In this document: piece after piece, positions 1-50,651 of the stretch
How positions within the stretch are numbered: the first letter of the stretch is position 1
Layout of the letters: every line of letters starts with the position of its first letter
Source: Candidatus Neomarinimicrobiota bacterium
Lineage (GTDB): Bacteria; Fidelibacterota; SORT01
Direction: 5' to 3'
NCBI GenBank assembly: GCA_022567655.1
Contig: JADFGO010000003.1
Span: 1 to 50,651 of the forward strand
DNA length: 50,651 bases
Position numbers and translations under genes: made by a program
Notes under the pieces: model-generated
The model's input: the letters and a program-made list of their open reading frames with translations, nothing else
Told to the model about the DNA's origin: nothing
Database searches by the model: none

Positions 1-56
1 TGCGGCAAGCTCAGGCAGATATTAACCACCCGCCGCCTGCACTATTGTTGAAATAC

Positions 57-112
57 GAGATTCTTCGTCATCCGCCAGCTGGCGGATTCCTCAGAATGAC
101 AGCGAGTGCGGG
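57..112. repeat. Intergenic element, copy 1, with 16-bp palindrome
   Basis: The element reads GAGATTCTTCG, then the perfect palindrome TCCGCCAGCTGGCGGA (71-86), then CAGAATGACAGCGAGTGCG. Flanks of the same type recur at 811-852 and, in hairpin form, at 712-754 of the 30.7-kb region, with a different central palindrome each time. Confidence 0.7.
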
Positions 113-116
113 TCAT

Positions 117-155
117 CCGTCAGCTGGTGAAAGGCCCGGCTCCTGACGGGCTGAC
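117..155. repeat. 39-nt direct repeat, copy 1
   Basis: This block matches 694-732 at 36 of 39 positions by eye. Each copy is itself foldable, with GTCAGC near the start and GCTGAC near the end. Confidence 0.75.
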
Positions 156-173
156 CCTTTTCGTTCTTTGGGA

Positions 174-203
174 TGTAGGGGACGCAGATCTGCGTCCCCT
201 ACA
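174..203. repeat. Perfect 30-bp palindrome
   Basis: The left half TGTAGGGGACGCAGA (174-188) is the exact reverse complement of 189-203, with no loop. There is no T tract, so a simple terminator is less likely than a mobile intergenic repeat or a cruciform-forming site. Confidence 0.8.
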
Positions 204-356
204 GAGTTTCACGAAAATTATTTGAGCAGGAGCATCTTCTTCGTTTTATTGAAATCCTCTGGAGAATCTCGTTGTAAGCAAAATTGTAGGGGCAATTCAC
301 GTTTACCCCGAAGAAAGCGGGCCTGCCCGGCAATCGGTCAGACGGGGAATTGCCCC

Positions 357-448
357 GGGACAACTCTTGAGTTGTCCCCACTTATCCCATCGAAGATGGG
401 ATAAGACTCCTCCCTCGAGGGAGGTGGCTTCAGACGAAGTCTGAAGCC
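357..448. repeat. Array of four consecutive hairpins
   Basis: Four inverted repeats follow with almost no spacer: arms 357-366/369-378 (GGGACAACTC), arms 381-391/395-405 (CTTATCCCATC), the 16-nt palindrome 409-424 (CCTCCCTCGAGGGAGG), and arms 426-435/439-448 (GGCTTCAGAC). The sequences are unrelated to one another, so this is not a tandem repeat of one unit. Confidence 0.75.
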
Positions 449-508
449 GGAGGGTGTGATTAGATAATTCTTCCAATTTCCGAGATAATCGAACGATAAC
501 ACCCCTCG

Positions 509-550
509 TCCGTCCCGAACCTTCGGGACGGATACTCCCCTCAAGGGGAG
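509..550. repeat. Two adjacent hairpins
   Basis: Arms 509-519/522-532 (TCCGTCCCGAA) are followed directly by arms 535-541/544-550 (CTCCCCT). They continue the hairpin array of this gene-free region. Confidence 0.7.
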
Positions 551-693
551 AGTTATAATATCCCCTCCTTTCTCCTGTCCGACTAATGAAAGGCGGGGAG
601 TCGAAGGGTGACTGCGTATTCCCCACAGCAAAACAACGCAGGCACCTGCGTGACTGCGCCACAAAAATATATTTACACACTGTCATTCTGAAT

Positions 694-732
694 CCGTCAG
701 CCGGTCAAAGGCCCTGCTCCTGACGGGCTGAC
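694..732. repeat. 39-nt direct repeat, copy 2
   Basis: This is the second copy of the 117-155 block with three substitutions. Here the arms CCGTCAGCC (694-702) and GGCTGACGG (726-734) can pair. It is preceded by TGTCATTCTGA, the complement of the CAGAATGACA flank seen at the other elements. Confidence 0.75.
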
Positions 733-810
733 GGGTGAAGAATCTCAGCCGGAGTGAGAATGACTATAAGTTTACTGTCTATTACCATTAATTTACACGT
801 ATCTGTTCGG

Positions 811-852
811 GATTCTTCGTCCGCCAGCCGGCGGACTCAGAATGACAGCGAC
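811..852. repeat. Intergenic element, copy 2
   Basis: The order is as in copy 1: GATTCTTCG, inverted repeat 819-825/830-836 (GTCCGCC), CAGAATGACAGCGA. It ends about 30 nt before the stop codon of the minus-strand UspA gene, so it lies in that gene's 3' region. Confidence 0.7.
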
Positions 853-882
853 TTAAAATAAATAGCAACTGATTCGACGGGT

Positions 883-1794
883 CTATCTCTCCCTTTTCAG
901 TACCAAAACCGGACAATTCGCCCTGTGTACGACTTTGTTTACGTTGCTTCCCATCAGGAGTCTCTCGAAGCCGCTTTTCCCTTGCGAGGGGATAACGATG
1001 AGATCTATCTCTTCTTCATGAGCGAAGTCGACTATTTTTTGACCCGGTCTTCCGTGCGCCACTCTCGTGTAGACTTCGATCCCTTCAAGGGGAGCCTTTG
1101 ATAAGAAATCAGAGAGTGCCGTTTCCGCCGCTTCGACCTGGCTGTTTGTGATATAATCTTCGTCTATGCTTTCCTGATCTACATATCCCGGAAGTTCGAC
1201 CGGCTCGGTAACATGCAGAATAGTCAGTTTGGCTCCGTAACTCCTTGCAAGTTCCGACGTAGTCCAAAGAGCGGTTGTGGAAGCGTCGCTGAAATCAACA
1301 GGCAGCAGTATCGAGCGATAGTTCGGATATCCCTGAGGTTTACCGTCCGGCCCGCACCGGACAGTCATAACCGGACAATTCGAAAGCCTTATTATCTTTT
1401 CGGCGACGCTGCCCATAACGAGGCGGCGGATACCCGTTCTCCCGTGAGTGCCCATGACGATCAGATCGGAACTGTTTTCAGCTGCGTATCTGATGATCTC
1501 GCTTGTCGGGGAAATTCCTCTTAACAGGATTTTTTCGATGAGGACGGGAGTTTCAATCATCCCCTCTTTTGTGTGCAGCATCTCCTCCGCCGATGTCATA
1601 ACAGTGTCATAAGTGAGAGAGCTCTTTGCAAACAGTGAATTTATCTTTGCCGGATCGCCCTCATGAACCGTAACAACGTGGAGCATCGTTACCGTACCCT
1701 GAGAACGCTCGGCGATAGTTACCGCCTGATGCAGAGCTGCATCGGCGCAGGGAGAAAAATCCGTCGGCAAAAGAATATTCCTGAAGGCGCTCAT
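883..1794 (-). CDS. Tandem universal stress protein (two UspA domains)
   Basis: A 303-residue protein made of two UspA folds in tandem. Domain 1 starts with NILLPTDFSPCADAAL and ends with the nucleotide-binding signature GTHGRTGIRRLVMGS; domain 2 starts at SILLPVDFSDAS (about residue 160) and ends with the variant SQGKSGFERLLMGSNV. UspA proteins are cytoplasmic, usually bind ATP or act as dimers, and aid survival under stress; tandem forms make the dimer within one chain. The first domain keeps the G-x2-G-x9-GS pattern, the second has Ser in place of the first Gly. It is last in a three-gene minus-strand run, 18 nt after the exported protein's stop. No clear ribosome binding site precedes its ATG. 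Confidence 0.93.
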   Translation of the reverse strand: MSAFRNILLPTDFSPCADAALHQAVTIAERSQGTVTMLHVVTVHEGDPAKINSLFAKSSLTYDTVMTSAEEMLHTKEGMIETPVLIEKILLRGISPTSEIIRYAAENSSDLIVMGTHGRTGIRRLVMGSVAEKIIRLSNCPVMTVRCGPDGKPQGYPNYRSILLPVDFSDASTTALWTTSELARSYGAKLTILHVTEPVELPGYVDQESIDEDYITNSQVEAAETALSDFLSKAPLEGIEVYTRVAHGRPGQKIVDFAHEEEIDLIVIPSQGKSGFERLLMGSNVNKVVHRANCPVLVLKRER

Positions 1795-1812
1795 TTAAAT
1801 TTAGAATGAGGT

Positions 1813-2709
1813 TTATTCAACGTTCCGGGTTTCCCATGATTCTAAAACGCCGTTCCGAAAAGTTATGATTACGAACGGTTCTCTGTCATAGCTCCATATT
1901 TCAAATAGATCGCCATCCTCTCTCCTGCTTTTCGCCCTCACGGGATTTCCCCATGAAAGCAATACAGCCTCTCTGGACATCTTTTTTGATATAGCTTCAT
2001 TTTCTATCTTTTGCCAGAGTTTTTTGTCCCAGCCGGGGTTGGCGATTCTCGGGTTTACCTTATGAAATATCTTTTCTAAATAGGCGGGCTCCGTAAGAGG
2101 GGACAAGTTCAATTCCGAAAAATTCAAGTCTATGAATATCTTGACTCCTCCCGGTTCAAAAAGAATGAGACGTATCGGTTTTTCCGATCTGTCGCTCCAT
2201 GCTGTCTTCCACAAGTAAAGCGGTTCGAGGTTGGTAATTACCTGCGGCTTCCGGACGTTGAGGACTGAATCGTGAGTATAAAAAGTTGAGCGGTTGTTCC
2301 AGAGTATGGCGCCCACAAATTTTTGAGCCCTTTTCATTTCATCGATAAAAGCAATATCCCGAAGATGACCGTCGAAACTGAGCCCGTATAACAGTGTGTC
2401 GGAATCGAGGAGGTTAACGGTGACGAAGTATGGATCAAAATGATCCTTCTTATCTACATCTATAATTACGCCCCGTCGACCATAGACCTGTGCCGGTTCA
2501 GGGGTGATAGACTTAATCCGTGAAACTGACCACGAATTATACGGTTCGAGGAATCTCGAAGTGTCTATAGGGAGGAAGATGATCTCTTTGTCGATCCAGA
2601 GGGTGGGGTCGGGAGGCAGGAAGCTGTTCTGCGCCCCCGCCTCGGTGGCAACAAAAATGAGGAACGTCAGGATGTAAGGATTAGCTGTTTTCGGGATGTT
2701 CGATTTCAT
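1813..2709 (-). CDS. Exported protein with BamE/SmpA-like C-terminus
   Basis: A protein of about 298 residues of unknown function. I chose the ATG at 2709 over an upstream TTG at 2724 because it places a normal signal peptide first (MKSNIPKTANPYILTFLIFV, then cleavage near AGAQ). The mature part has no enzyme motif I recognise. The C-terminal 60 residues (REAVLLSWGNPVRAKS, then EIWSYDR, then ITFRNGVLESWE) match the general pattern of small outer-membrane SmpA/BamE-like domains: a helix, a G-x-P turn, and strands ending in FxxGxLxxW. Its start overlaps the 3' end of the phosphatase gene by about 29 nt, which suggests translational coupling. Envelope location is inferred. Confidence 0.7.
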   Translation of the reverse strand: MKSNIPKTANPYILTFLIFVATEAGAQNSFLPPDPTLWIDKEIIFLPIDTSRFLEPYNSWSVSRIKSITPEPAQVYGRRGVIIDVDKKDHFDPYFVTVNLLDSDTLLYGLSFDGHLRDIAFIDEMKRAQKFVGAILWNNRSTFYTHDSVLNVRKPQVITNLEPLYLWKTAWSDRSEKPIRLILFEPGGVKIFIDLNFSELNLSPLTEPAYLEKIFHKVNPRIANPGWDKKLWQKIENEAISKKMSREAVLLSWGNPVRAKSRREDGDLFEIWSYDREPFVIITFRNGVLESWETRNVE

Positions 2710-3310
2710 CTTTGAGCGCCGCAAGGTGAGCAGAATCGTTGATTGTCAGGAGTTCGGCTTCCATCTGTCCGAGAACGTTCAGGATATTGATGCATCCGTT
2801 ATTTTGACCTTTCTCCCAAATTTCGCTGAGGGGCATCGGCAAAAGCATGTCGAGGATTATTGTGTTCAAACCGCCGTGCCCGACGATGAGCAGATCGCCT
2901 CTCTGCTGTTGACCCGTGAGCTCTTCAAGAACCGGTTTTAGTCGCTCCTGCACTTCGATAATAGACTCCCCTCCCTCCGGTTTGAACTCGGTGTGCGACA
3001 TTCCGCTGTCAGCTTGAGCTTTAAAATAACCCTCCCAGCTTTCGCCTTCCAAGTTTCCGAGATTCCGTTCCTGCAGGTTTTTCTCGGGCACGAGAACCGC
3101 GCCTATGATATCGCTGATAATCAAAGCGCTGTCGAGAGCGCGGTCGAGGTTGGAAGTGTGTATTGCAGTTATCCCTTTGTTCCTGAGCGCTTCTCCGGTC
3201 ATTCGCGCCTGTTCGATACCTGTGGAGTTCAGATTTCCCGGGGTTCTTCCCTGCAGGACTCCCCGCACATTCTCCTCAGTTTCCCCATGCCTGACGATGT
3301 ATAACAGCAT
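2681..3310 (-). CDS. Histidine phosphatase (phosphoglycerate mutase-like)
   Basis: A 209-residue member of the histidine phosphatase superfamily. The catalytic RHGETEEN motif sits at residues 7-14, followed by the GRTPGNLNSTGIEQA loop; the central RALDSALIIS helix and the second catalytic His in LIVGHGGLN complete the active site. Close relatives include alpha-ribazole phosphatase and broad-specificity phosphatases; the substrate cannot be told from sequence. No cobalamin synthesis gene is adjacent. The ATG at 3310 is preferred over the TTG at 3313 because GGAG then has a 5-nt rather than 2-nt spacing. It heads the minus-strand run and diverges from rho across a 557-nt gap. Confidence 0.9.
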   Translation of the reverse strand: MLLYIVRHGETEENVRGVLQGRTPGNLNSTGIEQARMTGEALRNKGITAIHTSNLDRALDSALIISDIIGAVLVPEKNLQERNLGNLEGESWEGYFKAQADSGMSHTEFKPEGGESIIEVQERLKPVLEELTGQQQRGDLLIVGHGGLNTIILDMLLPMPLSEIWEKGQNNGCINILNVLGQMEAELLTINDSAHLAALKDEIEHPENS

Positions 3311-3451
3311 CAATTCTCCTTAAAGAGTGTTAATGTAGGAAAGATACGCCGAATATTCCAAGCTGCTTGGAGTCGAAAGATTATTATCCTTATACCGAAT
3401 TATGAAACTTATATCGAATCAATTTCGTCTAATAAGAGGAAGGATTTCCGG

Positions 3452-3559
3452 GGATACACAGATACGTCTTCCGGAATAGCCGTTTCGAGCGGAATCTATC
3501 TTTACAGGTTTGAAACGGGGGAATTTGTCAAGACGAAAAAGATGGTGCTTGTAAGATAG
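3452..3559 (+). pseudogene. Fossil C-terminal tail of a secreted, T9SS/FlgD-like protein
   Basis: This frame, open upstream but without a usable start, encodes 35 residues ending SSGIYLYRFETGEFVKTKKM then VLVR and a stop. This is the classic end of the C-terminal sorting or FlgD-like Ig domain of large secreted proteins in Bacteroidetes, Ignavibacteria and Marinimicrobia (GxYxYRLxTGxFxxTKKMVLLR). The preceding residues do not continue the expected domain, and no upstream gene remains. I read it as the remnant of a deleted secreted-protein gene lying between the histidine phosphatase and rho. Recognition rests on the tail alone. Confidence 0.65.
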
Positions 3560-3602
3560 TGATTCCGAAGTGTGAGTAATTTAGTCGAAACATATTTTTT
3601 TC

Positions 3603-3628
3603 TTGACATGACGATTTATTAGTATAAA
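3603..3628 (+). promoter_or_regulatory. Possible promoter for the rho gene run
   Basis: TTGACA at 3603-3608 and TATAAA at 3623-3628 lie 240 nt before rho. The 14-nt spacer is short for a sigma-70-type promoter, so this is tentative. If used, it leaves a leader of about 230 nt; rho genes are often autoregulated through a long leader. I see no other feature in 3629-3867 apart from the AAGGAAAG ribosome binding site before the rho ATG. Confidence 0.3.
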
Positions 3629-3867
3629 TTAACACAGCTACAACGTTTTGTCCCCGAAAAATGCAGAACAAACTTCTTCACAAATATATAAATCATGGCA
3701 AAACGAAAGCGAAAACAGGAAATTAGAAAGATATTTTAGGGGTTATCTGCCGAAAGGTTTACCGAATTTCACGATTTAAGGTTAGAAGTCTGATTAAATA
3801 AATTAGATATTGCCTTTCAGCGGCACAATTCAACAAGCAATAAAATATTTCAAAAGGAAAGAATTTA

Positions 3868-5127
3868 ATGGAAACTGATATCAAAGAACTTCAATCGATG
3901 AAAATAGCCGAGCTTTCAAATCTTGCTGTCGAGCTCGAGCTGCCGGATGCATCGAATATGAAAAAACAGGAATTGATTTTCGGCATCCTTGAGGCAAGGG
4001 CGGATAAAGAGGGGCAAATACATTCCGAGGGTGTATTGGAGATACTGCCGGACGGGTACGGATTTCTTCGTTCGGTGGACTATAACTATCTGCCGGGACC
4101 GGATGACGTATATATTTCGCCGTCACAAATTAAGAGGTTCAGCCTGAGGACAGGGGATACGGTGGCGGGTCAGATAAGACCGCCTAAAGACAATGAACGG
4201 TTTTTTGCCTTATTGAAGGTCGAAAAGGTGAACGATCAAGACCCTGAAAAGGCAAAGGAAGTAGTCCGCTTCGACAATCTTACTCCACTCTATCCCGAAG
4301 AGATTATAGATCTCGAGGCGGAACCGAACGGTTATTCAATGAGGATAATGAATTTATTGACGCCCATCGGTAAGGGACAGCGCGGGCTTATAGTTGCACA
4401 ACCGAAAACGGGAAAGACGATGCTTCTTCAAAAACTGGCTAACAGCATTACGAGGAACCATCCGGAGATAAAACTTATGGTCTTGTTGATAGACGAGAGA
4501 CCCGAAGAGGTCACGGACATGGAACGGTCGGTTGATGCGGAAGTTATCTCGTCCACGTTCGATGAGCCGCCGGAAAGGCATGTCCAGGTGGCGGACATGG
4601 TACTCGAAAAAGCACGCAGGCTGGTCGAGTACGAGATGGACGTAGTCATCCTGTTAGACAGCCTGACACGCCTGGCACGGGCGCATAATACAGTTGTACC
4701 CCACAGTGGTAAAATACTCTCAGGCGGCGTTGATTCTAATGCACTGCACAGACCTAAGCGTTTCTTCGGCGCTGCGAGGAACGTCGAAGGAGGGGGAAGC
4801 CTGACGATACTTGCTACCGCGCTGATTGACACAGGAAGCAGGATGGATGACGTTATCTTCGAAGAATTCAAAGGGACGGGTAATATGGAACTTGTTCTCG
4901 ACAGGAGATTGAGTGACAGAAGGATATTCCCTTCGATTGAGTTGAACCGCTCCGGCACAAGAAAGGAAGAGCTGCTGCTTTCGAAAGATCAACTTAACAG
5001 ACTATGGATTCTGCGCAAATTCCTCAGCGATCTGAATCCGGTAGAGGGTATGGAATTTCTTTTAGAGAGAATGAGAAGAACCAAGAGTAATAAAGAATTC
5101 CTTGCATCTATGAGCGATTGGAAGTAG
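3868..5127 (+). CDS. rho: Transcription termination factor Rho
   Basis: A 419-residue hexameric RNA helicase that ends transcription. The N-terminal Rho-N helical domain (about 1-50, [15 protein letters not shown]) is followed by the RNA-binding cold-shock fold (55-130, with [18 protein letters not shown]). The ATPase core has Walker A PKTGKT at residues 179-184, Walker [17 protein letters not shown], the Q-loop region [20 protein letters not shown], and the arginine-finger segment [10 protein letters not shown]. The length equals the short form without an inserted N-terminal domain. An RBS (AAGGAAAG) precedes the ATG. It opens a long plus-strand gene run. Confidence 0.98.
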
Positions 5128-5216
5128 TATAGTGCAGGATACTCTTAGAAGGGCGTACTTTAATTAGTTTTTCAAGATTCTTATTTATATAACCAGGGCT
5201 TTTGCCGGAGCCTTCA

Positions 5217-5873
5217 ATGCGTTCTATTCGTGTATACAGAGTTCGAATAAAAATCAATCCTGACGGTAAGGTTTCAAGTCACCATTTCCGGGCGTATATG
5301 CTCAAGAAATTTCCGGACAGCAAGCTCGTTGAATATTCCGGTGGAGCCACAGACAAGATTAGGTCCACCCCTCTGATCCAGTATAAGATACTCGATTCCG
5401 ATCCATTTATCATCGCAGTCGAGGACGGTGTTGATGCTCTAAAGGAAGTGCTGCCGCAGCTCTCTGAACTCTATCTCGGGCATAACAAGTACGGGATCAT
5501 CGAAATAGAGAAAAACGAAACTGACTCCGAGATAGGAGTTACGACCAAACGTAAGAAGTACACGTTCGAAACTCCATGGTTAGCGCTCGGTGAGGAGGAC
5601 TACGGAAAATTTAAGTATTTGTACCAGCAGGAACGCGATGCCGCTCTCTCGAAAATGCTCATCAGGAATATACTCGGTCTTGCAAGAACTTTTAAGTGCG
5701 AGGTGGACATGCGGATCAAGGCGCGCCACGAACTGAAAGAGATCCCTCCATTCAAACTCGGCACCTCAATCTCGGGTTTCGTCGGAGGTTTTGAAACGAA
5801 CTTCAAAATCCCCGAACACCTTGGAATAGGCAACCTCTCAGACAGAGGCTTCGGAAGCATAATCCCAAAATAA
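5217..5873 (+). CDS. Solitary Cas6-like (Cas6b-type) RAMP protein
   Basis: A 218-residue protein with the framework of Cas6b-type CRISPR RNA endonucleases: TPLIQYKILDSDPFIIAVED near the N-terminus, FETPWLALGEEDYGKF in the middle, RNILGLARTF, and the C-terminal glycine-rich RNA-binding loop in GFVGGFETNFKIPEHLGIGN followed by SDRGFGSI. Those blocks are established Cas6 hallmarks. However, the N-terminal HNH-type histidine pair that usually precedes the LIQYK block is absent here (LVEYSGGATDKIRST), so catalysis is doubtful. No CRISPR array or other cas gene exists in the window; it sits between rho and an aminotransferase. The ATG at 5217 has GGAG six nt upstream and is preferred to a TTG at 5202. 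Confidence 0.72.
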   Translation: MRSIRVYRVRIKINPDGKVSSHHFRAYMLKKFPDSKLVEYSGGATDKIRSTPLIQYKILDSDPFIIAVEDGVDALKEVLPQLSELYLGHNKYGIIEIEKNETDSEIGVTTKRKKYTFETPWLALGEEDYGKFKYLYQQERDAALSKMLIRNILGLARTFKCEVDMRIKARHELKEIPPFKLGTSISGFVGGFETNFKIPEHLGIGNLSDRGFGSIIPK

Positions 5874-5945
5874 ATCCTGCTTTATTCTTCTTGCGGAGAG
5901 GCGGGTAGAGCCTTATATTTTCTGGCTGTGAAGGAATAAGTTGAA

Positions 5946-7136
5946 ATGGTCAGATTAGCGGACAGATTAAAAAATATCAAGCCATCCACCACCATGGTTG
6001 TAATGGCGCTGGCATCGGATATGAAATCAGAGGGTGTGGACCTCGTCGATTTAGGAGCAGGCGAACCTGATTTCCCTACACCTGAATATATCAAAGCCTT
6101 AGCGACGAAAGCTATGGCTGAGGGTTATACGAAATATACGAAGGTCGATGGAATACCCGAGCTTAAGGAAGCGATAGCGTTCAAACTCGAACGGGATAAC
6201 GATTTAAAATTCACTCACGACCAGATTGTTGTTACCAGCGGGGCGAAGCAGGCGATATATAACGCTATAATGGCGACGGTAAACAAAGGTGACGAAGTGA
6301 TCATACTGGTTCCCTACTGGGTCTCGTTCCCCGAGATAGTCAAGATGGCTGATGGTGTACCGGTGTTTGCCCAGCTCGATCCTGAATCTGAATTTCGACA
6401 CACGGAAAACCGGTTCGACAGTTATGTTACCGAGAGGACGACCGCAGTGATACTGAACTCCCCATCGAACCCGGCGGGTTCGATGTTGGATGATGAATTC
6501 ATACACGACGTGATCAAATCCGCAAAAGAAAACAACCTTCTTATAATATCAGATGAAACCTACGAGCGTATAACATATGAGAAGAAGTATAAAAGTGTAG
6601 CTGCATATGAGGAGGCATACGATCTGACGCTTACTGTGAACTCAATGTCAAAAAGCTACTCGATGACCGGGTGGCGTATCGGGTTCGGCGCAGGAGAGAA
6701 GGAATTGATTAAGGCAATGAGCAAGATTCAGTCGCAAAGCACGTCGAACGCGAATTCGATAGCTCAGAAGGCGTCGGTCGGAGCATTGATGGGAGATCAG
6801 CAAGACGTAGAGGGTATGAGAAAAGAGTACATGGAAAGAAGGGACGCGATATACGACGGTTTGAACCGGTTACCCGGAATTGAAGCCAACAAACCGGAGG
6901 GTTCATTTTTCATATTTCCCGACGTGAGCTCATACTATGGGAAGTCGGTAAACGGAAACGTAATAAACGATTCCACCGAGTTTTCCAAATTTTTGGTCGA
7001 GTATGCAAAAGTCGTTGTCATACCGGGAGAGGCATTCGGTTCGGATAATAACATCAGAATATCGTTTGCGACATCGATAGAAGAATTGGATAAAGGCGTT
7101 CAGCGTATTGGAGACGCTTTAAACTTATTGAATTAA
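5946..7136 (+). CDS. Aspartate aminotransferase-type PLP enzyme (class I fold)
   Basis: A 396-residue class I/II aminotransferase. LGAGEPDFPTPEYIKA binds the substrate carboxylate, the TSGAKQAIYNA segment anchors the cofactor phosphate, LNSPSNPAGSM holds the Asn contacting PLP, ISDETYERITYE carries the Asp and Tyr, and the PLP lysine is K236 in SMSKSYSMTGWRIGFG. The C-terminal Arg is in NNIRISFATS. The subfamily is the AspC/AspB-like Ib group that moves the amino group between aspartate or prephenate and 2-oxoglutarate; prephenate use cannot be excluded. An AAGGA site lies about ten nt before the ATG. It is 72 nt from the Cas6-like gene. Confidence 0.92.
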   Translation: MVRLADRLKNIKPSTTMVVMALASDMKSEGVDLVDLGAGEPDFPTPEYIKALATKAMAEGYTKYTKVDGIPELKEAIAFKLERDNDLKFTHDQIVVTSGAKQAIYNAIMATVNKGDEVIILVPYWVSFPEIVKMADGVPVFAQLDPESEFRHTENRFDSYVTERTTAVILNSPSNPAGSMLDDEFIHDVIKSAKENNLLIISDETYERITYEKKYKSVAAYEEAYDLTLTVNSMSKSYSMTGWRIGFGAGEKELIKAMSKIQSQSTSNANSIAQKASVGALMGDQQDVEGMRKEYMERRDAIYDGLNRLPGIEANKPEGSFFIFPDVSSYYGKSVNGNVINDSTEFSKFLVEYAKVVVIPGEAFGSDNNIRISFATSIEELDKGVQRIGDALNLLN

Positions 7137-7151
7137 AAGTTGGAGGAGAAA

Positions 7152-7367
7152 TTGAAAGAAGGAATTCATCCCGAATATAAATTAAGCAGAGTTACCTGCG
7201 CATGCGGAAATACGTTTGAAACGCGTTCGACCGCAAGCGATCTGCGCGTGGAAATCTGTTCCGCATGTCATCCGTTTTTCACCGGTAAACAGAAGCTGGT
7301 GGATTCGGCCGGAAGGGTAGAAAAATTCCGCAGGAAATATGGAATCAGCGAAGAAGCAGAAGCTTAA
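7152..7367 (+). CDS. rpmE: 50S ribosomal protein L31 (zinc-binding type)
   Basis: A 71-residue ribosomal protein L31. [20 protein letters not shown] is the standard start of the family. Four cysteines in a CxC and CxxC arrangement (CAC; CSAC in [12 protein letters not shown]) make the zinc-binding 'C+' form, and [18 protein letters not shown] is the conserved end. The TTG at 7152 is preferred to the TTG at 7140 because the strong GGAGGAG (7142-7148) then becomes the ribosome binding site instead of coding sequence, and the protein begins where L31 usually does. It precedes yqhQ, prfA and prmC, a neighbourhood also seen in other bacteria. Confidence 0.95.
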
Positions 7368-7389
7368 ATACGTATTACAATAAAACAGG

Positions 7390-7422
7390 GCGTCTGAACA
7401 TCAGGTTCAGACGCTTCTTTTT
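7390..7422 (+). terminator. Intrinsic terminator after rpmE
   Basis: Perfect 10-bp stem GCGTCTGAAC (7390-7399) and GTTCAGACGC (7405-7414) with a 5-nt loop, followed by TTCTTTTT. It lies 22 nt after rpmE and ends only nine nt before the next ATG (7432), so it may work as an attenuator within the gene run. Confidence 0.85.
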
Positions 7423-7431
7423 GAATTAAAC

Positions 7432-8388
7432 ATGGAAAAGAAGAAAAAAATACTTGTCGGGGGTCAGGCGGTTATCGAAGGTGTTATGATGCGCGCTCCC
7501 GGATCATATGCCACTGCGGTGAGAAGATCAAACGGCGAGATTGAAATCGACCGGCATGAGTTCATCTCTGTCTTAGAGAGGCGTAAATATTTGAACGTTC
7601 CTGTACTGCGGGGAATAGTCTCCCTATTTGAAATGTTGAAAATCGGGTTGGATTCGCTTCAATGGTCGGCTGAAATTAGTATGGAAGATCTCGAACCGGA
7701 GAATGAAAGCAGCAAACCGGGGAAGTTAGCGAAAGCAGGTACACTGCTGATTGCACTTTCCCTCGGATTAGGGATATTTTTCGTGCTCCCGCTCGTCCTT
7801 ACAACGAAGTTGTTTGAGATCGAAAGAGAGGCGATGCCGTTCAATATTGTGTCGGGTTTAATCAGAATCACCCTCTTTTTATTGTATATTATGGCAATTT
7901 CACTAATGAACGACATCAAACGGTTGTTCATGTATCACGGTGCGGAGCACAAAATGATATTTGCTTTCGAAGCCGGATGCCGGCTACTTCCTTCCGAGGC
8001 GCAGACCTTCACGAGGTTCCACCCGAGATGCGGAACGAGTTTCCTGCTCATAGTCATGTTAGTATCGATCCTCGTGTTCGGATTAATCGATACGATCATA
8101 ATAGACATTATCGGTTCGATAAACCTCTTGATGCGTTTTGCGTGGCATCTTCCGCTCATTCCATTCGTGGCGGGTTTGGGTTATGAGGCGATTAAACTGT
8201 CCGGCAAATACGGCGCATCGGGAATCGGGAAAATACTTGTATCGCCCGGTCTCTGGCTTCAGAGGTTGACAACGAATGAACCCGATGACGCTCAATTGGA
8301 AGTAGCTGCTGCAGCATTAAAATCAGCGCTCGGCGATGATTATGAGGAATACGTAGGAGAACAATTCGTAGCGGACACGGTGAAATGA
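7432..8388 (+). CDS. yqhQ: DUF1385 / YqhQ-type membrane protein
   Basis: A 318-residue integral membrane protein of the DUF1385 (YqhQ) family, whose biochemical role is not known to me. Family marks are the N-terminal [20 protein letters not shown] and the central [14 protein letters not shown] with [13 protein letters not shown], containing conserved His, Glu and Cys residues. Four or five hydrophobic segments are visible (about 105-125, 140-165, 205-225, 230-250). The start has no Shine-Dalgarno sequence because the rpmE terminator ends nine nt upstream. The gene precedes prfA, overlapping it by four nt, an arrangement common for this family and suggesting a link to translation or peptide release that remains unexplained. 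Confidence 0.9.
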
Positions 8389-9464
8389 AAGCCAATCAGA
8401 GCATAGATAAAATTCTCGAAAGATACGATGAGCTCTCCTCGCTTTTGAGCGATCCCTCCGTGATGGCTGATAATAAAAGATTTCGCCAGCTTGCCAAGGA
8501 ACAGAGTGAACTCGTGCCTATAGTTGACAAGGCGGCTGAAGTTGACAATCTCCGGAAAAAAATTGATGAGGATGAGGAAATCCTCAAGGGTGAGGACGAG
8601 GAGCTCAAGACTTTAGCGGAGGAAGAGATTCGTGAATTGAACGAATCCCTGAGACCTCTGGAGGAGGAAATCAGGGAGCTGCTCCTTCCAAAGGACCCTG
8701 ACGACAGCAAGAGAGCTGTGCTGGAAATCCGCGCCGGCACCGGAGGTGACGAAGCAGCGATGTTCGCCGCTGATCTCTTCAGGATGTACACGAAATACTT
8801 TGAGAGAAAAGGCTTGAAATACGAGGTATTGTCAAGCAGCCCGACCAACATAGGCGGTTTCAAAGAGGTGATACTGTCAGTAGCCGCTGATAACTCTTAC
8901 GGTGATCTCAAATTCGAGAGTGGGGTGCATAGGGTACAGCGGGTACCTGTGACTGAGACGAGCGGACGAATACATACTTCAGCGGCGTCTGTGGCTGTAT
9001 TGCCGGAGGCGGACGAAGTTGACGTTGAAATCAATATGAACGATTTAAAGATCGACGTGTACAGATCGACGGGACCGGGCGGTCAGAGCGTCAATACGAC
9101 CGACTCGGCGGTCAGGATAACCCATCTTCCCACCGGCCTGGTTGTCTCATGTCAGGATGAGAAATCGCAGCACAAGAACAAAGCGAAAGCATTAAAAGTA
9201 TTAAGGACAAGGCTCTTGGAACAGATGAAGGAAGAACAACAAAGCGAGATAGCCGCCGAGAGACGTCTGATGGTCGGCACAGGGGATAGAAGCGCAAAAG
9301 TGCGGACATACAATTACCCTCAAAATAGAGTTACGGATCACAGAATTAACCTTACGCTCTACAGCCTTGATGAGATAGTCAACGGCGACTTGGACGAGCT
9401 GATTGAAGCGAATAAGAGAGAGCTAAGAGCTAAACTTCTCCAGGAACTGGAAAAGGAGAACTGA
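8385..9464 (+). CDS. prfA: Peptide chain release factor 1
   Basis: RF1, 359 residues, reads UAA and UAG and triggers hydrolysis of the finished peptide. The stop-codon reading tripeptide is PVT in [14 protein letters not shown] (a P-x-T motif marks RF1; RF2 has SPF). The catalytic GGQ is at residues 232-234 in [15 protein letters not shown], the glutamine later methylated by PrmC, the next gene. The N-terminal coiled coil (about 1-100) is very rich in Glu and Asp. ATG overlaps the yqhQ stop as ATGA, and GGTGA lies just upstream. Confidence 0.98.
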
Positions 9465-9469
9465 TTCCT

Positions 9470-10345
9470 GTGCCGAACCCGGATCAACTCTTGAGCATAA
9501 AGAATATTCTCGATAAGTCTTCTGAATACTTAGAGGGCAAGGGAGTCGATTCGCCGCTCCTGAACGCTGAATTACTTCTGTCTCACACGCTCGGAAAGCG
9601 GAGAATCGATCTTTATCTCGAATACGACAGAGTGATCTCAACGTCAGAAACGATCCAGTATAAATCTCTCTTGAAGGAAAGGGGAAGGAGAAAACCGGTA
9701 CAGTATATTTTGGGGGAGACAGAATTTATGGGTCTGACTTTGCGTGTTGACCAAACCGTCCTGATCCCCCGACCGGAGACTGAGCAGATGGTGGAGATTG
9801 CTTTAGAAATCCTTGAGGACAAACATAAAATTGAGTTGAATATCCTTGACGTTGGAACCGGAAGTGGAAACATAGCGATTGCACTTGCAAGTCGTTTGGG
9901 GTCGGCATCTATCACAGCTTTGGATGTCAGCGAGGAAGCAATAGAACTGGCTGTTGCAAACGCTGAGAGAAATGGAGTCGGCGGCAAGATAAGGTTTTTG
10001 GTTCATGACTTTATTTCTACCGGGTTTCCCGACGGCAAGTACGACATGATAATTTCCAATCCGCCTTATGTTTCGCTCGATTCTTTTAAATCACTCCCAC
10101 CTGAGGTTAGAGAATGGGAACCCGAAGCCGCGGTGACAGATTATTCGGATGGTTTTGATTTCATCAAAAAAATAATATCGCTATCCTCCGATTCTCTTAA
10201 AACCGGCGGTACGCTTCTGATGGAAATCGGCGGCGATCATCAGAAAGAACAGGTGACGGAGCTTATGAAGAAAGCGGGATACTCAGAACTGAACGTCGGA
10301 GAGGATTACAACTCTCACGCCCGATTCGTTTCCGCCATGAATTGA
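9470..10345 (+). CDS. prmC: Release factor glutamine N5-methyltransferase
   Basis: A 291-residue SAM-dependent enzyme that methylates the GGQ glutamine of release factors. The N-terminal substrate-binding helical bundle contains PVQYILGETEFMGL and VLIPRPETEQMVE; the Rossmann part has LDVGTGSGNIAIALA for SAM and the catalytic NPPY in MIISNPPYVSL. It starts at GTG 9470 with AAGGAG eleven nt upstream, and follows prfA by five nt. Substrate and enzyme genes are therefore adjacent and cotranscribed. Confidence 0.96.
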   Translation: MPNPDQLLSIKNILDKSSEYLEGKGVDSPLLNAELLLSHTLGKRRIDLYLEYDRVISTSETIQYKSLLKERGRRKPVQYILGETEFMGLTLRVDQTVLIPRPETEQMVEIALEILEDKHKIELNILDVGTGSGNIAIALASRLGSASITALDVSEEAIELAVANAERNGVGGKIRFLVHDFISTGFPDGKYDMIISNPPYVSLDSFKSLPPEVREWEPEAAVTDYSDGFDFIKKIISLSSDSLKTGGTLLMEIGGDHQKEQVTELMKKAGYSELNVGEDYNSHARFVSAMN

Positions 10346-10358
10346 GGAGGATCAAGAT

Positions 10359-11201
10359 CTGGCTGAAAGCAGCATAAAAGCCTACCTTCAACTCTTACGA
10401 CCTCATAACGCCGCAATAGGCGGTATTTCGATTTTTATAGGCGCTTTCCTTGCCGGAAAGATAGAACCTGCATACGCGATCATATTTGCGTGCACCAGCG
10501 GCGTATTGATCACAGCGGCAGCCAACAGCGTCAATGATATATATGACGTCGAGTCCGACCGCATAAACAAACCATATCGTCCGATAGCTTCGGGAAAGGT
10601 CTCCAAAAACGCTGCGATATGGATTTCTGTTATGTTATACACAGGCGGGATTATATCAGGCGCCATGGTGAACAGAGCCGCGCTGGTTATCGCCGTTTCC
10701 GCAGTCATACTCACTTACGTATATTCAGCGCGTCTAAAAGGAGTGAGTCTCTGGGGTAATCTCACGGTAGCCCTTCTGACTTCAATAGCGTTCATATACG
10801 GCGGAGTTGCTGTCGGCAGGGTTAAGGAATCGATGATACCGGCGATTTTTTCCTTTTTTTACCATTTCGGCAGAGAGGTTATCAAGGACGTGGAGGACAT
10901 GGAGGGAGACAGCAAAGCCGGATTGAAAACGTTCCCGATACGCTATGGAACCGAAGCTTCCCTGAAGCTTGCGGGAATTTCTTTCGGACTTTTAATAGTT
11001 CTCACATTTTTACCTTTCCTTTATAAGATGTACAACATAGTTTATCTCGCTGTGGTATTGGTGGGTGTTGACCTCGTTTTAGTTTACACCATGATTTCTG
11101 CGCGGAGAAATTCAGGAAGTGCAAACCTGAAAAGATTAAATACATTATTAAAAGTAGGCATGCTCATCGGGTTAATGTCTATTTATCTCGGTACTTTATG
11201 A
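10359..11201 (+). CDS. UbiA-family prenyltransferase, CTG start
   Basis: A 280-residue membrane prenyltransferase. The first Asp motif is NSVNDIYDVESDRINKPYRP and the second DVEDMEGDSKAGLKTFP, the paired metal-diphosphate sites of UbiA enzymes. The subfamily resembles FCB-group proteins annotated as geranylgeranylglycerol-phosphate geranylgeranyltransferase, but quinone prenylation is also possible. The conserved N-terminus (KAYLQLLRPHNAAIGGIS) is coded upstream of the first ATG/GTG/TTG in frame (10506), and the frame opens only at 10341. The best start is CTG 10359 with GAGGAGG eight nt before it. Multiple transmembrane helices are visible. Its stop overlaps the dnaE start as ATGA. Confidence 0.85.
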   Translation: MAESSIKAYLQLLRPHNAAIGGISIFIGAFLAGKIEPAYAIIFACTSGVLITAAANSVNDIYDVESDRINKPYRPIASGKVSKNAAIWISVMLYTGGIISGAMVNRAALVIAVSAVILTYVYSARLKGVSLWGNLTVALLTSIAFIYGGVAVGRVKESMIPAIFSFFYHFGREVIKDVEDMEGDSKAGLKTFPIRYGTEASLKLAGISFGLLIVLTFLPFLYKMYNIVYLAVVLVGVDLVLVYTMISARRNSGSANLKRLNTLLKVGMLIGLMSIYLGTL

Positions 11202-14200
11202 GTAATTTCGTCCATCTGCACAACCACTCGGATTACAGTTTACTTGACGGCGCCTGCAGGATTCATTCACTCGTAGATGCTGCCTTGGAATACGATATGC
11301 CTGCGGTGGCGCTTACCGACCATGGGAACATGTTTGGTGCCATTGAATTTTACAAGTACGCAAAATCTCGGGGTGTCAAGCCTCTGATAGGTATGGAAGC
11401 TTATATCGCTCCCCGAACCCGTTTCGAGAAGAGTTCCACACCGGGTAAAAGAGAAAAGACATCTTACCATATTCTGCTTATCGCTGAAAATAAAACCGGT
11501 TACGGCAACCTAATGAAACTATCGAGTCTTGCCTACTTAGAGGGCTTTTACTATAAGCCCAGAATCGACAAGGAAATACTGCGCAAATACAGCGAAGGAC
11601 TTATTTGTACTTCAGGCTGCCTGAATGGTGAGTTAGCGCATTGCCTTACCATGGGTGATACCGACGGAGCGCTTGCGGTCGCAGAGGAATATAAAAGTAT
11701 CTTTAACGGAAATTATTATCTTGAAATTCAAAATCATGGAACGCCCGAGGATGAGATAATCTTAAAAGAGGTTCCACGGATTGCCGAAAAACTCGATATT
11801 CAATTGATAGGGACCAACGATTGTCACTATCTGAAGAAAGAGCACGCGGAAGCACATGACGTGCTGCTTTGTCTTCAGACGGGTAAGACTTTAAAAGATA
11901 CCGACCGGATGAAGTACAGTTCTGACAATTTCTACTTCAAGGATCCTGACGAGATGAAAGCGCTGTTCGTAGAATCGCCTGAAGCGGTCAAAAACACTAT
12001 TGAGTTGGCGGAACGCTGCGACGTTGATCTCGAAACGGGCACGTTTCACATGCCTAATTTCCCGCTGCCCGAGGGTGAGAACACACCGGAAGAATTTCTC
12101 GAAAAGCTGGTCTGGAAGGGGGTTTCCGAAAAATATGAAGTCGTTGACGAGGCTATAAAGAAAAGAGTTCAGCACGAAATCGATACTATAAACAGTATGG
12201 GTTTCCCCGGATATTTTCTGATAGTAAATGACTTCATCAGGTACGCAAAGGAAAATGGGATACCGGTCGGACCGGGAAGGGGATCAGCTACGGGAAGCGT
12301 GGTTTCATACGCTCTGGGCATAACCGAAATCGATCCGTTAAAATACGGCTTGATTTTCGAACGGTTTTTAAATCCTGACAGGATCAGTATGCCAGACATA
12401 GACATAGATTTCTGTTATGAGCGCAGAGGCGAAGTGATCAATTATATCAAAGAACGCTTTGGAAAAGATTCAGTTACACAGATCATCACGTTCGGAACCA
12501 TGAGGGCGAGAGCCGCGATCAGAGACGTAGGAAGAGTATTGAATATGCCGTACGCGGACGTGGACAGAATAGCAAAACTTATACCTCCCGCTCCTAACGT
12601 CTCGCTCGAAGAGGCGCTGGAAAAGGTACCCGAACTTGTTGATATAGAGAAGAAAGACGAAACCCACCGTAAGTTGATCGAATATTCCCTTCTCCTGGAA
12701 GGAATGAGCAGGCACGCATCCACTCATGCAGCGGGAGTTGTTATAACGCCGGGGGCGCTGTCAGACTATGTGCCGCTGTATAAGTCGGTAACCGACGATG
12801 TGACTACTCAGTACGACATGAAGATGCTTGATACAATCGGGCTGTTAAAAATGGACTTTTTGGGTCTGCGCACCCTGACCGTTCTCCAGAAAACTCTCGA
12901 TATGCTGAAAGAAAAGGGAATTGACGTAGATCTTGGGAATATCTCTCTCGAAATCGATGAAATATATGAGCTGTTCGGTAAGGGCGAGACAATCGGAATC
13001 TTTCAATTTGAATCACCCGGAATGAAAGATACGCTTAAAAGGCTCAAGCCGACAAAATTAGAAGATCTTATCGCCGTAAATGCTCTTTTCAGACCCGGTC
13101 CCATGGACAACATATCGGAGTTTATCAAGCGGAAACATGGAGAAAAGAAGATCGAGTACCTTCACCCTGCTCTTGAGCCGATTTTGAAAGAGACTTACGG
13201 AATTATCGTTTATCAGGAACAGGTGATGAGAATCGCTAATGAACTTGCAGGTTTGAGTCTCTCAAAAGCAGACATAATGCGGTCGGCTATGGGGAAGAAG
13301 AAAAGAAAATTGATGGAGGAACAGAAAAAATATTTCCTCGAAAGCGCCGCCAAGAATAAGCTCGATAAAAAATTATCCAAAGACCTTTGGACGCTGTTGG
13401 AAAAATTTGCTCAGTACGGATTCAATAAAAGCCATTCGACTGCCTATGCGCTGATAGCCTACAGAACAGGATACCTGAAGGTGAAACATCCGGCGGAGTT
13501 TATGGCTGCGACAGTGACGAGCGAAATGACCGATACCGACAGGCTTAAAGTTCTGATAAAAGAATGTAAAAAAATGGGGCTGGAGATAGTCCCTCCGGAT
13601 ATCAACAGCAGCAAAGCTGATTTTGCAACAGACGGCAATAAAATTCAGTACGCTTTAGCGGCAATTAAAAACGTCGGAGTAAAGGCAGCCAACTCGGTAA
13701 TAAAAGCGGTTGAGGAAAACAGTCCTATTAGAACTATATTCGATTTGGTAAAACATGTCGATCTGAGACTTGTTAACAAAAAAGTGCTCGAATCTCTCGC
13801 ATGTTCCGGGGCTCTTGATTCATTAGAAGGTAAACGCTCGGCGAAGTTCGAGAGCGTCGGAAGAGCATTGGAATTCGCCCAGAGATATCAGTCCGAACTG
13901 AGCCGCGGACAGACGAGTCTGTTCGGAGGGAAACAGTCAGGTGCGACCATAGGTGGTGATCAACCGAATCTTCACAACGTTGAAGAATGGAGTGACAGCG
14001 AACGGATAAAAAACGAATTAAGCGCCTTCGGTTTTCATTTGATCGAGCATCAGCTTGAAAAATACGCCATAGAGCTTAACTCATTTACGAACCATGTACC
14101 CGGAAAACCTTTAAACGGCACTAATAAGGTGATAAAAACCGGTGGAATTCTGATTGACGTTAAAGTTCATTTTGACAGAAATAACAAACAGATGGCTTTC

Positions 14201-14635
14201 TGCCAACTTGAAGGGATAGACGACAACACGATCGAATTGTTGGTGTTCACAGAGGTCTATGAACGTTATAAAGACCTGATAATGGACGAAAGTATGGTGC
14301 TGGTGTCCGGCAAACTGTCTACGAGAGACAATTCCGACACGAAACTTGTAGCTACCGAGTTTATTCCGCTTCAGGATGCACTTGAAACTCAGACCAGATC
14401 AGTAATGGTAAAGATAGATCTTTCGACTCATTCTCCGGAGGATATAGAGCGTGTCAGCGAAGCTGCGGTGAAGTTTAAAGGCAATTGCAGATTCGGGTTT
14501 TTGGTTTCCTCAAAGGGTAAAAAAGTCAACGAGATACTGTCGAGCAAAATCTCGGTCAACCCGGATAAGTTATTATTCGAGGCAGTCGATGAAATCTTAG
14601 GGACCGATTCTATCGTCCTGAAGAGCGCTATTTGA
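11198..14635 (+). CDS. dnaE: DNA polymerase III alpha subunit
   Basis: The replicative polymerase catalytic subunit, 1145 residues, close to E. coli DnaE. The PHP domain opens with FVHLHNHSDYSLLDGACRI (HxH metal motif). The polymerase core has PGRGSATGSVVSYALGITEI and the catalytic triad motif PDIDIDFCYERR near residues 398-404; RPGPMDNISEFIKRKHG and GIVYQEQVMRIANELAG follow, then the helix-hairpin-helix (PPDINSSKADF; AIKNVGVKAAN) and the OB fold (about 980-1060, GILIDVKVHF). No DnaQ exonuclease domain is inserted. It overlaps the prenyltransferase gene by four nt. Confidence 0.97.
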   Translation: MSNFVHLHNHSDYSLLDGACRIHSLVDAALEYDMPAVALTDHGNMFGAIEFYKYAKSRGVKPLIGMEAYIAPRTRFEKSSTPGKREKTSYHILLIAENKTGYGNLMKLSSLAYLEGFYYKPRIDKEILRKYSEGLICTSGCLNGELAHCLTMGDTDGALAVAEEYKSIFNGNYYLEIQNHGTPEDEIILKEVPRIAEKLDIQLIGTNDCHYLKKEHAEAHDVLLCLQTGKTLKDTDRMKYSSDNFYFKDPDEMKALFVESPEAVKNTIELAERCDVDLETGTFHMPNFPLPEGENTPEEFLEKLVWKGVSEKYEVVDEAIKKRVQHEIDTINSMGFPGYFLIVNDFIRYAKENGIPVGPGRGSATGSVVSYALGITEIDPLKYGLIFERFLNPDRISMPDIDIDFCYERRGEVINYIKERFGKDSVTQIITFGTMRARAAIRDVGRVLNMPYADVDRIAKLIPPAPNVSLEEALEKVPELVDIEKKDETHRKLIEYSLLLEGMSRHASTHAAGVVITPGALSDYVPLYKSVTDDVTTQYDMKMLDTIGLLKMDFLGLRTLTVLQKTLDMLKEKGIDVDLGNISLEIDEIYELFGKGETIGIFQFESPGMKDTLKRLKPTKLEDLIAVNALFRPGPMDNISEFIKRKHGEKKIEYLHPALEPILKETYGIIVYQEQVMRIANELAGLSLSKADIMRSAMGKKKRKLMEEQKKYFLESAAKNKLDKKLSKDLWTLLEKFAQYGFNKSHSTAYALIAYRTGYLKVKHPAEFMAATVTSEMTDTDRLKVLIKECKKMGLEIVPPDINSSKADFATDGNKIQYALAAIKNVGVKAANSVIKAVEENSPIRTIFDLVKHVDLRLVNKKVLESLACSGALDSLEGKRSAKFESVGRALEFAQRYQSELSRGQTSLFGGKQSGATIGGDQPNLHNVEEWSDSERIKNELSAFGFHLIEHQLEKYAIELNSFTNHVPGKPLNGTNKVIKTGGILIDVKVHFDRNNKQMAFCQLEGIDDNTIELLVFTEVYERYKDLIMDESMVLVSGKLSTRDNSDTKLVATEFIPLQDALETQTRSVMVKIDLSTHSPEDIERVSEAAVKFKGNCRFGFLVSSKGKKVNEILSSKISVNPDKLLFEAVDEILGTDSIVLKSAI

Positions 14636-14641
14636 GATTGT

Positions 14642-15097
14642 ATGGTGGCGGTTCTGCAAAGAGTATCACGGGGTAACGTCGCCGTTGGGAATAAAACAGT
14701 TAATGAGATAGGAATGGGTCTGGTCGTTCTTCTTGGAGTATTCGAAGGAGACGAAGAAAGGGAGGCTGAACTGTTGGCGGACAAAACAGTTAACTTGAGA
14801 ATATTTAACGATGCTGCGGGGAAAATGAACCGTTCTTTGATTGAGGTTGGCGGAGAAGCATTGGTTATATCTCAGTTTACGCTTTGCGCGGATTACAGAA
14901 AAGGGAGAAGACCTAATTTTCTTAGAGCGGCAAAACCCGAAAAAGCCGAGAATCTTTATATGAGATACGTTGACAGAATCAATGAGTCGGGAGTAAACGT
15001 CAAGACGGGTGAGTTCGGGGCAATGATGGAGGTAGAACTGATTAATAGCGGACCGGTTACGATTACTCTGGACACAGAAGTGCTCCGAAAGGCTTAG
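14642..15097 (+). CDS. dtd: D-aminoacyl-tRNA deacylase
   Basis: A 151-residue DTD enzyme that removes D-amino acids (and glycine mischarged to tRNA-Ala) from tRNA. The conserved active-site motif is [17 protein letters not shown] and the second signature, facing it across the dimer, is the GP-containing [12 protein letters not shown], preceded by FGAMMEVEL. Length is typical (about 145-150). It begins seven nt after dnaE with no clear RBS, so coupling to dnaE translation is likely. Confidence 0.95.
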
Positions 15098-15102
15098 GAA
15101 GA

Positions 15103-15513
15103 GTGTTGGAAAAAATAATAAGAGTGTTGATAGCCAAACCGGGGCTTGACGGACATGACCGGGGCGCCAAGGTAATAGCGAGTGCGCTCAGAGACGCCGG
15201 GATGGAAGTCATATACTTAGGACTCAGACAGACACCTGAAATGATAGTAAATGCCGCCCTTGAAGAAGACGTTGACGTAATTTCCCTCAGCATATTATCG
15301 GGAGCTCATATGACTATATTTCCCGAGGTGCTTAAACTGATGAAGAAAGAAAAGATTGAGGACGTATTATTGACAGGGGGTGGGATCATTCCTGAGAAAG
15401 ACATGAAGGCATTGGGAGAAATCGGTGTGGGGAAGCTGTTTGGACCGGGTACGCCGCTGTCGGAAGGAGTGGAATACATAAGGGATTGGGTTTCGAAAAA
15501 CAGGAATTCGTAA
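15103..15513 (+). CDS. B12-binding subunit of methylmalonyl-CoA mutase type
   Basis: A 136-residue stand-alone cobalamin-binding domain. [20 protein letters not shown] contains the DxHxxG motif whose His ligates cobalt; [16 protein letters not shown] and [13 protein letters not shown] are the other loop motifs binding the nucleotide tail of B12. As a separate chain it should pair with a large substrate-binding mutase subunit not in this window. It sits next to a carboxylase subunit that produces or consumes methylmalonyl-CoA, which supports a propionate pathway role. The start is GTG 15103 or TTG 15106; AGGA at 15096-15099 fits the TTG slightly better. Confidence 0.92.
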
Positions 15514-15523
15514 TTATTCGCTG

Positions 15524-17071
15524 ATGGTTGACGCTAAGATCAAAAAATTTGAAGAGATGGTTTCCGAGGCTCGGGCCGGCGGCGGAGAAGAGAGGATCGC
15601 TACCCAACACGACAAGGGTAAGTTAACCGCCCGGGAACGGCTGGACATCTTGCTGGACGAAGGCAGTTTCAACGAGATGGATATGTTCGTCAGACACCGT
15701 TCACATGATTTCGGTCTGGAAAAAGAGAGATATTTAGGCGATGGAGTCGTTACGGGTTCGGGGAAGATCAACGGCAGGCTCGTGTTTGTGTTTAGCCAGG
15801 ATTTTACGGTATTCGGAGGCTCTCTTGCGGAAGGGCATGCAGAAAAAATTTGCAAAATCATGGACATGGCCGCAAAAGTCGGCGCGCCGATGATAGGATT
15901 GAATGACTCCGGGGGAGCCCGGATACAGGAGGGGGTAGTGAGCCTCGGTGGTTATGCGGATATTTTCCTGAGAAACACAATCTTCTCGGGAGTGATCCCG
16001 CAGATTTCGGCTGTAATGGGACCGTGTGCCGGAGGGGCGGTTTATTCGCCCGCTATAACCGATTTCATCCTGATGGTTAGAAACACTTCGTATATGTTCG
16101 TCACCGGACCAAACGTTGTTAAGGCAGTGACTCAAGAGGATATCACGGCAGAGGAGCTGGGCGGAGCTGATACGCACGGCACTAAGAGCGGGGTAAGCCA
16201 CTTTACATGTGAGAATGAGGTGGAATGTCTTGAAACCCTCAGGAAACTTTTGAGTTATATTCCGCAGAACAACTTGGAAGATCCTCCGCGAATTGAATGT
16301 AAAGACCCGAAGAACCGCGAAGATCCGAAACTGGATTCGATTATTCCCGAAAAACGCGAAAAACCATATGACATGAAAGAAGTAATCACCTCGGTAGTGG
16401 ACGAAGGAGAATTTTTCGAAATTCAAAGAGACTTTGCGAAAAATATTGTCATCGGTTTTGCAAGGTTTGACGGCAGGTCTGTAGGGATAGTGGCAAACCA
16501 GCCGGAATATTTAGCGGGGGCATTGGACAGCGATTCTTCGATCAAAGGAGCGAGATTCGTGAGGTTTTGCGATGCATTTAATATTCCGCTGGCAGTATTT
16601 GAGGATGTACCCGGCTTTCTTCCGGGAACAGATCAGGAATGGCGCGGTATCATTAAGCATGGAGCAAAACTGTTATACGCATTTAGCGAGGCTACGGTCC
16701 CGAAGATAACCGTCATCACCCGTAAAGCATACGGCGGCGCTTACGATGTGATGAACTCCAAACACATCAGAAGCGATTTCAATTTTGCCTGGCCCACAGC
16801 TGAGATAGCGGTGATGGGTCCGAAAGGGGCGATAGAAATAATATACAAAAAAGAAATTGCAGCGTCAAAAGACCCGGAGGCTGATAGCAGCCGCTTCGAA
16901 GAAGAGTTCAGGGAAAAATTCGCGAATCCCTATTTAGCGGCGGAGCGAGGCTTCGTAGATGAGGTTATAATGCCTCATAAGACGAGAAGCAAAATAATTG
17001 ACGCTTTTGAGCTATTGGAAAATAAGGTGGATTATAATCCCAAGAAAAAACATGGAAACATTCCGCTTTAA
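15524..17071 (+). CDS. Acyl-CoA carboxylase / methylmalonyl-CoA decarboxylase carboxyltransferase subunit
   Basis: A 515-residue carboxyltransferase of the PccB/MmdA group. [20 protein letters not shown] is the conserved start; [20 protein letters not shown] and [17 protein letters not shown] form the N-terminal crotonase-fold oxyanion loops; [20 protein letters not shown] and [17 protein letters not shown] belong to the C-terminal half. The enzyme moves carboxylate between biotin and propionyl-CoA (propionyl-CoA carboxylase) or runs in reverse in Na+-pumping decarboxylases; the sequence alone does not decide. No biotin carrier, biotin carboxylase or membrane beta subunit is in the window. 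The ATG at 15524 lacks a clear RBS. Confidence 0.94.
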
Positions 17072-17102
17072 TTTTTTGGAAGAATAAATTTATGGAGCTA
17101 TT

Positions 17103-20003
17103 ATGAGTTTTCAAGATGATCAGGAAATTTTGGAAAAATATCTTGACGAAAATCTGAACACGGTACTCGGGCTGAGACTTGCCGAAAGATATATAAGTCT
17201 GGATAACCTGGAAGGCGCCCATCAGACGCTCTCAGAGTTGCTTGAGTCACATCCCAATAACGCTACCGCCCTGTTTTTACTCGGAGAGATCGCATTTAAA
17301 GAAGGAAACAACGATAAGGCAAAAAGTCAGTATGAAGAGACGATTAAAATCGACCCAACATTTACAACGGCATATCATCGACTGATAATGATAAGCTCTG
17401 ACGAGGGAGATAATTCCGGAGCCGCTGACATCCAAAATCTTTTGAAACTGCTGAATCCATTGGATGACAGGGGAACCGGATCAACTGACGACGTTGAAGC
17501 CGCTGAAGTTACAAAATCGGAATTTTCGGAACGGGTTCTGAACAGACTCGATTTTGCTTTAAGTGAAAGCGCGGAAGAAGCTCCTGTATCAGATGAAACG
17601 ACCGAGGAAGCTGAACCGGAAACGGAGGCGACAGAACCCGATTCGGAAGATGAAAAAGACGCAGCGGAGGAAACTTCTGAAACTGAACCGGAAACGGAAG
17701 AAGAAATATCAACCGACGGTGAAGACGATTTAGCCGCGAAAGAGAGCATAGAAGTTCCTGAATCGACTGAAACGGAGACTGAAGAGACTATCGAAGATTC
17801 CGCTGAGTCGGATATAGATTCCGCAGTAGAGGATGAGAAAGAACCCGACTCTCCGGACACGGGCGAAGAGCAAGAATCAACACCGGCCGATGAGAGCGAT
17901 CCTTTCGGTTTGAGTTCAGGAGACTCGACCGATGATCAGGAAGACCTGTTGGACGAAACTTCAGAATCGGATGATGAGGATATGAGTTCATCGGAGGATA
18001 CGGAAGCCGCAGCTGCAGAGGAATCGGAGCCGGTTGTCAAAGAGGAAGACGATTTCGGAGTATCCGATATATCTGATGAAGATGAGACCAAATCAGAGGA
18101 GCCGTTGCCGGCTGACTCAGAAGAGATTCCCGCTGAGACCGAGACGACCGATAGTGACGATTCCGGTACCGGTGCCACAAAAGATGAAGCAGCAGATGTA
18201 GAAACAGAAACTGAGACGAAAGATGAAGAAACAATAGAGGAAGAGGCTGAGGAATTAAGCGAGGAGACTGGTTCCGGTGAGGATCCTTTTGAAGCAACTA
18301 CCCGGGAAGAAGATGAAGAGCCGTCGGGGGAAACGGAAGTGGAGGATCAGGATGCAGAAGCTGAAGTAGAATCCCCGGCTGATACTCAGGAGGAAGATAC
18401 TTCAGACAGCGAGACCGTAGAAAAAGACGAATCGTCAGAAGAGACAACTGAAGATGACACGGAGGATTCGAGTCAGGGAGATGAAGAAGTTGAAGAGCCC
18501 TCCGAAGTAGAACCTCAGGATGAAGAAGAGTCAGACGGAGAACCGGAAGCCACAGATCAAGATGCAGAGGAGATAGAAACCTCAGCCGAAGCACCGGAAG
18601 AAGAAAAGGAAACATCGGAAAGCGATGAATCGGAGCCGGTGAGCGAACCGCAAGAGGTTGAGGCTGAAGAGGATGCTGAAACCGTGGACACGGAGAAATC
18701 AGAAGAGACTACCGAGACTGCCGACGCCGAAATTGAGAGTGAGCCTGAGGAAATTGCAGCCTCTGATTCAGATGAGGTATCAGAAGAGACGGTTACTCAG
18801 GATGAACCGGAGGAAGGATCGGAGGAGACCGATTCATCAACGCCGGATGAATCAGACCTGAGCAGTTTAGTGGTTGATAAAGAAGCGCGTTCCTTTGAGA
18901 TGCCGCCTTTTTCGAAGGAAACGATTGCTGATGTTCAAAAGGAAACCGATATCGAATTGAGCGAGAGTGTCGATAAAGAAGAAATTGCTGAAGATATGAC
19001 AGAAGAAGGCGCCGAATCACATAACGTCCCTCTGGATAGTCAGACGGATGAAGAGGCTCCGGAAGAATCCGGGGAGGAGGGTTCAGCTGATAAAGTCATA
19101 GACGAAGATGAGTCGGGAGAGGGTGCGGAAAAGTTCAATGTCCCGATAGAATCCGCGTCGCCCCGGAAAGATGCCGGATTGGATCCTCCTGCTGATTACG
19201 AATCCTGGGTGGATAAAGACGCAACGCCGGAATCTATGACCTCCGGAAGTGAACCTCCGAAGGAGGATAAAGAAACGTTTGAAGGACTGCTGTCAGAGAC
19301 GGACGTTTCGGATGACGTTGAAAGTACGGAATCGCCGGAAGAAGAATCCGTTGATGAGGGGGGCGAAGAAATAACTACGGAAAAAGTCGATAATATCTAT
19401 AGTCTCACCGAGATAGAGGACGACGAAGATGAAGTCTCTCCGCTTCAGGCATGGTTTCTCGAAAGAAAATCCCTTCAGAATAACCAAGAACCGGAAGAGG
19501 CTGAGGAAGATAAGGATAAGGAAGAGGAACCGGCAGTGTTAACCGAACCGAAACCCGTGCCGTTTGCCGAAGATGTTTCGGGAGACTCAAAATCCGAATC
19601 CAACGATGATTCAGAGAAATGGGATAAGTTTGTTGAAACTGCAGTCAATAAAAGCGGAGAGGAGAGCAGTGAGAGCGGGAAAGATGAAAACAGGGGTGAA
19701 TCGGTTGTTTCTGAAATAGACACGGAGCTCCAAAATCTATTTGATGACGTTGTATCTACCGATGAAAACGGGGAAAATGAAGAGGATGAAAGCGCAAATG
19801 TCGATCCTCCGTCTGCGGCCGGCGGTTTGAAACTCAGCAGCGATCTGGCTACTTTTACTTTAGCGCAGATCTATATGAATCAAGGGCAGCTGACTGAAGC
19901 TCTATCGGTCCTCGATCTCCTGGATAAAAAAGGAGAAGACAAGGAAAGAGTGGCATCTATCAGGGAAGAGATCAGGGGAAAAATGGAAGCGAGGAATAAA
20001 TAA
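17103..20003 (+). CDS. Giant acidic TPR protein
   Basis: A 966-residue protein in three parts. Residues 1-125 form about three TPR units (AERYISLDNLEGAHQTLSEL; FLLGEIAFKEGNNDKAKSQY). About 140-900 is low-complexity and extremely rich in Glu, Asp, Ser and Thr, surely disordered and highly negative. The last 60 residues return to a TPR (ATFTLAQIYMNQGQLTEALS). Three similar short motifs stand out in the acidic tract: FEMPPFS (near 596), HNVPLDS (near 640) and FNVPIES (near 678); a hydrophobic island (NIYSLTEIE ... SPLQAWFLERKSL) lies near 765-790. No signal peptide is visible. GGAG six nt before the ATG sets the start. Function is unknown; a scaffold is a guess. Confidence 0.9.
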   Translation: MSFQDDQEILEKYLDENLNTVLGLRLAERYISLDNLEGAHQTLSELLESHPNNATALFLLGEIAFKEGNNDKAKSQYEETIKIDPTFTTAYHRLIMISSDEGDNSGAADIQNLLKLLNPLDDRGTGSTDDVEAAEVTKSEFSERVLNRLDFALSESAEEAPVSDETTEEAEPETEATEPDSEDEKDAAEETSETEPETEEEISTDGEDDLAAKESIEVPESTETETEETIEDSAESDIDSAVEDEKEPDSPDTGEEQESTPADESDPFGLSSGDSTDDQEDLLDETSESDDEDMSSSEDTEAAAAEESEPVVKEEDDFGVSDISDEDETKSEEPLPADSEEIPAETETTDSDDSGTGATKDEAADVETETETKDEETIEEEAEELSEETGSGEDPFEATTREEDEEPSGETEVEDQDAEAEVESPADTQEEDTSDSETVEKDESSEETTEDDTEDSSQGDEEVEEPSEVEPQDEEESDGEPEATDQDAEEIETSAEAPEEEKETSESDESEPVSEPQEVEAEEDAETVDTEKSEETTETADAEIESEPEEIAASDSDEVSEETVTQDEPEEGSEETDSSTPDESDLSSLVVDKEARSFEMPPFSKETIADVQKETDIELSESVDKEEIAEDMTEEGAESHNVPLDSQTDEEAPEESGEEGSADKVIDEDESGEGAEKFNVPIESASPRKDAGLDPPADYESWVDKDATPESMTSGSEPPKEDKETFEGLLSETDVSDDVESTESPEEESVDEGGEEITTEKVDNIYSLTEIEDDEDEVSPLQAWFLERKSLQNNQEPEEAEEDKDKEEEPAVLTEPKPVPFAEDVSGDSKSESNDDSEKWDKFVETAVNKSGEESSESGKDENRGESVVSEIDTELQNLFDDVVSTDENGENEEDESANVDPPSAAGGLKLSSDLATFTLAQIYMNQGQLTEALSVLDLLDKKGEDKERVASIREEIRGKMEARNK

Positions 20004-20017
20004 AAAGCGCTATAGGA

Positions 20018-21079
20018 ATCAGAAAAAAAAAGATATTAGAAGCAATATCAGAACTTGACATTGATTCAATATATCTCACGAAGTTGAGTAATGTCCGTTA
20101 TTCAACCGGATTCAGCGGGTCGGCAGGCAGTGCTGTTCTCACAGAAAACGGTTCTTTTTTTTTAACAGATTTTCGGTACGCAGAGCAGATAAAATCTGAA
20201 GTCACCGAGTACGATCATATAATCAGGCAGAATATGCTCGAATGCCTGAATGAAGTAAGTCTTATGCAGGCTGGCATGAAAGTCGGTTTTGAAGCGGATT
20301 ATATGTCGATTTCCGAATTGAACTTATTGAAGGAAAAATTTCCCAAAGTCGAATGGGTTGAGACTAATTTGATAGTCGAACGTGTGGCGGCCGTGAAAGA
20401 TGAGAATGAGATAGAATGTTTTAGAGCTGCCTGTAAAATTATTGATGCGGTTTTTGAGGAAATATTGGACATTATCAAAGAGGGTGTTACGGAAAACGAA
20501 TTGGCGGCTGAGGTTTCCTATCGCACGAAGATGATGGGATCCGAAGTCGATCCCTTTGAGCCTATAATAGCAAGCGGTTGGAGATCGGCTCTTCCCCACG
20601 GCATCTCTTCTACGAAGAAGATAAAAAAAGGCGAGATGCTCGTCATTGATTTTGGCGCAACGGTAGGCGGATATGCCGGCGATATGACCAGAACAGTTGC
20701 GGTAGGGGATCCGGATGAGAAAATGGTTCAGATATATGAAGTAGTCTTAGGCGCTCAGAAAGCCGCCGTTGATGCTGCAAAGGAAGGTATTTCGGGTGCT
20801 GAGTTGGACGCTGTCGCCCGTGGCTACATCAACGAACGGCATTACGGAGAACAGTTCGGTCATTCTCTTGGACATGGATTAGGTCTCGACGTGCACTCCT
20901 GGCCCCGGGTGTCTGAAGTAAATAAAGAACCACTCTTAACGAATATGGTAGTGACTATTGAGCCGGGTGTATATTTGCCCGGTCTCGGGGGAGTACGAAT
21001 TGAGGATGATATTGTGATCAAAAAAGACGGGTGTGAAAACCTCACGGGCTCTCCCAAGGAATTCATCTCTGTCGGATGA
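20018..21079 (+). CDS. M24-family metallopeptidase (Xaa-Pro aminopeptidase-like), unusual start
   Basis: A creatinase-fold peptidase of about 350 residues. The C-terminal domain shows the metal ligands: VIDFGATVGGYAGDMTRTVA (two Asp), HSLGHGLGLDVHSWP (His), TIEPGVYLPGLGGVRIEDD (Glu, Glu). The N-terminal creatinase domain begins RKKKILEAISELDID, then SIYLTKLSNVRYSTGFSGSA, which matches the family start, yet no ATG, GTG or TTG exists in frame before the TTG at 20084 inside the conserved block. The frame is open from 20000; likely starts are ATC 20018 or ATA 20033 behind AGGAA (20014-20018). A run of nine A (20023-20031) lies there. The true start is uncertain; the enzyme family is not. Confidence 0.85.
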   Translation: MRKKKILEAISELDIDSIYLTKLSNVRYSTGFSGSAGSAVLTENGSFFLTDFRYAEQIKSEVTEYDHIIRQNMLECLNEVSLMQAGMKVGFEADYMSISELNLLKEKFPKVEWVETNLIVERVAAVKDENEIECFRAACKIIDAVFEEILDIIKEGVTENELAAEVSYRTKMMGSEVDPFEPIIASGWRSALPHGISSTKKIKKGEMLVIDFGATVGGYAGDMTRTVAVGDPDEKMVQIYEVVLGAQKAAVDAAKEGISGAELDAVARGYINERHYGEQFGHSLGHGLGLDVHSWPRVSEVNKEPLLTNMVVTIEPGVYLPGLGGVRIEDDIVIKKDGCENLTGSPKEFISVG

Positions 21080-21978
21080 TAGACCTCTCTGTTGTAATTA
21101 CCACATACAATTCATCTCAATATATCGATGAGTGCCTGCAGGCTCTATTCAAAGAACTGAGTAACCTGAATGCGGAGATTATCATTGTCGACAACAATTC
21201 GACCGATGGAACTCTTGAAATTATACGGAATTTCATAAAATCGGAATCAGCGCAAAATGTTGATATTCGCTTGGTAACTAATGATTCAAATACCGGCTAT
21301 GCACCCGCTAACAATAAAGGAGTAAATCTCTCGTCCGGAGAAAAAATCCTGCTTCTTCACCCCGATGTCTTTATTCGCGAAAATAGCATTAAAACGATGA
21401 TCGAATATCTTGACAGCGAATCGGATGTAGGTATGGTCGCGCCTCAAATTCAATTTCCCGGCGGAAAAATTCAAGCATCGTGCAGGAGATTTCCGAACTA
21501 TTGGAGCGTGATCAACGAATCGCTCGGTCTAACGATACTCTTCAGCAAAAATCGGTTTTTCAACAGCTGGAAAATGGGAGATTTCGATCATAATTCATTG
21601 AGGGAAGTTGACCAGCCTATGGGCGCGTGCGTAATGGTGAAAAGGAAAACTATCGAGAAAATCGGGGGTATGGACGAGCAATTTCTCATGTTTTTCAATG
21701 ACGTTGACTGGTGTAAAAGAATAAAGGACGCGGGATGGAAGATCGTATTTAATCCGGAAGCCGTAGTTGAACACGTGCTGGGCGGAAGTGTCAGGCAAGT
21801 CCGTTCGAGTATGATACTGCAATCGCATATTGGATTTTACCGATATTTTGAAAAACATTTCAGAACTCCCTGGCAGCGGGGTATGAACCAGATTATGGGA
21901 TTGATCCTGTTTATCTCCGCTCTCCCGAGAGTTATACTTAATAGTGTCATTTCTTCGATAAAGGTTCGGAGCAGATGA
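21076..21978 (+). CDS. Family 2 glycosyltransferase (rhamnosyltransferase-like)
   Basis: A 300-residue inverting GT2 enzyme. The nucleotide-binding fold starts SVVITTYNSSQYIDECLQAL, then IIIVDNNSTDGTLE; HPDVFIRENS holds the DxD-equivalent metal site, MGACVMVKRKTIEKIGGMDE is the acceptor-side strand, and DVDWCKRIKDAGWKIVFNP holds the catalytic-base region. A C-terminal hydrophobic segment (IMGLILFISALPRVILNSV) probably anchors it to the inner membrane. The most similar class transfers sugars such as rhamnose to cell-surface glycans; sugar and acceptor cannot be predicted. It starts ATG overlapping the M24 stop as ATGA and overlaps the next gene by four nt. Confidence 0.9.
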   Translation: MIDLSVVITTYNSSQYIDECLQALFKELSNLNAEIIIVDNNSTDGTLEIIRNFIKSESAQNVDIRLVTNDSNTGYAPANNKGVNLSSGEKILLLHPDVFIRENSIKTMIEYLDSESDVGMVAPQIQFPGGKIQASCRRFPNYWSVINESLGLTILFSKNRFFNSWKMGDFDHNSLREVDQPMGACVMVKRKTIEKIGGMDEQFLMFFNDVDWCKRIKDAGWKIVFNPEAVVEHVLGGSVRQVRSSMILQSHIGFYRYFEKHFRTPWQRGMNQIMGLILFISALPRVILNSVISSIKVRSR

Positions 21979-24347
21979 TCACTGATATTACGAAAGCCGT
22001 CGGGATAGATGAACTGATAAATCTATGGTTAGATGACCCTGAGAATAGTTCAAATATTACGTACAGAAAAAAAATTCCGGAAAAGAGAGCCGAATTCGGG
22101 GAGATGCCTGCGGGTTTAGACGATAATATCCGAAAAGCGTTAAGCGAACGTGGAATCGAAGATCTGTACTCTCATCAGACGGAATCCATAAATCTCACCT
22201 TATCCGGTAAGAATGTCGTGGTTGTTACTCCGACCGCATCCGGTAAAACGTTGTGCTATAACCTTCCCGTCCTTAATGAATTTTTCAATGAAGGAGGGAG
22301 CTCTCTGTATCTTTTCCCGACAAAGGCGCTTGCTCAGGACCAACTAACCGAATTGAACCGGTGGCAGGAAACTCTCGGAACGAACTTAGGCGCTTTCACT
22401 TACGACGGAGATACTTCTTCCGGCAAGAGGTCACAAATAAGGAAATCAGCCAGGATTCTCATCACGAACCCGGACATGTTGCATTTAGGTATTTTGCCGC
22501 ATCACACGCGGTGGGCGGCTTTTTTCTCAAATCTCAAGTACGTTGTAATCGACGAAATGCACGTATACCGGGGGGTTTTCGGGAGTCACTTCGCGAATTT
22601 GATAAGGAGATTAAAGAGAATTTGCGATTTTTATTCCGCTTCCCCGCAGTTTATCTGTTCCTCGGCCACAATTGCGAATCCGGAGGAACTTGCAGAAAAT
22701 CTTATCGAGGATGAGGTCAGTCTCGTGGATAAAAGCGGGGCGCCCGCATCGGGTAAGGAAGTTCTCTTCTTTAATCCGCCGATGATAAATCATGAGTTGG
22801 GTATCAGAGCGAATTATCTCCGGGTCGCAAAAACTGTTGCCCGCTTTTTTCTGAAGAATATGATCCAGACTCTTGTATTTGCAACGAGCAGGATGAACGT
22901 AGAGATAATTCTCAAATATCTTCGTGACGATTTCGCCGGCATCCGTGACACTGATGAGTTCATCAAGGGGTACAGGGGGGGATATCTACCTTCTGTCCGA
23001 AGGGAAATCGAGAAGGGGCTCCGGGAAGGAACGGTTACAGGGGTTGTTGCGACAAACGCGCTCGAGCTGGGGGTCGATATCGGAGGGCTCGACGCATGCG
23101 TGATAGCGGGTTATCCGGGTTCAATAGCAAGCATGTGGCAGCAAGCTGGAAGGGTGGGAAGAAGGAGCGGAAATTCTATTGCGGTGCTTGTAGCCAGAAG
23201 TAATCCGTTGGATCAGTTCATCACGAATTTTCCCGATTATTTTTTCGGAAGGTCGCCGGAACACGGTCGTGTTAATCCCGATAACCCGCATATACTTATG
23301 GATCACATTAAATGTGCCGCATTCGAGCTTCCTATGAACGTTAATGAAAAATTCGGAAGCACAAATCTCGATGATATATTCAGCTATTTAGAAGAAAAGG
23401 GAGTGTTGCACCGGTCAGGTGATCTATACCATTACACAGAGGAAAAATATCCGGCTGACAGTACAAGATTGAGAAACATCGGCTCTAAGAACATACTTAT
23501 AGTAGATCGCTCGGATGGAGATAGAGTGCTTTCGGAAGTAGATTTTGACGCCGCCTTCAGGACTGTCCATGAAAACGCAGTATACATGGTCGAGGGAAGG
23601 AGATATATAGTGGAAAGACTCGATCTGAATGAGGGCAAAGCTTTCGTAAATAAGACCGAATCGGATTATTTTACGGTAGCGCAGACGCATTCTGAAGTCA
23701 GCGTAACAGCAAGCTACGATGTCGCTATGTATGGTCCCTCTTCCGTCGAGCACGGAGAAATAGAGGTTATCACGGAAACAACCGGTTTTAAAAAGGTGCG
23801 GTTTTATACGGGTGAGAACCTCGGTGAAGAGGAGCTGGACCTGCCGGCAAGAACTATTAAAACCACAGCTTATTGGTTCGTAATAAAAGAAGAGTTGACC
23901 GAATCTCTTGATTTCACGAGGGCTGAGATTATTTACGGAATCACCGGAATTACTAACGTGCTTCTTCATGTTGCTTCCTTCATTCTGATGTGTGACGTGT
24001 CCGATCTCGGCGTTAGCGTTGGGGATCGTTCAACCGAATGGTTTGTCAAGAGAGCAGCGGGTGATTTGATGATCAGGAAGAGAGGTAAATCGGGAGAAGC
24101 TATCGATCCTGACTCTTTAAAACTCTTTGAGCCCGTAATCTATATCTATGACAGCCATTCAGGGGGTGTGGGGTTCAGCCCGGTTTTGTTCCGGGAACAT
24201 TCTTCGCTTTTGACGAAAGCTGTTCGTCATATTGAGAAATGTGAGTGCGTAGATGGGTGTCCTTCCTGCGTGGGTCCGATGACCGAAATAGGTAATCGGG
24301 GGAAAGAGGCGTCCAAATCAATACTTGATGCGCTTTTAGCCGTTTAA
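21975..24347 (+). CDS. mrfA: DEXH helicase with DUF1998 domain (MrfA/YprA family)
   Basis: A 790-residue superfamily 2 helicase. Motif I is PTASGKT (near residue 86), motif II DEMH in VVIDEMHVYRGVFGSH (near 192), motif III SSATIAN, and motif VI QQAGRVGRRSGNS in the second RecA domain. The C-terminal DUF1998 part carries the zinc-binding cysteine cluster CECVDGCPSC (near 755-768). This order is that of Bacillus MrfA, which with the exonuclease MrfB repairs mitomycin C damage without UvrABC. An MrfB-like gene lies about 1.15 kb downstream in the same run, which strengthens the call. Confidence 0.92.
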   Translation: MITDITKAVGIDELINLWLDDPENSSNITYRKKIPEKRAEFGEMPAGLDDNIRKALSERGIEDLYSHQTESINLTLSGKNVVVVTPTASGKTLCYNLPVLNEFFNEGGSSLYLFPTKALAQDQLTELNRWQETLGTNLGAFTYDGDTSSGKRSQIRKSARILITNPDMLHLGILPHHTRWAAFFSNLKYVVIDEMHVYRGVFGSHFANLIRRLKRICDFYSASPQFICSSATIANPEELAENLIEDEVSLVDKSGAPASGKEVLFFNPPMINHELGIRANYLRVAKTVARFFLKNMIQTLVFATSRMNVEIILKYLRDDFAGIRDTDEFIKGYRGGYLPSVRREIEKGLREGTVTGVVATNALELGVDIGGLDACVIAGYPGSIASMWQQAGRVGRRSGNSIAVLVARSNPLDQFITNFPDYFFGRSPEHGRVNPDNPHILMDHIKCAAFELPMNVNEKFGSTNLDDIFSYLEEKGVLHRSGDLYHYTEEKYPADSTRLRNIGSKNILIVDRSDGDRVLSEVDFDAAFRTVHENAVYMVEGRRYIVERLDLNEGKAFVNKTESDYFTVAQTHSEVSVTASYDVAMYGPSSVEHGEIEVITETTGFKKVRFYTGENLGEEELDLPARTIKTTAYWFVIKEELTESLDFTRAEIIYGITGITNVLLHVASFILMCDVSDLGVSVGDRSTEWFVKRAAGDLMIRKRGKSGEAIDPDSLKLFEPVIYIYDSHSGGVGFSPVLFREHSSLLTKAVRHIEKCECVDGCPSCVGPMTEIGNRGKEASKSILDALLAV

Positions 24348-24377
24348 AAGTTTTAAAAGATAAGGTGTAGCAGAGTC

Positions 24378-25070
24378 ATGGAATATAAATGCGGGAATTG
24401 CGGTGCGGATATAACGGACGTCGACTCGGGTAAGTGTCCGAAATGCGGCAGTGAATTCGAAATTCCTATGGACCCGATTCCATGGGAAGATCGGGATAAA
24501 CTCGGCATAGTCGGCGCTTATACGGCTACGCTCCTGCTCTCGTTATCAAAACCCAATCAATTCTTCAAAAGAATGCCGGTCTCCGGGGGGTTCGCTAATC
24601 CTTTGATATACGCCCTTATATGCGGATTAATCGGAACCTGGTTTAATTTCTTATGGCAGATATTATTCGTATCCATGGGAATAATGGAGCCGGACCCACA
24701 ATCTCCCGACTCGACACTCGGGTTCAGCCTTCTGTTGGCAATCCTTTCTCCTGTGATCATTCCGGTGGGGTTATTATTGGGAACCGGAGCAATTCATATA
24801 GCGCTCAATCTGTTAGGCGTGCTGCGAAATAATTTTGAAGCCACCTTCAGAGTTGTGTGTTACAGCAGCGGCGCTACCGTATTGGGGATAATACCTATCA
24901 TCGGGAGTCTGGCGGGGGGTTTTCTGTCCATAGCTCTGGAGACGATGGGTCTAAGGGAAATATATCAAATCAGCACAGGTAAAGCGTTTGCAGCGATAAT
25001 GATTCCGTTCCTGTTCCTTTGCGGCGTGCTCTTCTTTGCGATCGTATTATCGTCCGCGCCGGGAGGTTGA
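24378..25070 (+). CDS. YIP1-family membrane protein with zinc ribbon
   Basis: A 230-residue protein. Residues 1-30 form a rubredoxin-like zinc ribbon with two CxxC knuckles (YKCGNCGADITDVDSGKC then PKCG), followed by a short linker with PIPWEDRDKLG and a YIP1-type domain of about five membrane helices (near 75-95, 115-140, 150-165, 172-190, 205-228). Functions of bacterial YIP1 proteins are unknown to me. It sits between the two MrfAB-like repair genes, 30 nt after the helicase, so cotranscription is likely but a role in repair is only a guess. Confidence 0.85.
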   Translation: MEYKCGNCGADITDVDSGKCPKCGSEFEIPMDPIPWEDRDKLGIVGAYTATLLLSLSKPNQFFKRMPVSGGFANPLIYALICGLIGTWFNFLWQILFVSMGIMEPDPQSPDSTLGFSLLLAILSPVIIPVGLLLGTGAIHIALNLLGVLRNNFEATFRVVCYSSGATVLGIIPIIGSLAGGFLSIALETMGLREIYQISTGKAFAAIMIPFLFLCGVLFFAIVLSSAPGG

Positions 25071-25513
25071 TTATCCATACAAACCTTCTGACGAATCAGG
25101 ATTTAAGGGAGTTCTCAAAATCAAGCGCGAAGAGACTCGGGTATTTTTTCTCCGCATCGGCGCTGATGATTCTTGCCGTCACGAAAACGATTTTCCCGTT
25201 GCTCGAAGGAATGAATTTGTGCCCTCTACGGAGCTATACCGGAATCCCATGTCTCTCATGCGGAGCGACACGGAGTGCGGTCTTGATCGGAGAATTTGAA
25301 TTGTTCGAGGCTTTGAAAATGAACCCGTTATTTACGTTATTGGTCATTGCCGGAGTTCTCTGGGGTCTGTTTTCACTGCTGATGACTCTCTTGAATATCG
25401 ATGGAAAATTTGAGAGACCCGGATTATCGAGAGAAAAATCCCGGTTAATCATCCTGTCTTTGTTGGTGTCGAACTGGATTTATCTGATAATGAGATCGGG
25501 CTCATGGACATAA
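25067..25513 (+). CDS. DUF2752 membrane protein
   Basis: A membrane protein of about 148 residues of the DUF2752 family, recognised by CPLRSYTGIPCLSCGATRSA, the family's Cys-rich signature after the first helix. Three helices are visible: about 25-40, 90-110 and 130-145. DUF2752 has no established function that I know. The start is uncertain: TTG 25067 overlaps the YIP1 stop with GGGAGG directly before it (too close for a usual RBS), and another TTG in frame at 25019 would overlap YIP1 further. It overlaps the exonuclease gene by ten nt. Confidence 0.8.
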   Translation: MIIHTNLLTNQDLREFSKSSAKRLGYFFSASALMILAVTKTIFPLLEGMNLCPLRSYTGIPCLSCGATRSAVLIGEFELFEALKMNPLFTLLVIAGVLWGLFSLLMTLLNIDGKFERPGLSREKSRLIILSLLVSNWIYLIMRSGSWT

Positions 25514-26748
25514 GGGACAGATTAGAATTCAGCTATAAAGAACGGCAGAGCAGGGCGGGCGATTCAAACAGAAACGCTCGGAGGAACGCCGAAAAAGAAA
25601 ACCAGCCAAGAGAAAATGACATCTCGAAGTATGTGACGGGTTCTTACGTGCCGACGAGCAGCGGAGAGATTTTTTTGGCCAGACACACATATGATATCGA
25701 TCATCTTCACGGAGATTATGTAGTCGGAAGCATAGAGGAATTAAAAGGTAAGAATCTGAAGATTCTTTCTCCGACAGGCAGTGAAATCGGTTTCGACCAC
25801 CGCAAAGTTTTGTTCCTTGATACGGAGACTACAGGGCTTGCGGGAGGCTCGGGGACTGCTGCTTTCCTCATAGGATTAGGATACTTTCTCGAAAATAAAT
25901 TCATCGTGGAGCAGTTATTCATGAGGGATTACGACGAGGAAGCCCCGATGCTCAATCTGCTTGCCGAAAAAGCGAGAGAATTTGATCAGATTGTAACGTT
26001 TAACGGCAGAAGTTTTGATCTCCCTCTATTAGAGACCCGCATGATATTGAACAGGATCGAACCCGCCCTGAGCTGTCTGAGGGATATTGATCTTCTCCAT
26101 CCGGCGCGGAGAATATGGGGATTGAGTCTGAGCGACTGCCGGCTCGGAACTCTCGAGGAGGAGATACTCGGCTTTGAAAGAACAGAAGACGACATTCCCG
26201 GTTCGCTGATCCCCGGATTATACTTTGATTATATCCGCTTCGGCAACGTCGATCCCCTTTATAAAGTATTTTATCATAACGAGAAAGACGTTCTGTCGAT
26301 GATAGGTATTCTTCATAAGGAATTCAGCTACCTTTCAAACCCTCTGAACGAAAAATCCGCTAAACCGCTCGATTTATATAACATGGGTAAATATTTCGAG
26401 CAAATGAGAGATTGGACGACGGCTCTCGCATGCATTCAGAAAGCGTCGCCCGGTCTGAACGAAAGCTACAGGAGGGATTCGCTCATACGGTTGTCGATGA
26501 TCCACAAAAAAGAAGAGAGGTGGGAAGAAGCGGTAGGGATCTGGAAAGACCTTGTACATGAAAATAACAGATTTCATCTTCTGCCGTATGTTGAACTGGC
26601 GAAGTATTATGAACATAGAGAAAAGAAGCTTGAAACGGCTCTCGACTTCGCAAAAGATGCATTAAATAATCTTTCGAAAAGGAGAGTAACGGAGATCGAG
26701 CATGTGAAACACCGTATAGCAAGATTAGAGAGAAGACTGGGATATTGA
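25504..26748 (+). CDS. mrfB: DEDDh exonuclease with TPR tail (MrfB/YprB family)
   Basis: A 414-residue protein with an RNase H-fold exonuclease domain, residues about 95-285. Catalytic acids are seen in LFLDTETTGLAGGSG (D, E), IVTFNGRSFDLPLLETR (D) and VFYHNEKDVLSMIGIL (H, D), the order of the DEDDh group. The C-terminal 120 residues form TPR-like helices (DLYNMGKYFEQMRDWTTALA; EERWEEAVGIWKDLV). Size and layout match Bacillus YprB, the MrfB exonuclease working with MrfA. The N-terminus (1-40) is charged and likely flexible. The start ATG overlaps the DUF2752 gene. Confidence 0.9.
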   Translation: MDIRDRLEFSYKERQSRAGDSNRNARRNAEKENQPRENDISKYVTGSYVPTSSGEIFLARHTYDIDHLHGDYVVGSIEELKGKNLKILSPTGSEIGFDHRKVLFLDTETTGLAGGSGTAAFLIGLGYFLENKFIVEQLFMRDYDEEAPMLNLLAEKAREFDQIVTFNGRSFDLPLLETRMILNRIEPALSCLRDIDLLHPARRIWGLSLSDCRLGTLEEEILGFERTEDDIPGSLIPGLYFDYIRFGNVDPLYKVFYHNEKDVLSMIGILHKEFSYLSNPLNEKSAKPLDLYNMGKYFEQMRDWTTALACIQKASPGLNESYRRDSLIRLSMIHKKEERWEEAVGIWKDLVHENNRFHLLPYVELAKYYEHREKKLETALDFAKDALNNLSKRRVTEIEHVKHRIARLERRLGY

Positions 26749-26758
26749 CGGAATATAA

Positions 26759-27481
26759 TTGAAATCTATCGTCTCCATAATTATGTGGGTTTGGGGATTA
26801 ACTCTCCTATTGTTAATGCTGATCATAATCAATTTACTTATGTTCATTCCCGGAAAGAGTTACGACCCAATTTCCAAATGGATGGCGCGAAACGTGCTTA
26901 AGCTCATGGGTATAAAGATCAACGTGAAGTACTCGGGAGAGTTCGACAGCAAGGGCACTTATCTCTATATGTCGAATCACGTTAATATGCTCGATCCTCT
27001 TCTGCTGTACGGACATCTTCCTAATTTCGTTCGCGCCATCGAACTTACCGATCATTTCAGCTGGCCTATCTACGGCTGGACACTTCGGAGGATGGGTCAT
27101 ATCCCTATCGACAGTCAGAACGCAAGCAGCGCGATGAAGAGCTTGCGCAGAGCCGCGGAACTGCTTCAAAAGGGTATCTCTATAATCATACTGCCGGAGG
27201 GTCAAAGAACTCGTGACGGCAAATTGAGCAGCTTTAAAAGAGGTTCATTCATACTGGCGAAGGAGGGCGGCAGGGATATTATTCCTGTGGCGATATCAGG
27301 CGGCTGGGAAATAACCCATCGCGGTTCGTGGTTGATATCACCGGGTAAAATGACGCTCCGTATCGGTGAACCGATACGGGAACATTCATTTAGAGACTTA
27401 AGTACCGGTGAATTACGCGATATGTGTAAAAAAAGGGTAGAAGAACTGCTCGATGAAAATAATGAGACTGTGCGCGATTGA
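26759..27481 (+). CDS. plsC: 1-acyl-sn-glycerol-3-phosphate acyltransferase
   Basis: A 240-residue PlsC-type acyltransferase making phosphatidic acid from lysophosphatidic acid at the inner membrane. An N-terminal membrane helix (IIMWVWGLTLLLLMLIIINL) precedes the catalytic HxxxxD motif in SNHVNMLDPLLL; the substrate-binding ILPEGQRTRDGKLSSFKRG and IIPVAISGGWEI follow. The start is TTG 26759 with CGGA seven nt upstream; no better in-frame codon exists. It is the last gene of the plus-strand run that starts with rho, followed 31 nt later by a convergent gene. Confidence 0.93.
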   Translation: MKSIVSIIMWVWGLTLLLLMLIIINLLMFIPGKSYDPISKWMARNVLKLMGIKINVKYSGEFDSKGTYLYMSNHVNMLDPLLLYGHLPNFVRAIELTDHFSWPIYGWTLRRMGHIPIDSQNASSAMKSLRRAAELLQKGISIIILPEGQRTRDGKLSSFKRGSFILAKEGGRDIIPVAISGGWEITHRGSWLISPGKMTLRIGEPIREHSFRDLSTGELRDMCKKRVEELLDENNETVRD

Positions 27482-27512
27482 CAGGGCTTAACACACTCGG
27501 AAAATGCACGGA

Positions 27513-27728
27513 TTAGTCTATGCTTAGCGTAATTATTTTCCCGAATTTCTCAGCCGAGAGCTTCTTGAACGTCTCTCTCATAACATCATCGGTCTTTATC
27601 AGCTCCCATTGTTCCTGAGAGATCAGCTGCTTACCGTCTATAGGGGCACAGCCGAACTCACAGTTCTCAGGATGCGGGCATACAACCAGATAAGCCCTGT
27701 TGTGGATGGCGTCTGCTACTGACGACAT
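27513..27728 (-). CDS. Small hypothetical protein with Cys-containing motif
   Basis: A 71-residue protein I do not recognise. It has YLVVCPHPENCEFGCAPIDG, with three cysteines spaced C-x5-C-x3-C and a histidine, which could bind metal, then a helical, charged C-terminal half (WELIKTDDVMRETFKKLSAE). It looks like a real protein: balanced composition and ATG start, although the RBS is weak (GAGAG about nine nt upstream). It converges with plsC and diverges from the 45-residue membrane peptide. The function is unknown. Confidence 0.6.
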   Translation of the reverse strand: MSSVADAIHNRAYLVVCPHPENCEFGCAPIDGKQLISQEQWELIKTDDVMRETFKKLSAEKFGKIITLSID

Positions 27729-27970
27729 TCTGCAACTCTCATTTATGCTCTTACCTTTTCGTTTAATCTCCGACGCATCATGATACTAACTGTTAGCTGA
27801 AAGAATATCAATGCTGAATTGAAAAATCAGTAATTCGGTCGACTTATAGAAGCGCAAGACGTGTAAGCACTGATATTCACTGGCACGGAAAGGCGCAGGC
27901 AGTTCTTGACTTATCCCCTGTAGTTTAATACCTTTACCGAGTTTCTATGCTATAATTTTAGGAGGTCATA

Positions 27971-28108
27971 ATGGACAGCTATGTAATATACCTGATATGG
28001 GCGATAATAATAACTTCACTCGGGATTTACTGGCACACGCTGAAGATCAGCCAGAACGTCCGGAAAATAGTTGAGCATCTCACATCGAAAGGTAATGACG
28101 GAAGTTGA
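27971..28108 (+). CDS. 45-residue single-helix membrane peptide
   Basis: A short reading frame with a near-perfect Shine-Dalgarno (AGGAGG, 27960-27965) five nt before ATG. It begins MDSYVIYLIWAIIITSLGIY (one transmembrane helix) and continues with WHTLKISQNVRKIVEHLTSK, a basic amphipathic helix, and a polar end NDGS. The pattern of tail-in small membrane peptides fits regulators of larger membrane proteins, or simple toxins; neither can be shown. It precedes the PycTM-like gene by 120 nt on the same strand. The 242 nt before it (27729-27970) hold no other gene. Confidence 0.65.
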   Translation: MDSYVIYLIWAIIITSLGIYWHTLKISQNVRKIVEHLTSKGNDGS

Positions 28109-28110
28109 AT

Positions 28111-28134
28111 ATCTTCAGAATTTAACCTGAAGAT
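28111..28134. other. Hairpin after the small membrane peptide gene
   Basis: Perfect 8-bp arms ATCTTCAG (28111-28118) and CTGAAGAT (28127-28134) start two nt after the stop codon. No T tract follows, so it may act as a transcript-end stabiliser or a weak Rho-dependent element rather than an intrinsic terminator. Confidence 0.5.
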
Positions 28135-28228
28135 GAACCTAAACAATTTACCAGGCTCCGGGGATAATTCTGAAAATTATTACGCTCTTGAAGTAGGTGA
28201 AATTGAGATATAGACCAGGTGGTGAGGG

Positions 28229-28726
28229 ATGGACGATAAAATAAGTTTACTGATGAACACTCATGTCGAGCTGCAGGACCAGGTCAGATTCGGCGACACC
28301 AAGGCTACGGCAATAATCACTTTTAAGCTTGTCATGTTAGCGTTTCTACGAACTCAGGTTGGAGGCATCAATGATGCCTACAAAGCGGGGGATTTTATCG
28401 TAACAAGTTTATTTTCCATATTCATGATAACATTCATGATCTCAACCATCTACGTATTGAAGGTCATAATTCCGAGGTTTAAGCATCACTCGGTCAAGAA
28501 ATCGAGCATTTATTTCTCTGAAATAGCGAGTATGGAAAAGAGTGAATACGTTGATTTCATCAGTAATCAATCCGCCGAAGAACTGGCGAGGGACTTCGCA
28601 GAACAGATACATACGTTGTCGAAAATCACTGTCGTAAAATACGGGAACATACAAAAAAGCGTGTTCTACTTCGGAATATCCAACATCTGCTTCTGGATCG
28701 CAATTCTCAGGGCGAGCCTGGTTTAA
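28229..28726 (+). CDS. PycTM-like membrane protein (Pycsar effector family)
   Basis: A 165-residue protein with three membrane helices (about 28-44, 55-82, 142-163) and a cytoplasmic segment between the second and third. The N-terminal helix with VRFGDTKATAIITFK, the IYFSEIASMEKSEYVDFI block, and EQIHTLSKITVVKYGNIQKS match the pattern of the Pycsar effector (PycTM) family, in which cyclic pyrimidine nucleotides trigger membrane damage in infected cells. Real Pycsar operons carry a class III cyclase next door; none is adjacent here (the nearest is at 44290-44898). AGGTGG lies six nt before the ATG. It may be an orphan effector or a family member with another role. Confidence 0.72.
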   Translation: MDDKISLLMNTHVELQDQVRFGDTKATAIITFKLVMLAFLRTQVGGINDAYKAGDFIVTSLFSIFMITFMISTIYVLKVIIPRFKHHSVKKSSIYFSEIASMEKSEYVDFISNQSAEELARDFAEQIHTLSKITVVKYGNIQKSVFYFGISNICFWIAILRASLV

Positions 28727-28727
28727 T

Positions 28728-29429
28728 TTACCAATCTATTATCTTTCGATTTTTGTAGAACATCCCTGACGGCTTACCTGCGGGTCGTGTGGATAGCCAG
28801 ACGACGGTGTCCGCACCCTCTTCAGGGGTAGACGGGGCGTTAGAACCGCCCATATCGGTTTTTACCCAGCCCGGATCCACCGCATTTATCTGGATATCAT
28901 AACCGGAAGTCTCCTGCGCGAGAACTCTTGTAACAGCATTTAAAGCTGTCTTTGAAACTCTGTATGCGAGATATCCACTCCCCATATCCGAGAGCTGTCC
29001 CATTCCGCTCGAGAGGTTTATTATCCTTCCGTAATTGTTTTCGATCATCGTAGGAATCAGTTTTTGGGATAATCTAAGAACACCGTAAACGTTCGTTTCG
29101 ATAGTTTCTCGCACTTCTTCCAAACCGACGGAAAGTGCGGGGCTTATCTCGTCGGGCAGAATTGCGGCGTTATTGACGAGAACGTGCAGTTGTCCGAATT
29201 CAGCAAATACTTTTTCGCTGAATTTATCTATGCTTTCCGTTGAAATGACGTCCAATAGGTAAAATTCTACGTCCAACCCTTCATCCTGTAAATTCCGAGC
29301 CGATCTGTTTCCCTTCTCCGGGTCACGCGCGGTCAAAAGTACCTTGAATCCTTTTTTCGCAAGGTCTCTGCAAATTTGAAACCCGATCCCTCTATTCCCC
29401 CCTGTTACCGCCGCTATTTTTTTATCCAT
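28728..29429 (-). CDS. Short-chain dehydrogenase/reductase
   Basis: A 233-residue SDR oxidoreductase. TGGNRGIGFQICRDLAKKG binds the dinucleotide; the Arg-rich stretch LLTARDPEKGNRS suggests NADP(H) preference; NNAAILP is the NNA(G) motif, and catalysis uses S in NLSSGMG and the YxxxK pair in AYRVSKTALNAV. VDPGWVKTDMGG is the conserved PG motif. It is similar to plant and animal carbonyl reductases of the 'classical' type; the substrate is unknown. It converges with the PycTM-like gene, separated by a single nucleotide. Confidence 0.93.
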   Translation of the reverse strand: MDKKIAAVTGGNRGIGFQICRDLAKKGFKVLLTARDPEKGNRSARNLQDEGLDVEFYLLDVISTESIDKFSEKVFAEFGQLHVLVNNAAILPDEISPALSVGLEEVRETIETNVYGVLRLSQKLIPTMIENNYGRIINLSSGMGQLSDMGSGYLAYRVSKTALNAVTRVLAQETSGYDIQINAVDPGWVKTDMGGSNAPSTPEEGADTVVWLSTRPAGKPSGMFYKNRKIIDW

Positions 29430-29597
29430 CCGATTCTCGTTTATTTATGGTCATAGTTCATGAAGTTCCGCCGAATATAAATACTATTGAGCAGATATCC
29501 CAATCGAAGTAAGTTAAATGACTTGACCCCAATTTGAATACAGGCGTAACTTAGAAGTGAATATGAACTTCGTATGTATCAATATTATGTGGGACTG

Positions 29598-30641
29598 ATG
29601 GGAGTAGATCGTCGGAATTTTATAAGGCTGATCGGATTCGGTTCGGCGGCGTTTTATTTACCCGTCAATCTGCGACCGCAGACATCAGTCAATGCTCTGA
29701 TCAAACCGCCACGGCTCCGGAAAGGCGACAGCGTGGGAGTGGTAAATCCCGCCGGTCCTACATTCCACAAAAATGATTTGAAGGAAGTGGAAAAGAGGCT
29801 CTCGAGGCTGGGTCTCAACGTCGTATTCGGCAAGCATGTGCTCAGCCAATACGGTTACCTCGCTGGAACCGACGAAGAAAGAGCATCCGACTTTAACGAT
29901 ATGTTGAACGATCAGTCGGTTAAAGCCGTCATTGCTACACGGGGAGGATGGGGAAGTAACAGGATACTGCCGCTGATAGATTATGAAGCAATTCGCCGGC
30001 ATCCGAAAATTGTAATGGGTTTCAGTGACATAACCTCTCTTCTTCTTGCAATCTACGTAAAAACCGGTATGATAACCTTCTACGGTCCCGTCGGCACATC
30101 GAAATGGGGCAGGTTTACGACCGGATGGGTGAAGAAAATTCTCTTCGAGGGAGAACAACCGACGATGAGTAACCCTATGACAAAACTTGACGGCAGGCCG
30201 AGTGACGTTCACCGGATCAAGACCATAACGTCCGGAACGGCTGAGGGCAGGCTCGTGGGCGGTAACCTCTCCGTTATCAGCTCTATGCTCGGAACCGGGT
30301 ACCTCCCTGATTGGAGGGGAAAGCTGCTTTTCTTTGAGGAGGTAGACGAAAAAATCTACCGGATAGACCGGATGCTAACCCAGCTTAAACTGTCCGGAGT
30401 TCTTGACAGGGTATCGGGTATCATTATCGGCAAGTGTGTAAATTGCAAGATTTCCAAGACTACTCTCTCAATGACTCTTGAAGAGATTTTTGACGATCAC
30501 CTGAAACCGCTCGGGATACCGGTATATTCGGGAGCGATGATAGGTCACATTGACCGTATTTTCATTCTCCCTATCGGAGTTAAAGCAAGGATGAACGCGG
30601 ACAAAGGGACAATAGAGCTTCTTGAGCGTTCGGTTACTTGA
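29598..30641 (+). CDS. Tat-exported LD-carboxypeptidase (S66 family)
   Basis: A peptidase of about 347 residues related to LdcA, which trims tetrapeptides to tripeptides in peptidoglycan recycling. The N-terminus MGVDRRNFIRLIGFGSAAF is a twin-arginine signal (RRNFIR), so this form is probably exported, unlike cytoplasmic E. coli LdcA. Catalytic Ser is in MGFSDITSLL, Glu in LLFFEEVDEKIYR, His in GAMIGHIDRIFILPIG; VGVVNPAGPTFHKND and TRGGWGSNRILPLID are family motifs. I chose the ATG at 29598 because it gives a normal Tat signal; an upstream ATG at 29574 adds eight residues. Neither has a strong RBS. Confidence 0.88.
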   Translation: MGVDRRNFIRLIGFGSAAFYLPVNLRPQTSVNALIKPPRLRKGDSVGVVNPAGPTFHKNDLKEVEKRLSRLGLNVVFGKHVLSQYGYLAGTDEERASDFNDMLNDQSVKAVIATRGGWGSNRILPLIDYEAIRRHPKIVMGFSDITSLLLAIYVKTGMITFYGPVGTSKWGRFTTGWVKKILFEGEQPTMSNPMTKLDGRPSDVHRIKTITSGTAEGRLVGGNLSVISSMLGTGYLPDWRGKLLFFEEVDEKIYRIDRMLTQLKLSGVLDRVSGIIIGKCVNCKISKTTLSMTLEEIFDDHLKPLGIPVYSGAMIGHIDRIFILPIGVKARMNADKGTIELLERSVT

Positions 30642-30711
30642 AGCCTGCGCTCTATACTCAGCAGAATAACGCAGTCCCCGCCAGCGGCTGGAACTGCGCC
30701 ACCTCGAAATC

Positions 30712-30754
30712 TGTCATTCTGAGGAGTCCCGAAGCTTCGGGACTCAGAATGACA
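30712..30754. repeat. Long near-perfect inverted repeat, intergenic element family
   Basis: TGTCATTCT (712-720 of the 30-kb block) pairs with AGAATGACA (746-754); inside, GAGTCCCGAAG (724-734) pairs perfectly with 735-745, leaving only a 3-nt bulge. Immediately downstream is GCGAGTGCG, the same flank as element copy 1 near 90-110. Confidence 0.8.
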
Positions 30755-30790
30755 GCGAGTGCGAGTCAGGATTTACTCACTCGCATATAC

Positions 30791-30854
30791 GGGAGGGTTT
30801 CTCCGAAGGTCACGGAGGACTCCCTTGGAGAGTGTCTTCGACACAAACCCTCCC
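30791..30854. repeat. Compound stem-loop (three nested hairpins)
   Basis: Outer arms GGGAGGGTTT (30791-30800) and AAACCCTCCC (30845-30854) enclose CTCCG/CGGAG and GTGTC/GACAC (30832-30844). This cloverleaf-like shape lies between the LD-carboxypeptidase and sodC. It has no T tract and no tRNA signature. Confidence 0.7.
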
Positions 30855-30971
30855 CTACATTTATCTGTAAGGCAGTGTCGCCGCAATCTTGAATCTGACG
30901 TACCGGATGCATATCTTTATACTATCGAATAGAGGTAATCGTTTGAGTTACCGGAAAGGGGAATTTTACAG

Positions 30972-31526
30972 ATGATAAGTTATTTGATTGAGAGATATAG
31001 ATTATTTTTAATTATCGGGATCGTCTTTATTACAGGATGCGCAAAATCTGATATGACTTACACAGGCGGAGAGCCTGTAAACAAGGGTGTGGCTCTGCTG
31101 CAGGCTACGGAAGGGAATGCTGTTCATGGCTCCATCCGGTTCAGCAAGGTCGAAAACGGAATAAGGGTCGAAGGGCATTTGGAGGGAGTACCGCCGGGTA
31201 TGCACGGCTTTCACATACATCAGTTCGGCGATTGCACTTCCGGAGACGGAAAATCGGCGGGTGGACATTTCAACCCGACGAACACTGCTCACGGCGCTCC
31301 TTCGGATGAAATCCGCCATGTCGGCGACTTGGGGAACATCAGTGCCAACTCGGACGGAGTTGCCCACTTCGACTTTGTAGATACAAGAATATCATTATCA
31401 GGGGAAGCAAATATTCTCGGCAGGGGCGTGATTCTCCATGAAGTGGCTGACGATTTGACTTCACAGCCTACGGGAGCGGCAGGTTCCCGGTTAGCATGCG
31501 GAGTGATAGGCATAGCTAACGATTAG
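30972..31526 (+). CDS. sodC: Cu/Zn superoxide dismutase lipoprotein
   Basis: A 184-residue periplasmic or surface-anchored superoxide dismutase. The signal peptide ends in a lipobox (FITGCAKS), so it is lipid-anchored. Copper and zinc ligands are in GMHGFHIHQFGDC, GGHFNPTNTAHG, and the late VILHEVADDLTSQPTG; the disulfide partner and Arg gate are in AGSRLACGVIG. It converts superoxide outside the cytoplasm to hydrogen peroxide. GGGG lies ten nt before the ATG. The 155 nt after it contain a weak stem (GGGTTGA/TCAGCCC near 31550) but no clear T tract. Confidence 0.96.
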   Translation: MISYLIERYRLFLIIGIVFITGCAKSDMTYTGGEPVNKGVALLQATEGNAVHGSIRFSKVENGIRVEGHLEGVPPGMHGFHIHQFGDCTSGDGKSAGGHFNPTNTAHGAPSDEIRHVGDLGNISANSDGVAHFDFVDTRISLSGEANILGRGVILHEVADDLTSQPTGAAGSRLACGVIGIAND

Positions 31527-31681
31527 AGCAATATTCGTTTCGATGATCCCGGGTTGAGTTAGGTTCAGCCCACCTCTAATAACTCGAATCAAAGATGATT
31601 GACCTTTAAGTAAAGCTGAAAGAGTGATATTTTTTCAACCTGCGAATGATCAATAAACTGTGGTAGTTAAAAGGAAAAATA

Positions 31682-34354
31682 ATGAAGGATAAGGTTTTAA
31701 CCGATATCGACAGTCAGGAAACTGAAGAATGGTTAGAAGCGTTTGATGATATATTAGATAAGCACGGGAGGGAGAGAGGGGCTTTTCTTCTTCACGAGCT
31801 CCATCAGAGAAGTAAAATCCGGGGCGTCAGATTCCCGTTTTCGTTAAATACTCCTTATGTTAATACGATACCGAAGGAAGAAGAACCGGAATATCCGGGA
31901 GATCGAAAAATCGAGAGGCGTATCAAGAGCCTCGTACGCTGGAACGCAATGGCTATGGTAGTCAGGGCGAACAAGAGATTTCCGGGAATAGGCGGGCATA
32001 TTTCTACGTATGCCTCTGCCGCAACTTTGTATCAGATAGGCTTCAATCACTTTTTCCGTGGCAAAGATCATAAGGGAGGGGGAGACCAAATTTACTTTCA
32101 GGGACACGCTTCGCCCGGGATTTACGCGAGAGCGTATCTCGAATATAGATTAGAAAAACACGATCTTCATAATTTTAGAGGTGAGCTGCGGGAAGGGGGA
32201 GGGCTGCCTTCATATCCTCATCCCCGTCTGATGCCGGACTTCTGGGAATTCCCCACCGTTTCGATGGGTCTTTCCGCAATAACGGGTATATATCAGGCAA
32301 GGTTCAATAAATATCTTCAAAACAGGAAGATCAAGGACACATCGGAGCAAAATGTCTGGGTATTTCTGGGGGACGGCGAAACGGATGAGCCCGAATCGCT
32401 TGGAGCGCTTACACTTGCGTCAAGGGAGAAACTCGACAACCTGATTTTCGTCATAAATTGCAACCTTCAGCGATTAGACGGTCCGGTGCGCGGTAACGGA
32501 AAGATAATTCAGGAGCTCGAAACCGTTTTCCGCGGCGCCGGCTGGAACGTGATAAAGGTAATCTGGGGCGGGGATTGGGACGCGCTGCTCGAAAAAGACA
32601 CAAACGGGCTTTTGCAAAATCGGATGGAATCTGCTGTTGACGGGGATTACCAGAAGTACTCCGTCGAACCGGGCTCTTACATAAGAAAGGAGTTTTTCGG
32701 CACTGACCCTGAACTCCTCAAAATGGTCGAACATCTCTCCGATGAAGAACTCTGGAAACTGAGAAGGGGCGGACATGATCCCGCAAAAGTATATGCTGCG
32801 TATAAATCCGCGTATGAAAATGAAGGATCTCCGACTGTAGTGCTGGCGAAAAGTATAAAAGGGTACGGCTTAGGCGAAGCCGGTGAGGGAAGAAACGTAA
32901 CTCACCAGCAAAAAAAGTTGAACGAGGAGGAATTGAAAAGTTTCAGAGATCGGTTCGATATCCCGATAACGAATGAAGAACTGCTCGAAACTCCGTTTTA
33001 CAGACCGGAAAAGGGGAGCGTCGAGTATGAGTACCTGATTGATAGGCGAAGTAAGCTCGGCGGCGCAGTTCCGAGACGAATTGATTCTAAGGTAAAACTT
33101 GTTGCTCCTTCGCTGGATGACTACAAGGAATTTCTCTCAGGAACAGAACGTGAGGTCTCCACGACTATGGTTTTTATGAAGATGTTCGCGCAGCTGCTTT
33201 CAGACAAGCAAATAGGAAAGAACATCGTTCCAATCGTTCCAGATGAAGCCCGCACTTTCGGGATGGAATCTCTATTCAGAAAAGTCGGGATTTATTCGAG
33301 CGTCGGGCAGGTTTACAAGCCTGTCGATTCGGAGATGCTGTTGTACTACCGGGAGGAAAAAGAGGGACAGATACTCGAGGAGGGAATAACCGAAGCGGGT
33401 TCAATGTCCTCTTTCATCGCAGCGGGTACGTCTCGATTTTCGCATGGTGTGCCGATGATACCGTTCTATATCTATTACTCCATGTTCGGGTTTCAGCGTA
33501 TCGGGGACCTGGCATGGGCATTCAGCGACATGATGGGAAACGGATTCCTCATTGGGGGAACGGCAGGCAGAACAACACTCGCGGGAGAGGGGCTTCAGCA
33601 TCAGGACGGGCAGAGCCATTCGTACGCGCAGACGATTCCGAACGTCAAAGCATACGATCCCGCTTTTGCTTACGAGATTGCGGTGATAGTTTTGCGTGGA
33701 ATTAAGGAAATGTACAGCGATTTAGAGGACAGCTTTTATTATATCACGCTCGGAAATGAAAATTACTCTATGCCCTCAATGCCCGATGGAGCGGAAAGCG
33801 GAATTTGCAAAGGCATTTACAAATTGCGCGAGGCTGAAACCGGTGAAGCCGCCGCCCAACTTTTCGGGAGCGGTGCGATATTAAACGAAGCGCTGAAGGC
33901 GCAGGAGATTCTGTCTGAAAAATATGGAATAGCCGTAAATGTATGGAGCGTCACGAGCTATAGTGAGGTGTACAGGGATGCAGTGAAAACCGAACGCTGG
34001 AACATACTGCACCCTGAAGAACCGAGAATTCCGTATGTTAGTAAGCTTCTCCAAAATGAGAAGGGACCCGTGATCGCAGCTTCGGATTATTTAAAAAGCC
34101 TGTCCAATTCGTTGGGGCCATGGATAAAAAACGGTATCACATCACTCGGGACAGACGGCTGGGGAAGAAGCGACACGAGGGATAAACTGCGAGAGTACTT
34201 TGAAGTAAACGCCGAATTTATCGCTTACACGGTATTAAGCCGTTTAGCGCTGACAGGTGATTATGACAAAGAAGCGCTTAGAAAAGCCTCTAAGGAGTTG
34301 ATTTCCGACAAGGATAAACCGGACCCCACAAAGACGGATATGTCACGTACTTGA
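31682..34354 (+). CDS. aceE: Pyruvate dehydrogenase E1 component, homodimeric
   Basis: The decarboxylating, thiamine-diphosphate-dependent E1 enzyme, 890 residues, close to E. coli AceE. The cofactor motif is GDGETDEPESLGALTLA ending with FVINCNLQRLDGPVRGN. The N-terminal HISTYASAATLYQIGFNHFF, PHPRLMPDFWEFPTVSMGLS and C-terminal GEGLQHQDGQSHSYAQTIPN are family blocks. It feeds acetyl groups to E2; neither E2 nor E3 is in the window, so the complex is encoded elsewhere. AAGGA lies seven nt before the ATG. It stands alone behind a 155-nt gap and is followed after 30 nt by the cysteine synthase gene. Confidence 0.96.
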   Translation: MKDKVLTDIDSQETEEWLEAFDDILDKHGRERGAFLLHELHQRSKIRGVRFPFSLNTPYVNTIPKEEEPEYPGDRKIERRIKSLVRWNAMAMVVRANKRFPGIGGHISTYASAATLYQIGFNHFFRGKDHKGGGDQIYFQGHASPGIYARAYLEYRLEKHDLHNFRGELREGGGLPSYPHPRLMPDFWEFPTVSMGLSAITGIYQARFNKYLQNRKIKDTSEQNVWVFLGDGETDEPESLGALTLASREKLDNLIFVINCNLQRLDGPVRGNGKIIQELETVFRGAGWNVIKVIWGGDWDALLEKDTNGLLQNRMESAVDGDYQKYSVEPGSYIRKEFFGTDPELLKMVEHLSDEELWKLRRGGHDPAKVYAAYKSAYENEGSPTVVLAKSIKGYGLGEAGEGRNVTHQQKKLNEEELKSFRDRFDIPITNEELLETPFYRPEKGSVEYEYLIDRRSKLGGAVPRRIDSKVKLVAPSLDDYKEFLSGTEREVSTTMVFMKMFAQLLSDKQIGKNIVPIVPDEARTFGMESLFRKVGIYSSVGQVYKPVDSEMLLYYREEKEGQILEEGITEAGSMSSFIAAGTSRFSHGVPMIPFYIYYSMFGFQRIGDLAWAFSDMMGNGFLIGGTAGRTTLAGEGLQHQDGQSHSYAQTIPNVKAYDPAFAYEIAVIVLRGIKEMYSDLEDSFYYITLGNENYSMPSMPDGAESGICKGIYKLREAETGEAAAQLFGSGAILNEALKAQEILSEKYGIAVNVWSVTSYSEVYRDAVKTERWNILHPEEPRIPYVSKLLQNEKGPVIAASDYLKSLSNSLGPWIKNGITSLGTDGWGRSDTRDKLREYFEVNAEFIAYTVLSRLALTGDYDKEALRKASKELISDKDKPDPTKTDMSRT

Positions 34355-34384
34355 CAATCATGAAATCTGAAGAACTATCAGAAG

Positions 34385-35350
34385 ATGCCGCTCACTGAGA
34401 GAAATAACCGTACGAATATGAATACCTTCGAATCAGTGCCCGAAGATTTTTTTGATAAGTATCCCGCATTAAAACTCATCGGCAATACTCCTATGGTAGA
34501 ATTGGATCTGTTCAAGGAAGAATATCCCGGCGTAAAGATCAGCGGGAAGGCGGAGTTCTTAAATCCCGGGGGATCGGTAAAAGACAGACCGGTACTGATG
34601 ATGCTTGCCAAAGCGCTGATTTCCGGAGAGTTGAAGCCGGGACAGACTATACTCGACAGTTCGTCCGGGAATGCCGGAATATCCTATTCGATGATAGGCG
34701 CTGTACTCGGATTAAATGTTGAGATAGTTGTACCGGGCAACGCCAGCCGGGAACGGATAGAGAGGATAAGGGCGCACGGAGCTAAAATTATCAGTACCGA
34801 CCCCCTCGAAGGATATGACGAAGCGCTGCGCGAAGCACACCGGCTGCACGAAAAAAATCCGGATAAATATATCCTGATCGATCAATACGCAAACGAATAC
34901 AATTGGAAGGCGCATTATTACGGAACAGCGGGTGAAATTCTCAATCAGGTAGAGGGAAGAATAACTCATTTTGTTGCGGGAGTCGGTACCGGCGGCACTA
35001 TAACCGGCATCGGAAGACGGCTGAAAGAGTCCGATCCGAACGTGAAAGTTGTGCTGGTAAATGCCGAAACGTTTCCGGGCATCGAGGGATTAAAACCGTT
35101 GGATGATCCGGGTTCGATTATCCCGGAGATATACGATTCGGGAATTGTGGATCAAAAAATTGACGTCTCGGCGGAAGACGCCAAACGAACTTGCGCAAAG
35201 CTCGCAAAGCGAGGTCTTTTCCTGGGACAATCATCAGGAGCTTATCTGTACGCTTGCGGTGAAATCGCAAAAGAGATCGGGGAAGGGAATATTGTGACAC
35301 TGTTACCCGACATCGGTGAAAGATATTTTAGCGCTGGTCTATGGAGTTGA
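34385..35350 (+). CDS. Cysteine synthase family PLP enzyme (CysM/CysK-like)
   Basis: A 321-residue beta-replacing PLP enzyme. The lysine is K66 in LNPGGSVKDRPV; SSSGNAGISYSMIGAVLGL holds the substrate loop, GVGTGGTITGIGRR the phosphate-binding glycine loop, and GLFLGQSSGAYLYA the C-terminal Ser. In mycobacteria the homologue CysM uses O-phosphoserine and the thiocarboxylated carrier CysO instead of sulfide; the next two genes are a JAMM peptidase and a ubiquitin-like/E1 fusion, the partners of that route. Substrate choice is inferred from context only. The start could also be ATG 34418. Confidence 0.92.
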   Translation: MPLTERNNRTNMNTFESVPEDFFDKYPALKLIGNTPMVELDLFKEEYPGVKISGKAEFLNPGGSVKDRPVLMMLAKALISGELKPGQTILDSSSGNAGISYSMIGAVLGLNVEIVVPGNASRERIERIRAHGAKIISTDPLEGYDEALREAHRLHEKNPDKYILIDQYANEYNWKAHYYGTAGEILNQVEGRITHFVAGVGTGGTITGIGRRLKESDPNVKVVLVNAETFPGIEGLKPLDDPGSIIPEIYDSGIVDQKIDVSAEDAKRTCAKLAKRGLFLGQSSGAYLYACGEIAKEIGEGNIVTLLPDIGERYFSAGLWS

Positions 35351-35380
35351 CCTTAGAGAGATTCAGACGGGTTTGATAAG

Positions 35381-35812
35381 ATGAACAAGATACAGTTAGA
35401 AAACGATACTTTCAGCCGGATGGAAAAACACGCTTCCTCTTCATTTCCGGAGGAGTGCTGCGGATTTATGTTCGGCAGCGCCGGAGATGAGAAGACGATT
35501 GTGGAAGATATAAGCATTGTCAAAAACAGGCATCCGGATTTTAAGGCAAGACGTTATTTGATCTCGCCGGAGGATTTCATGGAAGCGGAAAAATTTGCGG
35601 ATGATAAAGGACTCAGTCTCACGGGTGTCTATCATTCCCACCCGAATCATCCGGCAACGCCGTCGGAGACGGATAGAGAAGCCGCACTGCCCGGTTTTAC
35701 TTATATAATTTTTTCGGTGAACAACGGCAATACGACCGACGTCACTGCGTGGGAGCTTGCCGAGGACAGAAGTGAATTTAAAGCAGTAGAGATAGTGAAT
35801 AGAGAGGAGTAA
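35381..35812 (+). CDS. JAMM/MPN metallopeptidase (Mec-like)
   Basis: A 143-residue zinc peptidase with a full JAMM motif: Glu in FPEECCGFMFG (24-25), H85 and H87 in VYHSHPNHPATPSETD, S95 and D98. Such small bacterial JAMM proteins cut after the diglycine of ubiquitin-like sulfur carriers; the mycobacterial Mec frees cysteine from CysO-Cys. Located between cysteine synthase and a protein whose N-terminal domain is a ubiquitin-like carrier ending in GG, so it should release cysteine and could also cut that fusion. The RBS is weak. Confidence 0.9.
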   Translation: MNKIQLENDTFSRMEKHASSSFPEECCGFMFGSAGDEKTIVEDISIVKNRHPDFKARRYLISPEDFMEAEKFADDKGLSLTGVYHSHPNHPATPSETDREAALPGFTYIIFSVNNGNTTDVTAWELAEDRSEFKAVEIVNREE

Positions 35813-35817
35813 TAGTT

Positions 35818-37245
35818 TTGAACGTAAATATCAGAATACCTTCCCCATTACGGAGGTATACGAATAATCAATCGACTCTGTCGTTAAGCATAGAGGAATT
35901 ATCTGTTTCTGCGGCGCTGAAGGCGCTTGTGAAAGAGTACGCAGATTTAGGTCGGCATCTCTATGATGACGACGGAGCGCTCAGAAGTTTTGTGAATATC
36001 TACCTGAACAATGAGGACGTTCGTTTCGGAGATGGTCTTGACAGCAAACTAAATGAAGGTGATGAAATTTCGATAATTCCGGCGATTGCAGGCGGAACCG
36101 CCGTTACGCTCGATAACTGGGAAATTATGAGATACAGCAGGCACCTGATTATGCCTGAGGTAAATATCGAGGGTCAACAAAAGTTGAAGGCTTCGTCGGT
36201 ATTGCTCATCGGCGCCGGAGGACTCGGATGCCCCGCCGCTCTTTATCTGGCTGCCGCCGGAGTCGGAAGGATCGGAATAGTCGATTATGACGTCGTCGAT
36301 GAATCGAACCTGCAAAGACAGGTATTATACGGGTCTTCGGACGTTGGAAAGCCAAAGTTGGAAGCAGCTGAAAAGAGATTGAAAGACCTGAATCCGAGAT
36401 TGGAGGTTGATAGTTATATAGAGAGGTTCTCATCCGAAAACGCAAGGAGTCTGATCTCAAAATATGATGTGGTCGTGGACGGTACGGATAATTTCCCAAC
36501 AAGATACCTTGTAAACGATGCGTGTGTCTTAGAAGGAAAACCAAACGTTTACGGCAGCATATTCCGTTTCGACGGTCAAGTTTCCGTTTTCAATTTCGAG
36601 GGCGGACCCTGTTACAGATGCCTGTATTCCGAACCGCCGCCACCCGGGCTTGTGCCATCATGCGCCGAAGGGGGCGTGTTAGGGGTATTACCGGGAATAG
36701 TGGGAACCATGCAGGCGACCGAGGCTATCAAACTGATTGTCGGAATTGGGGAGAGCCTCTCCGGAAAGCTTCTGCTGATAGACGCTCTGAACATGGATTT
36801 CCGAAAACTTAACATAAAAAAGAATCCCGAGTGTAAGGTTTGCAGCGAAAATCCGGAACTGACCGAACTGATCGATTATGATGATTTTTGCGGAGTGGAA
36901 CCTGAAATTGAAGCGGAAGCAGGAGAAATTCGCCAGATAACTCCTGTTGAATTAAAGGAAAAGTTGGACAGCGGTGATGATCTTCTCCTACTCGACATCC
37001 GCGAGGAGGTAGAAACAAGGATATGTCAGATTGAGGGCAGCGTTCATATCCCGATGCAGGAGATACCTTCCAGACTCTCTGAATTGGATATGCACAGGGA
37101 CCTTGTGATATATTGCAAATCCGGCGAGCGCTCTTTCGCTGTTGCGAGTTTCCTTAAGAAATCCGGATTCAGCAGAGTAGCCAACCTTTACGGCGGAACT
37201 CTTGCATGGTCGGAAACCGTTGACCCGTCTATGCCCAAGTATTAG
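35818..37245 (+). CDS. Fused ubiquitin-like carrier / E1 activator / rhodanese
   Basis: A 475-residue three-domain protein. Residues 1-93 are a complete MoaD/ThiS/CysO-type ubiquitin-like domain ending IIPAIAGG (GG at 92-93). Residues 100-345 are an E1-like adenylating domain: GAGGLG at 132-137, DGTDNFPTRYLVND, active Cys C282 in SCAEGG, and zinc cysteines C265/C268 and C339/C342. Residues 365-475 are a rhodanese with C433 in YCKSGERS. Separately these are CysO and MoeZ of Mycobacterium; here all are one chain, so the GG is internal. It starts TTG 35818 with GAGGAG nine nt upstream, overlapping the end of the peptidase gene's RBS region. Confidence 0.93.
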   Translation: MNVNIRIPSPLRRYTNNQSTLSLSIEELSVSAALKALVKEYADLGRHLYDDDGALRSFVNIYLNNEDVRFGDGLDSKLNEGDEISIIPAIAGGTAVTLDNWEIMRYSRHLIMPEVNIEGQQKLKASSVLLIGAGGLGCPAALYLAAAGVGRIGIVDYDVVDESNLQRQVLYGSSDVGKPKLEAAEKRLKDLNPRLEVDSYIERFSSENARSLISKYDVVVDGTDNFPTRYLVNDACVLEGKPNVYGSIFRFDGQVSVFNFEGGPCYRCLYSEPPPPGLVPSCAEGGVLGVLPGIVGTMQATEAIKLIVGIGESLSGKLLLIDALNMDFRKLNIKKNPECKVCSENPELTELIDYDDFCGVEPEIEAEAGEIRQITPVELKEKLDSGDDLLLLDIREEVETRICQIEGSVHIPMQEIPSRLSELDMHRDLVIYCKSGERSFAVASFLKKSGFSRVANLYGGTLAWSETVDPSMPKY

Positions 37246-37612
37246 TTAAACGCGAAATTCGGTGTTGTCTCAGAATTACCGGAATCGATCTATAATTTCG
37301 CCGTTCTTGAGTGGGGAAAGTTATACTACTATGAATTGTATACCGAATAGCGTAAGTTATATCAAATAATTTAACTAAAGTGAGATTAAAGCGAACAAGT
37401 CATCTCACTTGCCATTTTAATAAAAACATAATCGGAACAATTGTCGTATGAATCAGATACCTTCCGGTTCCAGGCTCGGTTAATTGGGACTCAATAGAAA
37501 ACGAAGGGGCAAAGATGAATTGTGTTCGAGTTGAATTTTTTGTTAATCGACTGACTCTTTTCACTTTTTAAAAAACTATCAGCGGGGATAGCTGATAAGA
37601 GAGCGGCGCACT
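37246..37612. other. 367-nt intergenic region with hairpins
   Basis: AT-rich and without a gene that I can support. Arms 37378-37386/37402-37410 (AAGTGAGAT) make a 9-bp stem with a 15-nt loop and only a short, interrupted T tract after it, possibly ending the sulfur-gene transcript. A second small hairpin, TATCAGC/GCTGATA (37577-37583/37591-37597), lies 15 nt before the transporter ATG, where it could influence ribosome access. Confidence 0.6.
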
Positions 37613-38935
37613 ATGATAAATCCGTTTAAAATGGTTATGGACATAAAGAAAGAAGAGTTACCGCTCTCTTTAATAATGTTCAGTTACTTTTTCCTCGTCA
37701 TTTCGACTTTCTGGATATTAAAACCGTTAAAAAAGTCTCTATTCATCACATTTTACGACCAGACGGGTGTGGATATCTTACAATGGCACCTCAGAGGTTC
37801 GCAAGCCGAGTTGATTGCGAAGACACTGAACATGGTAGTTGCGTTTCTTGCTGTGGTTGTTTTTACATGGCTTGCAACCAGATATCGCAGACAGAAATTG
37901 ACATATATTTTTTCAGCGTTTTTTATTGTCTCGTATATCATGTACGGGATGATAATAGAGAATGCCGGCGATATCATAATCTGGTCTTTTTACCTTTTTG
38001 GAGATCTCTTCAGTACGCTCATGGTTGCGACGTTTTTTGCATTTATGAACGATAGTGTGTCACCCGACTCTGCAAAAAGATTATACGGGTTTGTGGGTTT
38101 CGGTGGTGTTCTCGGCGGTGTGTTCGGCAGTACGTTCGTAAGGGTATGGGTTGATTATATCAGTATCACGAACTGGTTGTGGATCTGTGTTGTAATCGCA
38201 TTGATGATCATCGTCCTTGCCGGATTCGCGGGTAGATACGTCGACAGAAATCCGCGTCCGGTTATTGAGGCGAAAGAGGAACCGACTGAAAAGAAGGATA
38301 AAGCCGAAAATCCGGCGATTGAGGGCGCTAAATTGGTTTTCAGGTCAAAATATCTATTGGCAATTGCGGGAATAGTCGGGCTTTATGAAATCGTATCTAC
38401 CCTGATGGACTTCCAGTTTACCTCCACTATTGAACATTATCTGGATGGACCGGACATAAGAAGACAGTTTACCATGATGTTCAACATTACTAATATTGTC
38501 TCCATGTTCGTTCAATTGTTTCTCACAAGTTTCATTATGACCCGATTCGGATTGACTGCCGCACTGTTGTTCTTACCAGCTGCAATACTCATCGGCTCAT
38601 CGGCTTTTATCGCAATTCCCGTTCTCTGGGTCGGCAGCTTCCTCAACACCGCCGATAACGGGTTTAGCTACTCTATAAATCAATCGGCAAAAGAAACTCT
38701 GTACGTCCCAACCACGAGGGATGAGAAATATAAGGCAAAAGCTTTTATCGACATGTTTATCCAAAGGTTTGCAAAAGCCGTTGCGGTCGTTCTGAGTCTT
38801 GGGATAACGCTACTGTTTAAGGACTATTCAAGTGTCAGATGGCTCTCGTTAGCAACGCTTATTGCGGTAATCATCTGGATATTTATCATTAAATATGTAG
38901 GCAGGAGATTCAACGAGCTTGCCGGTTCTGATTAG
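37613..38935 (+). CDS. NTT/Tlc-type nucleotide transporter homologue
   Basis: A 440-residue membrane protein of the ATP:ADP antiporter (NTT, Tlc) group within the major facilitator superfamily, with about 11-12 helices. The start, LKPLKKSLFITFYDQTG, is the cytosolic motif after helix 1, and SPDSAKRLYGFVGFGGVLGG and NQSAKETLYVPTTRDEKYK are family-like blocks. Rickettsia and Chlamydia homologues import ATP from host cells; the role in free-living bacteria is unclear. A second, longer homologue follows 132 nt downstream, so the two may form one complex or exporter. Charged loops (EEPTEKKDKAEN) lie in the middle. Confidence 0.85.
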   Translation: MINPFKMVMDIKKEELPLSLIMFSYFFLVISTFWILKPLKKSLFITFYDQTGVDILQWHLRGSQAELIAKTLNMVVAFLAVVVFTWLATRYRRQKLTYIFSAFFIVSYIMYGMIIENAGDIIIWSFYLFGDLFSTLMVATFFAFMNDSVSPDSAKRLYGFVGFGGVLGGVFGSTFVRVWVDYISITNWLWICVVIALMIIVLAGFAGRYVDRNPRPVIEAKEEPTEKKDKAENPAIEGAKLVFRSKYLLAIAGIVGLYEIVSTLMDFQFTSTIEHYLDGPDIRRQFTMMFNITNIVSMFVQLFLTSFIMTRFGLTAALLFLPAAILIGSSAFIAIPVLWVGSFLNTADNGFSYSINQSAKETLYVPTTRDEKYKAKAFIDMFIQRFAKAVAVVLSLGITLLFKDYSSVRWLSLATLIAVIIWIFIIKYVGRRFNELAGSD

Positions 38936-39067
38936 GGTTAGCAAAGACGTCTTGCATTTTGAAATTAATGAAAATTAATTTTCCTACTTGATATATCCAT
39001 ACTACAGAACACTGCTCTGACGATTATGCGTAGTTGTACATTAAGATGATGGACTGAAGGAACGGGA

Positions 39068-41890
39068 TTGAAGCTCAGAATTATAAAACAAATAAGAAGG
39101 ATATTCAGCCTGAAGGAAGGTGAAGGTGCGAGAACCGCGCTGATGTTCTCATTTATCTTTTTACTCGTGACGTCGCTGCTAATAGTCAAGCCGGTACGTA
39201 ACTCACTCTTCCTGGTAAACGTAGGGATTTCGAAACTGCCTTATGCTTTTATTCTTGTGGCAGTTTTTTCGGCGATAGTGGTAACGCTCTTTTCAAAATA
39301 TTCGACAAAGTTTCATGTAGGAAAATTGTTAAGAGCGGTATTAGACCTGTCAATCCTGAGCCTGCTCGCATTCTGGGCGCTCTTTTATTTCGGGGTAGAG
39401 AGCGTCTGGATCATATATATATTTTATATCTGGGTCTCTATATTCGGGGTAATCACGACGATGCAATTCTGGCTCTTGTCCAATTACATCTTCACATCAC
39501 GGGAGGCTAAACGCCTGTTTGGATTGGTAGGAGCCGGCGGGATTTCCGGAGGCATATTCGGCGGGTATCTCACAAACTTTATCGCTCCGAGGTTAGGTAC
39601 CGAGAACCTGATACTGCTCAGCGCAGTATTTCTTTTTTTATGTATTTTTATCGGAAGATATGCCTGGGTGAATTACGGGAAAAAGAACTATGCTGAACGC
39701 CACCTCGTAAAGACCAGGACCAAGACGCAGTCTATACCTGAAAGAACCATATCCGTCATATTCAAATCCAAGTATTTGACTTTACTGATGGGTATAGTCG
39801 GAGTAAGCGTTTTGGTCGCAAATCTTGCCGATTACCAATTTAACTTAATTGCGTCTGAAACGATTCAAGATGAAGACAAACTGACCGCTTTCTTCGGATT
39901 CTGGCTCTCGAATTTAAGTATTTTATCTCTCCTGATTCAGCTATTCATTACCGGGAGAATGATTAATTATTTCGGTGTCGGCATATCATTACTTCTCCTG
40001 CCTATTGGAATTTTAATAGGCGCGGGAGCGATAATAATTAATCCGGGAATTTACTCCGCCCTATTGATCAAAGTGAACGACGGAGCATTAAAACAATCGA
40101 TAAACAAAGCAGCGAGAGAGCTGTTGTCCTTGCCGATAGCAGCCGAAGTAAAAAACAGAGTAAAAGCCTTCATAGACGTATTCGTTGATAATTTTGCTAC
40201 AGGAGTCAGCGGCATTTTATTACTTATCGCAACACTTGTCTTTGTTATTTCTGTTCAACAGATTAGTTGGATAATAATATTTTTTATTCTCATCTGGCTC
40301 TATATGATATATAAAATCAAGAGCGAATATGTAAATTCCTTCAGAATGGCAATCGAGAAGCGATTCATAAATTTTGAGGAGGAGCCGTATAATCTGAACG
40401 ACGCTTCAATTCTCAATAGTCTCTATAAAGCTCTCGAAGGGGACAATGAAAGGCAGATTTTGTACGTGCTTAGTCTTATTGAAAATGTTAAATCGGATGG
40501 ATTAATTCCACGTCTAAAGAAGTTGCTACAGCACAAGTCCGCTGAGGTTAAAAGCAAGGCGCTGAAATTGATTAGCGAATTTGACAGAAAAGAATTTTAC
40601 GAATTGGTTCTACCGTTGGTAGAGGATCCGGATATGGAAGTAAAAACAAATGCGATAATTTACCTTTACGACAAATCCGAAAATCCCAACGATTTTATCA
40701 GTGAATATCTACAAAAAGAAGACCTGAAAATTAAAATTGCCACGATGATGTGTGTTGCTGAGGATTGCTGCACTAATTCTGAATTGCGTAAAAGTATGGA
40801 TATCGAAGAAATCTATAAATCGGTGTTTGCGAAAGAGTCTATGAAACTGTTAGAGCCGGATAAGGTAACATTGCTGAAGATCAACGCAGCAAACTTTATT
40901 GGAACGTCATTATCTGCAAAATTATATAATAAGCTGATCGATCTCTTTGAAGATGATTCCATCGACGTAAAAAAATCGGCGGTGATCAACATGGGAAAGA
41001 CCGCATCGATAGATTTTTTGGAATTCTTAATAGAAAATCTTAACAACAGCGATCTAAAAGTTCACGTTCGGGACGCGATAACGCGAATAGGTGAGGATGC
41101 TATCGGGTTGTTGTCGGAAAAATTGAAGGATGAAAAAGTAGATTATTTGATCAGGAAGGCAATCCCCGACGTTTTAGCGCGAATATATTCGGATTCCCAA
41201 ACCAACGCCTTGTTGGAACAATTACCGACGAGTGAACTCGGGTTGAGATTCGAGATGATAAAATCTCTTAACAAGCTCAAAACGAAATTTCCCGCAATGA
41301 GGATCGATAACTCGATCATCCAAAAAACGATTGCTCTTGAAGTCAACTATTACTACAAGTTATCATCAATACTCTCGGTAGAAAAAAAGGCTTTGAACTC
41401 GATGACTGAAAACCGAGATGAAGAGGCTCTCATGAAAGCGAGGCGGCTTCTTATAATCTCCATAGAAGATAAATTTAATAATATATTAGAAAGGATATTC
41501 AGACTGCTCGGGCTTTTGTACCTGTCGTCGGATATGTATAACGCCTACCTCGGAATCGCGAGCAGAAATAAAAATATAAAAGCAGACGCCATAGAATTTC
41601 TTGATAATTCACTTAGCCGTAAATTGAAATCCACCATTATCCCCATAATTGAGACTGACACTCCTGATTCTCTCGCAGAAAAAGCCATGATCTTATTCGA
41701 AATATCGTTCGAAAACGAAGAACAATGCATTTATGAATTGATGGAGGATGATAGTAATTGGCTTAAGGCATGTTCGATCTATCTTGCTAATGCGTTGAAC
41801 GGCGGCAAGTATACCGAGAAATTTGAGAGTTTCGTCAATGATCCCGATGCGATCGTGCGTGAGACCGCGGAACATGCTCTGATGAATTAA
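39068..41890 (+). CDS. NTT/Tlc-type transporter fused to HEAT-like repeats
   Basis: A 940-residue protein. Residues 1-425 repeat the NTT membrane domain of the previous gene (IVKPVRNSLFLVNVGISKLP; SREAKRLFGLVGAGGISGG; NKAARELLSLPIA), with about 11 helices. From about 440 to the end is a soluble all-helical region of HEAT-like repeats (SAEVKSKALKLISEFDRKEF; DIDVKKSAVINMGKT-like units; DAIVRETAEHALMN at the end). Such combinations occur with a cyclic-nucleotide-binding partner, and one is encoded 16 nt downstream. The start is TTG 39068 with AAGGAA about seven nt upstream. It is probably anchored in the inner membrane with the repeats inside; the role is unknown. Confidence 0.85.
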   Translation: MKLRIIKQIRRIFSLKEGEGARTALMFSFIFLLVTSLLIVKPVRNSLFLVNVGISKLPYAFILVAVFSAIVVTLFSKYSTKFHVGKLLRAVLDLSILSLLAFWALFYFGVESVWIIYIFYIWVSIFGVITTMQFWLLSNYIFTSREAKRLFGLVGAGGISGGIFGGYLTNFIAPRLGTENLILLSAVFLFLCIFIGRYAWVNYGKKNYAERHLVKTRTKTQSIPERTISVIFKSKYLTLLMGIVGVSVLVANLADYQFNLIASETIQDEDKLTAFFGFWLSNLSILSLLIQLFITGRMINYFGVGISLLLLPIGILIGAGAIIINPGIYSALLIKVNDGALKQSINKAARELLSLPIAAEVKNRVKAFIDVFVDNFATGVSGILLLIATLVFVISVQQISWIIIFFILIWLYMIYKIKSEYVNSFRMAIEKRFINFEEEPYNLNDASILNSLYKALEGDNERQILYVLSLIENVKSDGLIPRLKKLLQHKSAEVKSKALKLISEFDRKEFYELVLPLVEDPDMEVKTNAIIYLYDKSENPNDFISEYLQKEDLKIKIATMMCVAEDCCTNSELRKSMDIEEIYKSVFAKESMKLLEPDKVTLLKINAANFIGTSLSAKLYNKLIDLFEDDSIDVKKSAVINMGKTASIDFLEFLIENLNNSDLKVHVRDAITRIGEDAIGLLSEKLKDEKVDYLIRKAIPDVLARIYSDSQTNALLEQLPTSELGLRFEMIKSLNKLKTKFPAMRIDNSIIQKTIALEVNYYYKLSSILSVEKKALNSMTENRDEEALMKARRLLIISIEDKFNNILERIFRLLGLLYLSSDMYNAYLGIASRNKNIKADAIEFLDNSLSRKLKSTIIPIIETDTPDSLAEKAMILFEISFENEEQCIYELMEDDSNWLKACSIYLANALNGGKYTEKFESFVNDPDAIVRETAEHALMN

Positions 41891-41905
41891 AGAGGAATTA
41901 GAGAG

Positions 41906-42349
41906 ATGCTGTCAATAATAGAAAAAGTAATATTCCTGCAAGACGTAGAAATTTTCGAGCATGTCTCCACAGAGGGTTTAAGCCAGATAGCAAATATTAC
42001 AGAAGAAGTTGGAGTCGAAGCGGACGGGGTGATTTATAAAGAAGGCGATTTTTCAGACTCCATGTATCTTCTGATTGGCGGAAAAGTCAAGCTTCACCGT
42101 GGAGAATCTATTGTCCTCATCGCATCTTTAAATGACGCTTTCGGCGCATGGTCGCTATTTAACGACGAACCGAGGCTGGTGTCGGCGACGGCGCTCGAGA
42201 AGAGCGATCTTCTGAAAATTCAGAAAGAAGATATGATCGACATACTCGCCGATAACGTCCGCATTACTGAAGGCATATTAAAAGCAATGGCGAAACAACT
42301 TCAGAGTATCGTAAGCAAAGTCAGCGGAAAACCGGAAAATTCTAACTAA
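41906..42349 (+). CDS. Stand-alone cyclic-nucleotide-binding domain protein
   Basis: A 147-residue protein made of one CNBD and a short C-terminal helix. YKEGDFSDSMYLLIGGKVKL and FGAWSLFNDEPRLVSATALE are the jelly-roll and phosphate-cassette regions. In the cassette the usual Glu of FGE is Ala here (FGAW), while the Arg (PRLVSAT) is kept, so nucleotide binding may be weak or altered. No DNA-binding helix-turn-helix follows, unlike Crp. Its location 16 nt after the HEAT transporter suggests it senses a nucleotide for that protein. Confidence 0.85.
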   Translation: MLSIIEKVIFLQDVEIFEHVSTEGLSQIANITEEVGVEADGVIYKEGDFSDSMYLLIGGKVKLHRGESIVLIASLNDAFGAWSLFNDEPRLVSATALEKSDLLKIQKEDMIDILADNVRITEGILKAMAKQLQSIVSKVSGKPENSN

Positions 42350-42469
42350 ATAGGTTAATTCGGAACCTTTCAGATAATTGGTTGTGGTTGACCTGCGTTA
42401 TCTATATCTTATCGTTTGCTCGGTCATCAAATGTGAATCACAGGAATATATTGATAAGGAAAAGAGCGA

Positions 42470-42952
42470 TTGAATAATTCGGAGTGGACTCCAAAGATAG
42501 TTATTGTGGACGATGAGGAATTAGTTCTTACAAGCCTAAGTTCGTTTTTATCTCTGGAAACCGAGTATGAAGTTACCACGTTCACCTCTGCCGAGGAAGC
42601 CTTGAAGCATTTGGAAAATAGCGACGTTGATTTGGTGATGTCGGACTTCCTTATGCCGGAGATGGACGGAATTTCCTTCCTTTCGGAAGTAAGAAAATTA
42701 AAACCTGAGATCCCCCGGATAATTCTCACAGGATATGCCGATAAGGAAAACGCTATCAAAGCCATAAATGAAGTAGGATTATTCCAGTACTTGGAAAAAC
42801 CTTGGGACAATGATAATATGCTCATAGTCTTGAGAAACGGACTCGAAAAACAGCGCCTGATAAAGGAGCTGCGCAAAAAGATCAGTGAAGTGGAGCAAGC
42901 GAACTCTGAGTTGGACGGCTTACAAAATGAAATCGTGAAGGCTTTTATTTAA
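42470..42952 (+). CDS. Single-domain response regulator with coiled-coil tail
   Basis: A 160-residue receiver. The acidic pair is D14/D15, the phosphate acceptor D59 in VMSDFLMPEMDG, the switch Thr T87 in ILTGYAD and the conserved Lys K110 in LEKPWDND. The KPW form is typical of receivers attached to HD-GYP or GGDEF proteins, but here only a coiled coil (ELRKKISEVEQANSELD) follows. A cognate kinase is not adjacent; the hybrid kinase at 45043-46527 is a candidate. The start is TTG 42470 with AAGGA about eight nt upstream. Confidence 0.9.
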   Translation: MNNSEWTPKIVIVDDEELVLTSLSSFLSLETEYEVTTFTSAEEALKHLENSDVDLVMSDFLMPEMDGISFLSEVRKLKPEIPRIILTGYADKENAIKAINEVGLFQYLEKPWDNDNMLIVLRNGLEKQRLIKELRKKISEVEQANSELDGLQNEIVKAFI

Positions 42953-42966
42953 GGTAGCGCCGCACA

Positions 42967-44196
42967 CTACTTAATAACGATTTCGTCTATTATTTCAGCT
43001 CCCCGCTTTTCGTCAGTATGTACCTTTTTTACCTGAATAAAAATTTTATCGTCTCTCAATTCAACGATACAGTAATTATACGATTCGAATCGCGATATCA
43101 CCTCGACGGAGTGACCCTGTGACCGAAATCTGGATGCGATATTTTCTACCTCTTCCAGACTTGTCAGTTCTCTGAGAGGCGTGCCTCCACCCCCGGTTAT
43201 GACGATATTCATTTGTTTATCGTTACCGTTGTGGACATAACTCAGTAAGCTGTGTTCATAATAATGTTCATGCCCCGCAAAAATCAATTCAACTTCTTCA
43301 TTTTTGAGCAAGGTTAAGAGTTCTTCCCGCCATCTGTATGTTTCAGAGTCCGTTCCGTCCATATCCCAGGCATCCGAGTGGTGACCGAAGCTGAAGGGTG
43401 GATGATGCATTACTATTATCTTGAACTTTCCGGCTGCATCGGTCAGTTGTCTCTCGAGCCAGGATTTTTTTGAATTCTTCTCCGATGATACATAATACTC
43501 TCTGAAAAGCGAGTCCCTCACAGCATGGGAACCCAAATTATTGTCCTTGTCGTGTAAAATACTCGTATCGAGAAAGATAAGCACAGCATTAGGTAACTGT
43601 TTTACGTAAAAACGAGCGCCGGGGAATACCGCATCATAATTATGAGCGCCGTAAGTTTTATTGTTAGCCTGGTCGTGATTTCCGGGAACCGGATAGAAGG
43701 GAAGTGTATTTAATAACGGAATTTCGATTTTTGTCTCACGGAGGAATCTGTCCCAATGGAGCGGATGTTTTCCGTTCTGGACGATGTCCCCGGTATGTGC
43801 CACAAAATCAATATTCTGTGTTATTGCCTCATTGTAAATTTCTCTTAATACTAATCTACGCTCGGGATTGCCGTAATCAGGTATGTAACGGATATAATTT
43901 ATCGTACCCCAAAATCCGTTGACTAATAACGCGGGCAGATGAACGGGAAGGCTCCAGGTCTTCCAGTTGCTTTCTTCTATGACTTTTTCGTATAAGCGCC
44001 AACCGGGGCGATTATCTCCGTAAACTATAAATTTGGTGTTACTCCCGAGAGTGGAATCGGATGAAAATTTTCTTAATTCATATAAGGACGGGTCAATCTT
44101 TTCAGTGACCAAACCCTCATGGGAACAGGAGCTCAGCAAAATAATCGCAGCCGTTAGAGTTAAAGCGAAGCTGAATTTTAATTGAGCACGTTTCAT
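42967..44196 (-). CDS. Lipoprotein calcineurin-like metallophosphoesterase
   Basis: A 409-residue exported phosphoesterase. The signal peptide ends in a lipobox (IILLSSCSH). Metal-binding motifs appear in order: YGDNRPG, HTGDIVQNG, VPGNHDQANNK, VMHHPPFSFGHHS, FAGHEHYYEH. This matches the purple-acid-phosphatase/Calcineurin group acting on phosphomonoesters or nucleotides outside the cytoplasm. Substrate unknown. It converges with the receiver gene with 14 nt between stops. Confidence 0.92.
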   Translation of the reverse strand: MKRAQLKFSFALTLTAAIILLSSCSHEGLVTEKIDPSLYELRKFSSDSTLGSNTKFIVYGDNRPGWRLYEKVIEESNWKTWSLPVHLPALLVNGFWGTINYIRYIPDYGNPERRLVLREIYNEAITQNIDFVAHTGDIVQNGKHPLHWDRFLRETKIEIPLLNTLPFYPVPGNHDQANNKTYGAHNYDAVFPGARFYVKQLPNAVLIFLDTSILHDKDNNLGSHAVRDSLFREYYVSSEKNSKKSWLERQLTDAAGKFKIIVMHHPPFSFGHHSDAWDMDGTDSETYRWREELLTLLKNEEVELIFAGHEHYYEHSLLSYVHNGNDKQMNIVITGGGGTPLRELTSLEEVENIASRFRSQGHSVEVISRFESYNYCIVELRDDKIFIQVKKVHTDEKRGAEIIDEIVIK

Positions 44197-44289
44197 ATTT
44201 AACTCTCTCGGGACATAAACTGTACAGCATGAATATTTGCGGGATAATTTAATTAAAGGAGCAGTTACTTGCTAAGACTATTCTATGGC

Positions 44290-44898
44290 TTATTTCGTAA
44301 CTTTATAAATATTCTGGTATTCTTTAAATCCGCTAATTTTAGTAGGCCAGGGTCCTTTAATTTGCTCTACCTCGGCGTAGGATAAAGATTTCCCCGACTT
44401 CTCATACTCTTCTTTGACCTTTTCGACAAACGCAAAATTCATCATAATTTCCTGACTCTCCGCTAAGGAAGCGAGGCGGGCTGTAAGGTCAATGTCTTTG
44501 CCGTATATATCTATGGAATCGGGTACGAAAGTTATGTCATATGCTTCCGAGCAAAACGTGGCGCCTATCTTAACCTCTTTGAGGTTGGGCTCGTCGCTCG
44601 ATATTATATTCCAAAGAGCATGGAACAGCGTAATGGGAGTTTCATCTTCCATTTTTCCTTCCGGGATAAAGAACATAAGCGCATCGCCCAGACTCTTGAT
44701 AGGATTGAATTTCATGAAGAGATTTCCCATAATGTTCGCGAATGTGTTGTAGATAAAAACAATCCATTTGGACAGATCGATATCCTTTAGCTCGGTTGAG
44801 CCCGCGATGTCTATGATGAAGCAATAGCCTCTCATCGGTTTAAGTTGAAGAACTTTCTGGGGCAGGTCTTTGTCGTATGGATTTATAAACAGGCTCAT
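44290..44898 (-). CDS. Class III nucleotidyl cyclase-like protein
   Basis: A 202-residue protein with only a class III cyclase fold. The first metal Asp is D30 in FIIDIAGSTELKD, and K68/D72 lie in IKSLGDALMFF. In the DIDLTARL block the transition-state Asn is replaced by Asp (D137) while R141 is kept, and the position that is usually Asp for adenine selection is Lys (K134). It may make a nucleotide other than cAMP or be inactive. No sensor domain is attached. With the CNBD protein 2 kb away and the PycTM-like protein 16 kb away, a shared nucleotide signal is possible but unproved. Confidence 0.82.
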   Translation of the reverse strand: MSLFINPYDKDLPQKVLQLKPMRGYCFIIDIAGSTELKDIDLSKWIVFIYNTFANIMGNLFMKFNPIKSLGDALMFFIPEGKMEDETPITLFHALWNIISSDEPNLKEVKIGATFCSEAYDITFVPDSIDIYGKDIDLTARLASLAESQEIMMNFAFVEKVKEEYEKSGKSLSYAEVEQIKGPWPTKISGFKEYQNIYKVTK

Positions 44899-45042
44899 AA
44901 TCAGATACTGTTAAATTAACCTATGACAGATTAAAAAGAAAGATATTGTCTACTGTGAACGCAAGAGGATTTACGAAAAATCAGAAACAATCCGCTGGTT
45001 TTAAAATGGAAATCAGTCGCTTGAATTCAGACGTGAGATGTT

Positions 45043-46527
45043 TCAGAGAGAGGTTTCTGAGGACCTTTCAATTTTCAGCTTCTTGGCGTCCGTGATCAAT
45101 TTGTACAGATCATCTTCGGAAAACGGTTTTTGGAGTGTGAAGTCAACTCCGTTTTCCCGAATTTTTTCCGCATCTAAGTTCAATGCCCACCCTGTCAGGA
45201 GAACTACGGAGACTGCGCTGTTCATTTTTTTTATTCGTTCGGCTACCTCCCAACCGCTCATCTCGGGCATACCGAGGTCTGTTATGACAACGTCAAAGTT
45301 TGATTTATTAAAGAGTTCAAGCCCGTTTACCGTTGAAGAGCTGGTTGTTACAACATGACCTTGATCCTCAAGCAGCTCCTTCAGCATATCAAGAATATAT
45401 TCTTCATCATCTATGATAAGTATTCTGCTTTTCTCTTCATGCTCGTATTTATCTATTTCGTCTCCTTTCTCTGTTGCCGCCGCAGCGCGTAATGTGATTG
45501 CAATGGTTGAGCCTTTACCTATTTTACTCGTTGTTTCCAGGTTTCCTTTGTGCCGTTTGATAACGCCGTACACTTCACTCATGCCGAGACCGGTTCCCTT
45601 GACCCCTTTGGTTGAAAAGAACGGGTCATAAATTCTTTCTATGGTATCATCCGTCATACCGATACCGGTGTCCTTAAAAGTAATTACGATTTTATCCCCA
45701 TCCTCGTGAGCGCTGATGGTGAGTACGCCTCCTTCAGGCATTGCGTCCACGGCATTGAAGATCAAATTCGTAAAGGCACCTTTAAGGTCCGAAGGGTCTC
45801 CGAGTGCGTGCAATCCATAATCCATTTCGACTACAGGTTCGATGATGACACCCTGCATTTCTGCGTTCTCTCTCCATTTCGGTCTCGTCAGAGCCAAGAC
45901 TTCTTCGATTATCTCTTTTATGTCTATGGAAACGAACTGCTCATCAGTCCGTAAACGGGCAAAGTCCTGCATCCTTTTGACGGTGGCGGCGCCGTCGTGT
46001 GCGGCGGTTTCGATCATATCGAGGTTTTTAAGAATTCCGGCATCCTCTGTCTGCCTTTTAATCAATTGAACCCTGCCCAGCACTCCCGTAAGGACGTTGT
46101 TAAAGTCATGTGCTACTCCTGAACTAATTTGTCCCAACGCTGCCAATTTTTTTGCCTGAGCGTACTTCTCTTCTATTTCTCTCGATTTCGTCAAATTCTT
46201 GCTCATAAGGACAAATCCATCGAGATCGCCGTTTTCATTTACGATGGGATACGCTCTCTCCTCAAAGTATTCTTCGAACCGGTCATCAAAAGTTTCGATA
46301 GGGATTATCGTATCGCTTTCGAGCGAAGGCAAGAGCGGGCAGTCAGCACACTTTTCGTCCTTGCCGCGAAAACTGCTGTAGCAGTGTGAGCCGACTAAAC
46401 TTTTACCCTGTCCCAGAACAATATCCGCAGGTTTATTCGAATATATGATATTAAAATCCTTATCACACAAAGCAATAAACTCTGTGATATTGTCGAAAAT
46501 AGTCTTTAGGTATTCCTCCACTCCCAT
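45043..46527 (-). CDS. PAS hybrid histidine kinase with C-terminal receiver
   Basis: A 494-residue cytoplasmic sensor kinase. Residues 1-115 form a PAS domain with a cysteine motif, GSHCYSSFRGKDEKCADCPL, of the C-x9-C-x2-C type that may sense redox or bind metal. The HisKA helix has the phosphorylated His in SSGVAHDFNNVLTGV, and the ATPase has N-box LIFNAVDAMPEGG, G1 DTGIGM and G2 GTGLGMSEVYG. Residues 370-490 are a receiver with Asp in VVITDLGMPEMSGW. It is in the same strand as the TPR gene upstream, separated by a terminator-like hairpin. AGGAG lies only two nt before the ATG. Confidence 0.95.
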   Translation of the reverse strand: MGVEEYLKTIFDNITEFIALCDKDFNIIYSNKPADIVLGQGKSLVGSHCYSSFRGKDEKCADCPLLPSLESDTIIPIETFDDRFEEYFEERAYPIVNENGDLDGFVLMSKNLTKSREIEEKYAQAKKLAALGQISSGVAHDFNNVLTGVLGRVQLIKRQTEDAGILKNLDMIETAAHDGAATVKRMQDFARLRTDEQFVSIDIKEIIEEVLALTRPKWRENAEMQGVIIEPVVEMDYGLHALGDPSDLKGAFTNLIFNAVDAMPEGGVLTISAHEDGDKIVITFKDTGIGMTDDTIERIYDPFFSTKGVKGTGLGMSEVYGVIKRHKGNLETTSKIGKGSTIAITLRAAAATEKGDEIDKYEHEEKSRILIIDDEEYILDMLKELLEDQGHVVTTSSSTVNGLELFNKSNFDVVITDLGMPEMSGWEVAERIKKMNSAVSVVLLTGWALNLDAEKIRENGVDFTLQKPFSEDDLYKLITDAKKLKIERSSETSL

Positions 46528-46586
46528 GTCTCCTAAAGTAACTCCAACGAGCGATAAATTCAGCTCAATATTTTCTGTTAGATAAA

Positions 46587-46626
46587 CTTTCGGGCTGAAG
46601 ATTATTCCGGTTCTTCAGCCCGAAAG
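46587..46626. terminator. Long stem-loop between TPR and kinase genes
   Basis: Arms 46587-46601 (CTTTCGGGCTGAAGA) and 46612-46626 pair perfectly over 15 bp with a 10-nt loop. It lies 50 nt after the TPR stop on the minus strand. On that strand the following tract is TTTATCT, on the plus strand GATATTTTTAAG, so it could end transcription from either side but best stops the TPR transcript before the kinase gene. Confidence 0.7.
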
Positions 46627-46675
46627 ATATTTTTAAGCGCTACAAATAAGTAAATGAAGCCCCTTTACAACCACG

Positions 46676-47944
46676 TTAAGCAGTATAGGCTGCTAACATC
46701 TCCTTTGCTTCAGTCACTTTCACATCCGCGTTGATCTTTTTGAAACATGCGATAGCGGATTCTGCGCTTTCCCTTGCCTTATCGGTTTCTCCGCCTTTCA
46801 CTCCGTAAAGCTTGGCAATTTCAACCATCGTTTCACCGAGGTTCAGCGGATTATCGTATTCTTCGTTTATCCGTTTGCTATTCTTGAGATACGAAAGTGC
46901 GGTGTCATATCTCCTATTCTCGCGATTTATTATGCCGAATACCTTATAAACTTCGGCAACGCTGAGACGGTCTCCCAGCTCTGAGAATATTCTGAAAGCG
47001 GTTGTCGCCAATGCAGTACTGGCAGCCCAATCGCCTGTTTTGCAGTAAAGCTCAGCCTCTCCAAGATAAGACAACCCTTTCTTATAAGGGTCTTCCGCAC
47101 TAATGGAGAACTTAATGCTTTTCTGGAACTGTTCCAGAGCCTTCTCATACTCACCGCGTGCCTTATATATGATCGCTATATTAAGGTACAGGTAAGCTCT
47201 TTCAGCATCGTCTCGTTTTCTACCTATCAACGATAAGGACTCTTTATAACAATTCATTGCCTTATCCCAGATCCCTTGCATGCTGTAAACATTCCCGAGA
47301 TTATAGTTGATTTTAGCTTTGATAGCAGTCGACAAATCGTCTGCTTTGGTTCTACTGGCTATACTCTTTGCCTCGCGCAAAAGCTTCTCACCCTTGACTA
47401 TTTCACCTTGTCTAACCAGGGTTGAACCCATAGAGCTCTTTACATTTGCCATTCCGTTTTTATCACCCGATTCGGTGAATAGGTCGAGACCCTTTTTATA
47501 ATGCCTGAGCGTAGTTACCCAGTTGTTCCTATAAAAAGAGATGTCTCCAAGTCGCTGATGTGACTTAGCCAGAAGAAGCTCTGTCGCAAATTTCTTCAGT
47601 TTAGTTACAACCATATGCAGAAGCCGTTGTGCCTTCTCCATTTCGCTAAAACCGATGGAAATCTCCGCCACTTCGAATAAGAACTCGACATATTCTTCTT
47701 CCGTCAAGTATTCAACAGCGTTCAGAACAATCGTATCGAAATCTATCACTCTGAAGATCTCTTGTTTCTCCGCGGAAATCAAGGCTTCAGGCGGCAGCTT
47801 TCGCCAGTTGTTCTTCAGCAGTCTTTCCCTTTCAGTCCTGAGCGATCTCATCTTGTTGGCAAAAGATCTTCCACAACGATTATTTGCCAATCCAGAGATT
47901 TTCTCGAGGAATGCCTGAAGGGTTTTTCCAATTTTAGTTTCCAT
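46676..47944 (-). CDS. TPR-repeat protein
   Basis: A 422-residue soluble, all-helical protein made mostly of tetratricopeptide repeats from about residue 125 onward: SHQRLGDISFYRNNWVTTLR, NLGNVYSMQGIWDKAMNCYK, NIAIIYKARGEYEKALEQFQ, YLGEAELYCKTGDWAAST, VFGIINRENRRYDTALSYLK. The N-terminal 120 residues are helical and Leu/Lys-rich, without a signal peptide. No enzymatic domain is present; it probably binds a protein partner. It follows the lipoprotein gene by 63 nt on the same strand. GAGG lies seven nt before the ATG. Confidence 0.88.
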   Translation of the reverse strand: METKIGKTLQAFLEKISGLANNRCGRSFANKMRSLRTERERLLKNNWRKLPPEALISAEKQEIFRVIDFDTIVLNAVEYLTEEEYVEFLFEVAEISIGFSEMEKAQRLLHMVVTKLKKFATELLLAKSHQRLGDISFYRNNWVTTLRHYKKGLDLFTESGDKNGMANVKSSMGSTLVRQGEIVKGEKLLREAKSIASRTKADDLSTAIKAKINYNLGNVYSMQGIWDKAMNCYKESLSLIGRKRDDAERAYLYLNIAIIYKARGEYEKALEQFQKSIKFSISAEDPYKKGLSYLGEAELYCKTGDWAASTALATTAFRIFSELGDRLSVAEVYKVFGIINRENRRYDTALSYLKNSKRINEEYDNPLNLGETMVEIAKLYGVKGGETDKARESAESAIACFKKINADVKVTEAKEMLAAYTA

Positions 47945-48007
47945 GTCAGTCCCTCAAATTAATGTTTTTATTGATTAACCAATTCATTTTGAATAATCCC
48001 TGCAATA

Positions 48008-48610
48008 TCATAAGGACCATCCATACTGCGTGAAATGGTCAACTTGAACTGATACGGTCATGTCTGCTTCGTTTAGGACCGGATCCTGTGCCTCCACCCA
48101 AAGTCCGGTTGAACTGTCATACCAATATACTTTGAGTAAATTCGGATCGCCGGAGAATTCAAGTACGTCGTAAGAGAGTGTCAACGTGACGTTAAGCAGA
48201 AAGTTCATATTCGGTAAGAATTCTACTACCGGGATGCACTCTCCCTTAGAGTCAACGCACAGAACTTCGACCGATATCCAAGTATCCTCGCTTAAAGCTC
48301 TACGCGGTATGTCAACTTTATTCCCATACGTTTTGCCACCTCCTACAGTGCCGCCACGGTTTGCTCGAATCTTTTTTCGCTCGTAAGGTCTTTGAGCTTT
48401 TTTGTTCAGCACCTGAAGTTGACTTACTAATTCAGGTTTCCAGGAGACCAGATTTAACTGGTCAAATGGTACGCCCTGTTGTTCAGCAACTGCAATCTGG
48501 TTACTGTGTTCCTCTCCGGGTGCTGTGAGCATTTCGCCACTGCAACCCAGGAGGAATAACGCTCCTATAACCATAAGACTGATTATAGGAATCAGTTTCT
48601 TCCTTTTCAT
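48008..48610 (-). CDS. Lipoprotein with ZU5-like C-terminal domain
   Basis: A 200-residue lipoprotein: lipobox in ALFLLGCSGEM, then a flexible region, then about 115 residues of beta-rich sequence starting NRGGTVGGGKTYGNKVDIP and ending VQVDHFTQYGWSL. The GGTV...IPRRAL...ITV and the closing HFTQY pattern resembles ZU5-type domains in bacterial surface proteins, so this is tentative. The two Cys (VLCVDSKGEC) could form a disulfide. It is preceded by a sigma-54-like promoter and an AGGGTGA ribosome binding site. Confidence 0.8.
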   Translation of the reverse strand: MKRKKLIPIISLMVIGALFLLGCSGEMLTAPGEEHSNQIAVAEQQGVPFDQLNLVSWKPELVSQLQVLNKKAQRPYERKKIRANRGGTVGGGKTYGNKVDIPRRALSEDTWISVEVLCVDSKGECIPVVEFLPNMNFLLNVTLTLSYDVLEFSGDPNLLKVYWYDSSTGLWVEAQDPVLNEADMTVSVQVDHFTQYGWSL

Positions 48611-48698
48611 GGTATCACCCTATTTGTTTAGTGTTAGTCCAACATCCTTCTAAAACCTTAAATTAGAAATACGGCGCAAACAAGTTATGAACATCAAA

Positions 48699-48714
48699 GG
48701 CACAACATGTGCCA
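48699..48714 (-). promoter_or_regulatory. Sigma-54-like promoter before the lipoprotein gene
   Basis: Read on the minus strand the site is TGGCAC-ATGTT-GTGCC. The invariant GG (at -24) and GC (at -12) are ten nt apart, as sigma-54 requires, and TGGCAC is a perfect -24 box; the -12 box is GTGC instead of TTGC. It lies about 90 nt upstream of the lipoprotein ATG. The next gene upstream encodes a sigma-54 activator. The sequence is also a 5-bp inverted repeat (GGCAC/GTGCC), so a protein-binding operator is an alternative reading. The remaining 48715-48913 is AT-rich with no gene visible. Confidence 0.5.
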
Positions 48715-48913
48715 GATATCACATTTTCTAAAGTAATAACTATCTAAAGATGGGTCCCCACACGTAATATAGCTTTATTTTAAGCCAAAAGCACTAAAAA
48801 AATAAGATTTTATTTAAATTAAATCAGAGAGATAAGCGCAGATGTCGTACGCAAAATTAGGTTTAAATGAATTATATTAGGTTTATTTCAACCGGTTGAT
48901 ATAGCCCGGATGC

Positions 48914-50293
48914 TTACTTCAGGTTATGTTTTTTCATCCGGTATTTTATTTTTTCCCGTGAAATACCCAGCATTTGCGCTGCTCGAGTCTGATTTCCTTT
49001 TGCAGATTCGAGAGCTTTTTGTATAAAGGATTTTTCAATCTCGTCAAGCGATATTCCTTCTTCGGATATCTCGGTTTGCTGAGCCGTAAGCTGTGTAACA
49101 GTTTTGGCTGCTTCGGGATTTACCGCTGCATATATTATTCTAATGCTTTCAGTCGAGATATACTCTCCTTTTTCAAATAAAACTGCTCTTTCGATAACGT
49201 TCTTTAGCTCTCTGACGTTCCCGGGCCAGGAATATCTCATCATCAGACTTTTCACTTCAGGCAGCAACCCCCGGATATTTCTTTTGAACTCAGCATTGTA
49301 AACGCCGACGAAATGCTCTGCGAGCAGAATAATATCCTCATCTCTATCTCGAAGAGGAGGGAGCTCGACCATTGCAACGTTAAGTCTGTAATACAGATCC
49401 TGGCGGAATCTATCTTCAGAGACCAGCTTTTCAAGGTCACGGGATGTTGCGCTTATGATGCGAGTGTCGACAGATATTTGTTTGGTTCCCCCCACTCTTC
49501 GAAATACCTGTTCCTCTATTACTTTGAGAACTTTAGACTGTAAGCCTAAATTCATATCTCCGATTTCATCGAGGAAGAACGATCCCTCGTGAGATAATTC
49601 TACAAGCCCCTTTTTCCGTTCCTTAGCGTCGGTATATGCTCCTGCCTCATGTCCGAAGAGTTCCGCCTCCAACAGTGTTTCCTGAAAAGCGGAGCAGTTT
49701 ACTTCTATAAAGGGATTTTTAGAGCGATCACTGTTGTTATGGATAGCCCGCGCTACAAGTTCCTTTCCGGTTCCCGTTTCTCCCCGTATGAGGACGGTCG
49801 TTTTAGGGGAGTCCGCAACCTGACGGACAAATCTGAAAACGTTTTTTATCGCCTCGCTGGTACCGATAATCTCTCCAAAGCCAAGTCTTGTCTGTTCCTC
49901 TTTATGCAGATAAGCCAGATGTTCATCCATTTTTCCGGCGGATTCCGCCTTATGCACAATGATAGAAATTTCTTCCATGTCAAACGGTTTTTTTATATAG
50001 TCACGAGCTCCGAGTTTTATAGCTTTGACGGCTGAGGAAATATCGGCATGACCTGTAATAATCACTACCTGTATGGATTGTGACTCGTTTTTGACTTTTT
50101 CAAGTAGATTAAGCCCGTCGATACCGGGCAACCGGAGATCGATCAGCATTAGGTCGGGAACTTCGTTGCTTATCCGGGAAAGAGCATCCTCACCGCTCGA
50201 GAAGGTTTCAACCTCATGTCCTTCCATTTGAAGGAATTCCTGAAGATTCGCACGTATGACGCTATCGTCGTCGACTACAAATATCGAAGCCAT
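48914..50293 (-). CDS. NtrC-family sigma-54 response regulator
   Basis: A 459-residue activator: receiver (1-120, Asp in LMLIDLRLPGIDG, Lys in IKKPFDME), AAA+ domain (about 140-375) with Walker A GETGTGKE and Walker B FFLDEIGD, and a Fis-type helix-turn-helix at the end (NQTRAAQMLGISREKIKYRM). The loop that contacts sigma-54, normally GAFTGA, is GAYTDA here at residues 218-223. It should activate promoters such as the one found before the lipoprotein gene just downstream. The kinase partner is not adjacent. RBS is weak. Confidence 0.95.
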   Translation of the reverse strand: MASIFVVDDDSVIRANLQEFLQMEGHEVETFSSGEDALSRISNEVPDLMLIDLRLPGIDGLNLLEKVKNESQSIQVVIITGHADISSAVKAIKLGARDYIKKPFDMEEISIIVHKAESAGKMDEHLAYLHKEEQTRLGFGEIIGTSEAIKNVFRFVRQVADSPKTTVLIRGETGTGKELVARAIHNNSDRSKNPFIEVNCSAFQETLLEAELFGHEAGAYTDAKERKKGLVELSHEGSFFLDEIGDMNLGLQSKVLKVIEEQVFRRVGGTKQISVDTRIISATSRDLEKLVSEDRFRQDLYYRLNVAMVELPPLRDRDEDIILLAEHFVGVYNAEFKRNIRGLLPEVKSLMMRYSWPGNVRELKNVIERAVLFEKGEYISTESIRIIYAAVNPEAAKTVTQLTAQQTEISEEGISLDEIEKSFIQKALESAKGNQTRAAQMLGISREKIKYRMKKHNLK

Positions 50294-50400
50294 TTTTTAT
50301 TATCCGGTTTTTATTCTGTTTGGTTGATAAGTATAATTGTTATGTGGTTCAAATGCAACAGCAAGATATCGGTTTATTGGTTGTTTTGCTTTGTATGAGG

Positions 50401-50651
50401 TCAGGTAGTGCGTTTTACGATAAGGAGAGTAACGTCATCATCGAAATGCTCATCACCTGAAAACTCTTTTAAAGAATCGAGTATGTTCTCAATAATTTCC
50501 TTGCTCTCATGTTCGAGATTATTCAAGAGAAGCTCGGTAAGATTTTTTTCAGCAAACTCGTTCTCCTTACTGTCAAAAGTTTCTGTTACTCCGTCGGAGT
50601 ACAAGACAAGAAGATCACCCGCATCGAGATCAACTGTTTCTTCACTATATT
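50401..50651 (-). CDS. SpoIIE/PP2C-type serine phosphatase, C-terminal part
   Basis: The last 83 residues of a protein that continues beyond the right edge of the window. VDLDAGDLLVLYSDGVTE has the metal-binding YSDG motif, and the end has FDDDVTLLIVKR with the DD(V/I)T motif, both of PPM phosphatases of the SpoIIE/RsbU group. These dephosphorylate anti-sigma antagonists or similar proteins, often with an upstream sensor or receiver domain that would lie outside. The stop is at 50401. It precedes the sigma-54 activator on the same strand by 107 nt. Confidence 0.88.
   Translation of the reverse strand, partial: YSEETVDLDAGDLLVLYSDGVTETFDSKENEFAEKNLTELLLNNLEHESKEIIENILDSLKEFSGDEHFDDDVTLLIVKRTT

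What the first reader, a model, noticed from the sequence alone, without database searches (positions are those of the whole stretch)
5217..5873. Solitary Cas6-like protein without CRISPR, lacking the usual catalytic histidines
The sequence shows the Cas6b-type framework (LIQYK block, TPWLAL block, glycine-rich loop near the end), but the N-terminal His motif that normally precedes LIQYK is replaced by LVEYSGGATDKIRST. No array or other cas gene is present in the 50.6-kb window, and it sits immediately downstream of rho in a housekeeping gene run. Cas6 family membership is from established motifs; a non-CRISPR RNA-binding role (perhaps in RNA processing linked to Rho or translation) is inference. 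A conserved orphan here would be a domesticated CRISPR RNase.
Basis: partly seen in the sequence, partly recalled or inferred. Interest (0 to 1): 0.68.

Follow-up and report, generated by a model that had tools for sequence, protein, structure and literature searches.

The report
Phylum-wide Cas6-like protein beside Rho
A bacterial phylum common in the dark ocean carries, directly after the transcription-terminator gene rho, a relative of the CRISPR RNA-cutting enzyme Cas6 that has lost its usual cutting residues and its CRISPR partners yet is kept almost as strictly as rho itself, which points to a CRISPR protein turned into ordinary RNA machinery.

Summary
Window 5217-5873 encodes a 218-aa Cas6b homologue (both Pfam Cas6b domains above cut-off; predicted fold matches the Methanococcus maripaludis Cas6b crystal structure, TM 0.88). 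The positions equivalent to MmCas6b H38, H40 and Y47 are E39, S41 and R49. The genome has no Cas1 or RAMP gene. The gene belongs to one clade (98/98 support), found so far only in Fidelibacterota (formerly Marinimicrobia/SAR406). In 54 of 56 loci read it lies directly downstream of rho; the other two lack a usable upstream flank. None of the 56 has the HxH motif; 52 of 53 named non-rho Cas6b proteins have it. 126 of 245 phylum genomes carry the rho type, and 114 of those lack Cas1. dN/dS is 0.012-0.114, close to rho's. Many members carry a disordered tail ending FNxxYHKKQH. Best reading: a domesticated Cas6b acting as an RNA-binding protein in Rho or transcript metabolism. Domestication is well supported. 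The RNA target, the link to Rho and the absence of cleavage are inferred; a histidine (H23) at another site in some members leaves residual cleavage open.

The parts
5217..5873 (+). Cas6b-like protein of the rho-linked clade (218 aa; no C-terminal tail in this subfamily)
5331..5369 (+). Former active-site segment, residues 39-51 (EYSGGATDKIRST). MmCas6b H38, H40 and Y47 correspond to E39, S41 and R49
   Evidence: low-confidence loop 44-48 in the model
5280..5285 (+). H22-H23 at the start of helix 1; H23 is shared with the f30/f31 subfamilies and is a candidate relocated catalytic residue
   Evidence: helix 21-31
5823..5855 (+). Glycine-rich loop, residues 203-213 (GIGNLSDRGFG). The Lys invariant in CRISPR-type Cas6b (GIGK) is Asn here
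   Evidence: K206 100% in 57 non-rho proteins; N 97% in the rho clade
3868..5127 (+). rho transcription termination factor (Rho_N, Rho_RNA_bind, ATPase), directly upstream
   Evidence: adjacency conserved
5946..7136 (+). Class I/II aminotransferase (AAT), directly downstream; start codon overlaps or nearly overlaps the Cas6-like stop in several relatives
3603..3630 (+). Promoter-like site upstream of rho (TTGACA-16-TAAATT); consensus match only
   Evidence: promoter-like sites in the region do not exceed the shuffled expectation
7388..7416 (+). Strong terminator-like hairpin after AAT, consistent with a rho/Cas6-like/AAT transcription unit
   Evidence: 12-bp stem plus T run; a weaker 5-bp site lies at 5898-5914

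Best explanation
The gene encodes a domesticated Cas6b. An early member of Fidelibacterota acquired a cas6b gene between rho and the aminotransferase gene. The protein kept the Cas6 fold and a set of basic residues but lost the crRNA-cleaving His/His/Tyr set and the GIGK lysine, and it has since been inherited vertically beside rho, independent of any CRISPR system. Mechanism (inferred): it binds cellular RNA without processing it and works in the transcript metabolism that Rho serves, for example as an accessory that marks or masks RNA near Rho loading sites, or as a feedback binder of the rho operon mRNA. In most families a flexible tail ending FNxxYHKKQH would tether it to a partner. Shown here: homology, predicted fold, loss of the canonical catalytic residues, single-clade origin, operon-like context, purifying selection, independence from Cas1. 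Inferred: RNA binding, absence of cleavage, the target RNA and the involvement of Rho.
For: Family: (25 of 25 members match both Cas6b Pfam domains). Fold: pLDDT 93.3, TM 0.88 to 4z7k; a model from rho-type sequences only still finds Cas6b first, E 1.5e-18. Catalytic set replaced across the clade. Single clade, 98/98. Linkage: 17 of 17 loci, 37 of 39 more and 27 of 27 named loci directly follow rho, mostly within about 95 bp; many junctions with AAT are -7 to +25 bp. Profile bits at least 194.6 for the rho type, at most 162.3 for the other type in the phylum. Cas1 in only 12 of 126 genomes with the rho type, 19 of 119 without it. Single-contig assemblies G003 and G186 carry it with no Cas1 or RAMP. 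dN/dS of the domain 0.012-0.114. Basic residues kept at positions 10, 25, 57, 140, 170 and 210 in both the clade and the window protein. The C-terminal motif occurs once per genome, in this gene, in the 13 of 30 genomes where the exact pattern matched.
Against: No RNA target, binding or interaction has been shown; the rho linkage could reflect shared expression only. The gene is missing from several lineages (f13, f21, f26, f29, most of f30, part of f4), so Rho works without it. H23 at the start of helix 1 in the window's family and in f30/f31 could support an atypical active site. Several lysines conserved in CRISPR-type Cas6b are also changed (157, 206 and one near 180), so RNA binding may differ or be weak.
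Confidence: 0.45

Rival explanations
1. Domesticated Cas6b that binds a different housekeeping RNA (rRNA, tRNA or a small RNA) or acts in translation. It shares the rho operon for co-expression, not for a joint function; prfA, prmC and dnaE lie further along the same gene run.
For: The wider neighbourhood is general information-processing and housekeeping genes. In family f4 the gene follows rho but the downstream partner is ubiA, not AAT. Genomes without the gene keep rho intact.
Against: rho is the one neighbour kept in all families with flanking sequence, including f4 where the downstream genes changed.
Confidence: 0.28
2. Still an RNase: a Cas6b with a rearranged active site that processes a cellular RNA.
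For: SsoCas6 is active without the canonical His, and Cas6e and Cas6f carry their His in helix 1 (PMC3652601). H23 at the start of helix 1 is kept in f1, f30 and f31.
Against: H23 is Gln in most of the clade; the MmCas6b Y47 position is mostly Phe; K206 is Asn in 97%; no single replacement catalytic residue is conserved across the clade.
Confidence: 0.18
3. A stand-alone defence protein, for example a sensor of phage RNA.
For: Origin in a defence family; tail length and sequence vary between families.
Against: Fixed chromosomal position beside rho, a single clade, and rho-like dN/dS are unlike the usual mobile, fast-evolving defence genes.
Confidence: 0.06
4. A trans-acting Cas6 that serves CRISPR arrays elsewhere in the genome.
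For: Belongs to the Cas6b family; 12 genomes also have Cas1.
Against: Catalytic HxH absent in all 56 loci; 114 of 126 genomes lack Cas1; G006, G007 and G180 have a separate, lower-scoring Cas6b on the Cas1 contig.
Confidence: 0.03

Closest known systems
Cas6b (Pfam PF17955/PF17262; M. maripaludis Cas6b, PDB 4z7k/4z7l)
   Same: Both domains, whole length, same fold (TM 0.88), shared core Y115, W121, N151, F192, N195, P199, G205, G211, G213
   Different: No HxH, Tyr mostly Phe (Arg in the window), GIGK to GIGN; no array or cas partners; fixed beside rho; tail with a conserved C-terminal motif in most families
SsoCas6 (Sso1437), Cas6 without the canonical His (PMC3652601)
   Same: Lacks the canonical His
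   Different: SsoCas6 serves CRISPR repeats and cleaves them; here there is no CRISPR context and cleavage is untested
Cas6-related protein of Pyrococcus furiosus (PDB 3ufc)
   Same: Cas6 fold; structural hit
   Different: From my own knowledge it is a non-catalytic Cas6 relative in a CRISPR-bearing archaeon; no phylum-wide link to a housekeeping gene is known to me
Csf5 / type IV Cas6 (PDB 6h9h, 7xfz)
   Same: Distant Cas6 fold
   Different: Part of a CRISPR effector complex

Membership tests
Cas6b protein family (homology) | Match to Cas6b_N and Cas6b_C above the gathering score | tested here: met
Cas6b protein family (homology) | Double RRM/ferredoxin Cas6 fold with glycine-rich loop | tested here: met
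   Predicted models only:
Cas6b crRNA endoribonuclease (function) | Catalytic His pair and Tyr (HxH...Y) | tested here: not met
Cas6b crRNA endoribonuclease (function) | Association with a CRISPR array or cas genes | tested here: not met
   arrays in the rest of the own genome not searched
Cas6b crRNA endoribonuclease (function) | Cleaves repeat RNA | not testable with these tools
   Needs purified protein
Domesticated (exapted) Cas protein | Single clade at a fixed non-cas locus under purifying selection | tested here: met
Domesticated (exapted) Cas protein | Demonstrated non-CRISPR function | not testable with these tools
   Needs genetics or biochemistry

The most novel reading that the evidence does not exclude
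A CRISPR-derived, non-cleaving Cas6b has become a dedicated cofactor or feedback regulator of Rho-dependent transcription termination across a bacterial phylum, with a C-terminal peptide that docks it to the termination machinery.
Probability: 0.35. Interest if true: 0.92.

Novelty: new variant of a known kind. Interest (0 to 1): 0.8.

Why it matters
Known reuses of CRISPR parts mostly keep several cas genes together, as in CRISPR-associated transposons or type IV systems (PMC8730458). This would be a single Cas protein that became chromosomal housekeeping machinery in about half the sampled species of a phylum. It offers a natural experiment on what a Cas6 fold does once its usual cleavage residues are lost, a candidate new factor in Rho termination, and a warning that Cas6b profile hits are not evidence of CRISPR. 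The phylum has a cultured member, Fidelibacter multiformis (PMC11652737), so it may become testable. No paper describing the gene turned up in the open-access library searched.

Tried and rejected
NCBIfam gave no hit, but it also missed genuine Cas6b controls, so that is uninformative. PF01905 as a CRISPR marker found nothing even in Cas1-positive members, so it was not used as evidence. Rfam found no RNA family in the window. A shared RNA element in the rho leader or the rho/Cas6-like spacer: sequences were read by eye; outside the three f1 genomes no common block was evident, so autoregulation stays a guess. The exact peptide motif YHKKQH was searched for a second protein carrying it; none was found. 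Rho-linked copies in other phyla: KSB1 (82 genomes) and Bacteroidota (395 genomes) gave only scores of 170 bits or less, and the ten best-scoring loci fetched all carry HxH and show no rho directly beside the gene. The GTDB scan kept only the best 80 of 271 hits, so rare copies elsewhere are not excluded. Laying out the whole genome to find arrays was not possible. Single-orphan, artefact and chance readings were rejected because of the conserved clade and synteny.

Full report
1. The gene. Window 5217-5873 (+) encodes 218 aa, starting at an ATG with GGAG six bases upstream. It matches Pfam Cas6b_C (1.4e-24) and Cas6b_N (3e-13), both above cut-off, PADLOC Cas6 (5.9e-49) and the crystal structure of M. 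maripaludis Cas6b (1.4e-26). AlphaFold2 gives pLDDT 93.3; the best PDB match is 4z7k Cas6b, TM 0.88. That alignment contained genuine Cas6b sequences. A second model, of a 353-aa relative built from rho-type sequences only, again matches 4z7k first (1.5e-18).

2. The catalytic set. MmCas6b H38, H40 and Y47 (numbering read from the alignment; that two histidines are implicated in MmCas6b catalysis is from PMC3652601; the tyrosine is from my own knowledge) correspond to E39, S41 and R49. In an alignment of 34 rho-type and 57 other Cas6b proteins, the first His is 100% in the others and the second 98%, and the rho type has other residues there (mainly Pro/Asp/Glu and Leu/Ile/Ser); Tyr is 96% against mostly Phe; the Lys of GIGK is 100% against 97% Asn. 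The structural core is invariant in both groups. In the wider set of 56 rho-type loci, no HxH was found in the N-terminal region.

3. A clade beside rho. A profile search of 245 phylum genomes gives two separated score groups: at least 194.6 bits and at most 162.3 bits. Counting from those tables, 126 genomes have the high-scoring type. In 17 loci and 39 further loci chosen to include the most divergent members, 54 of 56 have rho directly upstream on the same strand; of the other two, one is at a contig end and one has no usable upstream gene. Among 80 named GTDB loci, 27 are rho-adjacent without HxH and 53 are not rho-adjacent, 52 of them with HxH; many of the latter lie by CRISPR arrays. A maximum-likelihood tree makes the rho type one clade (98/98; unrooted, so strictly one side of a branch). 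Named members are Candidatus Marinimicrobia/Neomarinimicrobiota, now Fidelibacterota, plus a few loosely labelled bins that group inside it. KSB1 and Bacteroidota have only the other type.

4. Independence from CRISPR. The window's genome has no Cas1 and no RAMP. In the phylum, Cas1 occurs in 31 of 245 genomes: 12 of 126 with the rho type, 19 of 119 without. Among genomes at least 90% complete and at most 5% contaminated, 53 carry the rho type and 44 of these lack Cas1. Single-contig genomes G003 and G186 carry it without Cas1 or RAMP. G006, G007 and G180 have a second, lower-scoring Cas6b on the same contig as Cas1 (G180's has HxH), which shows that where CRISPR exists it has its own Cas6b. 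Arrays could not be searched genome-wide.

5. Selection and operon. In close pairs with usable dS, dN/dS of the Cas6 domain is 0.012-0.114, compared with 0.005-0.118 for rho and 0.037-0.149 for AAT (simple Nei-Gojobori counts, dS high in some pairs). The tail evolves faster. In the 27 named loci the rho/Cas6-like gap is 22-92 bp and the Cas6-like/AAT gap -7 to 111 bp, with overlapping stop and start codons in several. In the window a 12-bp terminator hairpin follows AAT at 7388-7416 and no plus-strand terminator-like site lies between rho and the gene.

6. Gain and loss. Genomes without the gene often keep rho next to AAT, with little between. On a rho tree, presence and absence need seven changes (six forced by well-supported branches). 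Together with the single clade of the protein, the simplest account is one early gain followed by repeated loss. The tree has no outgroup, so the timing is approximate. The gene is therefore useful but dispensable.

7. The tail. In most families the protein is about 290-365 aa, with a low-confidence C-terminal region ending in FNxxYHKKQH or a close variant, modelled as a short helix. The exact motif occurs once per genome, in this gene, wherever it matched. This resembles a docking peptide; the partner is unknown. The window's own subfamily lacks the tail.

8. Mechanism. Retained fold plus conserved basic residues at 10, 25, 57, 140, 170 and 210, together with loss of the cleavage set, suggests RNA binding without processing. 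The neighbouring rho gene is the only constant context, so I favour a role in Rho-dependent termination or rho mRNA control (0.45), over another housekeeping RNA (0.28), a rearranged RNase (0.18), defence (0.06) and CRISPR processing in trans (0.03). The RNase rival is kept because H23, at the start of helix 1, is conserved in the window's family and in f30/f31, and because SsoCas6 shows that the canonical His is not always required.

9. Novelty. By sequence it is Cas6b; as a system it is a new variant, a domesticated Cas6b outside CRISPR. Open-access literature searches found no description of it, which does not exclude subscription papers or preprints.

Noticed in passing
window 3628-3867 and the matching leaders of L032, L033: The rho leader keeps a block reading about TTAGGnnnATnTGCCGAAAGgcTTAA in the three f1 genomes; it could form a small GNRA-type hairpin. 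Not seen by eye in other families.
   Followed up: partly
L047 and L048 (G119): One genome bin holds two different rho/Cas6-like/AAT loci; with 5% estimated contamination this is probably a mixed bin, not a duplication.
   Followed up: no
L128: An archaeal Cas6b-like protein, not next to rho, in which the HxH motif was not found (FHERGYRYPLIQYK); a separate possible case of active-site change, on a long branch.
   Followed up: no
L165 (G314): Two Cas6b-like genes, both with HxH, lie head to tail in a KSB1 genome.
   Followed up: no
L078, L131 (labelled Cloacimonadota): Cas6b proteins nearly identical or close to Methanosarcina ones; likely binning contamination or recent transfer.
   Followed up: no
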